Assembly: GCA_029558315.1 (NCBI GenBank)
Contig: JAKQFQ010000334.1
Span: 1 to 64,000, forward strand
DNA length: 64,000 nucleotides
Direction: 5' to 3'
Origin: Bacillota bacterium
GTDB taxonomy: Bacteria; Bacillota; Clostridia; Lachnospirales; Lachnospiraceae
The translations under genes were made by a program, and so were the position numbers. Numbering within the stretch: the first letter of the stretch is position 1; each line of letters begins with the position of its first letter. The notes beneath the pieces are model-generated. The model did no database searches. It was not told the origin of the DNA and saw only the letters and a program-made list of their open reading frames with translations. This document shows, one piece after another, positions 1 through 64,000 of the stretch.

Positions 1-161
1 ATTGGCTCCTTTCGGTATTTTGGAATTTTGGTCGAGGACATTATATCAAAAAAAGGGAGGTCAATGCTCTTTTTGGTGCAAACTCCCATAAAATCAAGGT
101 TTAGAACAATAAAACAAGGTAGGTATTTGACACTACCAGAATGTGAGGGGAAGAATCTTTA

Positions 162-779
162 ATGAAAGAATATTCCAATGTTACGGATGAGGAATTGATT
201 GTCAGAATCCGTGATGGTGAAAATGAAATCACAGATTATATCATTAATAAGTACAAGGATCTGGTTCGAAAGAAAGCACAGTCAATGTATATTTTGGGCG
301 CAGATAATGAAGATATTATTCAGGAGGGAATGATTGGCCTGTTTAAAGCAATTCGTGATTATGATGCCGGAAGGGATGCCAGTTTCTTTACATTTGCTGA
401 TATCTGTATTTCAAGACAGATGTATACTGCAATTCAGGCAGCGCACAGGCAGAAGCATTTTCCCCTGAACCATTATATCTCCTTATATAGTTCGGGAGAG
501 AAAACACCGGATGCACCGGAAGGAGCACAACTGATTAATGTATTGGCCTCGGTGTCTGATAAAAATCCAGAAAAACTCTTGATTGACAGAGAGAATATTG
601 ATCGTCTGGAACAGATCATGGAAAAGGATTTGAGTCCGTTGGAAAAGCAGGTTGTGGATTTGTTCCTGACAGGAATGGGATATGCAGAAATTGCAAGAGT
701 ACTTGGCAGAGATGAGAAATCTACGGATAATGCGCTTCAGAGAATCAAGGCAAAAATAAAAAAAGGAATGGAGCTGTAG
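162..779 (+). CDS. sigH: RNA polymerase sporulation sigma factor SigH-like
   Basis: 205 aa; sigma-70 regions 2 and 4 (EDIIQEGMIGLFKAIRDYD; LSPLEKQVVDLFLTGMGYAEIARVLGRDEKSTDNALQRIKAK); Spo0H/SigH-like overall. Confidence 0.9.
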   Translation: MKEYSNVTDEELIVRIRDGENEITDYIINKYKDLVRKKAQSMYILGADNEDIIQEGMIGLFKAIRDYDAGRDASFFTFADICISRQMYTAIQAAHRQKHFPLNHYISLYSSGEKTPDAPEGAQLINVLASVSDKNPEKLLIDRENIDRLEQIMEKDLSPLEKQVVDLFLTGMGYAEIARVLGRDEKSTDNALQRIKAKIKKGMEL

Positions 780-793
780 CCCCATTCCTTTTT
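760..793. terminator. Bidirectional terminator between sigH and CNNM gene
   Basis: aaaaaggaatgg - loop - ccattccttttt; perfect 12-bp arms; sigH stop codon (777-779) lies in the loop. Confidence 0.75.
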
Positions 794-2081
794 ACGACTC
801 TTCGGCGGAAGAATCCGACTCCGGCAGAGGTGCAAGAGTCAGTCTGACGGAACCAATTCGATTGTTTTCAAAACTTTCCACTTTAAGGGTGGTTTTGTCT
901 TCCAGAACAACTGTCTCACCTACAGTAGGAAGACAGTCATTTAGATGTTCAATGATGATGCCACCGATAGAATCATAATCTTCACTGTCTAAATCGGTTC
1001 CCAGCTGAGCATTGATGTCATCTAGCTTCATACTGCCTTCGATCAGGTACTCGCGATCTCCTACGCATTTTAACAGATCTGCCTCATCAGCATCATACTC
1101 ATCTCGAATCTCACCAAATATTTCCTCTACCAGATCCTCCAAAGTAATCATACCTTCAGCAGCACCGTATTCATTCAGAACGATGGAGAGAGAGACATTT
1201 TTTTCACGCATTTCATTGAGCAAATCCGGAACCTTTTTATATTCATAGGTATAGTAAACTTCACGTAGAAATTGCCTTACATTAAATGAGGAAGGCTCTT
1301 TTAGGAAAATCAAATCCTTTACGTTAAGAATGCCGACAATGTTATCCGGAGAATTTTCATAGACAGGAATTCGAGTATACATATTCTGATGAAAAAGGGT
1401 TTTAACTTCTTCATAATTACTCTCAATATCTGCTTCTACAATGGAGATTCGAGGAATCATAACGTCTTTAGCCAGTGCGTCTGAAAAATCAAACAAATTG
1501 TAGATCATTTCTTTTTCTTCGGATTCAATAACGCCTTCTTCATGGCTTACATCCACATAGGAAAGCAGTTCGCTTTCTGTAATTCCAATAACCTTCTGAT
1601 CCGGGGAAATCTTAAGAATACGCAAAACCAGATTAGACAGCAAATCCACCAGGAAAACCAGTGGCGTTAGAATCAGGCATAGAAAACGAATCACAGGCGC
1701 ATAGACAAGCGCTATTTTTTCATTATTAATCATCGCTAAGGTCTTTGGGATAATCTCACCAAAGAGCAGAACCAGAATCGTCAGTACTCCGGTGGCCAGT
1801 CCAATCGCCCAGCTTCCAAATACCACGGTTGCAAAAACGGTAGCCAGAGCGGAAGTGGAGATGTTAACAATGTTATTTCCTATTAGAATTGTACTAAGCA
1901 TTTTGCTGTAGTTAGAAAGAACCTTTAGAACTGTCTTGGCACGTTTGTTGCCATCATCGGCAAGGTTCTGCAGTCGAATCTTATTGACCGTTGTAAAGGC
2001 TGTCTCAGCAGAAGAGAAAAACGCTGACAATAAAAGTAATATAAATATCAATAGTAGTTGCATCCATTGTGCTGTATTCAA
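792..2081 (-). CDS. CNNM/CorC (HlyC-type) transporter-associated membrane protein with CBS domains
   Basis: 429 aa; N-terminal DUF21 TM region (LLLSAFFSSAETAFTTVNKIRL), CBS pair (VMIPRISIVEAD..., NVSLSIVLNEYGAAEGMITLEDLVEEIFGEIRDEYD), CorC_HlyC C-terminus. Confidence 0.9.
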   Translation of the reverse strand: MNTAQWMQLLLIFILLLLSAFFSSAETAFTTVNKIRLQNLADDGNKRAKTVLKVLSNYSKMLSTILIGNNIVNISTSALATVFATVVFGSWAIGLATGVLTILVLLFGEIIPKTLAMINNEKIALVYAPVIRFLCLILTPLVFLVDLLSNLVLRILKISPDQKVIGITESELLSYVDVSHEEGVIESEEKEMIYNLFDFSDALAKDVMIPRISIVEADIESNYEEVKTLFHQNMYTRIPVYENSPDNIVGILNVKDLIFLKEPSSFNVRQFLREVYYTYEYKKVPDLLNEMREKNVSLSIVLNEYGAAEGMITLEDLVEEIFGEIRDEYDADEADLLKCVGDREYLIEGSMKLDDINAQLGTDLDSEDYDSIGGIIIEHLNDCLPTVGETVVLEDKTTLKVESFENNRIGSVRLTLAPLPESDSSAEES

Positions 2082-2223
2082 AATAAACTCCTTTTTTATC
2101 CAATGTTTTCTTATTATGCAAAATCATAAGGAATCTTTGGTGAAATGTCAAGTTATTCAAATACTACGAATATAATTAGGAATAGAGAAGAATTACAATA
2201 TAGGAAAGGAATATGGTATTTTA

Positions 2224-2585
2224 ATGGAGCAAAAAAAGATTCTGTTCTCCCTGGGTAAATACTTGTTATTTTCAGTTATTCTGACAGGTATATTCTTAAT
2301 AATTCTGTCTTTTCTGCGATACTGGTTCGACCTAAAGGAATCATTGATCAATGGGGGGTCATAATAACATACGTCATTTCCTGCTTTTTTGCCGGACGGA
2401 TGGCCGGCAAACGTATGCAGAATCGACGATTTGTGTATGGAGCACTTATGGGAGGCACCTATTTTCTGCTGCTTCTTGCCGTGTCGGCAGGAACCGGAGG
2501 AGCGCAGTGGAAACCGGGGCAGGATTGCATCACAGTGTTGCTGCTTTGCACTGCAGGCGGTACTCTTGGAGGGATTGTGAGTTAA
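2224..2585 (+). pseudogene. TIGR04086-type small membrane protein, interrupted by a frameshift at a G6 tract
   Basis: Frame 1 reads MEQKKILFSLGKYLLFSVILTGIFLIILSFLRYWFDLKESLINGGS*; the continuation VIITYVISCFFAGRMAGKRMQNRRFVYGALMGGTYFLLLL... is in the -1 frame from 2358. One extra G in 2353-2358 restores a single ORF. Confidence 0.75.
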
Positions 2586-2710
2586 CAACTCTTAATTTGC
2601 AGAGAATATTGAAAAAATACTTTCTATATGAAAGGTTTTGTGATACAATACTGAAAGTATTGGAAATGTTAGTGTGACGTTTCCAAAGGAAAAGAACGGA
2701 GGATTACGTT

Positions 2711-2854
2711 ATGAAGCATATTAAAACATTAAATACGAGAGATTTTAAGAAAAGTATGAAAAAGGGCGGTTGCGGCGAGTGCCAGACTTCCTGTCAGTCA
2801 GCATGTAAGACATCCTGTACTGTAGGAAATCAGAGCTGCGAACAGACGAAATAA
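2711..2854 (+). CDS. scfA: SCIFF (six-cysteines-in-forty-five) ranthipeptide precursor
   Basis: 47 aa: MKHIKTLNTRDFKKSMKKGGCGECQTSCQSACKTSCTVGNQSCEQTK; RBS cggagga upstream; exactly six Cys; directly upstream of the radical SAM maturase. Absent from the provided ORF track. Confidence 0.95.
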   Translation: MKHIKTLNTRDFKKSMKKGGCGECQTSCQSACKTSCTVGNQSCEQTK

Positions 2855-2927
2855 GGAAAACAAAAGAGACGTATTTGGGGAGCAGCGATCATCAAAGTCG
2901 CTGCTTCTTATACGGTATGGAGAGAGT

Positions 2928-4322
2928 ATGATTCATCAGTATCAGAGTAATGGTTATAATATTGTTTTGGATGTAAATAGTGGAAGCGTTCACGTTGTAG
3001 ATGACATAGTTTATTCCCTGATTCCAAAGATGGAAACCGATATTGCCAACGGAATGAATGACGAAGATCTGCTTGAAAAATATGCAGGTAATGCAAGTGA
3101 TGCTGAGACGAGAGAAGCCGTTTTAGAAATTTTGACCTTGAAAAAGGAGAATATGCTTTATACAGAAGATATTTATGAAGCTTATATAGATGACTTTATG
3201 AAGCGTGAAACGGTAGTTAAAGCAATGTGCCTTCATATTGCACATGACTGTAATCTGGCATGTAAGTACTGTTTTGCCGGAGAAGGCGAATATCATGGTG
3301 ATCGTGGCTTGATGAGTTTTGAAGTAGGAAAGAAAGCTTTGGATTATCTGGTTGCCAATTCCGGAACAAGGGTGAATCTGGAAGTTGATTTCTTTGGCGG
3401 AGAACCTTTGCTGAATTGGGAGGTTGTAAAGCAGCTGGTTGCTTATGGAAGAAGTCTGGAAGAACCAAAGCACAAAAAATTCAGATTTACGGTTACAACA
3501 AATGGAACTTTACTGACAGATGATATGATGGAATTTATCAATAAGGAAATGAGTAATCTTGTTCTTAGTATTGATGGACGTAAGAAAGTAAATGATTACA
3601 TGCGTCCTTATCGTGGGGGACAGGGAAGCTATGATAAGATTGTTCCAAAGTATATTAAGGCAGCTGAGTCAAGGAAACAGATTAATTACTATGTGAGAGG
3701 GACTTATACTCATTTTAATACCGATTTTGCTGAAGATGTTCTGCATCTGGCAGATTTGGGATTTAAGCAGATATCAGTTGAACCGGTTGTTGCACCGCCG
3801 GAAGCTGATTATGCACTTACAAAGGAAGATTTACCGATTCTGATTAAACAGTATGATTATCTTGCGCAGGAAATGCTAAAACGAAGAAAAGGGGGAAAAG
3901 ATTTTAATTTCTTCCATTTCATGATTGATTTAGAAGGCGGTCCCTGTGTTGCAAAGAGATTATCCGGATGTGGATCAGGATGTGAATATTTAGCGGTTAC
4001 TCCCTGGGGTGATTTCTATCCATGCCATCAGTTCGTCGGACAGCCGGAGTATCTGATGGGAAATGTAGATGAGGGAATCACAAATACGAAGTTAAGAGAA
4101 CAGTTCCATAATTGTAACGTTTATTCTAAAGAAGCATGTAAGAACTGTTTTGCAAAGTTCTATTGTAGTGGTGGATGTGCAGCCAATGCACAGCATTTTC
4201 ATGGAAATATTTATGATGTATATGAAACAGGATGTGAATTGCAGAAGAAACGTATCGAATGCGCCATTATGTTGAAAGTAGCACAAAATGAAGAAGAGAA
4301 TGAAGAGGAGACGGTGAAATGA
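2928..4322 (+). CDS. scfB: SCIFF radical SAM/SPASM maturase
   Basis: 464 aa; CNLACKYC radical SAM motif; SPASM cysteines (CGSGCEYLAVTPWGDFYPCHQF ... CKNCFAKFYCSGGCAANA); adjacent to the SCIFF peptide. Confidence 0.95.
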   Translation: MIHQYQSNGYNIVLDVNSGSVHVVDDIVYSLIPKMETDIANGMNDEDLLEKYAGNASDAETREAVLEILTLKKENMLYTEDIYEAYIDDFMKRETVVKAMCLHIAHDCNLACKYCFAGEGEYHGDRGLMSFEVGKKALDYLVANSGTRVNLEVDFFGGEPLLNWEVVKQLVAYGRSLEEPKHKKFRFTVTTNGTLLTDDMMEFINKEMSNLVLSIDGRKKVNDYMRPYRGGQGSYDKIVPKYIKAAESRKQINYYVRGTYTHFNTDFAEDVLHLADLGFKQISVEPVVAPPEADYALTKEDLPILIKQYDYLAQEMLKRRKGGKDFNFFHFMIDLEGGPCVAKRLSGCGSGCEYLAVTPWGDFYPCHQFVGQPEYLMGNVDEGITNTKLREQFHNCNVYSKEACKNCFAKFYCSGGCAANAQHFHGNIYDVYETGCELQKKRIECAIMLKVAQNEEENEEETVK

Positions 4323-6724
4323 AAAAAGGTACAGCAATTGTCGCACTGCTTGCTGTCATCGCAGCGATAGTCGGATTAGGCTATATCGTACTCTACGGTG
4401 TAGGTGAGAATGCAGCCGGTTCAGCCAGAGATACCAAGTTGGGATTGGATCTTGCCGGTGGAGTAAGTATCACATATGAGGTGGTAGGTGAAGAAGCACC
4501 TACGAAAGAAGATCTTGACGATACGATTTTTAAATTAAGAAAACGTATTGATCAGTACTCAACGGAAGCACAGGTGTATCCGGAAGGTGATCGCAGAATT
4601 AGCATTGAGATTCCTGGTGTATCAGACGCAAATGCCATTCTTCAGGATCTCGGATCTCCTGGATCGCTATACTTTATCCGTTCGGTTGGAAGTGACGGTA
4701 CTTTGAACTATCAGTATATGGAGACGGCTGGCGGAGAACAGGTTTATAAAGAGGACACCACATATTTCTGTTATGTTTCTTCGATGCCATATTTATATGA
4801 TAAAGAAACAGATGAAGTTGCTGTTGATGCCAATGGAGCACCAATACCATATACGATTATTGAAAGAGCACATGTTAAACCGCAGTATGAATTAACCAAA
4901 AGTATAGAAGATATTATTGCTGATGGATGTGCAGTACTTAGCGGAACAGATGTAGCTTCCTCAGAAGCAGTATCACATACAGATGAGTATAATGTAACGC
5001 AGAATGTGGTTGCATTACAGTTTACCGGAGAGGCTGCTCAAATCTTTGGAAATGAGACCGGAGCAGTTGCCGGAAAGGCAGGACTATACGGAACGATCGC
5101 AATATACTATGATCAGGAATTGCTGAGTGTGCCGATGGTTTCGAATCGAATCGATGGAGGCGAAGCACAAATCACCGGTATGAGTGATTTCTCTGAGGCA
5201 GAGGAACTGGCACAAAATATCAGAATCGGTGGATTGAAGCTGGAATTGCAGGAATTAAGATCGAATGTCGTAGGAGCACAGCTTGGTACGGAAGCGATTG
5301 CAACCAGTATTCTGGCCGGTATGATTGGACTTGTAATTGTTATAATTTTCATGATTACTGTATATCGTATCCCTGGATTGGCGAGTTCATTAGCCCTGAT
5401 GATTTATATCATACTGATTATGCTGGGAATCAATCTGTTTGAGATTACATTAACGTTACCGGGTATCGCAGGTATTATCCTGTCTGTCGGTATGGCGGTG
5501 GATGCCAATGTAATTATTTTCGCCAGAATTCGTGAGGAACTGGCAGATGGCATTACGGTAGAATCGGCAATTAAATCCAGTTTTTCAAAGGCTTTGTCTG
5601 CAATCATTGATGGTAATGTTACCACATTAATTGCTGCAATTGTGTTAATGATAATGGGAAGCGGTTCAATCAAAGGATTTGCCTATACGTTGGCCCTTGG
5701 TATTATTGTTTCCATGTTTACGGCACTGTTTATTACCAAGCTCATTTTGAATGCATTCTATGCAGTTGGTTTTAAGAGTGAAAAATGGTATGGAAAAGTG
5801 AAAGAGAAGAAGACAATTGATTTCCTGAAGAAGAGAAAAGTCTTCTTTGCAATATCAATTGGTGTTATTGTTTTAGGCTTTGTATTTATGGGAATCAATA
5901 AGGGTACAACAGGAGATTTCCTCAATTACAGTCTTGAATTTAAAGGTGGTTCTGCCGCTTCTGTAACATTTGAGAGTATGATGGAAAGAGATGTAATTGA
6001 GAATAATGTAATTCCGGGAATTGAAGCAATCACAGGGGATGCCAATGTACAATGGCAGACCGTGAATGATTCAAATGAAGTAGTATTTAAGACCCGTGTA
6101 TTGGATGCTACAGAGAGAGAACAGTTTGAAGATTTGATGACAACTTCCTTTGGCGTTGATAGTGCCAAAATCAGCTTTGAGACAATTGGTTCCACTATTT
6201 CAGGTGAAATGAAAAGAGAATCATTACTCGCTGTTTCTATTGCTACGATTTGTATGCTGATTTATATATGGTTTAGATTTAGTGACATTCGATTTGGTGC
6301 TAGTGCAGTATGCGCGCTGATTCACGATGTACTTGTTGTGTTGACCTTCTATGCAGTTGTTCGGTTGAGTGTCGGCAGTACATTTATCGCCTGTATGCTA
6401 ACCATTGTGGGATATTCAATCAACGCAACCATTGTAATCTTTGATCGTGTCAGAGAAAATCTGAAAGCAATGAAGAAGAAGGATACATTGGAGGATATGG
6501 TGAATAAGAGTATCACGCAGACGTTGACTAGAAGTATCTTTACTTCCCTGACTACGGCGGTGATGGTTATTGTATTGTATATTCTTGGTGTTTCTTCGAT
6601 TCGTGAATTTGCACTTCCTTTGATTATTGGTATTGTCTGTGGAACATATTCTTCTGTATGCATTACCGGTGCTTTGTGGTTTATTCTTAGAAAGAAATTT
6701 CCACAGGTTGAGAGTGATGACTAA
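4319..6724 (+). CDS. secDF: Fused protein translocase subunit SecDF
   Basis: 801 aa; SecD (LGLDLAGGVSITYEV; GMAVDANVIIFARIREEL) fused to SecF (LEFKGGSAASVTFE; GYSINATIVIFDRVREN); start overlaps the scfB stop (ATGA). Confidence 0.95.
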   Translation: MKKGTAIVALLAVIAAIVGLGYIVLYGVGENAAGSARDTKLGLDLAGGVSITYEVVGEEAPTKEDLDDTIFKLRKRIDQYSTEAQVYPEGDRRISIEIPGVSDANAILQDLGSPGSLYFIRSVGSDGTLNYQYMETAGGEQVYKEDTTYFCYVSSMPYLYDKETDEVAVDANGAPIPYTIIERAHVKPQYELTKSIEDIIADGCAVLSGTDVASSEAVSHTDEYNVTQNVVALQFTGEAAQIFGNETGAVAGKAGLYGTIAIYYDQELLSVPMVSNRIDGGEAQITGMSDFSEAEELAQNIRIGGLKLELQELRSNVVGAQLGTEAIATSILAGMIGLVIVIIFMITVYRIPGLASSLALMIYIILIMLGINLFEITLTLPGIAGIILSVGMAVDANVIIFARIREELADGITVESAIKSSFSKALSAIIDGNVTTLIAAIVLMIMGSGSIKGFAYTLALGIIVSMFTALFITKLILNAFYAVGFKSEKWYGKVKEKKTIDFLKKRKVFFAISIGVIVLGFVFMGINKGTTGDFLNYSLEFKGGSAASVTFESMMERDVIENNVIPGIEAITGDANVQWQTVNDSNEVVFKTRVLDATEREQFEDLMTTSFGVDSAKISFETIGSTISGEMKRESLLAVSIATICMLIYIWFRFSDIRFGASAVCALIHDVLVVLTFYAVVRLSVGSTFIACMLTIVGYSINATIVIFDRVRENLKAMKKKDTLEDMVNKSITQTLTRSIFTSLTTAVMVIVLYILGVSSIREFALPLIIGIVCGTYSSVCITGALWFILRKKFPQVESDD

Positions 6725-6746
6725 TACAGAACTTTCTACGTAAGCT

Positions 6747-6785
6747 GAAATGGTTACCCTTCCCCGCAGAAGAGTAGCCATTTTT
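6747..6785 (+). terminator. Probable terminator after secDF
   Basis: gaaatggttaccctt / aagagtagccattttt imperfect (G-U) hairpin followed by a T-rich stretch. Confidence 0.6.
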
Positions 6786-6802
6786 CATAAATTAGGATTT
6801 CG

Positions 6803-7585
6803 ATGGAGAACGAAATGCAGAATCGGGTAAAGAAAACGAAAACAAATACACACTTACAGTGGTTTGGTGTCATATTGATTATGGGAATTGCAGTGGTAGC
6901 TGCATTTGTCATGCTGCTTTATCAGAAAAAGATTGTTATTAATCCGTATTTTTCTTCGCATTACGAGGTGTGTGGTGTAGATATCTCCAGATATCAGGGC
7001 GACGTGGATTGGGAGGTACTCTCGGCGCAGATTGATTTCGCATATATTAAAGCAACAGAGGGAAGTCTCCATGTGGATGATTGTTATAAAGAAAATGTTG
7101 AAGAAGCGCAGGAAACTCAAATACCAATCGGTGCATATCATTTCTTTAGCTTTGAGAGTTCTGGAGAAAGTCAGGCCAGTAATTATATTGCTACAGTAGG
7201 CAGATTTGATGGAATGCTGACTCCGGTAATTGATGTGGAGTATTATGCATCAGATAGAGATAGAGCGAGTACGGAAACAATACAGAGAGAATTGCATAGT
7301 ATGCTGGATTCGCTTGAAGCATATTATGGCTGCAAGCCGATGATTTATGCAACCATGACATCCTATACGTCGCTGATACAGGGGGAATTTAAAGATTATC
7401 CCATCTGGATACGAAATGTTTATTATCCACCTTTATTCATTGCAAATGACTGGACAATCTGGCAATATAGTGATAAAGGAATGCTGAAAGGTTACCATGG
7501 TGAAGAAATTTATATTGATATGAATGTGTTCCATGGAAATCGTGAAGAATTATCATCATTAAGAGTTCCGTATAATTCAAATTAA
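6803..7585 (+). CDS. Membrane-anchored glycoside hydrolase family 25 lysozyme
   Basis: 260 aa; N-terminal TM; GH25 motifs CGVDISRYQGDVDW, FAYIKATEG, GAYHFFSF, TPVIDVEYY. Confidence 0.9.
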   Translation: MENEMQNRVKKTKTNTHLQWFGVILIMGIAVVAAFVMLLYQKKIVINPYFSSHYEVCGVDISRYQGDVDWEVLSAQIDFAYIKATEGSLHVDDCYKENVEEAQETQIPIGAYHFFSFESSGESQASNYIATVGRFDGMLTPVIDVEYYASDRDRASTETIQRELHSMLDSLEAYYGCKPMIYATMTSYTSLIQGEFKDYPIWIRNVYYPPLFIANDWTIWQYSDKGMLKGYHGEEIYIDMNVFHGNREELSSLRVPYNSN

Positions 7586-7660
7586 TAGTTTTTTAGTTAT
7601 TCAAAGGTAGATATAATAAAGAGGAAGCTTTTTGAAACATTCTTTTACAAAGGAGATATC

Positions 7661-10594
7661 ATGACCGACAAAAAATATGATGCATTTATCAGCTATCGTC
7701 ATAGTGAACTGGATCGATTTGTAGCTGAAAAGATTCAGCGAGAGCTGGAAAATTATAAATTGCCCAGAGCTGTGAAACGAAATTCCGAAGGAAATGGAAA
7801 GAAGAAGATTGAGAGAGTCTTTCGTGATAAGGATGAACTGCCTTTGGCAAGCAACCTTTCTGATCCGATTAATAAAGCATTACAAAATTCGGAATTCCTG
7901 ATTGTCATTTGCACGCCAAGACTGCCACAGTCTGTATGGTGCAAGCTGGAGATAGACAGTTTTATTGCGATGCATGGAAGGGATCATGTACTGGCAATAC
8001 TGGCTGAGGGGGAACCGGAAGATTCATTTCCGGAGCAACTCCTTCATGAGGAACGACAGGTTGTGCTTCCGGATGGAAGCGTCAAGACAGAACAGCTTCA
8101 ATTAGAGCCATTGGCCGCTGATGTTCGTGGTAAAAATAGAACCGAGGTTATGAAAAATATTCGGGCTGAAAGTCTGAGATTGCTGTCTGTGATGTTTGAT
8201 GTCAGCTATTCGGATTTGCGACAGAGACATCGGGAAGAAAAACTGAAAAAAATAATTGGTATTACAACCTTTGCGGCTGTTGTGTGTCTGGCTTTTGGGG
8301 CTGTCAGCTGGATGATGGTAATGATGATTCAGAAACAGGCAGAATTGCTTGAGACACAGAAGATGGAATTGCAGGAAAGTAATGCACAGATTCAGGAACA
8401 ATATTGGATGTCGATGTCGCAAAATGAAGCACAGGTAGCGGAGAATGCCATGAGTCTGGCAGATGTAGGAAGGCGTAGGGAAGCTGCTGAAATGTTGCTG
8501 GACGTTATGCCTAAAAGCTCACAGGATTCAGAAATTCCATTTGTACCACAGGCCAACAGAGCATTAACCAATATTCTTGGTATTTATGATACCGGATATT
8601 TTCTTCAGCCGACCAATGTGTTTGAGTGTTCCACTACGGTATCCTATATGACAACTGACTCAAGCGGTCAATTCTTATTGGCAGGGGATGAAGCAGGTGA
8701 ATTATATCTTTATAATGTTAAAGAGGATAAGCTGCTGTATCAGGCTTCTACGCAAATAAACTATCTTTCGGAAAAATATATGGGATTTATTGATGAAGAA
8801 AGGCTATATTACACGACAGAGAATACTTTTGTAATCTATGATTTTGTGAATGAAACGGAAGTCCTTAATGTTTCACTTCAATACTCTGGTGTAAACTATG
8901 AGGTTTCCTGTTGCACAGATTATATTGCATTGTTTTCATTCGCTGATATAGCGGTTTATCAACTGGATACAATGAAAGAAGTATATCAAATTGATAAAAC
9001 GTCTATGGATGCAATGGCGACTGATTACATTGCAAATGCTTCTGTTAATATTGATGGAGCAATGCTGTCCGGTGATACGAATTATTTTGTCTATTATGAA
9101 TCTGAATATTCATCCACGCAGGATGTTCTTCCCGAGTATACATTTTATGTTTTGGATACTTCAACCTGGGAGGAACTCTGTACAACCCAGATAACGACAA
9201 GCTTCATTGACCAAATAAGAGTTTATGATGGCAAATTGATCATCAGTACATTTAACTCATTGGACTCGGAAGAAAGTAAAATTATTCAGTGCATAGACGT
9301 CAATACCGGAGAACTATGCTGGGAAAATCGAAATCTCACAGTTTATACAGACCATATGTATCATTGCACTGCATGGGGGAGCGATACTATTTTGATTGAA
9401 GCAGGGCGGCAGTTAATTATACTTGATTCTCTGACCGGAGAAACCATTGCAAGTAATGTTTTTCAAGATGATATCATGCAAATTGGTGCATTGGAGTCAA
9501 AGGGATTCTTTAAGATATGGTGTGGAGATGGTACTTATATAATCTGGAATTCGTCGCAATTGGATACAACATCATTCTCATTGCTTTCCATTAACTGTAG
9601 CGGAGAGATTATCCAAATAGTGCAGGGAGACGGCGCATATTTTGTAAGTCTGACGAATAATAAGGAAATTATTTATTATACATACAGTATGGGAGAGAAT
9701 GTAGAACAGATTACGGATACTAATTATGAAGAGGTGAGAGTATCTCCTGATGGTAAGTTCTGGGCTGGATTTGATACGGATACTTGTAATATTGATATTT
9801 TCGATGGAAGCAACAATGAAAAGTTATACAGTTACTTTTGGGAGGGGGATTATATAACACCGACATTTTGTTTTGTTAAAGACAGTTCTTACCTGGCGAT
9901 GGCGATGGCTGATGATGAGGTAACTATGGTTTTGTTTAATTTAGAGGATGGTACGACGACAGAATTCAACTGTGAGGAGTTGGTATATGCACATAGTGTT
10001 ACCTTTTCCTGCGATGGTACACAGATAATCGCAAGCAAAATAGAAGGCATCTTTTATGTGGATGTATTAACGGGAACAGTAAGTACGATTCCAGGTGATT
10101 TACTGCCTGAAAACTTTTATGACTACGATACTGTGTACAGTAGGGATCTGGAACATATAGCTTATCTGAATGCGGAGAAGGAAAGCATTGAAGTATTTAA
10201 TCTATCAACATATGAGATGGAAATGGAGATTACAATTGACACAAATAATGTCAACAATATACTTTTTTGCGATAACACAGATCATCTGCTGGTCGAGTAT
10301 AAAGATTCTACAAATGAGATATACAGTATTACAGCAGGAGAGTTGTGTATGCGTCTGGATGATGGAATATCAGAAACGGAAGAGATGTTCTATTTAGAGG
10401 AAAAAGATGAGTACTATATCAGATCTGACTTTAGAACGATTGTATTGAATGGAGCTTTCTCAATCTTAGAGGATATTTACACATTTCAAGCATATTTACC
10501 TAACCAGAATGCTTATCTGTTATCCGGCTCGGCTACTTATATTGTACCCAAGTATAATTATGATGATTTGATAGAAGCAGCAGAAAATTTCTAA
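7661..10594 (+). CDS. TIR-domain protein with TM segment, coiled coil and C-terminal beta-propeller-like (WD40-type) region
   Basis: 977 aa; TIR start KYDAFISYRHSELDRFVAEKIQREL; SVWCKLEID (WCxxE); TM KIIGITTFAAVVCLAFGAVSWMMVMMI; pre-propeller element EAAEMLLDVMPKSS...QANRALTNILGIYD; then repeated beta blades. Confidence 0.85.
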   Translation: MTDKKYDAFISYRHSELDRFVAEKIQRELENYKLPRAVKRNSEGNGKKKIERVFRDKDELPLASNLSDPINKALQNSEFLIVICTPRLPQSVWCKLEIDSFIAMHGRDHVLAILAEGEPEDSFPEQLLHEERQVVLPDGSVKTEQLQLEPLAADVRGKNRTEVMKNIRAESLRLLSVMFDVSYSDLRQRHREEKLKKIIGITTFAAVVCLAFGAVSWMMVMMIQKQAELLETQKMELQESNAQIQEQYWMSMSQNEAQVAENAMSLADVGRRREAAEMLLDVMPKSSQDSEIPFVPQANRALTNILGIYDTGYFLQPTNVFECSTTVSYMTTDSSGQFLLAGDEAGELYLYNVKEDKLLYQASTQINYLSEKYMGFIDEERLYYTTENTFVIYDFVNETEVLNVSLQYSGVNYEVSCCTDYIALFSFADIAVYQLDTMKEVYQIDKTSMDAMATDYIANASVNIDGAMLSGDTNYFVYYESEYSSTQDVLPEYTFYVLDTSTWEELCTTQITTSFIDQIRVYDGKLIISTFNSLDSEESKIIQCIDVNTGELCWENRNLTVYTDHMYHCTAWGSDTILIEAGRQLIILDSLTGETIASNVFQDDIMQIGALESKGFFKIWCGDGTYIIWNSSQLDTTSFSLLSINCSGEIIQIVQGDGAYFVSLTNNKEIIYYTYSMGENVEQITDTNYEEVRVSPDGKFWAGFDTDTCNIDIFDGSNNEKLYSYFWEGDYITPTFCFVKDSSYLAMAMADDEVTMVLFNLEDGTTTEFNCEELVYAHSVTFSCDGTQIIASKIEGIFYVDVLTGTVSTIPGDLLPENFYDYDTVYSRDLEHIAYLNAEKESIEVFNLSTYEMEMEITIDTNNVNNILFCDNTDHLLVEYKDSTNEIYSITAGELCMRLDDGISETEEMFYLEEKDEYYIRSDFRTIVLNGAFSILEDIYTFQAYLPNQNAYLLSGSATYIVPKYNYDDLIEAAENF

Positions 10595-10602
10595 ACAGCA
10601 AT

Positions 10603-10634
10603 AAAAAAGCTTCCATAGCGATGGAAGCTTTTTT
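10603..10634. terminator. Bidirectional intrinsic terminator
   Basis: aaaaaagcttccat-agcg-atggaagctttttt, perfect 14-bp arms between two convergent genes. Confidence 0.95.
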
Positions 10635-10662
10635 CGTAACAGGAAACTACTCATATGATTCA

Positions 10663-11826
10663 TTAGTTAATAGTTACATTTTCTTCAAGATAGTTGATGA
10701 CCTTGTCTGTGAGTGCAGCCTGTGCCAGATAGTTATATCCGTACTGTGTAATTAATTCCTGATAAGAAGCATCATCGCATCCCTGTGCAGTAAAGTAGGC
10801 TTTGACTTCTTCTTCAGTATTTGTCAGACCGGCTGTTTCATAAATGTATTGGATTGCAAGGAAATACTCTACATCATGTTTGGCTGTCTCGGTACAGAAG
10901 GTTAGATATTCTGCTTCAGTGGGATAACCATACATTTCATAGGTGTTATTGTATATTGTAATTCCATATTGCTGATTAAAGGAATTCATCTGTTGTTCAT
11001 TCTGATAATCATAAAGTTTGACTGCATTATCCAAATAAGCTTGAGGATATTGAGATATTACACTGTTGCTGGAAAGAGAGGTCTTGATTGCACGCTCAAG
11101 ATTACTGTCATAGTAGGATTGTGTAAGGTAATCTTTATATCCGTCAGCAGTAGAGGCAACATCCGAATAATAAGTTTGTACAAAGGAATCATTAAATTCC
11201 GGAACAACATAAATACCATGGAAAGTAATGTCATAATCGACAGTCAAGCCAGCCAGCTTAGGATCAACAAAGTCGGCTGGGAAAGTTACCGTAGTACTAA
11301 ACTGATCGCCGGCACTGTGTCCGGTAAGAACGGTATCGAATTCCGGAGTCCAGGAAGCCTGCCCAATTATAAAATCTGCACCGCCATCTGATTCAGTGAT
11401 TGCATTTAGGGATGCACCACTTACTGTTGCGGTATAGTAGATATTCACCTTATCGCCCACTTTACTAACTAAAGCACTGTTGTCTGAAATGGTAGCATAG
11501 GATTCACAAACACTCACGATGTCTGATGTTAATTGATCTTCAGTTGGCAGCAAATCTGCTTTGTTAAAGGAAATGCTTTGATAATCAACCTGAATATAAT
11601 CATTAATATCAATTCCTGCAATGGTTCCCTCTTTGGTTAATCCACGACTAAAGTCGATTTTGGAATTCTGATAAACAATCACAAGAACAATGATTGAAGC
11701 AACAATCACAAGCGGGATTAGAATTGCCCACATTGTTGCCATTGCACGTTTCTTTTTTTGTGTTTTTCTGGCATTTTCCATATCCAAACGTTTTTGCTTG
11801 GATTTACTGATTTCATTCTGACTCAT
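10663..11826 (-). CDS. Membrane-anchored trigger-factor-like FKBP-type peptidyl-prolyl isomerase
   Basis: Start MSQNEISKSK preceded by AGAGGAGG; TM AMATMWAILIPLVIVASIIVLVIVY; FKBP-like segment (VGDKVNIYYTATVSG ... ADFIIGQASWTPEFDTVLTGHSAGDQFSTTVTFPADF); trigger-factor-like helical C-terminus. Confidence 0.75.
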   Translation of the reverse strand: MSQNEISKSKQKRLDMENARKTQKKKRAMATMWAILIPLVIVASIIVLVIVYQNSKIDFSRGLTKEGTIAGIDINDYIQVDYQSISFNKADLLPTEDQLTSDIVSVCESYATISDNSALVSKVGDKVNIYYTATVSGASLNAITESDGGADFIIGQASWTPEFDTVLTGHSAGDQFSTTVTFPADFVDPKLAGLTVDYDITFHGIYVVPEFNDSFVQTYYSDVASTADGYKDYLTQSYYDSNLERAIKTSLSSNSVISQYPQAYLDNAVKLYDYQNEQQMNSFNQQYGITIYNNTYEMYGYPTEAEYLTFCTETAKHDVEYFLAIQYIYETAGLTNTEEEVKAYFTAQGCDDASYQELITQYGYNYLAQAALTDKVINYLEENVTIN

Positions 11827-11969
11827 AATTTCCTCCTCTGATGCATTTTGACCTTTCAAAAGTCCAATGTACAGTATATCATATTTCAAAAATTAATAAA
11901 GAGTTTCCATTGGAAATGATGTATAATGGGAAAGAAAGATAAGAGAAAGGAATTACGGGGTGCCGTACA

Positions 11970-13751
11970 ATGGAACAGTGGATCTTAATGCGAAAAGGTG
12001 CTGATTATCAGGCTCTTTCGGAAGAATTTGGTATATTGCCGGTAACAGCCAGGGTAATTCGGAACCGAGGTATGATAACCAGTCAGGATTTTGATGAATA
12101 TCTTCATGGAACAATTGCCTGTTTTGGACAAGCCAGGGATATGAAAGATATGGAATTGGCTTGTGATATATTAAGAGAAAAAATAGAGCAACATAAGAAG
12201 ATAAGGATTATTGGGGACTATGATATTGACGGTGTGTGTGCAACCACTATTTTATGGAAAGGATTACAGAGTGCCGGAGCCTGTGTCGATGCAGTAATTC
12301 CGCATCGGGTGAAGGATGGTTATGGTTTAAACAAAGAAATGATTGAGCGAGCCAATATAGACGGAATTGATACCATCCTGACCTGTGATAATGGAATTGC
12401 AGCAAGAGAAGAGATTGCCTATGCCAAGATGCTTGGAATGACCGTAATTATTACAGATCATCACGAAGTCCCATATGAGGATGTGCAGGGAGAACGCCAT
12501 TACCTTATTCCTGAAGCTGACGCAGTTGTTGATCCGAAACAGGAAGCTTGTGGATATTCCTTTAAAGGGATTTGTGGTGCTTTTGTTGCATATAAACTGA
12601 TAGAATGCTTTTTTGCGCTTAATGCAGCTTTGGTTACCGATGCTTTGGTAATGGACGCCCTTTGGGATGAGTTGCTCCAACTGGCAGCCTTTGCAACTGT
12701 TGGAGATATTATGGAGTTAAAAGGGGAGAATCGTGCATTAGTAAAAGAGGGACTGAGTCGGATGCGGAATGCGAAGTCACATGGCATAAAAGCATTGCTT
12801 AGTGTGCTGGGACTGACGGGAACCTGCCTTTCCACCTATCATTTAGGCTACCTTTTAGGACCCTGTATCAATGCAACCGGAAGAATTGACACAGCAGAGC
12901 GTGCACTGGAATTACTGATGTCACAGGATGATGTAACGGCAATGCAGCTGGCTTCTGAATTAAAGGCAATGAATGACAGCAGAAAAGCATTTACCGAAAA
13001 GGGAACTGAAGAAGCGGTAGCACAGATTACGAGAGGAGAGCATAAAGACAGTAAGGTATTGGTTATCTATCTAAAGGATTGCCATGAAAGTATTGCCGGA
13101 ATTGTTGCGGGGAGAATTCGAGAACGATATGGAAGACCAACGCTGGTGATTACAGATGCAGAGGATGGGCTGAAAGGATCAGGAAGATCGATTGAGACAT
13201 ATCATATGTATGATGCATTGGCCGCAGTAGGCGATATTTTCACCAAATTTGGTGGACATGCACAGGCGGCTGGCTTTTCGCTGCCAAGAGAGCGGCTGGA
13301 AGAACTGAGAAAGCGACTGAATGAAAACTGCAGCTTGACGCAGGAAGATTTCAGGGGAAAGATTTATATCGATGTGGATCTTCCGCTTTCTTATGTTGAT
13401 ACAAGATTACTGGACGAATTGACACTGATGGAACCATTTGGTAATGGAAATGAAAAACCGATGTTTGCAAGAAAAGGTCTTATATTAACAGAGGGAAAAC
13501 TCTTAGGAGCTGAGGGCAAGGTTGGAAAGTACAAGGTATGTGAGACTGATGGGGCGGTGTATGAACTGACGATGTTTTATAGAAATCAGGAGTTCCTGCA
13601 ATTCCTTAGAGAGCAGCATGGTGCGGATGCGGTGGATGGAATTCTTGGCAAAAGAGGGGGAAGAATTCCGATTTCGATTGCATATTACCCACAGTGGAAC
13701 GAATATCAGGGAAGAAAGAGTATACAGATTGTAATTGCAGATTATTGCTAG
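11970..13751 (+). CDS. recJ: Single-stranded-DNA-specific exonuclease RecJ
   Basis: 593 aa; DHH motifs IRIIGDYDIDGVCATTIL, VIITDHHEVP; DHHA1 FTKFGGHAQAAGFSL. Confidence 0.95.
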   Translation: MEQWILMRKGADYQALSEEFGILPVTARVIRNRGMITSQDFDEYLHGTIACFGQARDMKDMELACDILREKIEQHKKIRIIGDYDIDGVCATTILWKGLQSAGACVDAVIPHRVKDGYGLNKEMIERANIDGIDTILTCDNGIAAREEIAYAKMLGMTVIITDHHEVPYEDVQGERHYLIPEADAVVDPKQEACGYSFKGICGAFVAYKLIECFFALNAALVTDALVMDALWDELLQLAAFATVGDIMELKGENRALVKEGLSRMRNAKSHGIKALLSVLGLTGTCLSTYHLGYLLGPCINATGRIDTAERALELLMSQDDVTAMQLASELKAMNDSRKAFTEKGTEEAVAQITRGEHKDSKVLVIYLKDCHESIAGIVAGRIRERYGRPTLVITDAEDGLKGSGRSIETYHMYDALAAVGDIFTKFGGHAQAAGFSLPRERLEELRKRLNENCSLTQEDFRGKIYIDVDLPLSYVDTRLLDELTLMEPFGNGNEKPMFARKGLILTEGKLLGAEGKVGKYKVCETDGAVYELTMFYRNQEFLQFLREQHGADAVDGILGKRGGRIPISIAYYPQWNEYQGRKSIQIVIADYC

Positions 13752-13762
13752 AGAGGTAAAAG

Positions 13763-14812
13763 ATGGAAACAAAACGTTTTAATTATATTGATATGTTAAA
13801 AGGAGTCGGCATTATATGTGTTGTAGCCGGACATTCAACAATGCTTCCGGTGGCATTACAGCAGTGGGTAGAGTCTTTTCATATGGCTTTATTCTTTGTT
13901 GCAGCAGGCGCTTTGATTGGGCAACAGAAGAGCTATACCAAAACGAGTGAAACAGTAATTAAGGCTAGAAGCAGGTCAATTCTGATTCCTTTTTTCTGGT
14001 TTAGTCTGATTGCGATGCTGTGGGATACTGTTGGACTCTACCTGGATCCGCAACAGTATAATGTGAGCGGATTAAAAGAAAAAATATGGGATTCCTGTAC
14101 ATTTTATGGTGTTTCGGTTCTTTGGTTTTTACCGGCCTTTTTTGTGGCAGTTACCGGATATCAGATCATGCGCAGATATGTTAAACTGTGGATTACAACG
14201 ATTATTGTAATTGGATTGGCAGTGCTGGTATGTCTATGTGATTCCATTCCTGATTATATATTGGGAATGGATAAGAGTCCACTTGTCTTTTTCCTGCAGG
14301 TTGCATTTGTATTCTGGCGTGGTGTGATCGGTATGTTGTTCTGTGCAGTTGGCGAGATTGCTGCATGGGGCGTTGAAAGATTACGTGAACACAGAATGAT
14401 CAAGCTTTTGCTGGGAATAGTGCTCCTGGCAGGCGGAACCTTCCTTGCAATGAAGAATGGAATGGTCTCGTTTCGTTATCTGATCGTTGGCAATATGGCA
14501 TTGTTCTTCCTGATCGGAAGTGCAATATCTATTGGATTTTTGTTCCTATGCGAATGGATTGGAGAGTTTAGACCGATGGAATATCTTGGGAGATACTCCA
14601 TGGTTATATTCCTTACCCATCTGGATCTTCGGGTAATGAATATTGCAATTAAATGTTCGGATAAAGTATTTGCCCTAACAGATAATAATTTCGCAAAATA
14701 TATCACAGTAGGAATTGTGCTGATTTTATTAGAACTGGTGATTGTTAATGTGATGGATCGTTATTTTGGATTTTTGTTAGGTAAGAAGCGAAGAGAGAGG
14801 AAGGAAATATAA
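13763..14812 (+). CDS. Acyltransferase family 3-type integral membrane protein
   Basis: 349 aa; RFNYIDMLKGVGIICVVAGHSTMLP N-terminus, multiple TMs. Confidence 0.8.
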   Translation: METKRFNYIDMLKGVGIICVVAGHSTMLPVALQQWVESFHMALFFVAAGALIGQQKSYTKTSETVIKARSRSILIPFFWFSLIAMLWDTVGLYLDPQQYNVSGLKEKIWDSCTFYGVSVLWFLPAFFVAVTGYQIMRRYVKLWITTIIVIGLAVLVCLCDSIPDYILGMDKSPLVFFLQVAFVFWRGVIGMLFCAVGEIAAWGVERLREHRMIKLLLGIVLLAGGTFLAMKNGMVSFRYLIVGNMALFFLIGSAISIGFLFLCEWIGEFRPMEYLGRYSMVIFLTHLDLRVMNIAIKCSDKVFALTDNNFAKYITVGIVLILLELVIVNVMDRYFGFLLGKKRRERKEI

Positions 14813-15739
14813 ATGATTGTAACAGTAACACTGAATCCGGCGCTGGATAAGACGGTAGGCATCGATACCTTAATTCCCGGGCATGTAAATCGGTTGAATA
14901 GTGTGGCGGAATTTGCCGGAGGAAAAGGCATTAACGTTACAAGAGTATTGGCCCAGTATGGGAAGAATGTAATGGCAATGGGGTTCCTTGGCGGATATGC
15001 CGGTAAATTTATCAAAAAGGAAGTGGAGCGTTGTGGCGCCGTCTGCAATTTTACAACAATTGCAGGAACAACAAGGACGAATACCAATATCCTTGGAAAA
15101 GATGGATATGTAACAGAACTGTTAGAACCAGGACCGGTAATTACTGCGAGAGAACAACAGAGTTTTCTGGAAGCGTATACGCAGATGGCTTCTGATGCCG
15201 AGGTGATTCTGCTATCCGGCAGTCTTCCGGTTGGCGTAGATGAGGGCTTTTACGGAGAATTGATTCGGATTGCCAATATTAAGAACCGGAAGGTAATTCT
15301 GGATACCAGTAAAGAGGCTTTATGTGCAAGTGTGAAATGGTTGCCTTATATGATTAAGCCGAATGTAAAAGAATTGGAATTCCTGATGGGAAGAAAGCTG
15401 GATGGCATCGAAAAGATTACTGAGGCAGCAAAGGAATGCTGTCAGAAGGGAATTGCCAAGGTGGTAGTCTCGATGGGAGATAAGGGACTGCTGTATGTGG
15501 ATGCGAAGTGCAAGATTCATGCTACAGCACCTAAACAAAAGGCGGTCAATACCGTTGGATGTGGAGATTCACTTGTTGCGGCTATGGCGATGTCAATGGT
15601 GGAGAATGAGGAAACAGTCTCTTCCCTGAAAAGGGCAGCAGCTATTTCTGCGGCAAATGCGACAACACTAGAAAATGGAGTAGTTCCTCAGGTTTTAGCA
15701 GAACAATTGATGGAGAAGGTCAGAATTAGAGCTGTATAA
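14813..15739 (+). CDS. 1-phosphofructokinase / PfkB-family hexose kinase
   Basis: 308 aa; VTLNPALDKTV, GGKGINVTRVL, NTVGCGDSLVAAMAM. Confidence 0.9.
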   Translation: MIVTVTLNPALDKTVGIDTLIPGHVNRLNSVAEFAGGKGINVTRVLAQYGKNVMAMGFLGGYAGKFIKKEVERCGAVCNFTTIAGTTRTNTNILGKDGYVTELLEPGPVITAREQQSFLEAYTQMASDAEVILLSGSLPVGVDEGFYGELIRIANIKNRKVILDTSKEALCASVKWLPYMIKPNVKELEFLMGRKLDGIEKITEAAKECCQKGIAKVVVSMGDKGLLYVDAKCKIHATAPKQKAVNTVGCGDSLVAAMAMSMVENEETVSSLKRAAAISAANATTLENGVVPQVLAEQLMEKVRIRAV

Positions 15740-15747
15740 ATAGAAAA

Positions 15748-15774
15748 CCACCGTTGCGGCGGTGGCTTTCTTTA
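15748..15774 (+). terminator. Terminator after the PfkB kinase gene
   Basis: ccaccg-ttgcgg-cggtgg followed by ctttcttta. Confidence 0.75.
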
Positions 15775-15901
15775 TGAGGGGGGGGGAGATAGTAAGCGTT
15801 GCATCTATCCAAATAAAAGAATAAAGAATAGATGTGTACAATTTGTGAGAGAAAAGTGAATAATTATTGGATGATGAAAATGCAGGTGTGGACAGGCTTT
15901 C

Positions 15902-15930
15902 TTGTCAATTAAGGGAAAAAGGTATAGAAT
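15902..15930 (+). promoter_or_regulatory. Candidate sigma-A promoter for murE
   Basis: TTGTCA - 17 bp - TAGAAT, 30 bp upstream of the murE ATG. Confidence 0.5.
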
Positions 15931-15960
15931 ATACTATATTGCGCACTTGGAGGTAGTAAA

Positions 15961-17436
15961 ATGGCAATCCTAAAGAATTTGGTAGAACAGCTGGATTATG
16001 AATGTTTACAGGGGGATCTCGAAATCCTGATTACATCTGTCGTATATGATTCCAGAGAAATCACAAAGGGATGTCTGTTTATCTGTATTAAAGGCACAAA
16101 ATTTGATGGACATAGTTGTATTCCGGAAGCAATAGAAAAAGAGGCGGCAGCAATTCTTTTGATGGACGATGCTGCAGTACCTGCGAATGACCTGGTGGTT
16201 CTTAAAGTCAAAGACAGCAGAGAAGCACTCGGATATGTATCTGCGGCTTTTTTTGGTCATCCGGCCGCTAAATTAAAAACAATCGGCATCACCGGAACAA
16301 AGGGAAAAACAACCACAACATATATGGTAAAATCCATTCTTGAGAATGCCGGATACCATGTTGGGCTGGTAGGAACGATAGAGATTATGACAGGGAAAAG
16401 AACGATACCGGCGAAGAATACAACCCCGGAATCGTATCTTGTGCAGGAATATTTTGCGGAAATGGTAGAAGCCGGTTGTGAAGTTGTAGTGATGGAGGTG
16501 TCTTCACAAGGGTTGATGATGCATCGGACGGCTGGTTTTACCTTCGATTACGGAATCTTTACCAATATTGAACCGGATCATATCGGACCCAATGAACATA
16601 AGGATTTTGCAGATTATCTCTCGTGTAAAGGCCGCCTGTTTCGTCAATGCAGAGTTGGAATTGTAAATGGTGACGATACACATGTTAAGTGTGTTGTTGA
16701 TGGACACACTTGTGAACTGGAAACATTTGGATTTGACAGTGACAACGATCTTGTGGCATCCAATCCGCAATTGATCAATGGCGGTAGTTATCTTGGTGTT
16801 TCCTTTAAGGTAAGTGGTTTGCAAAATCTTGAGGTAGAGGCTGATTTTCCGGGGAGATTCAGTGTCTATAATGCATTAACTGCAATTGCGATTTGCAGAC
16901 ATTTTCAGGTTTCTCAGGAGGGAATCCGGAGTGCATTAAAGTCGGCCAGGGTTAAGGGAAGAATTGAGATGGTACCGGTATCAGATGATTATACTTTGAT
17001 GATTGACTATGCACATAATGCAATGGCATTGGAGAGTTTATTAACAACGTTACTGGAGTATCATCCCAAGAGGCTGGTGTGTCTGTTTGGGTGTGGCGGT
17101 AACCGTTCCAAAATAAGACGTTATGAGATGGGAGAAGTATCCGGCAAACTTGCAGATCTTACGATTATCACATCGGATAATCCGAGAACAGAAGAACCGT
17201 TGGATATTATTCGTGATATTGTGAGTGGAATTCAGAAGACGAACGGCAATTTCGTACAGATTCCGGATCGAAAGGAAGCAATTGCCTATGCCATTGAAAA
17301 TGGTAAAAAAGGAGATATTATCGTACTGGCTGGAAAAGGACATGAGGATTACCAGGAGATTAATGGTGTGAAGTATCCAATGGACGAACGTGTGCTAATT
17401 CAGGAAATCCTGAAAGAAATGAAGGAATCAGTGTAA
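15961..17436 (+). CDS. murE: UDP-N-acetylmuramoyl-tripeptide synthetase (meso-DAP type)
   Basis: 491 aa; GITGTKGKTTTTYMV; DNPR motif (SDNPRTEEP) typical of DAP-adding MurE. Confidence 0.93.
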   Translation: MAILKNLVEQLDYECLQGDLEILITSVVYDSREITKGCLFICIKGTKFDGHSCIPEAIEKEAAAILLMDDAAVPANDLVVLKVKDSREALGYVSAAFFGHPAAKLKTIGITGTKGKTTTTYMVKSILENAGYHVGLVGTIEIMTGKRTIPAKNTTPESYLVQEYFAEMVEAGCEVVVMEVSSQGLMMHRTAGFTFDYGIFTNIEPDHIGPNEHKDFADYLSCKGRLFRQCRVGIVNGDDTHVKCVVDGHTCELETFGFDSDNDLVASNPQLINGGSYLGVSFKVSGLQNLEVEADFPGRFSVYNALTAIAICRHFQVSQEGIRSALKSARVKGRIEMVPVSDDYTLMIDYAHNAMALESLLTTLLEYHPKRLVCLFGCGGNRSKIRRYEMGEVSGKLADLTIITSDNPRTEEPLDIIRDIVSGIQKTNGNFVQIPDRKEAIAYAIENGKKGDIIVLAGKGHEDYQEINGVKYPMDERVLIQEILKEMKESV

Positions 17437-19680
17437 ATGCAGAGAAAATATGCCAATATTATTATAGACATTTCCCATGAAAAGCTGGATCGGCCGTTTC
17501 AATATCGAATACCGGAACCGCTGCGTCCACTTTTGATAGAGGGAATGGAGGTAACCATTCCTTTTGGTAATGGAAATAAGCAGCGTAAGGGGTATGTGTT
17601 AGAGATTACGGATCAGTTGGATTATGACGAGTCAAGACTGAAAGATATTATAGCAATCAATGATAAAGCGATTAGTATGGAAGCGAAGATTCTAACGCTT
17701 GCGGTCTGGATGAAACAACAATATGGTTCAACTCTGATTACAGCGATGAGAACAGTATTGCCGGTCAAGAAGAAAATCAAGGAGAATCAGTACAAAACGA
17801 TAGTGCTGATTGCTTCAAGGGAACAACTTGGTCAACTGATTCTTAAATGCAATCCGTATCGAAATGCTGCCAGACTTCGATTATTACAGGAACTGATGAA
17901 GCTGCAGGAGCTTCCCTATACGCTGGTTACCGGCAAATTAAATGTATCACCGGCGGTAATCAGATCACTCGAGAAGCAGGAAGCAATTGAAATCAAAACT
18001 ACAAGGGAGTACCGTAATCCAACGGTTCAAAATGTCTCTATACAGCAACCACTCATCCTGTCAGAGGAGCAGCAGCAGGCTGTGATGGGAATCCGGCAAG
18101 TCCTGCAACAGGAGTATCCTGGTGTTGCATTGCTTCATGGAATTACAGGAAGTGGAAAGACAGAAGTCTATATTGAACTGATTATGGGGGTAATCAGGGA
18201 GGGGAAACAGGCGATTGTACTGATCCCCGAGATTGCACTGACTTTTCAGACACTGATGCGTTTTTATGAACGTTTTGGAGACCGTGTCTCAGTCCTGCAT
18301 TCGAAGCTGTCGGATGGAGAGCGATTTGATCAGTATGAAAGAGCCAGAAACGGACTGCTGGATATTATGATAGGACCAAGGTCTGCATTATTTACTCCTT
18401 TTAATAACTTAGGACTCATCATCATAGATGAAGAGCACGAAGGAACTTACAAAAGCGAGAAAATGCCGAAATATCATGCCAGAGAAGTGGCTGAGTATAT
18501 TGCACATAAGGAGCATGCCGGTATGGTACTTGGATCTGCAACACCATCGCTTGAGTCATATTATAAAGCGAAGAATGGACAATATCATTTATATGAACTT
18601 CATAAAAGATATGCGGATGCTGTGCTTCCAACCACTTATATCATTGATATGAGGGAAGAGTTAAAAAGCGGAAATAAAAGCTTCTTTTCCGGGAAATTAA
18701 AGGAATTACTGACAGAGCGTCTTCTGCATGGGGAACAGACAATGCTCTTTATTAATCGAAGAGGTTACGCGGGATTTGTTTCCTGCAGAGAATGTGGATA
18801 TGTGGTAAAATGTCCTCATTGTGATGTGTCCATGTCGCAACACAGGAATGGAAAACTAATCTGTCATTATTGTGGATATGAGCAACCTATGGTTACCTCC
18901 TGCCCGGATTGCGGCTCCAAATACATTGCCGGTTTTCGTGCCGGAACGGAACGGATTGAACAGGAACTTAAAAAAGAGTACCCATCCATCCAGATTCTGC
19001 GTATGGATGCAGATACGACGAAGAATCGGGATGATTACGAGAGAATTCTTTCCGCATTTGCCAATGGAGAAGCGGATGTTTTGATCGGAACACAGATGAT
19101 TGTCAAAGGACATGATTTTCCAAATGTTACTTTAGTAGGAGCAATTGCAGCTGATTTATCGCTTAATGCAAGTGACTATCATGCAGCAGAACGAACCTTT
19201 CAGTTACTGACACAGGCAGCAGGAAGAGCCGGACGTGGACAAAAGCGAGGCGAAGTGGTCATACAGACTTATCAACCAAAGCATTACAGTATCGTGCATG
19301 CCGCGAGTCAGGATTATCAAAGTTTTTATGAAGAAGAGATAGGATATCGTATGCTTGCCGACTACCCGCCGGTATTTCATATGCTTGCGGTGCAAATCTT
19401 TTCAAAGACCGAGCAGGAAGGAAATGAGGTAGCAAAGCGCATTGTGACAGGATTAAAGCTAAAGATGCAGCAGGCGAATGCAAGAATCATTGGTCCCGCT
19501 CCGGCTGTGATATCAAAGATTAAGGATATTTACCGAACGGTATTTTATATCAAGCATGAGGAGAATACAACACTGATTCATGCAAAGGACTGGATTGAGC
19601 AGAACATATTGCCGAAGAATGGAGAAAAAACCATCTCTTATGAGGTGCAATTTGATTTTGATCCGGTAAACATGTTTTAG
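17437..19680 (+). CDS. priA: Primosomal replication restart helicase PriA
   Basis: 747 aa; LLHGITGSGKTEVYIELI, IIIDEEHEGTYKSE, zinc-binding CRECGYVVKCPHCD...CHYCGYEQPMVTSCPDCGS. Confidence 0.96.
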   Translation: MQRKYANIIIDISHEKLDRPFQYRIPEPLRPLLIEGMEVTIPFGNGNKQRKGYVLEITDQLDYDESRLKDIIAINDKAISMEAKILTLAVWMKQQYGSTLITAMRTVLPVKKKIKENQYKTIVLIASREQLGQLILKCNPYRNAARLRLLQELMKLQELPYTLVTGKLNVSPAVIRSLEKQEAIEIKTTREYRNPTVQNVSIQQPLILSEEQQQAVMGIRQVLQQEYPGVALLHGITGSGKTEVYIELIMGVIREGKQAIVLIPEIALTFQTLMRFYERFGDRVSVLHSKLSDGERFDQYERARNGLLDIMIGPRSALFTPFNNLGLIIIDEEHEGTYKSEKMPKYHAREVAEYIAHKEHAGMVLGSATPSLESYYKAKNGQYHLYELHKRYADAVLPTTYIIDMREELKSGNKSFFSGKLKELLTERLLHGEQTMLFINRRGYAGFVSCRECGYVVKCPHCDVSMSQHRNGKLICHYCGYEQPMVTSCPDCGSKYIAGFRAGTERIEQELKKEYPSIQILRMDADTTKNRDDYERILSAFANGEADVLIGTQMIVKGHDFPNVTLVGAIAADLSLNASDYHAAERTFQLLTQAAGRAGRGQKRGEVVIQTYQPKHYSIVHAASQDYQSFYEEEIGYRMLADYPPVFHMLAVQIFSKTEQEGNEVAKRIVTGLKLKMQQANARIIGPAPAVISKIKDIYRTVFYIKHEENTTLIHAKDWIEQNILPKNGEKTISYEVQFDFDPVNMF

Positions 19681-19706
19681 AATTATTACTTTTGGAGGAA
19701 GAGAAA

Positions 19707-20207
19707 ATGGCATTAAGAAATATCAGAAAAATGGGAGATGAAGTTTTGGGTAAAGTCTGCAGACCGGTTACAGAGATGACACCAAGAATCAAAGAACTGA
19801 TTGATGATATGTTTGAGACAATGTATGAGGAGAACGGGGTTGGACTTGCAGCACCACAGGTCGGCGTAGTAAAGAGAATTGTGGTAATTGATGTTGGAGA
19901 ACAACCCATTGTAATGATAAATCCCAGAATTGTGGAGTCAAGCGGTGAACAGACAGACTATGAAGGTTGTTTAAGTGTACCCGGAAAGTCCGGTATTGTT
20001 ACCAGACCTTCTTATGTAAAAGTAATTGCATTGGACGAGGATATGAAGGAAGTGACAATTGAAGGAAAGGATTTTCTGGCAAGAGCGATTTGCCATGAGC
20101 TGGATCATCTGGATGGTCATCTGTATGTGGAAAAGGTGGAAGGTGATTTGGTGGATAATCAGTCACCGGAAGAAGATGACGACGAATATGAGGACGATGT
20201 TGAATAG
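19707..20207 (+). CDS. def: Peptide deformylase
   Basis: GVGLAAPQVG, EGCLSVPG, CHELDHLDG; start MALRNIRKMG after a ggagg RBS. Confidence 0.96.
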   Translation: MALRNIRKMGDEVLGKVCRPVTEMTPRIKELIDDMFETMYEENGVGLAAPQVGVVKRIVVIDVGEQPIVMINPRIVESSGEQTDYEGCLSVPGKSGIVTRPSYVKVIALDEDMKEVTIEGKDFLARAICHELDHLDGHLYVEKVEGDLVDNQSPEEDDDEYEDDVE

Positions 20208-20220
20208 AGAGGTCAATTGA

Positions 20221-21159
20221 ATGAAAGTTATATTTATGGGAACACCTGATTTTGCTGTGGGAGCATTAGAAGCTATTCTTGCCGCCGGTCATGAAGTGAC
20301 GGCAGTGGTTACGCAGCCGGATCGGCAAAAGGGAAGAGGTAAAGAACTGCAGTGTTGCCCGGTGAAGGAATGTGCAGTGAAACATGGACTGACTGTTTTC
20401 CAGCCGGAGAGAATCAAGAGAGCGGAAGCGATCGAGCAATTAAGAACTTATCCGGCAGATATTTTCGTGGTAGCAGCTTTTGGGCAGATTCTTTCCGAGG
20501 AAATATTATCAATGCCAAAGTATGGATGTGTCAATATTCATGCATCTTTGTTACCCAAATATCGTGGCGCGGCTCCAATTCAATGGGCGGTAATCAACGG
20601 GGATGAAGAATCCGGTGTGACAATTATGCAGATGGATGCAGGAATTGATACCGGTGATATTTTGGCACAGGAACGCATTAAGCTTAATCCCAAAGAAACA
20701 GGAGAAAGTCTTTTTGAACGTCTGTCACACATCGGAGCATCTTTGCTTGTAGCTACGCTGCAAAAGATTGAAAATGGTGCAGTTACACCAATGAAACAGA
20801 ATGCGGATGAAAGCTGCTATGCAGCTATGTTAACCAAGGAAAGCGGAAAGATTGACTGGAGAAAATCAAACGTTGTATTAGAACGCCTGATTAGGGGGCT
20901 GAATTCCTGGCCAAGTGCATATACCTGCTTTCATGGTAAGGTGATGAAACTATGGGACGCAGACTGTGTTTCATTAAAACAGGATAAGGCGCCGGGAACC
21001 ATAGTGGAAGTCAACAGGGATAGTGTTGTGGTTGCCTGTGGACAAGGGGCGTTAAAACTCAATGAAATCCAGCTTGCAGGAAAAAAGAGAATGTATGTGA
21101 AAGATTTCCTGCTGGGATATCATTTGAGCCCGGGTGAATTATTCGGAACGCAGGAATAG
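20221..21159 (+). CDS. fmt: Methionyl-tRNA formyltransferase
   Basis: 312 aa; MKVIFMGTPDFAVGALEAIL; NIHASLLPKYRGAAPIQWAVINGD. Confidence 0.96.
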   Translation: MKVIFMGTPDFAVGALEAILAAGHEVTAVVTQPDRQKGRGKELQCCPVKECAVKHGLTVFQPERIKRAEAIEQLRTYPADIFVVAAFGQILSEEILSMPKYGCVNIHASLLPKYRGAAPIQWAVINGDEESGVTIMQMDAGIDTGDILAQERIKLNPKETGESLFERLSHIGASLLVATLQKIENGAVTPMKQNADESCYAAMLTKESGKIDWRKSNVVLERLIRGLNSWPSAYTCFHGKVMKLWDADCVSLKQDKAPGTIVEVNRDSVVVACGQGALKLNEIQLAGKKRMYVKDFLLGYHLSPGELFGTQE

Positions 21160-21169
21160 CGAAGGGAGA

Positions 21170-21352
21170 AAACCGATAGAGTTTGATGCATCCAGAAGAG
21201 CAATTGCGCTTACTGAAAAATATGGTATTCTGCAAACCTCTGAGATGGGCTACTGTAAGAAGGTTCTATCGGCAGCAGCGATGACCTATGTAGCAACAAC
21301 AGCAGTATCAGTACTTCAACTATTGAGATATATTTCGATTAATAGAGACTAA
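21170..21352 (+). pseudogene. C-terminal remnant of YugP-type zinc metallopeptidase (Zn_peptidase_2)
   Basis: KPIEFDASRRAIALTEKYGILQTSEMGYCKKVLSAAAMTYVATTAVSVLQLLRY resembles only the YugP C-terminus; no start codon or HExxH part; lies in the usual fmt-yugP-rsmB position directly after an RBS-like gaagggagaa. Confidence 0.75.
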
Positions 21353-21365
21353 CGGGAGAACAACG

Positions 21366-22751
21366 GTGGCAAAAGGAAAAGCAACAGAAACCAGGGCAAT
21401 CGTATTAGAAATCCTTCTATCTTTGCGTGATGATACGCAGAAGGTAAATGTGATTCTTCGGGATGTTCTGAAAAAATACGATTATATGGATGCCAGAGAT
21501 AAAGCATTTATTAAGAGACTGACAGAGGGATGCGTTGAACAGCAGATTTTGTTGGATTATGTAATTAACTGTTATTCCAAAACCAAAACAAATAAAATGA
21601 AACCTGTGATTCTGACAGCACTTCGAATGGGAACCTATCAGATTCTTAAGATGAATTCAGTGCCGGATTCTGCGGCCTGTAATGAAACGGTCAATCTTGT
21701 GGTGTCCAAAGGTTTGCAGGGTCTGCGTGGATTTGTAAATGGAGTTATGCGAAGCATTGCAAGAGGTAAGGATACGATAGTGTGGCCAGAGGAAAACAAT
21801 GAAGTTCAGTATCTTAGCGTTATTTACTCTATGCCGGAATGGATCGTAGAAATGTGGCTTGCACGATTTGGACGTGAGTTAACAGAGAAGATACTATCAA
21901 GAATGCAGGAAACTTCCAGCCTGACAGTGAGAATTAGTGAACACTTATCTCAGACAGAACGTGATGCGCTGGTTGCTTCTTGGAAGGAAAGCGGGATGGA
22001 ACCGCTACAGCATCCATATTACGAAAATGCTTATAGATTGAAGCATGCAGAAGGAATGGAACGGGTGTCTGGATTTGTTGAGGGAAAAGTGACCGTGCAG
22101 GATGCGAGTTCTATTCTTGCCGTCAAACTCGCCGGAATAGGTTCCAATGATCTGGTGTTGGATGTATGTGCAGCGCCGGGGGGAAAGAGTATGTTTGCAG
22201 CAGAACTATCTGGTAATCAGGGCAAGGTAATTGCACGGGATCTGACAGAAAGTAAGACTGCTTTAATTGAGGAAAATGTTCATCGACAAGGTCTGGATAA
22301 TATAGAGGTTCAAATACGGGATGCGAAGGATTTGGATGAATCAATGATTGGAAGGGCGGATGTGGTTATTGCTGATTTACCATGCTCAGGACTGGGGGTT
22401 ATGGGAAGAAAAGCAGATATCAGATATCATTGCAGTATAGAAGCAATCCGGGAACTGGCACAGCTCCAAAGGCAGATTCTTACAGTAGTTCAGAATTATG
22501 TCAAACCTGGAGGAATCCTGATGTATAGTACCTGTACCATAAGTGAAGAGGAGAATGAGGAGAATCGAAGCTGGTTTCTAGAGCATTTTCCTTTCCGGGC
22601 AGAATCGGTTGAGGAGTTCTTACCCGAGGAACAAAGGGAGATAACTGATAAACAGGGATATCGTCAGTTATTACCGGGGATTCATGAATGTGATGGATTT
22701 TTCTTTGCAAAATTCCGTAGAATGGCGGTGACAAATGATGAAAGATCTTAA
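21366..22751 (+). CDS. rsmB: 16S rRNA (cytosine(967)-C(5))-methyltransferase RsmB
   Basis: 461 aa; NusB-like N-terminus; VLDVCAAPGGKSMFAAEL; ADLPCSGLG; YSTCTIS. GTG start. Confidence 0.95.
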   Translation: MAKGKATETRAIVLEILLSLRDDTQKVNVILRDVLKKYDYMDARDKAFIKRLTEGCVEQQILLDYVINCYSKTKTNKMKPVILTALRMGTYQILKMNSVPDSAACNETVNLVVSKGLQGLRGFVNGVMRSIARGKDTIVWPEENNEVQYLSVIYSMPEWIVEMWLARFGRELTEKILSRMQETSSLTVRISEHLSQTERDALVASWKESGMEPLQHPYYENAYRLKHAEGMERVSGFVEGKVTVQDASSILAVKLAGIGSNDLVLDVCAAPGGKSMFAAELSGNQGKVIARDLTESKTALIEENVHRQGLDNIEVQIRDAKDLDESMIGRADVVIADLPCSGLGVMGRKADIRYHCSIEAIRELAQLQRQILTVVQNYVKPGGILMYSTCTISEEENEENRSWFLEHFPFRAESVEEFLPEEQREITDKQGYRQLLPGIHECDGFFFAKFRRMAVTNDERS

Positions 22752-23787
22752 GGCATTTACACTTGAGCAGCTTTTGGAAGAAATGAGAACAATTGGAGAA
22801 AAAACATTTCGTGCCAAACAGATCTATGAGTGGAGTCATCAGAAGCTGGCACGTAGTTATGATGAAATGACCAATATTTCGGCATCATTAAAGGAACGAC
22901 TGCGTGAGAATTATTCATTTGTACAATTATCTGTCGTCAGGATGCAGGAATCACAACTCGACAAAACGCGCAAATATCTATTTGCATTGCCGGATGGACA
23001 TATGGTGGAGACGGTATGGATGAAATATCATCATGGCAATTCGGTATGTATTTCCTCGCAGGTAGGCTGCAGAATGGGCTGCCGATTCTGTGCATCGACC
23101 CTGGATGGCCTGGCGCGATCATTGAGTGCATCAGAAATGCTGGAACAGATTTATGAAGTAACCAGACAGACAGGGGAACGTGTTTCGAATGTAGTTGTAA
23201 TGGGAACCGGAGAACCATTGGATAATTATGATAATCTATTACAGTTTTTAAGAATGCTGACAGATGAGTTTGGACTTCACATCAGCCAGCGCAATGTGAC
23301 GGTCTCAACCTGTGGACTGGTTCCAAAGATGCGCGAACTTGCGAAGGAGCATTTACAGATTACACTGGCACTTTCGCTTCATGCGACCTTAGATGAGAGA
23401 AGAAAAGAAATTATGCCAATCGCTAATACGTATACAATCGCGCAACTGATGGAAGCCTGTGCATATTATTTTGAACAGACCGGACGGCGAATTACCTTTG
23501 AGTACTCTTTGATTGGTGGAGTCAATGACAGTGAACAGGAAGCAGAACGATTGGCTGAGCTTGCAGCACCGCTCAATTGTCATGTTAACCTGATTCCAAT
23601 TAACCCGGTAAAAGAAAGAGAATACAAGGAATCGTCAAGAGCAAGCGTATTGGCGTTCAAAAATAAACTTGAAAAAAAACAAATAAATGTTACTATAAGA
23701 AGGGAAATGGGGAGAGATATCGACGGAGCCTGCGGACAGTTGAGGCGGCAGTATGTCCACAAACAGGAAGAACAACAGGCTGAATAG
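22735..23787 (+). CDS. rlmN: 23S rRNA (adenine(2503)-C(2))-methyltransferase RlmN
   Basis: 350 aa; SSQVGCRMGCRFCAST; VVVMGTGEPLDNYDN. Confidence 0.96.
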   Translation: MMKDLKAFTLEQLLEEMRTIGEKTFRAKQIYEWSHQKLARSYDEMTNISASLKERLRENYSFVQLSVVRMQESQLDKTRKYLFALPDGHMVETVWMKYHHGNSVCISSQVGCRMGCRFCASTLDGLARSLSASEMLEQIYEVTRQTGERVSNVVVMGTGEPLDNYDNLLQFLRMLTDEFGLHISQRNVTVSTCGLVPKMRELAKEHLQITLALSLHATLDERRKEIMPIANTYTIAQLMEACAYYFEQTGRRITFEYSLIGGVNDSEQEAERLAELAAPLNCHVNLIPINPVKEREYKESSRASVLAFKNKLEKKQINVTIRREMGRDIDGACGQLRRQYVHKQEEQQAE

Positions 23788-23808
23788 AGCTCTACTATAG
23801 GAGGAACA

Positions 23809-24552
23809 ATGCGGGTTACTTCATATTCCATAACGGATATCGGGAAGCAAAGACAATTGAATCAGGATTATGTATTTACTTCACAAGTGCCGATGGGAAC
23901 CCTTCCGAATCTGTTCATTGTAGCAGACGGAATGGGAGGACATAAAGCAGGAGAATATGCATCGAAGTGTGCAGTTGAAACCATAGTGGATGATGTAAAT
24001 CTTTCCACAGAAAAGAGCGTAATTAAAGTCCTATCCGGGGCGATTCGACATGCTAATGAACGAATACGACAGGTATCGAGTCAGGATGACAACTATCAGG
24101 GCATGGGTACAACACTGGTGGTTGCTGCATTTGATGGAAAAGAAATGTATGTGGCCAATGTAGGAGACAGCAGATTGTATCTTCTTCACGATGGTCTAAG
24201 ACAGGTGACAACAGACCATTCCCTTGTGGAAGAAATGGTAAGAATTGGAGAACTGGAGCGGGAAAAAGCCAGAAATCATCCGGATAAGAATATTATTACA
24301 AGAGCAATCGGAGTTGTTGAGGTAGTCGATGTTGATTTCTTCGAGTTGGATGATTTGAAAGAAGGAGACATCATTTTGATGTGTTCTGATGGTTTATCCA
24401 ACATGCTCGATGACAATGAACTGGAGAGAATTGTTGGTGGTGCGGGCACCCTGGAGGAAAAGGCAAAGAGACTGATAGCAGCAGCCAACCTGAATGGTGG
24501 CAGAGATAATATTGCTGTAATTTTGATTGAACTGTTATTAGATGAGGAGTAA
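23809..24552 (+). CDS. stp: PP2C-family serine/threonine phosphatase
   Basis: FIVADGMGGHKAGEYAS; VGDSRLYLL; MCSDGLSNM; adjacent to prkC. Confidence 0.94.
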   Translation: MRVTSYSITDIGKQRQLNQDYVFTSQVPMGTLPNLFIVADGMGGHKAGEYASKCAVETIVDDVNLSTEKSVIKVLSGAIRHANERIRQVSSQDDNYQGMGTTLVVAAFDGKEMYVANVGDSRLYLLHDGLRQVTTDHSLVEEMVRIGELEREKARNHPDKNIITRAIGVVEVVDVDFFELDDLKEGDIILMCSDGLSNMLDDNELERIVGGAGTLEEKAKRLIAAANLNGGRDNIAVILIELLLDEE

Positions 24553-24555
24553 TAG

Positions 24556-26916
24556 ATGGTTAAAGTAGGAATGCTGATAGCGGATCGCTATGAGATTATC
24601 GAAAAAATCGGAACAGGTGGAATGAGCGATGTATATCGTGCAAAATGCCACAAGTTAAACCGTTATGTTGCAGTGAAAGTTTTGAAACAGGAATTTTCCG
24701 AGAATACGGATTTTGTATCCAAATTCCATGTAGAGGCACAGGCTGCCGCTGGTTTAATGCATCCCAATATTGTGAACGTATATGATGTCGGCGGGGAAAG
24801 CGGCTTTCATTATATTGTAATGGAACTTGTAGAAGGAATTACCCTGAAGAAGTATATTGAGAAGAAGGCAAGACTCTCCGTAAAGGAAGCAGTCAGTATT
24901 GCGATTCAGGTGGCGATGGGAATTGAAGCTGCGCATAACAATCATATCATTCACCGTGATATTAAGCCGCAGAATATTATCATCAGTAAGGAAGGCAAAG
25001 TTAAAGTTACTGATTTTGGAATTGCAAAAGCAGCAACCAGTAATACAATTACGTCCAATGTTATGGGAAGTGTACATTATACTTCACCAGAGCAGGTTCG
25101 CGGAGGATTCTCAGATGAGAAGAGCGATGTATACTCATTAGGTATTACTTTATTTGAAATGCTGACTGGCAGAGTTCCATTTAATGGAGAAACTACCGTA
25201 GCTGTAGCAATTAAGCACATTCAGGAGCCGATGCCTTCACCAAGAGAATTTGTTCCTGAGATTCCAATCAGTGTAGAACAAATTGTCATGAAATGTACAC
25301 AGAAGAGTCCTGACCGAAGATATCAGTCTGCACCTGAATTAATTGAGGATTTGAAGAAATCACTGATTAGTCCGAATGAGAATTTTGTTAAATTAGATCC
25401 GGGAGATGCATATGGGGAGACAAAGAACTTCACCCCCAATGATATTCGACAGATCAAGCAACAGGCTCATAAGCATGATATGAATGATGCCAGAGTGGCT
25501 AACATCGGAGAGGTCGGCGAAAAAAATGAAACTGTTAGAAATAATACGGGAAGAGTAAATAGACGTACGACACCAGAAGAAGCATTGCCACCGGTTGAAG
25601 AAGAATTTATGGAAGAACCGGAGATTATCCTGAAAAAGAGAAATTCCTCTCAGAAGAATCCAAGCAAGAAAACTTCTGAGAATAGTAAAGGGAAGAATGC
25701 AAAGAATTCCAATACAGGAAAGAATGCTAATACGGGTAAAAATGCGGCGAAGAATTCTAATACAAATAGGAATTCCAAGAACACATCCGCAAAAAATGCT
25801 GATAAGAGCAGTGCAAGAAAATCACCAGACAGGAAAAAAGGTGATAAATATGAAGACGATTATGATCCTAAGATGGAATTGCTGACAACGATTTTGATTG
25901 TTATTGCGGCAGTCATCGTTGGATGCATTTTCTTATATATTGTTGTGAAAGCTGTAGGTCTTATAGGTACGGATTCGGTTGGAGAAACCGAACAGCCAAG
26001 AACACAGGTTGAGATGATTGCAGTGGAAGGACAAAGTGCGGATAATGCAACGAATAGCCTTAAAGCGATGGGGCTGTTAACTGCAATCGAGTATCAGGAA
26101 TCCGCAACGGTGGAGCAGAACATAGTAATATCTGCGTCAGTAGAAGCTGGAACTATGATAGATACAGGGACAACGATAACACTGAATGTAAGCAGCGGTG
26201 CAGATGGAGCAATCGTACCGGATGTCACTGGCAAATCCCGCGCAGAAGCAACGGCTGCCCTTGAAAGTGAAGGATTTATTGTAAAAGTAACCAAGGAAAA
26301 TAGTGACACGGTTCCCAAAGATAATGTAATCAGACAGGATCCGGCAGGCAACACGACAAGCGCAAGAGGGGTAACCGTGAATCTTGTTGTAAGCCTTGGT
26401 GCAGAGGAAGTCGAAGTTACTGTCCCAAGTGTGTTAGGAGAAACGGAAGAGGACGCAATTGTTATTCTTGCCGAGAATGGACTGACGGGTATTATGGTCC
26501 TTCAGGAATATAGTGATACAGTGGAATCGGGTCATGTAACTTACCAGAATTATTCTGCCGGAGTTACAGTGAACAGTGGTATGGAAGTAGAATTCAGAGT
26601 GAGTATGGGGCCGGAACAGTGTTATTATAACTGCTCTACAAGTGTCGCGGCACCTCCTAATTATGCCGGCGGTGATGCAACAGTTGTTTTGAAGGGAAGA
26701 GATGGTACACAGCTGTTCTCTACAACAACATCTACATTTCCGGTTGATATTAATGTCAGCAACATCTTTGCGATGTCCAGCGGAGAGATTTATATATCAT
26801 ATAATGTGAATCAGGAACAGACAGTAACAGATGCTGCGGGTAATACTACAGTTCAGACAATTCAGGTGCCAACAACTTCAGGCCCGACAGAAGTAACATT
26901 TGTTAAGGTTTTGTAG
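24556..26916 (+). CDS. prkC: PASTA-domain Ser/Thr protein kinase (PrkC/Stk1)
   Basis: 786 aa; kinase motifs IGTGGMSDVYRAK, HRDIKPQNI, DFGIAKA; Lys/Asn/Ser-rich linker; TM; three PASTA repeats; extra C-terminal domain. Confidence 0.95.
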   Translation: MVKVGMLIADRYEIIEKIGTGGMSDVYRAKCHKLNRYVAVKVLKQEFSENTDFVSKFHVEAQAAAGLMHPNIVNVYDVGGESGFHYIVMELVEGITLKKYIEKKARLSVKEAVSIAIQVAMGIEAAHNNHIIHRDIKPQNIIISKEGKVKVTDFGIAKAATSNTITSNVMGSVHYTSPEQVRGGFSDEKSDVYSLGITLFEMLTGRVPFNGETTVAVAIKHIQEPMPSPREFVPEIPISVEQIVMKCTQKSPDRRYQSAPELIEDLKKSLISPNENFVKLDPGDAYGETKNFTPNDIRQIKQQAHKHDMNDARVANIGEVGEKNETVRNNTGRVNRRTTPEEALPPVEEEFMEEPEIILKKRNSSQKNPSKKTSENSKGKNAKNSNTGKNANTGKNAAKNSNTNRNSKNTSAKNADKSSARKSPDRKKGDKYEDDYDPKMELLTTILIVIAAVIVGCIFLYIVVKAVGLIGTDSVGETEQPRTQVEMIAVEGQSADNATNSLKAMGLLTAIEYQESATVEQNIVISASVEAGTMIDTGTTITLNVSSGADGAIVPDVTGKSRAEATAALESEGFIVKVTKENSDTVPKDNVIRQDPAGNTTSARGVTVNLVVSLGAEEVEVTVPSVLGETEEDAIVILAENGLTGIMVLQEYSDTVESGHVTYQNYSAGVTVNSGMEVEFRVSMGPEQCYYNCSTSVAAPPNYAGGDATVVLKGRDGTQLFSTTTSTFPVDINVSNIFAMSSGEIYISYNVNQEQTVTDAAGNTTVQTIQVPTTSGPTEVTFVKVL
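25688..25849 (+). repeat. Low-complexity K/N/S/T-rich degenerate repeat encoding the juxtamembrane linker of PrkC
   Basis: KGKNAKNSNTGKNANTGKNAAKNSNTNRNSKNTSAKNADKSSARKSPDRKKGDK. Confidence 0.7.
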
Positions 26917-27813
26917 ATGGATAGAGAATGCGAATTAACGGGAAGAATCATGAAGGGAATTGCCGGATTCTACTATGTCAATGTAGAAGATGATGGTGTT
27001 TATGAATGCCATGCTGTCGGCATTTTCAGAAAAGATAAGCAGAAACCGTTGGTGGGAGATCTAGTTAAGATCAGAGTACTCGATTCAAAGAAGCGGGAAG
27101 GCAGTCTGGTTGGAATCTGCAAACGAAGTACTGCACTCATTAGACCGGAGGTGGCAAATGTTGATCAGGCACTGATCGTATTTGCACAGATATTTCCGGA
27201 ACCCAATCTGATTCTTTTGGATAAATTTCTGATTATGATGCTGGAGCATGAGATTGAATGTGTAATCTGTTTTAACAAACAGGATATTGCAAAGGATTCC
27301 AAAAGAGAAGAATTGCTTAATATCTATTCCGGATGTGGCGTCAAAGTAATTACGATTTCTGCATTGGAAGCACAGGGATTACAGCAGATACGGGAATTGT
27401 TGAAGAATAAATTCACGGTACTGGCCGGCCCTAGTGGAGTTGGCAAATCAACTTTGATTAATCATCTGTGTCCGCAAGCGAAGATGGAGACCGGAGAAAT
27501 CAGTAAAAAAATGGAACGGGGCAAGCATACGACAAGACACTCGGAACTGTTTTATCTGGACAAAGGAACCTATCTTATGGATACGCCTGGATTTACAGCA
27601 TTTTCGCTCATGGACATGCCGGAAAATACGATTAAGAATTATTATCCGGAATTCTATCCATATGAGGGCAAATGTAAATATCAGGAATGTTCCCATATAC
27701 ATGAACCGAAATGTGCGGTGAAGGATGCTGTACAGACGGGGGCGATTAGCAGGATTCGTTATGAAGGATATTTGACAATCTATGAAGAACAAAAGAATCG
27801 CAGAAAATACTAA
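26917..27813 (+). CDS. rsgA: Ribosome small subunit-dependent GTPase A
   Basis: 298 aa; circularly permuted GTPase: FNKQDI, GPSGVGKSTLINHL, DTPGF; zinc cluster CKYQECSHIHEPKC. Confidence 0.95.
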   Translation: MDRECELTGRIMKGIAGFYYVNVEDDGVYECHAVGIFRKDKQKPLVGDLVKIRVLDSKKREGSLVGICKRSTALIRPEVANVDQALIVFAQIFPEPNLILLDKFLIMMLEHEIECVICFNKQDIAKDSKREELLNIYSGCGVKVITISALEAQGLQQIRELLKNKFTVLAGPSGVGKSTLINHLCPQAKMETGEISKKMERGKHTTRHSELFYLDKGTYLMDTPGFTAFSLMDMPENTIKNYYPEFYPYEGKCKYQECSHIHEPKCAVKDAVQTGAISRIRYEGYLTIYEEQKNRRKY

Positions 27814-27836
27814 TATATTACGGCAAGGAGAGTAAC

Positions 27837-28499
27837 ATGAATCATTTTTCGCCATCCATCTTATCTGCAGATTTTATGCAGTTACAGACTACTATTGATG
27901 CTTTAAAAAAGGGTGGAGCCGATTATCTGCATATTGATGTAATGGATGGAGTTTTTGTTCCATCCATTTCGTTTGGTATGCCCGTGCTAAGTTGTGTTCG
28001 CCACAACACAGACCTGTTTTTGGATGTCCATCTGATGATTGATAATCCGCAACGTTACATAGAGGAATTTGTAAAATGTGGTGCAGACTTGATTACCTTT
28101 CACTATGAGGCGGTAGAGGATGTCACAGCAACAATTGAACAGATCAGAAAACAGGGTGTGAAAGCGGGACTGTCTATTTGCCCGGAAACACCGGCCAAGG
28201 CGGTGCTGCCATATCTTTCACAAGTAGATATGATCCTGGTAATGACGGTGCATCCAGGATTTGGTGGTCAGACCTGCATTCCGGAATGTATGGATAAAAT
28301 CAGTGAGATTCGCCAGTGGATTGATGAAAAACATTTGACAACAGATCTTGAAGTGGATGGCGGAATTAAGCTGGATAATGTAGATCAGTTTTTGACAAGA
28401 GGAGCCAATGTGATAGTGGCCGGATCTGCTGCGGTGAAAGGAAATGTGGAAGAGAATGCAAGAAGATTTTGCGAAATGATGAAGCAATATTCGAAATAG
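27837..28499 (+). CDS. rpe: Ribulose-phosphate 3-epimerase
   Basis: 220 aa; SPSILSADF, DYLHIDVMDGVFVP, MTVHPGFGGQ, EVDGGIK. Confidence 0.96.
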   Translation: MNHFSPSILSADFMQLQTTIDALKKGGADYLHIDVMDGVFVPSISFGMPVLSCVRHNTDLFLDVHLMIDNPQRYIEEFVKCGADLITFHYEAVEDVTATIEQIRKQGVKAGLSICPETPAKAVLPYLSQVDMILVMTVHPGFGGQTCIPECMDKISEIRQWIDEKHLTTDLEVDGGIKLDNVDQFLTRGANVIVAGSAAVKGNVEENARRFCEMMKQYSK

Positions 28500-28529
28500 A
28501 GAACAGGAGAGCGAAAGGAAGTAACAAAG

Positions 28530-29627
28530 ATGAAACTAGGAATTGTAGGATTACCCAATGTGGGCAAATCAACACTGTTTAATTCACTGACAAAGGCAGG
28601 CGCAGAATCAGCCAATTATCCATTCTGTACGATTGATCCGAATGTAGGAGTTGTGGCAGTGCCGGATGAACGAATCAAAAAACTGGGAGAACTGTATCAT
28701 ACCAAAAAGGTAACCCCTGCAGTCATTGAATTTGTTGATATAGCCGGACTTGTAAAAGGCGCTTCTAAGGGAGAAGGACTGGGCAATCAGTTCCTTGCCA
28801 ATATCAGAGAAGTTGATGCCATTGTACATGTTGTGCGTTGTTTTGAAGATACCAATATTGTCCATGTGGATGGTAATATTAATCCATTACGTGATATTGA
28901 AACAATTAATCTTGAATTGCTGTTTTCGGATCTGGAAATTTTGGAAAGAAGAATTGCAAAAACTGTCAAAGGCGCAAAGAATGACAAGGCTCAGGCCAAA
29001 GAGCTGGTGCTTCTTGAAGAGTTAAAGAAGCAAATGGAAGAAGGAATGATGGCGAAGAACTACGTTTTGAAGGACGAAGATGAGGAAGCATGGTTTGCTT
29101 CTTATAATCTGCTGACTGCCAAACCGGTTATCTATGCAGCGAATGTGGCGGAGGATGATCTTGCTGATGATGGTGCTGACAATGCTGGTGTTGCTGCGGT
29201 TAGAGAGTATGCAAAGAGTGAAGGCAGTGAAGTATTTGTAATCTGTGCGCAGATAGAACAGGAAATAACAGAACTGGAAGAAGAAGAGAAAATGATGTTC
29301 CTGGAAGATCTTGGATTAAAAGAATCCGGATTGGAAAAACTGATTCGTGCAAGCTATTCCTTATTGGGACTGATTAGTTTTCTTACAGCAGGAGAAGATG
29401 AGTGCAGAGCATGGACAATCAAAGTGGGAACGAAAGCACCACAGGCTGCAGGAAAGATCCATACGGATTTTGAAAGAGGTTTTATCCGGGCAGAGGTAGT
29501 AAATTATCAGGATTTATTAGAACTTGGATCGTTAGCAGCGGCCAGGGAAAAAGGCGTTGTAGGACTGGAAGGAAAAGAATACGTTGTTCAGGATGGCGAC
29601 GTGATTTTGTTCCGATTTAATGTTTAA
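28530..29627 (+). CDS. ychF: Redox-regulated ATPase YchF
   Basis: 365 aa; [40 protein letters not shown]-like C-terminus. Confidence 0.96.
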
Positions 29628-29659
29628 TCGTTATCTGCTTTTTAGAATGGAGGCTTAAA

Positions 29660-30547
29660 ATGTTACCAGATTGGATGGAAGGGACGGATATTGCGTTCCC
29701 TAATTTAGGAATATATTTACAGAATGTTCCACAGAGTTTTACTGTGTTTGGATTTAGAATTACTTTCTACGGGGTCATTATTGGAATTGGTGTAATTCTT
29801 GCATTTCTGTTAATTGACAGAATGGCGAAGAAGAATGGTCTGGATCCGGATGATTTCTATGATTTGGGAATCTATGTCCTGATTTTTGGTATTATAGGAG
29901 CTAGACTGTATTATGTGATCTTCTCATGGGATATGTATAAGAATGATCTGCTTTCTATATTTAATACCAGACAGGGCGGACTGGCAATTTATGGTGGTGT
30001 CATTGCAGGTTTTCTGACTTTAATCATTTATTGTAAGATTAAAAAGAAGAGCATGGCAGCACTTGGCGATGTTGCAGTAATGGGGTTGCTGGTTGGACAG
30101 ATTGCCGGACGCTGGGGCAATTTTACCAATCGTGAGGTATTTGGCAAATATACGGATAACCTTTTTGCAATGAGACTTCCGGAAAGTGCCGTACGTTCTG
30201 CGGATATCACAGCAGACATCCGCGAGCATATGATCCCTGGAACCAACTATATCCAGGTTCATCCAACATTCTTATACGAGAGCTTTGCGAATCTTGTGTT
30301 ACTGATTCTGATTCTGGTATTTCAAAAGAAAAAGAAATTTGATGGAGAAATTGCATTATGGTACCTGAGCGGATATGGCTTAATTCGGTTCTTCGTAGAG
30401 GGAATCCGTACAGATCAATTAATGATTTGGCATACAACAATACCGGTATCACAGTTGTTAGGTGGATATCTTTTTATTGCAGCGATGCTGGCAATTATCG
30501 TATTGAGAATACAGAAAAGTAAAAATGTGGTAAAAGCAAAATCATAG
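29660..30547 (+). CDS. lgt: Prolipoprotein diacylglyceryl transferase
   Basis: 295 aa; GGLAIYGGVIAGFL, GQIAGRWGNFTNREVFG, HPTFLYES. Confidence 0.95.
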   Translation: MLPDWMEGTDIAFPNLGIYLQNVPQSFTVFGFRITFYGVIIGIGVILAFLLIDRMAKKNGLDPDDFYDLGIYVLIFGIIGARLYYVIFSWDMYKNDLLSIFNTRQGGLAIYGGVIAGFLTLIIYCKIKKKSMAALGDVAVMGLLVGQIAGRWGNFTNREVFGKYTDNLFAMRLPESAVRSADITADIREHMIPGTNYIQVHPTFLYESFANLVLLILILVFQKKKKFDGEIALWYLSGYGLIRFFVEGIRTDQLMIWHTTIPVSQLLGGYLFIAAMLAIIVLRIQKSKNVVKAKS

Positions 30548-30594
30548 ATATTGTCTTTGGAATGATACCAACCACTATATATTGAAATGTGATG

Positions 30595-30624
30595 AAAAAG
30601 ATACGCTTTTAGCGTATTTTTTTT
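30595..30624 (+). terminator. Terminator after lgt
   Basis: aaaaag-atacgct-ttt-agcgtat-tttttttg hairpin plus U tract. Confidence 0.85.
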
Positions 30625-30645
30625 GTGCAAAATATTGAAAATCAC

Positions 30646-30674
30646 TTGCCAAAGCCATTATTTCAGTATAAAAT
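30646..30674 (+). promoter_or_regulatory. Candidate sigma-A promoter of the dcw (mraZ) cluster
   Basis: TTGCCA - 17 bp - TAAAAT. Confidence 0.65.
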
Positions 30675-30681
30675 GATGTTC

Positions 30682-30721
30682 AAGTGGAGAAAAGTGGAGC
30701 GAAGTGGTAAAAAGTGGAGAA
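30682..30721 (+). promoter_or_regulatory. Four tandem MraZ-type operator boxes
   Basis: AAGTGG begins at 30682, 30692, 30702 and 30712 (exact 10-bp phasing), just downstream of the promoter and upstream of mraZ. Confidence 0.8.
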
Positions 30722-30760
30722 ATGAATAACAAATGAGACACTTTTCCATAAAGGTGGGCA

Positions 30761-31192
30761 ATGTATAAAGGAGAATACAGTCATACAATTGATGCCAAAG
30801 GACGAATTATCATTCCAGTAAAGCTTAGAGAGGAACTGGGGGATAATTTTGTTGTTACCAAAGGTCTGGATGGCTGTTTGTGGATGTTCGACAACTCAGA
30901 ATGGGAGAAAGTAGAACAAGAGATTCAGGCAATGCCCTTTACACTGAAAGAAGCCAGAATGCTTGCCAGATTTATGATCGCAGGTGCCTGTGATGGTGAG
31001 ATGGACAAGCAGAGCCGAATTTTGATTCCACCCAACTTAAGAGAATATGCAGATTTGAACAAGGATGTTATCCTTTCCGGTGTTGGCAGCCGGGTGGAAA
31101 TCTGGTCGAAAGAGCGATATGCACAAGCCAATGACTTTGAAAATATGGATGCAATTACAGACAAGCTGATTGAACTTGGATTTCGACTTTAG
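30761..31192 (+). CDS. mraZ: Transcriptional regulator MraZ
   Basis: 143 aa; YKGEYSHTIDAKGRIIIPVKLREELGD; duplicated AbrB-like fold. Confidence 0.96.
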   Translation: MYKGEYSHTIDAKGRIIIPVKLREELGDNFVVTKGLDGCLWMFDNSEWEKVEQEIQAMPFTLKEARMLARFMIAGACDGEMDKQSRILIPPNLREYADLNKDVILSGVGSRVEIWSKERYAQANDFENMDAITDKLIELGFRL

Positions 31193-31235
31193 CAAGGAGA
31201 AATAAGACAGCGGCAACAGTGAAGGAAGAGCGACG

Positions 31236-32180
31236 ATGGAATTTGCACATAAATCGGTGTTACTGAATGAGACAATTGAAGCATTATCCATCAGACCAAA
31301 TGGAAGCTATTTGGATGGAACATTAGGTGGTGCCGGACATTCGTATGAGATTGTAAAGCATTTATCAAACGAAGGGCATCTGTACGGGACCGATCAGGAT
31401 GGAGATGCCATTGTGGCAGCGAGCAAGCGTATGGAAGCATTTGCAGATCGGACAACCATTATCCGAACCAATTATGAAAATGCAGTAAAGGAATTGCAAC
31501 GTATTGGAGTAAACGGGGTGGATGGAATTCTTTTGGATCTTGGGGTTTCTTCCTATCAGCTGGATAATGAGGAACGTGGCTTTTCTTATCACAATAATGC
31601 AAAACTTGATATGAGAATGGATACCAGACAGACACTGACTGCACAGGAAATCGTTAACACATATAGTGAGATGGAACTGTTTCATATGATCCGGGACTAT
31701 GGAGAAGATAAGTTCGCGAAGAATATTGCAAAACATATTGTCAGAGCAAGAAATGAACATGAGATTACAACAACATTTGAATTAAATGACGTTATCAAAG
31801 CTGCAATACCAGCCAAGATGCGAATGGAGGGAGGACATCCTTCCAAAAGAACCTTTCAGGCAATTCGAATTGAGTGTAACAGAGAACTGGAAGTACTATC
31901 CGATTCTTTGGAACAAATGATAGATTTCCTGAATCCGGGTGGAAGATTTGCAATTATTACATTTCAGTCATTGGAAGACAGAATAGTAAAAAATGCATTT
32001 AGAAAGGCAGAGAACCCATGTACCTGTCCACCTGAATTTCCCATTTGTGTATGCCATAAGCTACCCAAAGGAAGATGCGTAAGCAGAAAACCAATTCTTC
32101 CATCAGAGGAAGAACTGAAAGATAACAGCAGATCAAAATCAGCCAAATTAAGGGTGTTTGAGAAGAAAATAGAAGAATAG
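31236..32180 (+). CDS. rsmH: 16S rRNA (cytosine(1402)-N(4))-methyltransferase RsmH
   Basis: 314 aa; [37 protein letters not shown]. Confidence 0.96.
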
Positions 32181-32225
32181 TAATTGTGCAAGAGGCACAT
32201 TGATGTATGAAAGGAGGAAGAACCA

Positions 32226-32669
32226 TTGGCAGGAAACAAGCAGAATTATGTACATGGAAGTGCAGCGAGACAATTGGTTACTTCACCGAGGAGAAGAGAA
32301 GTCGAGATACATCCGATCCTTACGGAAAGAAGAAATAAAGCTAAGGCTGTACATATGTCCTTTTCTAATGTAATATTTATTGTATTGGCAGTTGTCATAA
32401 TGGTAGTTGCAATGTTTCGGTTTATTGCGTTACAATCAGATGTAACGAATGCAAGAAAACAATACGCCAATCTTCAGAACCAGTATGAAGACTTGAAACT
32501 ATCCAATGATTTGTATTACGAAAATATTTTGAGTAATGTAGATCTGAATGAGATTGAACGAATTGCCGTAGAAGAACTTGGTATGAAGATGGCAGGCGAG
32601 GGACAGATTGTTACTTATTCAGGAGAGATTGAGGATTATGTAAAACAATATTCGGATCTCCCACAATGA
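32226..32669 (+). CDS. FtsL/DivIC-like septum protein
   Basis: 147 aa; single TM then coiled coil, between rsmH and pbp; TTG start with GGAGG RBS. Confidence 0.75.
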   Translation: MAGNKQNYVHGSAARQLVTSPRRREVEIHPILTERRNKAKAVHMSFSNVIFIVLAVVIMVVAMFRFIALQSDVTNARKQYANLQNQYEDLKLSNDLYYENILSNVDLNEIERIAVEELGMKMAGEGQIVTYSGEIEDYVKQYSDLPQ

Positions 32670-32692
32670 TATTACAAGGTGCGTGAGCAGAT

Positions 32693-34891
32693 TTGAAAGA
32701 GAAGAAAAAACAACCACAATTTAAAATATTTATGAAGAACAAATTAGTAGTATTCTCCGGGGCGATACTGCTAATTTTTGTGTTATTGGCAGTGCGTCTG
32801 ACTGTTATAGGAAGAGATAACGGAGAACAGTATAAAAAACAGGTTCTTTCACAACAGGAGTATGACAGTGTGACAATTCCTTATCAGAGAGGTGCAATCA
32901 TGGACCGAAACGGAACGATGCTTGCATATAGCGGAAAGGTTTATAATATTATCCTGGACTCTAAGCTGATGAGAAGCAATACAGAAACACTTGAACCAAC
33001 ACTGGCAGCCCTGAATTCCTGCTTTGGACTGGATATTGGAGAAGTGCGTGGCTACATTACAGAGAATCCGGATTCCCGTTATCATATTCTGTTAAAACAG
33101 CTTAATTATGATGATATTCAAACTTATATTGAATTAAGGGACAGTGAGGAGAGTCAGATTAATCCATCCGGAATCTGGTTTGAGGAGGAGTATAAGAGGC
33201 AGTATCCATATGGAACGCTGGCTTGTGATGCGATTGGCTTTACAACAAAGGATGGAATCGGACAGTATGGACTTGAAGAGTACTATAATGACATCTTGTC
33301 CGGAAGTAATGGAAGAGAGTATGGTTATCTGCTGGATGATAATGCGTTGGAGAGAACGATTATTCCTGCGGAAAATGGAGATACTCTTGTTACAACAATA
33401 GATGCCTATATCCAGGGAATTGTGGAAGAAAATATCCTGGTCTTTAACCAGGAACATGCCAATGAATACCGAGAAGGGGAAATGGGATCAGATAATACCG
33501 GTGTTATTATTATGGACATTGATACCGGTGAGATTCTTGCGATGGCAAGCTTTCCAAACTATAATCTAAATGATCCTTATGACCTGACGGCATATTATTC
33601 CGAACAGGATATTGCCACAATGCAGGAGGAAGACACCTATTATTCAACACTGCAGGGATTGTGGAAGAACTTCTGTATTTCTGAGTCTTATGAACCCGGT
33701 AGTGTATGTAAGACATTTACTGTTGCGGCGGCGCTGGATTGTGGAGTAATCCATGATGGCGATAGCTTTTATTGCGGCGGATTCCTGCAATTTGGCGAAG
33801 GAGATCATGCGGTTACAATACGTTGCCATAATCGTTATGGAGAAGGGGAACTGACTGTAAAACAGGCATTGGAACAGTCCTGCAACGTATGCCTGATGCA
33901 GATTGGACAGAAAATGGGACAGAGTACATTTCTTGAGTACCTTAACAATTTTAATTTTGGTTTAAAAACAAATATAGATCTGACCGGTGAAATGCGAACC
34001 TCTTCTCTTGTGTTTACGGAAGAAACGATGGGGGTTACAGAGCTTGCAACTTCAACCTTTGGACAGGGATATAATGTTACCATGATACAGACGATTACCG
34101 CATTTTGCTCTCTGATTAATGGTGGTTATTATTATCAGCCACATATGGTTAGTCAGATTGTGGATGAAAATGGTGCTGTAGTAGATAATATTGAGCCGGT
34201 GCTGCTTCGCCAGGTGGTTTCAGAAAGTGTTTCTGCCTTGATGAGAGATTACTGTATCGGAGTTGTGCAGGAAGGTACCGGTACTTACTCAAGACCGGCA
34301 GGCTACATGATTGGCGGAAAGACCGGTACGGCAGAAACCTCTGGTGACGGTAAGCAGAATTATGTAGTATCCTTTATGGGATTTGCACCTGCACAGGATC
34401 CACAGATTGCGATCTACATTGTTATTGACAGGCCGAATACCGCTGCGCAGGATACAGCAACCAGATATGCATGTCTGTTGTGCCGTTCAATTCTGACGGA
34501 TGTACTTCCCTATTTACATGTTTTTATGACCGAGGAGTTAAGCGAAGAGGAAGAACAGGAATTGCTCGAACATGGTCAGCATGTGCCGACAGTTTCGCAA
34601 AATGGAGTTTCTGATAATGCAGTATCAGGAAATGATGTGTCCGGAAATTCAACATCAGAGGATTGCGTGTCGCAGAATACAACAGATGAGAATGGAGTTC
34701 GTACAGATATCGTAATCGACCCTGAGACAGGATATGCGATTGATCCAATCAATGGAGAATTTTTAGATCCTGTGACCGGCATACCCATTGACCCGGATTC
34801 TTCTGTTTTGCAGAATGCAACGGGAGAAGATATAGGATTTGAGGAACAGAATGAAGAGGAAAATACAGAATCCGGTTTAAATTCTGAATAA
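32693..34891 (+). CDS. Division penicillin-binding protein (FtsI/PBP2 type) with repetitive C-terminal tail
   Basis: 732 aa; transpeptidase SXXK region ESYEPGSVCKTFT, SCN EQSCNVCLMQ, KTG GGKTGTAETSG; TTG start. Confidence 0.92.
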   Translation: MKEKKKQPQFKIFMKNKLVVFSGAILLIFVLLAVRLTVIGRDNGEQYKKQVLSQQEYDSVTIPYQRGAIMDRNGTMLAYSGKVYNIILDSKLMRSNTETLEPTLAALNSCFGLDIGEVRGYITENPDSRYHILLKQLNYDDIQTYIELRDSEESQINPSGIWFEEEYKRQYPYGTLACDAIGFTTKDGIGQYGLEEYYNDILSGSNGREYGYLLDDNALERTIIPAENGDTLVTTIDAYIQGIVEENILVFNQEHANEYREGEMGSDNTGVIIMDIDTGEILAMASFPNYNLNDPYDLTAYYSEQDIATMQEEDTYYSTLQGLWKNFCISESYEPGSVCKTFTVAAALDCGVIHDGDSFYCGGFLQFGEGDHAVTIRCHNRYGEGELTVKQALEQSCNVCLMQIGQKMGQSTFLEYLNNFNFGLKTNIDLTGEMRTSSLVFTEETMGVTELATSTFGQGYNVTMIQTITAFCSLINGGYYYQPHMVSQIVDENGAVVDNIEPVLLRQVVSESVSALMRDYCIGVVQEGTGTYSRPAGYMIGGKTGTAETSGDGKQNYVVSFMGFAPAQDPQIAIYIVIDRPNTAAQDTATRYACLLCRSILTDVLPYLHVFMTEELSEEEEQELLEHGQHVPTVSQNGVSDNAVSGNDVSGNSTSEDCVSQNTTDENGVRTDIVIDPETGYAIDPINGEFLDPVTGIPIDPDSSVLQNATGEDIGFEEQNEEENTESGLNSE
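34595..34699 (+). repeat. Seven tandem 5-codon repeats (S-x-N-x-V) in the PBP C-terminal tail
   Basis: SQNGV SDNAV SGNDV SGNST SEDCV SQNTT DENGV, 35 codons. Confidence 0.85.
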
Positions 34892-34947
34892 GCATTTCCA
34901 ATTGATAATAAACTAAATAATAAACTACCGGCGAGGCACATGAAGAA

Positions 34948-36636
34948 ATGATGAAAGAGTATTACAGCCGGATATATCATAGAAAGAAAATGCTGTTTTT
35001 CTGTGAAACAGTGTTACTACTGATGATTGTTTTAGCAATTCGTTTGGGAATACTGATGCTGGCAGAGTCGGATTATTATGGGGAGCAGGCCATAGATGTT
35101 CACGAGCGTGAACGTGATATTAAGGCAGCAAGGGGAAGAATTCTGGATGTTAATGGAATTGTGCTGGCTGATAATGTAACGGTCTGTACAATATCTGTGA
35201 TTCATAGCCAGATTGAAGACTCAGAAGCCGTTATTTCGATGCTTTGTGAGGAACTTGATCTCTCGGAGGAATATGTTCGCAGAAGAGTGGAAAAATACTC
35301 TTCAATAGAACGAATTCTCAGCAATGTGGATAAATCTGTTGGAGATATCATTCGCAGTTATCATTATCCCGGAGTGAAAGTTGATGAGGACTATCGCAGA
35401 TACTATCCTTATGACGAACTTGCATCCAAAGTAATCGGTTTTACCGGTGGTGATAATCAGGGAATTATTGGATTGGAAGTTGTATATGAAGAATATCTGC
35501 ATGGGACGAATGGACAGATTCTAACTGTTACAGATGCTCATGGTTTGGAACAGGCTGCGCTTGGAGAACGAAGAAGAGAACCGATTGCAGGCAATGATCT
35601 TGTGATCAGCATGGATTTTAATATACAGATGTATGCCCAACAGCTGGCAGAACAGGCTTATCTTACCAAAGAAGCAGACAGTGTCTCTATTCTGGTTATG
35701 AACCCAAATAATGGAGAAATACTGGCTATGGTGAATGTCCCGGAGTTTTCACTAAATGATCCATTTACACTAAGCGGTGTTGCAGATCAAAACCTTTCAC
35801 AAGAGGAGCGGATGGATGCGCTAAATCAAATGTGGAGAAATGATTGTATCAATGATACGTATGAACCTGGATCTACCTTTAAGATAATTACAGCAGCAGC
35901 AGGCCTGGAAGAAGGTGTGGTAACAATGGATGACTCCTTTACCTGCCCGGGATATACAGTAGTAGAGGATCGAAGAATTCGTTGCCATAAGATTGCAGGA
36001 CATGGAACACAGACTTTTCTGGAAGCAACGATGAATTCCTGTAATCCTGTTTTTGTTGCGGTTGGCCTAAGATTGGGAATCGAGCGATATTATGACTATT
36101 TCGAGCAGTTTGGCCTGTTAAAAAAAACAGGAATAGATCTTCCGGGAGAAGCTTCAACCATTATGCATAAGGAAGAAGATATGGGGCTTGTGGAACTGGC
36201 AACGGTATCCTTTGGCCAGTCCTTTCAGATTACACCAATTCAAATGGCGGTAACCGTTTCTGAGATTATCAATGGAGGAGTACGGGTAACACCTCATTTT
36301 GGCCTTCGGACACAGGATCAGGAAGGTAATATCACACAATTCTTTACTTATCCGATGACTTCGGGAGTAGTCAGCGAACAGACTTCTGAAAGCATGAGAT
36401 ATATGCTGGAGCAGGTAGTGGCCAATGGCACGGGCAGAAATGGATATGTAGAGGGGTATTGTGTCGGCGGAAAGACGGCGACCAGTCAGACGTTGCCAAG
36501 AAGTAATGGTGTTTATATCGCCTCTTTTATTGGATTTGCACCGGCGGATAATCCGCAGGTTCTTGCACTGGCAATTATTAATCACCCACAGGGAACTTAT
36601 TATGGTGGTCAGATTGCAGCTCCTTTAGTGAGATAG
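34948..36636 (+). CDS. Second FtsI-type transpeptidase, SpoVD-like
   Basis: 562 aa; TYEPGSTFKIITAAAGLEEG, NSCNPVFVAVG, GGKTATSQT; tandem with the preceding PBP and upstream of mraY. Confidence 0.85.
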   Translation: MMKEYYSRIYHRKKMLFFCETVLLLMIVLAIRLGILMLAESDYYGEQAIDVHERERDIKAARGRILDVNGIVLADNVTVCTISVIHSQIEDSEAVISMLCEELDLSEEYVRRRVEKYSSIERILSNVDKSVGDIIRSYHYPGVKVDEDYRRYYPYDELASKVIGFTGGDNQGIIGLEVVYEEYLHGTNGQILTVTDAHGLEQAALGERRREPIAGNDLVISMDFNIQMYAQQLAEQAYLTKEADSVSILVMNPNNGEILAMVNVPEFSLNDPFTLSGVADQNLSQEERMDALNQMWRNDCINDTYEPGSTFKIITAAAGLEEGVVTMDDSFTCPGYTVVEDRRIRCHKIAGHGTQTFLEATMNSCNPVFVAVGLRLGIERYYDYFEQFGLLKKTGIDLPGEASTIMHKEEDMGLVELATVSFGQSFQITPIQMAVTVSEIINGGVRVTPHFGLRTQDQEGNITQFFTYPMTSGVVSEQTSESMRYMLEQVVANGTGRNGYVEGYCVGGKTATSQTLPRSNGVYIASFIGFAPADNPQVLALAIINHPQGTYYGGQIAAPLVR

Positions 36637-36719
36637 TTATTTGAAAATATACTTCCTTATCTGGAGGAGATGGATTATAATTAGCAGATGGGAAATAAGT
36701 GGAAAGGTTGTAGGAAATA

Positions 36720-37676
36720 ATGAATCTGGATATGGTAATACCGGTACTATTATCTTTTGGGATCAGTGTGGTGTTAGGACCATTTGTGATTCCATTCTTG
36801 AGAAGGTTAAAGGTTGGGCAGACCGTTCGGGAGGAAGGACCCAAGACACATCTAAAGAAATCAGGAACTCCAACGATGGGGGGACTGATGATTCTTACAG
36901 CGATTGTAATCACATCAGTTTTTTATATTAAGGATTACCCTGATATTATCCCGATTCTTTTTTTGACACTGGGATTTGGATTGATTGGCTTTTTGGATGA
37001 TTATATTAAAGTGGTTCTAAAGCGCTCCATGGGGCTGAAAGCATGGCAGAAAATGTTACTTCAGCTCATTATGACTGGAATCTTTGCATTTTATGTCACA
37101 CAAGTGGCCAAAGTAGATCTTGCAATGAAGATTCCGTTTATGGATAACAAATATATTGATTTTGGCTTATGGAATATCCCACTTCTGTTTTTTGTTGTCA
37201 TAGGTACCGATACAGGCACTAATTTTACCGATGGATTAGACGGTTTGGCCAGCAGTGTAACTGTAATGGTTGCAACTTTCTTTACAGTTGTAGCGATTGG
37301 TACCGGTAGTGGAATTACACCAATTACCTGTGCAGCAGTTGGGGCTTTGCTTGGATTTTTGCTTTTTAATGTGTATCCGGCCAGTGTATTTATGGGAGAT
37401 ACCGGTTCTCTTGCGTTAGGAGGATTTGTAGCAGCATCAGCATATATGTTGAAAATGCCGCTGTTTCTATTGATTGTAGGAGCTGTTTATGTGATTGAAG
37501 TGCTCTCTGTAATTATTCAGGTATCCTATTTTAAACTGACACATGGCAAGAGAATTTTTAAAATGGCACCAATTCATCATCATTTTGAAATGTGCGGATG
37601 GTCTGAAACCAGAATTGTGACCGTGTTTACGATTGCAACAGCATTACTGTGCCTGGTTGCATTGATGGCAATCTAG
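36720..37676 (+). CDS. mraY: Phospho-N-acetylmuramoyl-pentapeptide-transferase
   Basis: 318 aa; GTPTMGGL, GFLDDYIKV, NFTDGLDGLAS, HHHFE. Confidence 0.96.
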   Translation: MNLDMVIPVLLSFGISVVLGPFVIPFLRRLKVGQTVREEGPKTHLKKSGTPTMGGLMILTAIVITSVFYIKDYPDIIPILFLTLGFGLIGFLDDYIKVVLKRSMGLKAWQKMLLQLIMTGIFAFYVTQVAKVDLAMKIPFMDNKYIDFGLWNIPLLFFVVIGTDTGTNFTDGLDGLASSVTVMVATFFTVVAIGTGSGITPITCAAVGALLGFLLFNVYPASVFMGDTGSLALGGFVAASAYMLKMPLFLLIVGAVYVIEVLSVIIQVSYFKLTHGKRIFKMAPIHHHFEMCGWSETRIVTVFTIATALLCLVALMAI

Positions 37677-37714
37677 AATAGTAACCAATACAACGAGCAG
37701 GAAAGGTAGAGAAA

Positions 37715-39073
37715 ATGAATTTAACAGAAAAAAGCGTTGTGATTATGGGAGCGGGGAAGAGCGGAATAGCAGCAGCAATTTTACTTGGAAAGATTGGAGC
37801 ATATCCTGTCATTTTTGATGAAAATGAAAATCTTGAGATAGAGAAGGTTATGGAGAAAATGGAAGGAATAAAGGCAGAGATTTATTCCGGGATTCTTCCA
37901 AAGGAAGTAAAAGAGAAGTCTGTTTTACTGGTGATGAGCCCGGGAATCCCTGTAGATACACCATTTGTTGATGAATTTAAGGAGCGGGGGATACCGGTAT
38001 GGGGAGAGATAGAGCTTGCATATCAATTTGCCAAAGGTAAGATTATTGCCATTACCGGTACCAATGGAAAGACTACAACTACGGCATTAACCGGTAAAAT
38101 TATGGAAGATTATTATGGAAAATCCTTTGTGGTTGGCAATATTGGCAATCCGTATACAATGGCTGCCCTGGAAACAACCGATTCTGATGTTACGGTTGCA
38201 GAAGTAAGCAGCTTTCAGCTTGAGACGATTCAGGATTTTCATCCGCAAGTATCTGCAATTTTGAACATTACTCCGGATCATCTGAATCGACATCATACGA
38301 TGGACAATTATGTAGCATGCAAAGAAGCGGTAGCCTGTAATCAGACCAAGGAGGATACCTGCGTCTTGAATTATGAGGATGCCTATACAAGAGAATTTGG
38401 AAAAAGAACGAAGGCGCGTGCATTATATTTTTCTTCAAAACAACAATTACATCCGGGTATTTATCTTCAAGAGGAGGATATTTACTACGACGATGGTCAA
38501 CAGATTGTCAAGATAATGAATATCCATGAGATGAGACTTCTTGGAATACATAATGTTGAAAATGTGATGGCTGCATTAGGAATGGCAATTAGTTATGGGG
38601 TTCAGATGGAACACATTATTGCTTCAATAAAGGATTTTCATGCAGTTGAACATAGAATCGAGTATGTCGCAACCATTGCGGGCGTGGATTATTACAATGA
38701 TTCTAAGGGAACCAATCCGGATGCTGCCATCAAAGGAATTCAGGCAATGAACAGAAAGACAGTACTGATTGGCGGAGGATACGATAAGCAGAATACATAT
38801 GATGAATGGATTGAAAGCTTTCAGGGCAAGGTGACGTGGTTGATTCTCTTAGGGCAGACCAAAGAAGCGATTAAGGAATGTGCGACCCGTCATGGATTTG
38901 AGAATGTGATTCTTGTTAATTCACTGGAAGAAGCAGTTGATGTGGCTGCGAAGAAAGCGAAGAATGGGGAAGCAGTGTTACTTTCACCGGCATGTGCCAG
39001 TTGGGGAATGTTTCCAAATTATGAAGTAAGAGGCAATCAGTTCAAGGAACTTGTCAGGAAAATGGAGGCATAG
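37715..39073 (+). CDS. murD: UDP-N-acetylmuramoylalanine--D-glutamate ligase
   Basis: 452 aa; AITGTNGKTTTTALTGKI; NITPDHLNRH; YNDSKGTNPDA. Confidence 0.96.
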   Translation: MNLTEKSVVIMGAGKSGIAAAILLGKIGAYPVIFDENENLEIEKVMEKMEGIKAEIYSGILPKEVKEKSVLLVMSPGIPVDTPFVDEFKERGIPVWGEIELAYQFAKGKIIAITGTNGKTTTTALTGKIMEDYYGKSFVVGNIGNPYTMAALETTDSDVTVAEVSSFQLETIQDFHPQVSAILNITPDHLNRHHTMDNYVACKEAVACNQTKEDTCVLNYEDAYTREFGKRTKARALYFSSKQQLHPGIYLQEEDIYYDDGQQIVKIMNIHEMRLLGIHNVENVMAALGMAISYGVQMEHIIASIKDFHAVEHRIEYVATIAGVDYYNDSKGTNPDAAIKGIQAMNRKTVLIGGGYDKQNTYDEWIESFQGKVTWLILLGQTKEAIKECATRHGFENVILVNSLEEAVDVAAKKAKNGEAVLLSPACASWGMFPNYEVRGNQFKELVRKMEA

Positions 39074-39075
39074 GT

Positions 39076-40224
39076 GTGGCGAAGAAAAGAACAAAATACT
39101 TTTTCGATTATACTTTGCTTCTGGTCGTATTTGCTTTATTGATTTTTGGAATGCTGATGATATTCTCGACCAGTTCATATGAGGCCAGTATGCAGGGGCA
39201 TAGTGCATATTTCTATCTTAGAAAACAGATTGTTGCAGTTGGTATTGGCCTGGGAGCAATGTTTATCATTATTTTTATGAAATCCTATTATTGGATGCGA
39301 TCAAAAGTTATCCTGGGTACGGCTGTTATTGGTTCTGTTATTTTGATGCTTTTGCTGTTTAGTCCGCTGGCATTTTCTGCCAATGGAGCAACAAGATGGC
39401 TGGATCTTAAGATAGTAAATCTTCAGCCGGCAGAAGTGGTTAAGCTGTTTATGATTGTTTTTCTGGCTGGATTTATTGCCAATGGACCAGGGAGACTTCG
39501 CGACTGGAAAGGGATTGGAGTTGCAATGGGTGTTCCCGGAGCACTTGCCATTTTGATCTGGCAGATTTCAGATAACCTTTCGAGTGCGATTATTGTATTG
39601 GGAATTGCAGGAGTTGTGGTCTTTGTTTCCACAAAGAATTACAAATGGTATCTTTTGGGAATACTTGTGGTTGCTCTGTTTGCAGGAGGATATGTACTGC
39701 TAACGATTTATCAGAGTAAGAATGGTGTTGCGATCGATTTCAGACAGGATAGAATTATTGCATGGCTTGATCCGGAGAGCTATTCCTCCGATACAGGATA
39801 TCAGACCTTACAATCGCTCTACGCGATTGGATCGGGTGGAATTCTGGGGAAAGGAATCGGAGAGAGTGTCCAGAAGCTTGGCTTCATTCCGGAAGCACAG
39901 AATGATATGATTTTCTCAATTATCTGTGAGGAATTGGGACTGGTAGGCGCCCTGGTTGTAATGGCGCTGTTTGCTCTGCTGATTTACCGTTGCCTGCTGA
40001 TTGCCGTAAATGCCAATGACTTATATAGCGCATTGCTTGTTGTCGGAGTTATGGCACATATCGCAATACAGGTTGTTTTAAATATTGCCGTTGTTACCAA
40101 TTCCATACCAAACACCGGTATTAGTCTTCCTTTTATCAGTTATGGAGGTTCTTCTGTCGTGTTTCTGTTATGTGAAATAGGAATTGTATTGCGAGTGTCC
40201 CGTTCAATAAAAGTAGAGGAATGA
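39076..40224 (+). CDS. ftsW: SEDS-family peptidoglycan polymerase FtsW
   Basis: 382 aa, multi-TM; GATRWLDL..NLQPAEVVKL; AQNDMIFSIICEELG; GISLPFISYGGSS. Confidence 0.93.
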   Translation: MAKKRTKYFFDYTLLLVVFALLIFGMLMIFSTSSYEASMQGHSAYFYLRKQIVAVGIGLGAMFIIIFMKSYYWMRSKVILGTAVIGSVILMLLLFSPLAFSANGATRWLDLKIVNLQPAEVVKLFMIVFLAGFIANGPGRLRDWKGIGVAMGVPGALAILIWQISDNLSSAIIVLGIAGVVVFVSTKNYKWYLLGILVVALFAGGYVLLTIYQSKNGVAIDFRQDRIIAWLDPESYSSDTGYQTLQSLYAIGSGGILGKGIGESVQKLGFIPEAQNDMIFSIICEELGLVGALVVMALFALLIYRCLLIAVNANDLYSALLVVGVMAHIAIQVVLNIAVVTNSIPNTGISLPFISYGGSSVVFLLCEIGIVLRVSRSIKVEE

Positions 40225-40308
40225 TGCACATTTTCTGGTTTGAGCTCATATATTAACATGGGTGCCTTTTGCGAGAAGGAGTGCCTGTCTAGAAAAATGT
40301 AGGATGGT

Positions 40309-41562
40309 GTGGGCTTGGATTCCATTCGGATTACTGGAAAGCAATCACTTTATGGAGAAGTAGAAATACAAGGTTCAAAAAATGCAGCGCTGCCGATTCT
40401 GGCAGCGTCCGTTTTAATTAAGGGAGAGGTTGTTCTTCACAACTGCCCAAGGATTCAGGATACTAGGCTGATGCTGCAGCTCTTAAGGCGCTTGGGTGCC
40501 CGTATCACGATAGAGGGGCATACAGTTTCCATACAAAATGAGGAGCGAGGGGCAATTGAACTTCCGAAGAAAGACGTACAGGGAATGCGTTCTTCGATTG
40601 TTTTACTTGGAGCGATGCTTGGCAGATATGGGGAAGCTGTGATATATTATCCGGGAGGCTGCGTGATCGGAGAGCGGCCCATTGATCTGCATTTGATGGC
40701 ATTACAACAACTTGGGGCTTCCATAACGATTCAGGATGATTGTATTATTGCAACTGCAAAACAGCTAACTGGTACGCATATTCATTTCCCGATTGTAAGT
40801 GTTGGAGCAACGCAGAACGCAATCCTTGCTGCCGTTTTGGCTAAGGGGACAACAGTTCTGTCCAATGCATCCAGAGAACCGGAAGTTGAAGCTTTGTGTG
40901 ATTTCCTGCGTAGTGCAGGAGCAATTATTAAGGGAGTGGGTACCAGAACACTTACGATTACAGGCAATTCACTTCATCCGGTTGTATATTCGATTCCGCC
41001 GGAGCGTATTGTCGCCGGAACTTATCTTTTAGCAGCTGCCGGTGCAGGAGGTGATATCTGTCTGACCAATGCTCCGATACAGGAACTGAATGCCCTGCTC
41101 CATGTCCTTAGTCTGATGGATTGTTTTGTACGAGTAAAAGAACAGCGCATTTATATAAAGACAGACAGGGCGCTCAGAGGTGGTATTGATGTAACAACAC
41201 AGGCTTATCCTGGATTTCCAACGGATTTGCAGCCGCAGTTAACGACTGTATTAACCAAGGCAGATGCAGACAGTTACCTGAAGGAGACGGTGTTTGAACA
41301 GAGATTTGCTTATCTGGGTGAATTGGAAAAAATGGGAGCGAATATCACGAAGCAGGAGCATGGGATTACGATACATCCAATTGCTCAACTAAAGGGAACT
41401 GTTGTTGAAGCAACAGATCTTCGTGCAGGAGCAGCGCTGGTAATTGCCGGAATTATGGCTGAGGGAGAGAGCCTTGTGAAAAAGGTATCTTTCATAGAAC
41501 GAGGATACGAAGATATCATTGGAGATTTTCAGAAACTGGGAGTAACCCTTTTTAAGGAGTAA
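40309..41562 (+). CDS. murA: UDP-N-acetylglucosamine 1-carboxyvinyltransferase
   Basis: 417 aa; GSKNAALPILAASVL; EPA-family repeats; GYEDIIGDFQKLG. Confidence 0.93.
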   Translation: MGLDSIRITGKQSLYGEVEIQGSKNAALPILAASVLIKGEVVLHNCPRIQDTRLMLQLLRRLGARITIEGHTVSIQNEERGAIELPKKDVQGMRSSIVLLGAMLGRYGEAVIYYPGGCVIGERPIDLHLMALQQLGASITIQDDCIIATAKQLTGTHIHFPIVSVGATQNAILAAVLAKGTTVLSNASREPEVEALCDFLRSAGAIIKGVGTRTLTITGNSLHPVVYSIPPERIVAGTYLLAAAGAGGDICLTNAPIQELNALLHVLSLMDCFVRVKEQRIYIKTDRALRGGIDVTTQAYPGFPTDLQPQLTTVLTKADADSYLKETVFEQRFAYLGELEKMGANITKQEHGITIHPIAQLKGTVVEATDLRAGAALVIAGIMAEGESLVKKVSFIERGYEDIIGDFQKLGVTLFKE

Positions 41563-41576
41563 CAAAAGGAGGAAGT

Positions 41577-42317
41577 ATGAGAGATTATGATACCCTGATA
41601 CATAAACAAATCATAGCCTGCGTCATACTGGGGGGTGTTGCAGCACTGCTCTTTACATTCTGGATTTTTCTTGCGAAATTTCAGGTGACCAATGTGTATG
41701 TTGAAGGGAACAAACATTATTCTGCCCAGGAAATCAGAGAAATGATTGAAGTGGGAAGATTTGGAGATAACTCGCTTTTTCTTTCCTTCAAATACAGCAA
41801 TAAGAGTATTACGGATATCCCGTTTATCGAAACGATGGACGTGGATGTCCTCGATCGTAATACCATCAAAATAACTGTTTATGAGAAAGCTCTGGCTGGA
41901 TATGTAGAATATCTGGGAAGCTATATGTATTTTGATAAGGATGGTGTGATCGTGGAGAATGCTTCGGTTCAGACCGTTGGAATTCCGTTGGTAACCGGAT
42001 TAAAGTTTGATCATTTTGTGATGTATGAACCTTTGCCGGTGGAAAATCAGGATATCTTTCAAACAATCCTAAATGTAACACAGATGCTCGAAAAATACAG
42101 TATTGTCACTGATCGGATCTATTTTGATGATGCCTATAAAATGACTTTATATTTTGGAGATGTCCGTGTTACAATGGGAGAGAATCAAATGATTGAAGAG
42201 AAAATCCAGCGTTTAGATGCAATTCTGCCACAGCTGGCGGGAAAAAGCGGGGTATTACATATGGACAATTATCAAGATGGTTCAGAGGATATAACATTTA
42301 CACTGGATGAAGAGTAG
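41577..42317 (+). CDS. FtsQ/DivIB cell-division protein
   Basis: 246 aa; N-terminal TM, POTRA-like FQVTNVYVEGNKHYSAQEIREM; located murA-divIB-ftsZ. Confidence 0.88.
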   Translation: MRDYDTLIHKQIIACVILGGVAALLFTFWIFLAKFQVTNVYVEGNKHYSAQEIREMIEVGRFGDNSLFLSFKYSNKSITDIPFIETMDVDVLDRNTIKITVYEKALAGYVEYLGSYMYFDKDGVIVENASVQTVGIPLVTGLKFDHFVMYEPLPVENQDIFQTILNVTQMLEKYSIVTDRIYFDDAYKMTLYFGDVRVTMGENQMIEEKIQRLDAILPQLAGKSGVLHMDNYQDGSEDITFTLDEE

Positions 42318-42342
42318 CGAGAGGATTGAGAATGTGGATAAA

Positions 42343-42370
42343 TTTGACCCAACTAGTCAACGAGGTCAAA
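42343..42370. promoter_or_regulatory. Dyad upstream of the ftsZ promoter (candidate operator)
   Basis: TTTGACC - 14 nt - GGTCAAA, about 28 bp upstream of the predicted -35. Confidence 0.35.
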
Positions 42371-42398
42371 ATAGAAGCAATTTTATTGATAAAATGGG

Positions 42399-42427
42399 TT
42401 GATAATTTCATTAAATAATTATATGAT
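42399..42427 (+). promoter_or_regulatory. Candidate sigma-A promoter for ftsZ
   Basis: TTGATA - 17 bp - TATGAT. Confidence 0.65.
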
Positions 42428-42470
42428 ATTTTTAGATTGTCAAAATGAGAGTATTAGGAGGAGTAAGATC

Positions 42471-43739
42471 TTGCTGGAAATAAATTGTATGGAATCAGAT
42501 GCAGCTGCTAAGATTCTTGTAGTAGGTGTAGGTGGAGCAGGTAATAACGCTGTTAATCGAATGATTGATGAAGGAATTATTGGCGTTGAATATATTGGAG
42601 TAAATACTGACAAGCAGGCATTACAGTTATGTAAAGCTACCAATTTAATTCAGATTGGTGAGAAACTCACCAAAGGACTTGGTGCTGGAGCTAAGCCGGA
42701 AGTTGGTCAACAGGCTGCAGAGGAAAGTGCAGATGAGATTACAGAAGCAATTCAGGGTGCTGATATGGTATTTGTTACCGCAGGAATGGGTGGCGGTACC
42801 GGAACAGGAGCAGCCCCGGTAGTTGCAAAACTTGCAAAAGAACAGGGATGTCTGACTGTTGCGGTTGTTACAAAGCCTTTTGCATTTGAACAGAAGAAAC
42901 GTATGGACAATGCGATGATTGGTATTGAGAATTTAAAAGGTAATGTAGATACCATGATTGTTATTCCCAATGAAAAGCTTCTTGAAATTGTGGACAAACG
43001 TACTTCATTTAGAGATGCATTCCGTAAAGCTGATGAAGTGTTACAGCAGGCAGTTCGTGGTATTACTGATCTGATTAATGTTCCATCTGATATCAATCTT
43101 GATTTTGCTGATGTGCAGACGGTTATGAAGGATAAGGGCGTTGCTCATGTGGGAATTGGTATGGGTAACGGTGATGACAAAGCCCTGGATGCAGTTCAGA
43201 TGGCAGTACAGAGCCCGCTTCTTGAGACAACGATATCCGATGCGTCAGATATTATTATCAATGTTACCGGTGATATTACCCTTTATGATCCTGCTGCAGC
43301 AGCAGAATACATAGAAGGAATTACCGGAGATGAAGTTAATGTAATCTTTGGTGCAAGAGTGGATGAATCCATGACAGACACCTGTGTTGTAACTGTAATT
43401 GCAACCGGAATTGAACCGCCGGTTACATATGCAAGTAAGATTACGAGTGCAAAGGATTATCGCCCAGGATTTAAGGCAAAGACTGTATCCGGAGTTACGA
43501 GTGGGAATACAACAGTGATTCCAAATGTTGCAGGAGTAAGTGCACGACCGACAGGACAGGCAGTACCGACTTCGGGAATTCAGGCAGGGGACAAGCCCAA
43601 GACGTTATTTACCGGAACAAGCAATATCCCGACCTTTAATGGTAAATTCAACTCTAAGATAAAGGAACAGAGTTATGATATTCCAACCTTTATCAAAACA
43701 GCCAGCAAGAACAAGAGCGAAGAAGACGGTAAAGAATAA
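42471..43739 (+). CDS. ftsZ: Cell division GTPase FtsZ
   Basis: [33 protein letters not shown] start ([15 protein letters not shown]) after AGGAGGAG. The track start at 42399 lies in the promoter. Confidence 0.95.
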
Positions 43740-43756
43740 AAATACATGATTTGAGT

Positions 43757-43797
43757 AGCTGTGAGAAATGCAAAAGCATTTTTCACAGCTTTTTTTG
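43757..43797 (+). terminator. Terminator after ftsZ
   Basis: agctgtgagaaatgc-aaaa-gcatttttcacagct-ttttttg. Confidence 0.92.
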
Positions 43798-43875
43798 TGC
43801 AATTGAAAAGTGCGACAGACCTTTTACATTTAATGCAGAAATTTGCCGTAAGAAAATAAAGATGCAGGAGTGCCT

Positions 43876-43908
43876 TTGACATATTTCGCCGTGCTAATTG
43901 GCTATAAT
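43876..43908 (+). promoter_or_regulatory. spoIIG-type promoter with long spacer
   Basis: TTGACA (43876-43881) - 21 bp - TATAAT (43903-43908); possible 0A-box-like TGCGACA at 43811-43817. Confidence 0.6.
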
Positions 43909-43935
43909 GATGGAATAGAAAACAGGGAGGCTGGG

Positions 43936-44760
43936 GTGAGAGAATATCACTATACTGTGTACGTGGATGTACTGTTGGTCAAAAATTTTCTAATGTGCAT
44001 ACTTCTTCTGTTGGGACTTCTTGTCTGGCAGAAAAGGGAATTGGGCCTTATTAAGATATTAAAACTGTGGTGGAAACGTCTTTTGCTCTATGCCGGGATC
44101 TGGTCGGGAACAACAGTGCTTGGGTTGATATTTCCACAACCGTTGCGGTGGAGCTTAGGACTTTTGCTGGAGAGTGTGTGGCTGTGGTTTGTGCTGAACA
44201 AGGTTGGTGAAGCACAGATGAAGAAGAGGTCTCAAGTCGTCGTTATTGTGTTCAGTGGCTTATATTATTCCGGAGGACTTGGATTGTTTTTGAGATTTGA
44301 AAGGTGGAGTGCAATCAATGTCAATGAGCTTTGGTGTGTTCTCCTGCTCTTTTTCCTCCTGACCTCATTTTGGCTTCGCCAGAAACAAAAAGGGTTCTAT
44401 ACCGTTACGTTGCATTATAAAGGTCAGATGATTCAGGTCAAAGCCCTGGGGGACACCGGAAATGCATTAAGAGAACCATTGACGGGACGTAATGTTTCGG
44501 TAATGGAACAGCGAATGCTTCCGGGCATGGATGATATTATGACAGAAGACCTGGCCTTGTCACGGGGGGTGTTTGTGATTCCCTATCACTGCGTTGGAAC
44601 AATCAGCGGAGTTTTACCCGGCATTCTGGTAAAGGACGTAATCATAGAAAATGGCACAAGACGATTGATCGCAAAAGAAATGATGATAGCACTTTGCCCT
44701 GACCGGTTATCCGGAAGCGGCAGCTATCAGATGTTGTTACATATGGGATATTTGTCCTGA
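43936..44760 (+). CDS. spoIIGA: Sigma-E processing peptidase SpoIIGA
   Basis: Five N-terminal TMs, aspartic-protease motif LGDTGNALREP; GTG start; upstream of sigE. Confidence 0.92.
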   Translation: MREYHYTVYVDVLLVKNFLMCILLLLGLLVWQKRELGLIKILKLWWKRLLLYAGIWSGTTVLGLIFPQPLRWSLGLLLESVWLWFVLNKVGEAQMKKRSQVVVIVFSGLYYSGGLGLFLRFERWSAINVNELWCVLLLFFLLTSFWLRQKQKGFYTVTLHYKGQMIQVKALGDTGNALREPLTGRNVSVMEQRMLPGMDDIMTEDLALSRGVFVIPYHCVGTISGVLPGILVKDVIIENGTRRLIAKEMMIALCPDRLSGSGSYQMLLHMGYLS

Positions 44761-44799
44761 TGCAGGACGATCAGTTTGGTAGAAAAGGAGGAGATAAAA

Positions 44800-45534
44800 A
44801 TGGAATTGACATTACCGGTACGCTTATGCTGGTTGCTTGGAAAAAGTAATAAAAAGTCGGATGAGAATAATGTAAGAGAATTACATTATATAGGAGGAAC
44901 GGATGTGTTGCCATCCCCGCTTGACCCGGTGGAAGAAGGAAAAATGATACAAATGCTGGAAAACGGACAGGAAGCGACTGCAAAACCGATTTTAATAGAA
45001 CATAATCTCAGACTTGTCGTTTATATCGCAAAGAAATTTGACAATACCGGAATCGGCGTGGAGGATCTGGTTTCCATTGGAACCATCGGCCTGATTAAAT
45101 CAATTAATACATTTCGCTCGGAAAAGAATATTAAGCTTGCGACATATGCATCTCGCTGTATTGAAAATGAGATATTAATGTATTTAAGACGTAATAACAA
45201 GACGCGAATGGAGGTCTCTATTGATGAGCCGTTAAATGTAGACTGGGACGGAAATGAACTGTTACTTTCAGATATTCTTGGAACCGACGAGGATGTTATC
45301 TACAGAGATCTGGAAAATGAAGTAGAGAGAAAACTCTTAATTCGGGCGGTGGAAAAACTAAAGGAACGTGAAAAAACGATTGTGATGCTGCGATTTGGCT
45401 TAAACAGAAAGGATGGCAGGGAAATGACGCAAAAAGAAGTTGCGCAGTTACTCGGTATTTCCCAATCCTACATATCCAGATTAGAGAAGAAAATAATGAA
45501 ACGATTGCAAAAAGAGATGGTGAGAGTGGAATAA
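44800..45534 (+). CDS. sigE: RNA polymerase sporulation sigma factor SigE
   Basis: [40 protein letters not shown]...[36 protein letters not shown]; pro-region [14 protein letters not shown]. Confidence 0.95.
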
Positions 45535-45535
45535 A

Positions 45536-46507
45536 ATGGACAACACCTCATATATTGAAAGGAAAGCATTGTTTCCACCGATGTTTGATTCATTGGCGGA
45601 AGGGATTGCAGGTCTTAAAGGATTGCAGGAGATCAGAATGCGATGTAACCGCCCGATCAGGGTGCTTTGCGGTAATCATGAATATATGGTGAATCATCAG
45701 GGGGCGCGATGTCAGAATGAAGCATCCGCCTTCTGGATGCAACAGGAGGACATGGATGCGCTTCTGTCGCATCTATGTCACTACTCGATTTATGCCTACG
45801 AAGAAGAAATCAGGCAGGGATATCTGACGATGGCAGGAGGGCATCGTGTTGGTATCGCGGGACAGGCTGTTGTGCGCGATGATGGGATTGTCACAATTCA
45901 TCCGGTTGCAAGTATTAATATCAGAATTGCACATGAAAAGATTGGCTGTGCTAATCTGGTCTTGCCGTATTTATATCTGAATCATCATTTGTGCAACACC
46001 TTAATTGTTTCCCCACCGGCATGCGGCAAGACTACTTTGTTAAGAGACCTGATTCGTCAGATTTCTGACGGAGGTGTGTTAGACAGAGGCAGAAATGTCG
46101 GCGTTGTAGACGAACGTTCTGAGATTGGTGGAACTTACAGGGGAAGATTGTGTAACGATTTGGGAAGCCGTACGGATGTAATGGATGCCTGCCCCAAATC
46201 CATTGGCATGATGCTGCTGATTCGTTCCATGAATCCGGACGTGATCGCAGTGGATGAGTTGGGGAGTACGACGGATATGATTGCAATGCAACAGGTAATC
46301 AGCTGCGGCTGTAAGGTGATTGCTACGGTACATGGCAGTGGAATAGAGGATTTATACCGTAAGCGCTATTTGGAGGAGATTATGAAGGAAAAAATCTTTG
46401 AGCGGATTGTTCTGTTGGGGAAACAGAACGGAGCAGGAACGCTCCTTGGAATTTATGATGAAAACGCCAAGCCACTAAGCGATAACGCGACAGGTCAATT
46501 GCTATGA
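45536..46507 (+). CDS. spoIIIAA: Stage III sporulation protein AA
   Basis: 323 aa; ATPase motifs SPPACGKTTLLRDLIRQIS, VVDERSEIGGTYRGRLCNDLGSRTDVMDACPKSIGM. Confidence 0.95.
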   Translation: MDNTSYIERKALFPPMFDSLAEGIAGLKGLQEIRMRCNRPIRVLCGNHEYMVNHQGARCQNEASAFWMQQEDMDALLSHLCHYSIYAYEEEIRQGYLTMAGGHRVGIAGQAVVRDDGIVTIHPVASINIRIAHEKIGCANLVLPYLYLNHHLCNTLIVSPPACGKTTLLRDLIRQISDGGVLDRGRNVGVVDERSEIGGTYRGRLCNDLGSRTDVMDACPKSIGMMLLIRSMNPDVIAVDELGSTTDMIAMQQVISCGCKVIATVHGSGIEDLYRKRYLEEIMKEKIFERIVLLGKQNGAGTLLGIYDENAKPLSDNATGQLL

Positions 46508-47022
46508 TTGGCAAATGGATTGGTGCGGGACTGCTTGTTATGGGCTGCTTTTTATATGGGTATTTTCTTGCACTTGAAATCAGAAAACGAAGAGAAGAAT
46601 TGCAATATCTAGGACAGCTGTTGATCTTTTTGAAAAGTGAAATTACATATAAACGAGCTTCGCTGGAGGATGCATGTCAACATATGGCCAGGCAGGCCAG
46701 GGCACCTTATGAGGAATGCTTCCTGACAATGAACAAACAAATGAAATTAGAAGGTCAGACATTTGAAGACACATGGAAAGCAGCCTTAAAGGCAATGGTA
46801 CAAAAAACATGGCTGAAGGAAGAGGATGTGCATTGCATTGAAGAAATTGCTTTGTTTGGGGGTGTTTGGGACATAACATTGCTCATTGGTCTGCTGGATC
46901 GAAGTATGGAAGAAGTAGCAAGGCAAATAGAATATCTGGATCAGGAATATGAAAAGAAAGGAAAGACCTATCTATATCTTGGCGGCTGTACCGGAATTGG
47001 TCTGGTGATTCTACTGGTATAG
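46504..47022 (+). CDS. spoIIIAB: Stage III sporulation protein AB
   Basis: 172 aa, position in spoIIIA operon, overlaps spoIIIAA stop. Confidence 0.88.
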   Translation: MIGKWIGAGLLVMGCFLYGYFLALEIRKRREELQYLGQLLIFLKSEITYKRASLEDACQHMARQARAPYEECFLTMNKQMKLEGQTFEDTWKAALKAMVQKTWLKEEDVHCIEEIALFGGVWDITLLIGLLDRSMEEVARQIEYLDQEYEKKGKTYLYLGGCTGIGLVILLV

Positions 47023-47038
47023 AATTGGGGAAGGGTGC

Positions 47039-47233
47039 ATGAGTGAAAATCTGATACTAAAAATTGCAGCAGTTGGAATCCTGATAACAATTCTGAATCA
47101 GGTACTAAAACACAGCGGACGCGAAGAACAGGCATTTCTACTCAGCCTTGCAGGACTGATTCTGGTGCTGACCTGGATTGTTCCCTATATCCTGGATCTG
47201 TTTCTTCTGATTAAGGAATTGTTTGAAATCTAA
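47039..47233 (+). CDS. spoIIIAC: Stage III sporulation protein AC
   Basis: 64 aa, two TMs, order in operon. Confidence 0.9.
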   Translation: MSENLILKIAAVGILITILNQVLKHSGREEQAFLLSLAGLILVLTWIVPYILDLFLLIKELFEI

Positions 47234-47279
47234 GAAGCACAGGAAACATTTATGTTTTATGGCAGAATAGGAGATTACT

Positions 47280-47666
47280 TTGGATGCAATTAGAATCGCT
47301 ATACTTGGCATCTTGGCTATGCTGATGATACAAATGATTCGTCCTAAGGAACCGATGGCAGCAATTGGGCTATCCCTAGCCTGTGCTTTTTTGATTCTTT
47401 GCAATGTGTTAGGAAAGGCCATCGTAATATTTACATCCATCAGTGACCTTCTGACGATGCTCGAACCTGCCAATTCTTATCTGGCAATTCTGATTAAGGC
47501 CGTTGGAATAACAATGATAACGGAATTCTCAGCTGCAATCTGTCGTGAAAATGGAATGCTTTCAATTGCAGATGGAATCAGAACGTTTGGCAAAATGTCG
47601 GTGTTGCTTCTTGGCGTTCCCATTCTTAGCACCTTACTTGAGATGATTGGAGGGCTGACTTTGTGA
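47280..47666 (+). CDS. spoIIIAD: Stage III sporulation protein AD
   Basis: 128 aa, TTG start, hydrophobic, order in operon. Confidence 0.88.
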   Translation: MDAIRIAILGILAMLMIQMIRPKEPMAAIGLSLACAFLILCNVLGKAIVIFTSISDLLTMLEPANSYLAILIKAVGITMITEFSAAICRENGMLSIADGIRTFGKMSVLLLGVPILSTLLEMIGGLTL

Positions 47667-48787
47667 GAAAGTATAGATTAGTTATTTCGTTTGTATTGTT
47701 TTTTATGTTATCGCTACAGGTAAATGCGACTGAACTGAAAGATGAATTGTTAGGAGAATATGATTTTACAGAGGCGCAGGAAAGTGTAGAAGATAGTCTG
47801 CCACAGGATACACCTTCCATGAAGGAATTGTTGGAAAAGGCTCTTCATGGTGAAATTCTGATTTCTCCTGCGAATCTGTGTAAGATAGCAGTGGAATCGG
47901 TTAAGGAGGAGGCAGCCGCACAAAAAGAACTGTTTGCAGTCATCATTCTTAGTGGTCTTCTTGCAGCGTTATGCAAAAATCTCGCAGGATTTTGTGAGAA
48001 CAGGCAGATTGTCTCTTTAGGGTATTACTTTATCTATTTGCTGCTTGCAATCTACTTACTGAATGCCTTTATGCAGGCAACGCAAATTGCGGATGAATGT
48101 ATTACCCATCTGATAGAATTCCTACAGGTGTTATTACCGTCCTATTTTATCGCTGTAGGAGTTGCAGTGGGCAGTAGTACAGCGACCGGATTTTATCAGA
48201 TCGCGATGCTGGGAATCTATGTTGTATGGGGACTCATGAAAATACTTCTAATTCCGGGATGCTGTATTTATATGTTCCTTACAATTATCAATGGAATCTC
48301 CGGAGAGGATCGGATGGCCTCGTTGCTGAGATTATTGCTGAAGCTCATTCAGTATGTGCAAAAGACCTGCATGACTGTTATTGGGGGCCTTGGAATTATA
48401 CAGGGACTGGTATCTCCGGTATTGGACGGAGTGGGCTATGGTGCTGCTAAGAAAATACTCGCAGCAATTCCGGGGGTTGGAAATGTTACAGATGCTACAT
48501 TGCAAATGGTAACAGGCTCATTGCTTTTATTGAAGAATGGAATAGGCGCAGTGATTCTCGTTGTAATGATCCTGTTATGTGTTGTTCCGCTGGTGAGAAT
48601 TACCGTTATTGTTCTGGTATTAAAGGGCGGAAGCGCACTGATTGGAATGGTAACAGATTTTCGCATTGTACAATGCAGCGATCGCATAGGAAGTGGCAGT
48701 CTGCAGCTGTTAAAAATACTTGCATCTGCATTTGCCCTTAACTTTGTTACAGTCGCGATGGTCGCTTCTCTTAGGGGGAGCAACTGA
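47663..48787 (+). CDS. spoIIIAE: Stage III sporulation protein AE
   Basis: 374 aa multi-TM; order in operon. Confidence 0.9.
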   Translation: MRKYRLVISFVLFFMLSLQVNATELKDELLGEYDFTEAQESVEDSLPQDTPSMKELLEKALHGEILISPANLCKIAVESVKEEAAAQKELFAVIILSGLLAALCKNLAGFCENRQIVSLGYYFIYLLLAIYLLNAFMQATQIADECITHLIEFLQVLLPSYFIAVGVAVGSSTATGFYQIAMLGIYVVWGLMKILLIPGCCIYMFLTIINGISGEDRMASLLRLLLKLIQYVQKTCMTVIGGLGIIQGLVSPVLDGVGYGAAKKILAAIPGVGNVTDATLQMVTGSLLLLKNGIGAVILVVMILLCVVPLVRITVIVLVLKGGSALIGMVTDFRIVQCSDRIGSGSLQLLKILASAFALNFVTVAMVASLRGSN

Positions 48788-48809
48788 TGGGAAATAAGAG
48801 GTGATAACT

Positions 48810-49178
48810 ATGGAAGCATGGCTGGAGTGTATGAAAACAGCAGGAATCTTTCTGACTATTGCAGAATTGATTCTTCATCTTGTACCCAATGCAGAATATG
48901 AAAAGTATGTTCGTTAGCTGCTGGACCTCTGTGTAGTAATCGTTTTGTTCTGGCCCCTGGTCAATTCTGAGTCAAGAGAAGAGCTGCTGCAATCGATTAA
49001 TAAGATGGCGGAGTATGAGAGCGTATGGAGTGAGGCATCAGAAGAACTGACAGTAGATTATCTGAATCTACAGGAACCGGAGCGTGTCAGTGAGATTATT
49101 CTTACTTATGAAGAAGCATTACAGCCGGAAGGGAGCGTTTCAGATGGAAAAGTTCTGGAAGAAACTATGGGAGAATGA
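48810..49178 (+). pseudogene. spoIIIAF: Stage III sporulation protein AF with in-frame amber codon
   Basis: MEAWLECMKTAGIFLTIAELILHLVPNAEYEKYVR[TAG 48915-48917]LLDLCVVIVLFWPLVNSESREE...VSDGKVLEETMGE in one frame. Confidence 0.88.
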
Positions 49179-49749
49179 GAAAATCAGGCAAATGTTTCGA
49201 AAAGAGAACCTGCTTGTGCTGATTCTGAGCGGAATCCTTCTGATGGTAATTGTATGGCCGATAGAAGGAAAGAAAAAGGAAACATCTGCTACACAGGAAT
49301 CGGTGCAGATAGATACAACCGGCAGCGAAGCAATTGCAGCCGGCAATGAAATGGGATACCAGACTTACGGGGCATTTCTGGAAGAAAGACTGGAAAATGT
49401 ATTATCCACGATGGAAGGCGTCGGAGAAGTATCTGTGATGCTGACATTTCATTCCTCTGATGAACGAATTATCTTAAAGGATGAGGAGAGCAGCAGCAGT
49501 GAGGACATTGGTACAGAGGAACAGAGCAACCAAACGCAGCAAAGTGAAATGACCGTATTTTATACAGACCAGGAAGGAAATGAACTCCCGTATGAAACAA
49601 CAGTATTATATCCCAAAGTGGAAGGCGTGGTAGTAGTTGCACAGGGAGCTGACAATCCTGTAATTGTTGTACAGATAACAGAAGTTGTTCAGGCATTATT
49701 TGATCTTGAAATTCATAAGATTAGAGTAGTAACAATGAAATCTGAATAG
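49144..49749 (+). CDS. spoIIIAG: Stage III sporulation protein AG
   Basis: Start MEKFWKKLWENEKIRQMFRKENLLVLILSGILLMVIVWP; order in operon. Confidence 0.88.
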   Translation: MEKFWKKLWENEKIRQMFRKENLLVLILSGILLMVIVWPIEGKKKETSATQESVQIDTTGSEAIAAGNEMGYQTYGAFLEERLENVLSTMEGVGEVSVMLTFHSSDERIILKDEESSSSEDIGTEEQSNQTQQSEMTVFYTDQEGNELPYETTVLYPKVEGVVVVAQGADNPVIVVQITEVVQALFDLEIHKIRVVTMKSE

Positions 49750-49766
49750 GAAGCGGGGAAAGAGAT

Positions 49767-50507
49767 TTGAAAAGAATGTTGAAAAAGAATCAGATTATGA
49801 TTACTGCACTTGCGATAATGATTGCTGTGGCCGGTTATCTGAATTTTACAGGCAATCAGGTAAAGGACGAAACGATGATATCTGAACTTACCGATTTGGA
49901 AACGGGCGGAGAAGATGTAACGGCACTGATTGGTACAGACAACCAGGAGATTGAAGCTTCGGCACTGGATATTTCAGCAGAAGATATTGAAATGGCAGAG
50001 ATTGAGAGTCTGGATGAAGATACAGTAGTTATTGCACAGGATTACATGGATGAAGAAATGGCAGAAATGATTGAGGAAAGTGTGTCCGCTAATGCGTCAC
50101 TGACAGTAGAAGAGGAACCCGGAGTTGCTGTTTATACCTCAACAACCAGCGTGACAAGTCTTGCTTCTGCGAGACTCATTAAGGAACAGACCAGGCCTCA
50201 GAACAGAGAAATGCTTCTGGAAGTTATCAATAGTTCAACAGCGGATGAAGCGTCCAGAAAGGAAGCAACACAGGCCATGATTATGATGACTGATATTGCA
50301 GAAAAGGAAGCTTCGGCAGAAATCATGCTGGAAGCCAAAGGGTTTAGCGAGGTGGTTGTCAGTATTACAGGTGATAGTGCAGATGTTGTGGTTGGATTGT
50401 CAGAGTTAAGTGATTCACAGTGCGCACAAATCATCGATATCGTTGCAAGAAAGACCGGAATTGCAGGCGAGAGCATTATCATTACACCGGTAAGTACAAT
50501 TGAATAA
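49767..50507 (+). CDS. spoIIIAH: Stage III sporulation protein AH
   Basis: 246 aa; MKRMLKKNQIMITALAIMIAVAGYLNF; YscJ-like C-terminus; TTG start. Confidence 0.9.
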   Translation: MKRMLKKNQIMITALAIMIAVAGYLNFTGNQVKDETMISELTDLETGGEDVTALIGTDNQEIEASALDISAEDIEMAEIESLDEDTVVIAQDYMDEEMAEMIEESVSANASLTVEEEPGVAVYTSTTSVTSLASARLIKEQTRPQNREMLLEVINSSTADEASRKEATQAMIMMTDIAEKEASAEIMLEAKGFSEVVVSITGDSADVVVGLSELSDSQCAQIIDIVARKTGIAGESIIITPVSTIE

Positions 50508-50586
50508 ATATACAAAATGTGATATTCTTTTGTTATTGTTTTCAATATCTGGATATTACTAGTATACATAGAATGGAGGCAGACAA

Positions 50587-51738
50587 ATGAAGAGAGTATT
50601 TCTGATTGTACTGGATAGTGTTGGAATCGGTGAAATGCCGGATGCAGCACAGTATAAAGATGCCGGAACCAACACACTTAGGGCTGCGGCAACTAGTCGT
50701 TATTTTAATATGCCAAACATGAAAGAACTGGGACTTTTTAATATTGATGGTGTAGATTGGGCAGAAGGTGTTAAGAACCCGAAGGCTGCCATTGCAAGAA
50801 TGAAGGAAGCATCCAGGGGAAAAGATACCACCATAGGACACTGGGAAATCAGCGGTTTGATTTCCAAGAACCCATTACCGGTATATCAAAATGGCTTTCC
50901 TGATGAGGTTTTAGATGAATTTAAGAAACAAACCGGTCATGGCATATTGTGTAATCTGCCTTATTCCGGAACGGAAGTAATTAAGAAATATGGCGATGAG
51001 CATGTAAAGACAGGAGACCTGATTGTTTATACATCAGCAGACAGCGTGTTTCAGATTGCAGCGCATGAGGATGTGGTTCCGGTAGAACAGCTTTATGAAT
51101 ACTGTAAGATTGCACGAAAAATATTGTGTAATGAGCATGCAGTAGGACGTGTCATTGCAAGACCGTTTATCGGAGAAAATGGGAACTATACAAGAACAAC
51201 CAGAAGGCATGATTTCTCTCTTGAACCGCCCGGAATCACAATGCTGGACCAGGTGAAGCAAAGCGGTATGGAAATGCTTTCTGTTGGTAAAATCAAAGAC
51301 ATTTTTGCAGGACGCGGAGTAACCGATTTTGTTTATACAACAGGGAATCAGGACGGTATTGAAAAGAGCCTTGCATATATGGATCGGGATTTTGAAGGGT
51401 TATGCTTTATCAATCTGGTAGATTATGATATGCTATACGGGCACCGTAATGATATAGACGGGTATGCGAAGGCATTAACATATTTTGATGAACGCCTTTC
51501 GGAAATACTGCAAAAACTCAGAGAGGATGATGTCCTGATGATTACTGCAGATCATGGATGCGATCCGTCTTATACGCAATCGACAGATCATTCCAGAGAA
51601 TATACACCATTTGTAATGTATGGCAAGAAGATTGAACCCAAGAATTACGGTACCAGGGATACCTTTGCAGATATTGGTGCAACGGTATTAAAATACTTAG
51701 GAGTTTCTCAACAAATCAGTGGAAACTCTATGCTTTAG
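50587..51738 (+). CDS. deoB: Phosphopentomutase
   Basis: 383 aa; FLIVLDSVGIGEMPDA; TTIGHWEISG; MITADHGCDP. Confidence 0.95.
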   Translation: MKRVFLIVLDSVGIGEMPDAAQYKDAGTNTLRAAATSRYFNMPNMKELGLFNIDGVDWAEGVKNPKAAIARMKEASRGKDTTIGHWEISGLISKNPLPVYQNGFPDEVLDEFKKQTGHGILCNLPYSGTEVIKKYGDEHVKTGDLIVYTSADSVFQIAAHEDVVPVEQLYEYCKIARKILCNEHAVGRVIARPFIGENGNYTRTTRRHDFSLEPPGITMLDQVKQSGMEMLSVGKIKDIFAGRGVTDFVYTTGNQDGIEKSLAYMDRDFEGLCFINLVDYDMLYGHRNDIDGYAKALTYFDERLSEILQKLREDDVLMITADHGCDPSYTQSTDHSREYTPFVMYGKKIEPKNYGTRDTFADIGATVLKYLGVSQQISGNSML

Positions 51739-51749
51739 GAGGAACAGAA

Positions 51750-53345
51750 GTGAGTAACATAGCCAATGAGATTAATCGGAGAAGGACATTTGCAATCATC
51801 TCCCATCCGGACGCAGGAAAGACTACTTTGACAGAAAAGCTGCTTCTATATGGAGGAGCAATCAATCTGGCAGGAAGTGTGAAAGGTAAAGCAACTGCAC
51901 GACACGCGGTTTCGGACTGGATGGAGATCGAGAAGGAGAGAGGTATTTCAGTCACTTCTTCAGTACTGCAGTTTGAATATGATGGCTATTGTATCAATAT
52001 CCTGGATACCCCGGGACATCAGGATTTCTCAGAAGATACCTATCGTACCCTTATGGCAGCGGATTCTGCAGTAATGGTAATTGATGCATCTAAGGGTGTA
52101 GAAGCGCAGACGAGAAAATTATTCAAGGTCTGCGGAATGCGGGGAATTCCAATCTTTACTTTTATTAATAAAATGGATCGGGATGCCAATGAAACATTGG
52201 ATTTACTTGATGAGATTGAGAAAGAGTTGGGAATCGAGACTTGCCCGATGAACTGGCCAATTGGATCAGGTAAGAATTTTAAAGGTGTATATGACAGACA
52301 GGAGAGGTGCGTAATTACCTATTCAGATACCCAGAAGGGAACGAAGGAAGGCGAGACGCATGTTATTCCTATTGATGATGAACAGGCAATCCTGGAAGCG
52401 ATTGGCGAGAATGCCAGAGCAAAGCTCTTTGACGAGATTGAGCTTTTAGATACAGCGAGTGCAGAATTTGACTTGGAGACAGTACAATCAGGTCAATTAA
52501 CACCGGTATTCTTTGGATCGGCACTTACTAACTTTGGTGTAGAGATCTTTTTGAAACACTTTTTACAGATGACAACGACACCCATTGCCCGTAAATCAGA
52601 GCAGGGACTGGTGGATCCGGTCGAAACACCTTTTTCAGCATTTGTATTTAAGATACAGGCCAATATGAATAAAGCGCATCGGGACAGAATTGCATTTATG
52701 CGAATCTGTTCCGGACGTTTTGATGCCAATATCGATGTGAAGCATGTGCAGGGCGGACGTACCCTAAGACTATTGCAGCCACAACAGCTGATGGCGAGTG
52801 AGAGAAAGATTCTTGACGAAGCGTATGCCGGAGATATTATTGGTGTATTTGATCCGGGTATTTTCTCGATTGGAGATACCATCTGTATGCCGGGAGAAGA
52901 CATTCGATATGAAGGAATTCCGACCTTTGCACCGGAACATTTTGCCAGAGTGCGTCAGGTGGATACCATGAAAAGAAAACAGTTTGTAAAGGGAATTAAT
53001 CAGATTGCACAGGAAGGTGCGATTCAGATTTTTCAGGAGATTTCCTCAGGAATGGAAGAGATTATTGTTGGAGTCGTTGGTGTTCTTCAATTTGAAGTTC
53101 TAAAATATCGCCTGGAAAATGAGTATAATGTTGAAATCAGGATGGAACCGCTTCCATATGAGCATATCCGCTGGATTGAAAATGCAGAGAAGATTGATGT
53201 GGCAAAACTTAGCGGTACTTCTGATATGAAGAAGATTCAGGATTTGAAAGGCAACCCGTTGTTATTGTTTATTAATGCGTGGAGTGTAGGTATGACACTG
53301 GAGAGAAATCCGGACTTACAGCTCAGTGAATTTGGAAGGGATTAA
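51750..53345 (+). CDS. prfC: Peptide chain release factor 3
   Basis: 531 aa; SHPDAGKTTLTEKLLLYGGAINLAGSVKGK; DTPGHQDFSEDTYRTL; INKMDRD. Confidence 0.95.
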   Translation: MSNIANEINRRRTFAIISHPDAGKTTLTEKLLLYGGAINLAGSVKGKATARHAVSDWMEIEKERGISVTSSVLQFEYDGYCINILDTPGHQDFSEDTYRTLMAADSAVMVIDASKGVEAQTRKLFKVCGMRGIPIFTFINKMDRDANETLDLLDEIEKELGIETCPMNWPIGSGKNFKGVYDRQERCVITYSDTQKGTKEGETHVIPIDDEQAILEAIGENARAKLFDEIELLDTASAEFDLETVQSGQLTPVFFGSALTNFGVEIFLKHFLQMTTTPIARKSEQGLVDPVETPFSAFVFKIQANMNKAHRDRIAFMRICSGRFDANIDVKHVQGGRTLRLLQPQQLMASERKILDEAYAGDIIGVFDPGIFSIGDTICMPGEDIRYEGIPTFAPEHFARVRQVDTMKRKQFVKGINQIAQEGAIQIFQEISSGMEEIIVGVVGVLQFEVLKYRLENEYNVEIRMEPLPYEHIRWIENAEKIDVAKLSGTSDMKKIQDLKGNPLLLFINAWSVGMTLERNPDLQLSEFGRD

Positions 53346-54641
53346 ATGAAGCCAAAGACGAAATATTGTAAATTGGGAATTGCTTGTATCCTTGTTTTTT
53401 TATTGATTGCCGGATGTGCGTCAAAGGATCGTATTGATTCAGGACCGCGCCCTGTCAGCCAGACACCGGCGCAGGGAGAAAACCAGATGGTAGCCGGACC
53501 GGCTGGTGGAACCGGCTATGTCGCACCGGTTGTGGAAGAACAGAGTACACCGGTCGAAGTTTCTGCGGATGTTGGTGAACAGCAGAAAGCAAGAGATGAG
53601 ATTGGATTAACGGATACCAGCATTGAACAGACGAAATCATTGCAGACGGGGCGATACTGTTATGATACCATGGATGCGCAGTATCATACTTTATATGTAG
53701 AACTTCTTACAATAGTAGAGAACAGTCAGGAGAATATTCGTATCTCTACAGATAATGCAGATGCACTACAGTATGCCTTTTTATGTATGTTTTATGACCA
53801 TCCGGAGATCTTCTGGATTGATGGATATACCTATATGCGTCATGAGGATAGTACCGGAAGCTATTTTACTTTTTCGGGCAGATATACCTATACCCGCGAA
53901 GAAAGTGCAGGTTATCAGTTAGCGTTAGATCAGTATTTTGCGCAGGTGCAGGCCACTATTCCGGCTAATGCAAGCCAGTATGAAAAGGTAAAAGGCGTCT
54001 ATGAGTATATTGTAAGACATACGGAATATGATCCAACGGCAAGAGATAATCAGAATATCCTATCCGTTTTTCTCTATGGTAAATCAGTATGTCAGGGATA
54101 TGTGAAAGCAATGCAGTATCTGCTGGAAAGACTTGGTGTAGCAAGCACCATGGTAGTCGGTCGTGTGGCTACAGGGGAAGGACATGCCTGGAACCTTGTG
54201 AATATTGATGGCGCTTATTATTATGTGGACCCTACCTGGGGTGACTCGAGCTATTCTGCTGATAATGCCGCCGTGGCGGCCAGTGATCAGGAAGTGAACT
54301 ATGAATTTCTAAATATCACCACAGCGGAACTGGAGAGAACACATCAAAGCACCAATGTTGTTCCATTGCCATGCTGCGTGGCAACAGAAGCGAATTACTA
54401 TGTCATGGAGAATCTTTATTTTGCAGGTTATGATGAAGAACATCTTTCGGCAGTATTTGATGATGCTTATGCGTCTGGGGAACGTTTTGTTACAATTAAA
54501 TGTTCAGACGAGGCAGTATATCAGAATATGTACAATGAATTGCTGACCAATCAGGGAATATTAGATTATCTGCCATCAGATGTAACATCGATAGAGTATG
54601 TAACGTCTGAGGATCAAAGAACAATGAGCTTCTGGCTATAA
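53346..54641 (+). CDS. Transglutaminase-like lipoprotein
   Basis: 431 aa; lipobox LIAGC; Cys-His-Asp core GKSVCQGYVKAM, GHAWNLVN, YYVDPTWGD. Confidence 0.88.
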   Translation: MKPKTKYCKLGIACILVFLLIAGCASKDRIDSGPRPVSQTPAQGENQMVAGPAGGTGYVAPVVEEQSTPVEVSADVGEQQKARDEIGLTDTSIEQTKSLQTGRYCYDTMDAQYHTLYVELLTIVENSQENIRISTDNADALQYAFLCMFYDHPEIFWIDGYTYMRHEDSTGSYFTFSGRYTYTREESAGYQLALDQYFAQVQATIPANASQYEKVKGVYEYIVRHTEYDPTARDNQNILSVFLYGKSVCQGYVKAMQYLLERLGVASTMVVGRVATGEGHAWNLVNIDGAYYYVDPTWGDSSYSADNAAVAASDQEVNYEFLNITTAELERTHQSTNVVPLPCCVATEANYYVMENLYFAGYDEEHLSAVFDDAYASGERFVTIKCSDEAVYQNMYNELLTNQGILDYLPSDVTSIEYVTSEDQRTMSFWL

Positions 54642-54648
54642 AGAGTAT

Positions 54649-54677
54649 TTGCCAAACAATTACGGCTCTGCTATAAT
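54649..54677 (+). promoter_or_regulatory. Candidate sigma-A promoter for the asp23-nusB operon
   Basis: TTGCCA - 17 bp - TATAAT. Confidence 0.75.
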
Positions 54678-54709
54678 CAGAGTATTGAAAAATGGAAATG
54701 GAGGACAAT

Positions 54710-55087
54710 ATGGATTCTAAAAATATAACTTTATCACAGAGCGAAGAAAAGATTGGAACTGTGCAGATTGCTGATGATGTGGTTGCAATGATTGCATCCC
54801 TCGCGGCTACTGAAATCCCTGGTGTGTCAGCCATGATTGGTAATATTACCAATGAATTGATGAGCAAGGTGGGAATGAAGAGTCTGACGAAAGGTGTCAA
54901 GGTTGACATTATCGAGAATGTTGTTACCATTCATCTCGCAATTATTTTGGAATATGGATACAATATTCCGCAGACCTGTCAGAAAGTACAGGAAAAAGTG
55001 AAAACAGCGATAGAGAATATGACAGGACTTACGGTTGCTGATGTGAATATCCGTATTGCATCTGTTAATATGCCAAAAGGACAATAA
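54710..55087 (+). CDS. Asp23/Gls24 family protein
   Basis: [35 protein letters not shown] before ATG. Confidence 0.93.
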
Positions 55088-55089
55088 AG

Positions 55090-55497
55090 ATGAGCAGAAG
55101 AACAATCAGAGAGCAGGTCTTTAAACTCTTGTTTCGTGTAGAGTTCAATGAACGAGGTGAGATGGAAGAACAGACTGCCCTGTTTTATGAAGATGAAGAG
55201 AATCAGACAGAGGATTTAGTCAGAACTGAAGTTACTGATAAGTTAAATGCGGCAATCAGTCACCTTGATGAACTAGATGAGATGCTTGACAGAGAGGTTA
55301 CCGGCTGGTCTACGAAGAGAATCGGAAAGGTTGAACTGACGATTCTTCGACTTGCTTTGTATGAAATGAAATATGATGAGGATGTTCCTGAATCGGTAGC
55401 AATTAATGAAGCAGTAGAACTGGCTAAGAAGTACGGTCAGGATAAGTCTGCTGAGTTTGTTAATGGTGTGCTTGCGAAATTCACATCCAAAGAGTAG
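55090..55497 (+). CDS. nusB: Transcription antitermination factor NusB
   Basis: 135 aa; [48 protein letters not shown]. Confidence 0.96.
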
Positions 55498-56745
55498 GTG
55501 TCAGATTTGCGGGCTAAGAATATATATTCCGTAGTGCAGGTCAATTCTTATATTAAAAATATGTTTGCCCAGGACTATTTGCTTGGGCTTGTTTCTGTTA
55601 GAGGGGAAGTCAGTAATCTAAAGTATCATTCCTCAGGTCATATCTATTTTACTTTAAAGGATGAAAAGGCAGCAATTGCATGTGTAATGTTTGCATCTAA
55701 CCGGTCAGGTCTGAAGTTTAGAATGCAGGAGGGGCAACAGGTTGTAGCTGCCGGCAGCGTAGAAGTATATGAGAGAGATGGGAAATACCAACTCTATGTT
55801 AAGACAGTAGAGCAGGATGGGCAGGGCAATCTAAGCGAGCAGTTTGAGGCATTAAAGCAAAGACTCGAAGAGATGGGAATGTTCGCTTCTGAATATAAAC
55901 AGGCAATTCCTTCCTGCATTAAGACACTTGGTGTTGTTACAGCCAGAACCGGTGCCGCAATTCAGGACATTATCAACATTTCACTCAGAAGAAATCCCTA
56001 TTTACAAATTATTCTCTATCCGGCATTGGTGCAGGGAGAACAGGCCAAGGAGAGTATTGTGCGTGGAATTCAGGCATTGGAGCAATATGGAGTAGATACG
56101 ATTATTGTCGGACGCGGCGGTGGTTCCATGGAAGATTTGTGGGCGTTTAATGAGGAGTGTGTGGCGCAGGCGATTTTTGATTGCAAAACTCCGATTATTT
56201 CTGCGGTTGGACATGAAACAGATATTACAATTGCGGATTTTGTTGCGGATCTTCGGGCACCGACACCTTCTGCAGCAGCTGAACTGGCAGTATATGAGCT
56301 AAATATTTTAACACAGCAAATGACGGAATATAAAGAAGCATTTGATTACCGTTTGCAGCATGTTCTGGAAAAGAAGAAGAATCTTTTGGACAGAGAACGA
56401 TTAAAGCTAAAACATTTATCTCCGGCCAGTGTCTTAAATGAGAAAAGAAGATATCTGATTGCAATAGAAGAACAACTCAATGAATTAATGAATCAACAGC
56501 TTAGAGAGAAAAAACACCGGTTCAATATCTATCTGGAACAGATGAAGGGGCGTTCACCGCTTGATAAGCTGAATCAGGGATATTCATTTGTCAGTGATAA
56601 TGCAAATAAAGCAGTGACAACCGTGGATCAGGTCAACTGTAATGACAGGGTATCCATACACCTGGTGGATGGAGTCCTTCAAACAACGGTAACAGAAATC
56701 ATCAGGAGAGATCAGGAACAGATTGAAAGGTGGAGTCAGAGTTGA
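55498..56745 (+). CDS. xseA: Exodeoxyribonuclease VII large subunit
   Basis: 415 aa; OB fold VRGEVSNLKYHSSGHIYFTLKD; GVVTARTGAAIQDI; VGRGGGSMEDLWAFN. Confidence 0.96.
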   Translation: MSDLRAKNIYSVVQVNSYIKNMFAQDYLLGLVSVRGEVSNLKYHSSGHIYFTLKDEKAAIACVMFASNRSGLKFRMQEGQQVVAAGSVEVYERDGKYQLYVKTVEQDGQGNLSEQFEALKQRLEEMGMFASEYKQAIPSCIKTLGVVTARTGAAIQDIINISLRRNPYLQIILYPALVQGEQAKESIVRGIQALEQYGVDTIIVGRGGGSMEDLWAFNEECVAQAIFDCKTPIISAVGHETDITIADFVADLRAPTPSAAAELAVYELNILTQQMTEYKEAFDYRLQHVLEKKKNLLDRERLKLKHLSPASVLNEKRRYLIAIEEQLNELMNQQLREKKHRFNIYLEQMKGRSPLDKLNQGYSFVSDNANKAVTTVDQVNCNDRVSIHLVDGVLQTTVTEIIRRDQEQIERWSQS

Positions 56746-56960
56746 AACAAAAAGAGCAGAAGGAACCGTCACTGGAAGAACGATTTGCGTGTCTGGAAGA
56801 AATGATTAAACAATTAGAAAATCCGGATATTGCATTAGAGGAGTCTTTTCGATTATATCAGGAAGGCATGGAGCTGCTGAAGCTTTGCAATAATGAAATA
56901 GATAAAGTAGAGAAGAAAGTATTGTTACTAAACGAAGCGGGTGAAACAGATGAATTATGA
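56730..56960 (+). CDS. xseB: Exodeoxyribonuclease VII small subunit
   Basis: ~76 aa; SLEERFACLEEMIKQLENPDIALEESFRLYQEGMELLKLC; overlaps xseA. Confidence 0.95.
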   Translation: MESELKQKEQKEPSLEERFACLEEMIKQLENPDIALEESFRLYQEGMELLKLCNNEIDKVEKKVLLLNEAGETDEL

Positions 56961-57885
56961 AGCAATGATAGAGGCAAGAACAAAAGAGGTTAATGAAAAG
57001 ATACTGTCTTACCTTCCTAAGGAAGAAGGCTATCAGAAAACTGTAATTGAGGCCATGAATTATAGCTTTCGCGTTGGCGGAAAGCGGCTTAGACCGTTCC
57101 TGATGCAGGAGATTTATACCATGTGTGGAGGTACTAAGAAAATTGTAGAACCTTTTATGGCGGCGCTGGAGATGATACATACTTATTCTCTGGTTCACGA
57201 TGATCTTCCGGAAATGGATGATGATGAGCTGAGAAGAGGTATGCCAACAACGCATAAAAAATATGGTCAGGCAATGGGCGTATTAGCTGGAGATGGTTTG
57301 CTCAATTATGCAATGGAAACAGCTATGAGAGCTTTTGACTTATGCAGTCAACAGGACAATGAAAATATTATTAAGGCATTGCAGGTGCTTTTTAACAAAT
57401 CAGGAATATATGGAATGATTGGTGGTCAGACACTTGACGTGGAAGCAGAGAAAACGAATCATGAACTGGAGTTGGGTGAATTACTCTTTATCGATGAGAA
57501 TAAGACTGCTGCACTACTGGAAGCAGCGCTTATGTGCGGAGCAATTCTGGCAGGAGCAGATGAAAAAGTTGTCGATCAGTTTGAAAAGGTTGGGTCTTTG
57601 GTAGGAACGGCATTTCAGATTCAGGATGACATCTTGGATATAACAAGTACAACGCAGGTGCTTGGGAAGCCGGTTGGAAGTGATGAACGGAATCATAAGA
57701 AAACATATGTAACTTATTATGGTCTGGAAGAAGCAAAAAAAGATCAGGAACGTTTCTCTCTTGAAGCGATTTCCATGCTGGATTCCTATGGAACGGAAGC
57801 AACATTGACATTAACACCGGAATCAGAAGAGGCCAAACAAATCGTAATCGCATTGATCCGACGTTTGGTCAGCAGAAAAATGTAG
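56941..57885 (+). CDS. ispA: Polyprenyl synthetase (farnesyl diphosphate synthase)
   Basis: 314 aa; GGKRLRPFL; DDLPEMDDDELRRG; QIQDDILD. Confidence 0.95.
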   Translation: MKQMNYEAMIEARTKEVNEKILSYLPKEEGYQKTVIEAMNYSFRVGGKRLRPFLMQEIYTMCGGTKKIVEPFMAALEMIHTYSLVHDDLPEMDDDELRRGMPTTHKKYGQAMGVLAGDGLLNYAMETAMRAFDLCSQQDNENIIKALQVLFNKSGIYGMIGGQTLDVEAEKTNHELELGELLFIDENKTAALLEAALMCGAILAGADEKVVDQFEKVGSLVGTAFQIQDDILDITSTTQVLGKPVGSDERNHKKTYVTYYGLEEAKKDQERFSLEAISMLDSYGTEATLTLTPESEEAKQIVIALIRRLVSRKM

Positions 57886-57903
57886 TTTTGGGGGATAGAC
57901 AGC

Positions 57904-59829
57904 ATGGAGAGTATTGATAATTCGCAATACGATGGCAGGATAGAGAATGGAAGTCTGCTGGAACAAATCAAAAAAGAAAATGATATTAAAGCAATTGCCA
58001 AAGAAGATTACCCTGTTCTTGCAGCAGAAATAAGAGAATTCCTTTTGCAAAGCATCAGCGTTACGGGAGGACATCTAGGCTCTAATCTTGGAGCGGTAGA
58101 ACTGACGATGGCACTGCATCTGAGTCTGGATCTTCCAACAGATAAGATTATCTGGGATGTTGGTCATCAATCCTATACGCATAAGCTTCTGACGGGAAGA
58201 AGAGAAGGATTTGAAAATCTTAGAAAATTTGGCGGTATGAGTGGTTTTCCAAAGAGAAAGGAAAGCTGTTGTGACTGCTTTGATACAGGACATAGTTCAA
58301 CCTCGATCTCAGCAGGTCTTGGTATGGTCAAGGCAAGAGATATTAAGGGAGAGCATCACACGGTGGTCTCTGTTATTGGAGATGGCTCGTTGACCGGAGG
58401 AATGGCTTATGAGGCTATGAACAATGCCTCCAAACTGGATACGAATTTTATTATCATTCTAAATGACAATAATATGTCTATATCGGAGAATGTCGGAGGT
58501 GTCTCACAGTATCTGAATGATGTTAGAACTGCTGAGAAATATCTTGATCTTAAGGAAGGCGTCTACAATACGCTGATGAAATCCAAAAAGGGAGAAGGCG
58601 TAGTTGAAAGCATAAGAAGAGCCAAGAGCAGCTTCAAGCACCTGGTGATACCCGGAATGTTTTTTGAAGATATGGGACTTACTTATTTGGGACCGGTAGA
58701 TGGACATGATGTCAATGCCATGGTTCGTGTTATGAAAGAAGCCAAACGATGTAAAAGTGCGGTTCTCATTCATGTCATTACCCAAAAGGGAAAAGGCTAC
58801 GCTCCGGCGGAGCGTCATCCGGCAAGATTCCATGGAGCGGAACCCTTTGAAATTGAGACCGGTCTGCCTAAGAAAAACAGAGACAAAGCCAATTATACGG
58901 ATGTATTTTCTACTGTGATGTGTAAGCTTGGACAGCGTAATCCGGAGATTGTTTCAATTACTGCAGCGATGCCTGATGGCACTGGCTTAAAGCGTTTTCA
59001 TAATATGTTTCCGGAACGATTTTTTGATGTAGGGATTGCAGAGGAGCATGCAGTAACCTTTGCAGCAGGACTGGCAGCTGGCGGACTGCATCCGATTGTA
59101 GCCATTTACTCTTCATTTTTGCAGCGTGCATACGATCAGATTCTTCACGATGTTTGTATACAGAATATGCCGGTAGTATTTGCAATTGACCGTGCCGGAT
59201 TAGTTGGAAGTGATGGTGAAACACATCAGGGAATATTTGATTTGTCTTTTCTGTCTTCAATTCCCAATATGCATGTAATGGCACCAAAGAATAAATGGGA
59301 ACTGTCAGATATGTTGAAATTTGCAATTACTTTTCAGGGACCGATTGCAATCCGTTATCCCAGAGGAGAAGCATATGATGGATTAAAGGAGATGCGGAAA
59401 CCCATCCAATATGGCAAGAGTGAAGTCCTCTATGAGGAAGATGAAATCTGCTTGATTGCAGTAGGCAGTATGGTTAAGGAAGCTGAAACTGTGCGTGAGG
59501 AATTAAAGAAGAAGGGACATCACTGTTCGATTATTAACGCAAGATTTGTAAAACCATTGGATGAAGAAGCAATCCTTGCAGCAACGAAGAAGCACCAGCT
59601 CATAGTGACAATGGAAGAGAATGTAGCAAGTGGTGGTTTTGGCGAACGCGTCCGTTGTGTTCTGGATGGATCTAACTGCAAAGAACAACTGATGGCAATT
59701 ACACTTCCGGATGAATATGTGGAGCATGGTAATGTTGATTTATTAAAAAAAGAAGTAGGTATTGATACAGATTCGATACTGAATAAGATACTGGGAAAAG
59801 TCTCCGGAAAGGGGAAAAAAACCAAATGA
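57904..59829 (+). CDS. dxs: 1-deoxy-D-xylulose-5-phosphate synthase
   Basis: 641 aa; GGHLGSNLGAVELT; GDGSLTGGMAYEAMNNA; DVGIAEEHAVTFAAG. Confidence 0.96.
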   Translation: MESIDNSQYDGRIENGSLLEQIKKENDIKAIAKEDYPVLAAEIREFLLQSISVTGGHLGSNLGAVELTMALHLSLDLPTDKIIWDVGHQSYTHKLLTGRREGFENLRKFGGMSGFPKRKESCCDCFDTGHSSTSISAGLGMVKARDIKGEHHTVVSVIGDGSLTGGMAYEAMNNASKLDTNFIIILNDNNMSISENVGGVSQYLNDVRTAEKYLDLKEGVYNTLMKSKKGEGVVESIRRAKSSFKHLVIPGMFFEDMGLTYLGPVDGHDVNAMVRVMKEAKRCKSAVLIHVITQKGKGYAPAERHPARFHGAEPFEIETGLPKKNRDKANYTDVFSTVMCKLGQRNPEIVSITAAMPDGTGLKRFHNMFPERFFDVGIAEEHAVTFAAGLAAGGLHPIVAIYSSFLQRAYDQILHDVCIQNMPVVFAIDRAGLVGSDGETHQGIFDLSFLSSIPNMHVMAPKNKWELSDMLKFAITFQGPIAIRYPRGEAYDGLKEMRKPIQYGKSEVLYEEDEICLIAVGSMVKEAETVREELKKKGHHCSIINARFVKPLDEEAILAATKKHQLIVTMEENVASGGFGERVRCVLDGSNCKEQLMAITLPDEYVEHGNVDLLKKEVGIDTDSILNKILGKVSGKGKKTK

Positions 59830-60632
59830 AAGAGCGGTTGGATGTACTGCTTGTAAAGCAGGGACTTGCTGAGTCCAGAGAAAAGGCTAAAGTATTGATT
59901 ATGACAGGCAATGTATTTGTTAACGGTCAGCGAGAGGACAAAGCAGGAACAACTTTTGCAGAACAAAGCAGTAAGATAGAGATTCATGGAAGCACGCTTA
60001 AGTATGTGAGCCGTGGTGGCTTAAAACTGGAAAAAGCAATTCAGGTATTTGAACTGGAATTGAAGGGATATGTGTGCATGGATATAGGCGCATCAACCGG
60101 TGGCTTTACAGATTGTATGCTGATGAATGGTGCTGATAAAGTGTATGCCATTGATGTCGGACACGGACAACTGGCATGGAAGCTTCGAAATGATCCAAGG
60201 GTCATATGCATGGAAAAAACAAATTTTCGTTATCTGACACCTGAGAATCTGGCAGAACCGATAGACTTTGCTTCGGTAGATGTATCCTTTATCTCATTGT
60301 CGAAGATATTACCGGTTGCATATACTCTGTTAAAGGATAATGCACAAATGGTATGTCTGATTAAACCTCAATTTGAGGCAGGAAGAGATAAGGTTGGAAA
60401 AAAGGGGGTTGTCAGAGAACCTGAAATACATGTTGAAGTAATTGAAAATGTGATTCGATATGCAGTGGAGAACGGATTTCACACCTTGGCATTGGATTAC
60501 TCTCCGGTACGCGGACCGGAAGGGAATATAGAATATTTATTATGGATCACGAAACAGAATCGGGAAGATGCTATCTTGCAGGAACAGATTCTTAAGACTG
60601 TTAAGAAAGCACATGAAGACTTGGATCAATAG
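59826..60632 (+). CDS. tlyA: TlyA-family rRNA (cytidine-2'-O)-methyltransferase
   Basis: 268 aa; S4 domain ERLDVLLVKQGLAESREKAKVLIMTGNVFVNG; DIGASTGGFTDCML. Confidence 0.94.
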   Translation: MKERLDVLLVKQGLAESREKAKVLIMTGNVFVNGQREDKAGTTFAEQSSKIEIHGSTLKYVSRGGLKLEKAIQVFELELKGYVCMDIGASTGGFTDCMLMNGADKVYAIDVGHGQLAWKLRNDPRVICMEKTNFRYLTPENLAEPIDFASVDVSFISLSKILPVAYTLLKDNAQMVCLIKPQFEAGRDKVGKKGVVREPEIHVEVIENVIRYAVENGFHTLALDYSPVRGPEGNIEYLLWITKQNREDAILQEQILKTVKKAHEDLDQ

Positions 60633-60674
60633 GCAGGAGTGGCCGCAGAAACTGCGGTGGAAGGGATACCAGAT

Positions 60675-61511
60675 ATGAAAAATTTCTGTATTATCTCAAA
60701 TAGTATAAAAGACAGTGAATTGGAAAAAGCTCATATTATCCGGAATGTGATAGAACAACGCAGGATGGATACCACAGTTACAGTAATGGATTTGTGTTGT
60801 GAAAATCTAAAGATTCCAAAAGCTACAGAGGGAATCATTGTTTTGGGAGGCGATGGGACATTATTAAGTGTTGCCAAAAAAACAATGTATTGCGAATTGC
60901 CACTGATTGGTGTTAATCTGGGAGCACTTGGATATCTTGCAGAAGTTGAGATGAGCAGTATAGAATCAGCAGTGGATAAGCTGCTTTTAGATCAGTTTAA
61001 GATTGAAGAGCGTATGATGCTGGCTGGGAATGTCTGCATAAGTGGTGAGGAAACCAAACAAAGCTGTGCCTTGAATGATGTCGTACTTTGCAGGCGTGGG
61101 GATCTTCAGGTGATTGGTTATCGAGTGACTGTCAATGGTCTGTATTTGAATAATTTTTATGCAGACGGAATGATAATCAGTACGCCGACCGGATCGACAG
61201 GTTATAATCTTTCGGCAGGTGGCTCTATTGTAGAACCATTAGCCAGGTTAATTGTGCTGACACCGGTATGTCCGCATACACTCAACACCAGAAGTATTAT
61301 GTTATCACCAGAGGACCGGATAGAGATTGAAGTACTCCCGCCAAAAGGGATGAAACCGGTGGAAGTAGGTGCTTATTTTGATGGTACAAGTACCGGAATT
61401 ATGGGACCGGGAGATCGGGTTAATGTATTTGGGGCTAAGGAAGTAACCAGAATTATCAAACTAAGCAACGATGGATTTCTGGAGATTCTGCATAAGAAAA
61501 TGAGTGAATAA
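60675..61511 (+). CDS. nadK: NAD(+)/NADH kinase
   Basis: VLGGDGTLL; GVNLGALGYLAEV; STPTGSTGYNLSAGGSIVEP. Confidence 0.95.
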   Translation: MKNFCIISNSIKDSELEKAHIIRNVIEQRRMDTTVTVMDLCCENLKIPKATEGIIVLGGDGTLLSVAKKTMYCELPLIGVNLGALGYLAEVEMSSIESAVDKLLLDQFKIEERMMLAGNVCISGEETKQSCALNDVVLCRRGDLQVIGYRVTVNGLYLNNFYADGMIISTPTGSTGYNLSAGGSIVEPLARLIVLTPVCPHTLNTRSIMLSPEDRIEIEVLPPKGMKPVEVGAYFDGTSTGIMGPGDRVNVFGAKEVTRIIKLSNDGFLEILHKKMSE

Positions 61512-61630
61512 CCTATCAGATACGAGGGACACAACATAAAGATCTTACAGAGCTTTATGATGAGTTCGCCATGAAAGTGGCGTATATTAGTGGGACGGTA
61601 TCCCACAGAAGTCTGAAGAGACATGCATAG
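61508..61630 (+). pseudogene. Possible ArgR N-terminal HTH remnant
   Basis: ITYQIRGTQHKDLTELYDEFAMKVAYISGTVSHRSLKRHA* in the syntenic nadK-argR-recN slot; KV....TVS..SLK resembles the ArgR recognition-helix pattern VTQATVSRDIKEL. Confidence 0.35.
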
Positions 61631-61667
61631 GTAGGAGAAGTGCTTATGTAAAGGAGAGAAAAATACC

Positions 61668-63356
61668 ATGTTAACAAGTTTACACGTAAAAGATCTGGCG
61701 CTAATCAGGGAAGCAGAGGTTAATTTTAGTGATGGCCTGAATATCCTGACAGGCGAGACGGGAGCCGGTAAATCAATTATCATCGGCTCTATTAATTATG
61801 CCTTAGGGGCAAAAGTTGAGAAGGATGTAGTTCGTGAAGGTGCTGAATATGCATTGGTAGAGCTTATTTTTCAGGTAGAGCGAGAGGAAACCAGAAAACA
61901 GATTCAGAAGATGGAATTGCCGATGGAGGAAGACGGTAGTCTGATTATTACCAGAAAGATAATGCAGGGGCGAAGTGTATTAAAGGTCGGTGGAGAAGCA
62001 ATCACAACAAGACAGATGAAAGAGCTTGCAGCATTGTTGATTGATATTCATGGACAGCATGAACACCAGTCCTTACTTCAGATTGCGAAGCATCAGGAAC
62101 TATTGGATTCCTATGCCGGTGAGGAATTAAAGGATGAAATCGTCAAGATTACTGAATTGTATGGAGAATATACAAAGCTGCAAGGAGAGATTGCTTCCTT
62201 GTCTATGGATGATGCGACCAGACAGCGAGAGATTGCACTGGCACAATTTGAAGTAGATGAAATAGAGACTGCAGCACTTACCGTGGGCGAGGATGAGATT
62301 CTGGAGAAAAAATATCGCAAGCTGGTAAATGCCAAGAAAATTGCGGATTCATTGAATCATGTAATGGACTATCTGGCCAATGGCGAAAGCAATGCCAAGG
62401 ATCAGACGGGATATGCCGTTCGTGAAATGAATATGGCTATCACCATGGATGAAGAGCTAAATGATATGGCAGAGCATTTGATGAGTGCAGAGAGTATTCT
62501 GTCAGATGTCAGTCGTGAAATAGCAGAGTACATGGATGAATTTTCTTTTGATGAAGAAGATTTTAGAGCAATGGAAGAACGTTTAAATGTGATTAATCAT
62601 TTGACATTGAAATATGGGAGAACAATTGAGGAAGTACTTACTTATGGGCAGAAAAAGAAAGAAGAGCTGAACCGGTTGCTTGATCTGGAGGGAACCTTAC
62701 AGCAGCTGCGAACGAAGCGTGCCAAGGTGGAAAAAGAACTTTGTATACACAGCGAGTGTGCACATGAAATCAGACTACGTCTTGCAAAAGAACTTGAGAA
62801 GAATATTACAGAGACTTTATTAGAATTGAATTTTCTAAAGGTGACCTTTGAAATTGCAGTAAGGAAGAAGGAAACCTACTCCAAAACAGGCTTTGATGAG
62901 GTCGAATTCATGATTTCACTTAATCCGGGCGAACGTGTCAGACCATTAACACAGGTAGCAAGCGGTGGTGAACTTTCCAGAATCATGCTTGCATTGAAAA
63001 GTATATTTGCCAGAAAAGATGCAATTGATACCTTGATTTTTGATGAGATTGATACAGGTATCAGTGGAAAGACTGCGTGGAAAGTATCTGAGAAAATGTC
63101 GATTTTAAGTGAACACCATCAGGTAATCTGCATTACTCATCTGCCGCAGATTGCGGCTATGGCCGATACACATTTTGTTATTGAAAAGGCTGAATGGGAT
63201 GGCAAGACTGTGACGTCGATACAGCAGCAAAATGAGGCAGAGACGATAGATGAGATTGCACGTCTTTTGGGCAGCGACTGTATTACCGATGCAGTACGTA
63301 CCAACGCAGTTGAGCTTCGCGAACTGGCAAAAAAGACCAAGACAAAAACACATTAG
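61668..63356 (+). CDS. recN: DNA repair protein RecN
   Basis: 562 aa; MLTSLHVKDLALIREAEVNFSDGLNILTGETGAGKSIIIGSI; TQVASGGELSRIMLALKSIF; DEIDTGISG. Confidence 0.96.
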   Translation: MLTSLHVKDLALIREAEVNFSDGLNILTGETGAGKSIIIGSINYALGAKVEKDVVREGAEYALVELIFQVEREETRKQIQKMELPMEEDGSLIITRKIMQGRSVLKVGGEAITTRQMKELAALLIDIHGQHEHQSLLQIAKHQELLDSYAGEELKDEIVKITELYGEYTKLQGEIASLSMDDATRQREIALAQFEVDEIETAALTVGEDEILEKKYRKLVNAKKIADSLNHVMDYLANGESNAKDQTGYAVREMNMAITMDEELNDMAEHLMSAESILSDVSREIAEYMDEFSFDEEDFRAMEERLNVINHLTLKYGRTIEEVLTYGQKKKEELNRLLDLEGTLQQLRTKRAKVEKELCIHSECAHEIRLRLAKELEKNITETLLELNFLKVTFEIAVRKKETYSKTGFDEVEFMISLNPGERVRPLTQVASGGELSRIMLALKSIFARKDAIDTLIFDEIDTGISGKTAWKVSEKMSILSEHHQVICITHLPQIAAMADTHFVIEKAEWDGKTVTSIQQQNEAETIDEIARLLGSDCITDAVRTNAVELRELAKKTKTKTH

Positions 63357-63378
63357 AATTGCAATAAATGTACATACT

Positions 63379-63415
63379 AGGAAGGACAAACGATTTGGTT
63401 TGTCCTTCCTTTTTA
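63379..63415 (+). terminator. Terminator after recN
   Basis: aggaaggacaaa-cgatttgg-tttgtccttcct-ttttat. Confidence 0.93.
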
Positions 63416-63538
63416 TGTAATAGGTAAATGCTTGTATGCGGCGATTTTGTTATGTTGCAACGTCGGTACAAAGGCGTTTTTAAGTATAAGGAAAGCCAAC
63501 CATCGGATGCTTATGAAGACAGAAAGGCATGGTAGAAC

Positions 63539-64000
63539 ATGAAAAATAAACATATGCTGAAAACATTGGTTTTGGGGTTGGTTGTTGTACTAATGATTAT
63601 GGGAACAATTGTGATTTACCAGTATTATCTTTCTAAAATTCCGGATTCGATTCAACTAAAAGCAAGAACAGCGCAGACAATCGAATATTGTGTGCCGGCA
63701 GTTGGAGAGATTTGTCATGAGGCAATTACGGTAGGGGCATTTGAACAGAATCGAACACAGAATACACTTCCAATTGACTTTACAAAACCCTTTACAATCA
63801 TAACTGGTGAATGCGAGCAATATCAGGTGCGTTTAAAATTATTTGGTTTCCTGCCCTATAAGACAGTGGAAATCAATGTGACGGATACCAAAACAGTAGT
63901 ACCGGCAGGGATTGCTATTGGCATCTACGTTGAGACCGATGACGTCCTGGTAATTGATACCGGCAGTTTTATGAATGAACAGGGAAGAATGACGGCTCCG
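63539..64000 (+). CDS. spoIVB: SpoIVB peptidase, N-terminal part (truncated by window end)
   Basis: ATG at 63539, open for 154 codons to the window edge: MKNKHMLKTLVLGLVVVLMIMG...TVVPAGIAIGIYVETDDVLVIDTGSFMNEQGRMTAP; follows recN as in Bacillus/Clostridia. Confidence 0.85.
   Translation, partial: MKNKHMLKTLVLGLVVVLMIMGTIVIYQYYLSKIPDSIQLKARTAQTIEYCVPAVGEICHEAITVGAFEQNRTQNTLPIDFTKPFTIITGECEQYQVRLKLFGFLPYKTVEINVTDTKTVVPAGIAIGIYVETDDVLVIDTGSFMNEQGRMTAP

Follow-up and report, generated by a model that had tools for sequence, protein, structure and literature searches.

The scfA-scfB locus described here very probably makes a SCIFF ranthipeptide that is cross-linked by the radical SAM enzyme ScfB and acts within the producing cell. 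The two genes lie in a 64,000-nt stretch of DNA that was analysed as a whole (hereafter, the window; contig JAKQFQ010000334.1 of a Lachnospiraceae bacterium, assembly GCA_029558315.1), and the pair represents, in ordinary form, a gene system already known from clostridia. This reading starts from direct observations on the identity of the genes, their conservation, the stem-loop between them and their neighbours. For the mature product, the use of the stem-loop and the biological role of the window pair we infer the following course of events, the thioether chemistry and the binding of the leader to the maturase CteB having been shown for close relatives. ScfA would be translated, and its leader (approximately residues 1-20) would bind to the N-terminal RRE domain of ScfB; this enzyme, using SAM and three [4Fe-4S] clusters, would join the core residue Cys32 to a nearby threonine, more likely Thr34, in a non-alpha thioether. 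The stem-loop probably shifts the production or the survival of message in favour of scfA over scfB, and the mature peptide would most likely serve the producing cell in signalling or housekeeping, tied to sporulation and cell-density control, and not as a weapon.

The precursor and its maturase

The precursor, MKHIKTLNTRDFKKSMKKGGCGECQTSCQSACKTSCTVGNQSCEQTK, starts with ATG and comprises 47 residues, namely, the leader and a core that contains Cys21, Cys24, Cys28, Cys32, Cys36 and Cys43 together with Thr34 and Thr37. An earlier note, made from the DNA letters alone, had read this gene in a part of the window that is skipped by the ORF track; the coordinates, the start, the six cysteines and the numbering of Cys32 and Thr37 were all found as it had claimed. 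The omission from the ORF track is plausible, since SCIFF genes are considered to be easily missed by structural annotation (PMC5300114). In the profile search that the note had proposed, ScfA scored 91.1 bits with TIGR03973 (cut-off 50, E=3e-26) and 89.8 bits with PF13165 (cut-off 27, E=9.6e-26), and ScfB was likewise far above the cut-off of TIGR03974 (Table 1). Comparison with 160 genomes finds in ScfA both the six cysteines within about 45 residues and the CGEC..CQSACKTSC core. At the DNA level, scfA differs from its two nearest relatives (L031 and L032, the enzymes of which are 81-82% identical to the window ScfB) by 15 and 19 bases, with only 1 and 0 non-synonymous codons, respectively. 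Because these differences are nearly all silent, scfA is, judging from the sequence comparison, almost certainly translated and under selection; a chance ORF at this position is ruled out by the profile scores and the almost purely synonymous divergence.

Directly downstream, on the same strand and after a gap of 73 nt, the SPASM radical SAM enzyme anticipated by the note is indeed encoded. ScfB is 464 residues long, carries the radical SAM motif CX3CX2C as CNLACKYC at residues 108-115 (Cys108, Cys112 and Cys115) and has, in common with CteB, the SPASM-region cysteines 340, 348, 366, 404, 407, 413, 417, 436 and 445. Its best relative of solved structure is CteB of Clostridium thermocellum (PDB 5wgg, E=8e-173 over residues 1-451). 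When ScfA is compared with the PDB, the top match is the fragment 1-21 of CteA inside the same entry, which aligns to the window leader. Two other models stay below their cut-offs on ScfB, namely, not_ScfB (563.6 against 855) and the PapB-type maturase model NF047865 (275 bits against 340, E=8e-82). The SCIFF/ranthipeptide identity and the kinship with CteA/CteB proposed in the note are thus fully supported by the profile scores, the 5wgg match and the alignment of the CteA leader.

Table 1. Features in and around the scfA-scfB locus of the window
Feature	Position	Strand	Basis
Gene for a small membrane protein (TIGR04086/DUF3792), split over two frames	2224-2585	+	Domain matches in two frames
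Shine-Dalgarno sequence GGAGG of scfA	2698-2702	+	Sequence reading; ATG 8 nt further on
scfA, 47-aa SCIFF precursor	2711-2854	+	TIGR03973 and PF13165 matches; mostly synonymous divergence
Stem-loop, terminator/attenuator-like, weak T run	2870-2914	+	Core stem 2877-2889 / 2897-2909; folding against shuffles
scfB, radical SAM/SPASM SCIFF maturase	2928-4322	+	TIGR03974, 759.6 bits (cut-off 425); 5wgg match; cysteine list
secDF fusion	4319-6724	+	SecD TIGR01129 and SecF TIGR00966 over cut-off; 4-base overlap with scfB

The window pair can be placed among several characterised systems. Compared with CteA/CteB (thermocellin; PDB 5wgg and 5why), ScfB can be aligned from one end to the other, with conservation of the cysteines in its radical SAM and SPASM parts; the differences are sequence divergence only and the fused secDF that follows the window pair. 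The first SCIFF pair to be characterised, Tte1186a/Tte1186 of Caldanaerobacter subterraneus, has the same Cys32/Thr37 numbering, as reported in reviews. In Paenibacillus polymyxa, PapA/PapB (freyrasin) similarly combines a ranthipeptide with an ScfB-related SPASM maturase; freyrasin, however, has six Cys-Asp beta-thioethers, and the window enzyme lies below the PapB cut-off.

The TIGR04086 gene upstream of scfA is broken near a six-G run at about 2355-2360: DUF3792 positions 3-38 correspond to 2224-2364 and positions 55-115 to 2400-2585 in the other frame. Both halves match one single ORF in six related loci (L032, L060, L065, L078, L107 and L181), and the frame split may reflect either a true mutation or an error introduced in sequencing or assembly. 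Across the class Clostridia, SecD/F lies beside scfA in at least 49 of the 83 loci with Thr37, in 21 families; the same 83 loci contain YajC (at least 53), TIGR04086 (at least 43), TGT (at least 39) and QueA (at least 28), the neighbour clusters having been named via example members; all these counts are lower bounds because the stretches were limited to about 4-5 kb. Profile matches recognise no exporter or leader protease gene next to the window pair. Further away, 162-779 encodes a SigH-like sporulation sigma factor, which is above the cut-off of one SigH model and well below that of TIGR02859; secDF is followed directly by a glycosyl hydrolase family 25 (lysozyme-like) protein (6803-7585), and the 977-aa product of 7661-10594 has a TIR domain at its N terminus (PF13676, E=1.5e-8), followed later in the chain by beta-propeller-like matches.

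A recurring stem-loop between the genes

The 73 nt that separate scfA from scfB fold with a minimum free energy of -23.7 kcal/mol (z -4.3), a stability matched by none of 200 shuffles. The mean fold z of the gap in relatives is -3.6 among 80 Lachnospiraceae and -3.2 among 113 genomes of the class, as compared with -0.7 and -0.3 in matched-length controls upstream of scfA and -0.4 and -0.3 in coding DNA inside scfB. Stems of at least 8 bp are found in 181 of 193 gaps and in 55 shuffled gaps; the hairpin search is built to return the strongest stem, and it is therefore the contrast with shuffled gaps that counts here. The stem sequences vary among relatives while the pairing is kept, as read by eye. 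The gap contains no known structured RNA, inasmuch as no Rfam match was obtained within 1-12000.

In other RiPP operons, an attenuator yields more precursor than enzyme, and, by analogy, the likeliest use of the stem-loop would be the same. A less probable reading, which nevertheless deserves serious weight, is that the element is a complete terminator, with scfB driven by its own promoter, or else stabilises the mRNA, and does not set the ratio. A T run follows the stem in 106 of the 193 gaps (as against 1 in shuffled gaps), and in some families (f54, f21 and f27) scfA and scfB are unlinked yet both kept, as this reading would have it; in the window, however, the T run is weak and the gap of 73 nt yielded no promoter-like site. 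A strict terminator scan did not flag the window stem-loop.

The acceptor of the thioether

Two positions have been proposed for the bond. According to the summaries in PMC8326336 and PMC8172795, a Cys32-Thr37 thioether was reported in vitro, first for Tte1186a and then for CteA, whereas co-expression of CteA and CteB by Hudson et al. (2019) gave a Cys32-Thr34 bond via C-gamma. In our comparison, Thr34 is kept in all 160 genomes (58 families), while position 37 is occupied by Thr in 132, by Gly in 27 and by Ala in one. The pattern used for extraction of the peptides left positions 34 and 37 free; it prescribed the spacing of the cysteines as well as Ala31 and Lys33, and restricted positions 29 and 30, so that invariance at these latter sites is partly built in.

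Glycine and alanine have no gamma carbon; a Thr37-type bond therefore cannot be universal. Of the two candidates, Thr34 alone occurs throughout the relatives examined, which makes it the more likely acceptor, also, as far as can be judged by comparison, in the window peptide. This assignment is favoured rather than proven: the same invariance is seen at further core positions that the pattern left free, Ser35 and Asn40 among them, and on its own it is no proof of an acceptor role. That ScfB joins Cys32 to Thr37, with Thr34 being only structural, appears unlikely: the in vitro reports and the presence of Thr37 in the window peptide and in the majority of the genomes speak for it, and the co-expression result, the 28 genomes with Gly or Ala, and the retention of a full-length ScfB by the Gly37 peptides speak against it. 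The Cys32-Thr37 cross-link that the earlier note had taken over from the CteA work is accordingly upheld as to the residues and the in vitro precedent, and is called into question by the conflicting report and by the absence of Thr37 from 28 of 160 genomes.

A subclass with glycine at position 37

The 27 Gly37 sequences form one clade on a tree of 139 ScfB proteins (SH-aLRT 99), corresponding to a single change; many separate changes from Thr37 to Gly, which had been suspected from the family counts, are ruled out by this single clade. The clade spans 16 families (f3, f5, f7, f11, f14, f15, f17, f18, f19, f28, f30, f36, f39, f48, f56 and f71), several of which also include Thr37 members. Trees in which f30 or f18 was constrained to a single clade were rejected (AU p 2.3e-5 and 1.1e-9, respectively; these values are only indicative, the two groups having been chosen after the tree was seen). 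In f30, both types reside on chromosome-sized contigs (G211 and G080), so that contamination is no explanation for the mix in this family.

The Gly37-type pairs (for instance, L263, L208 and L219) share with the window pair the six-cysteine core, Thr34 and a TIGR03974-type maturase; they differ by Gly in place of Thr37, by their separate ScfB clade and by a decarboxylase-like neighbour instead of SecDF. Specifically, a gene for an Orn/Lys/Arg PLP-decarboxylase-like protein (OKR_DC_1, PF01276) is found immediately next to the pair, on either its upstream or its downstream side, in 19 of 23 Gly37 loci (L227 is a further example) but in only 1 of 90 Thr37 loci, although, the Gly37 set being one clade, these are not 19 independent events. 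SecD/F was not detected beside any Gly37 locus among those listed. In two Gly37 genomes, G003 (L124/L160) and G100 (L127/L161), two complete leader-core SCIFF units are contained in one 95-codon ORF.

The clade suggests, as the simplest reading of the sequences, horizontal spread of a scfA-scfB cassette. A wider picture can be offered tentatively, as a possibility that is more likely to fail than to hold in all its parts: the Thr37 class would be largely fixed in the queA-tgt-yajC-TIGR04086-secDF neighbourhood, the Gly37 class would be a horizontally spread cassette beside a decarboxylase-like gene, both would truly form Cys32-Thr34 bonds, and the class-wide stem-loop would set the ratio of precursor to maturase.

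Distribution and precursor genes without maturase

Among 243 sampled genomes of the class, scfA is present in 209 (~86%) and ScfB scores over its cut-off in 207. In 119 of the 128 class genomes listed for both, scfA directly precedes scfB on the same strand, with a median gap of 103 nt. The nine non-adjacent cases belong to f54 (four), f21 (three), f27 (one) and f4 (one), and the last of these, with the genes on two contigs under 8 kb, may be merely a contig break. Carriage on a plasmid was considered and rejected: the sole ScfB-like match above 50% identity was on a 2.6-Mb Acetoanaerobium "plasmid" record, the size of which suggests that it is probably a chromosome.

Every ScfA is expected to have an ScfB companion (PMC5300114). 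Family f35 departs from this statement, in that scfA occurs in 7 of its 37 genomes (loci L112, L117 and L269-L273) and ScfB over the cut-off in none of the 37. The genomes of f35 are small. Neither G196 (258-kb contig, 98% complete), which has Ala at position 37 of its peptide, nor G270 (56-kb contig, 100% complete) gave an ScfB-like match at E <= 0.001. These genes raise the prospect that ScfA may have a role independent of ScfB. In its strongest form, this would mean that ScfA acts chiefly in unmodified form, as a metal or redox peptide rich in cysteine, the thioether being secondary. Such a view, to which the six cysteines, the near-invariant core and the intact f35 genes, some of them on long contigs such as that of G196, lend some appeal, seems to us rather improbable: outside f35 and a few other cases, scfA and scfB co-occur and are usually adjacent, the small f35 genomes, most of which have no scfA, also fit decay, and at least one of the seven, G268, with a Gly37-type peptide on a 5.7-kb contig, may be contamination.

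The role of the peptide

We return to the cross-linked ranthipeptide as the preferred product. In Clostridium beijerinckii, a close relative in this respect, disruption of the precursor and maturase genes lowered the expression of sporulation genes and raised that of agr, according to the summary in PMC8102284. This phenotype, together with the fact that so nearly invariant a peptide is widespread, makes it most likely that the product serves the cell that makes it. The examined portion of the text on C. autoethanogenum transposon data makes no mention of scfA or scfB. A bacteriocin or other antimicrobial product can be dismissed as highly improbable: genome-mining papers do list ranthipeptides among bacteriocin-like clusters, but most of the class genomes sampled contain the gene, its core hardly varies, profile matches reveal neither an immunity nor an export gene alongside the pair in the window, and a published review argues against this function.

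Taken together, the f35 orphans, the Gly37 subclass, the stem-loop and the acceptor preference are leads from draft genomes and not established facts. The window pair itself is a further instance of a system already described, and its added value is comparative, residing in these same four aspects. The question of whether Thr34 or Thr37 is the SCIFF acceptor is now directly testable, with the natural Gly37 and Ala37 peptides as ready-made controls, and two further handles on the purpose of a near-invariant peptide that is found in most of the class come from the scfA orphans and from the stem-loop that recurs among relatives.
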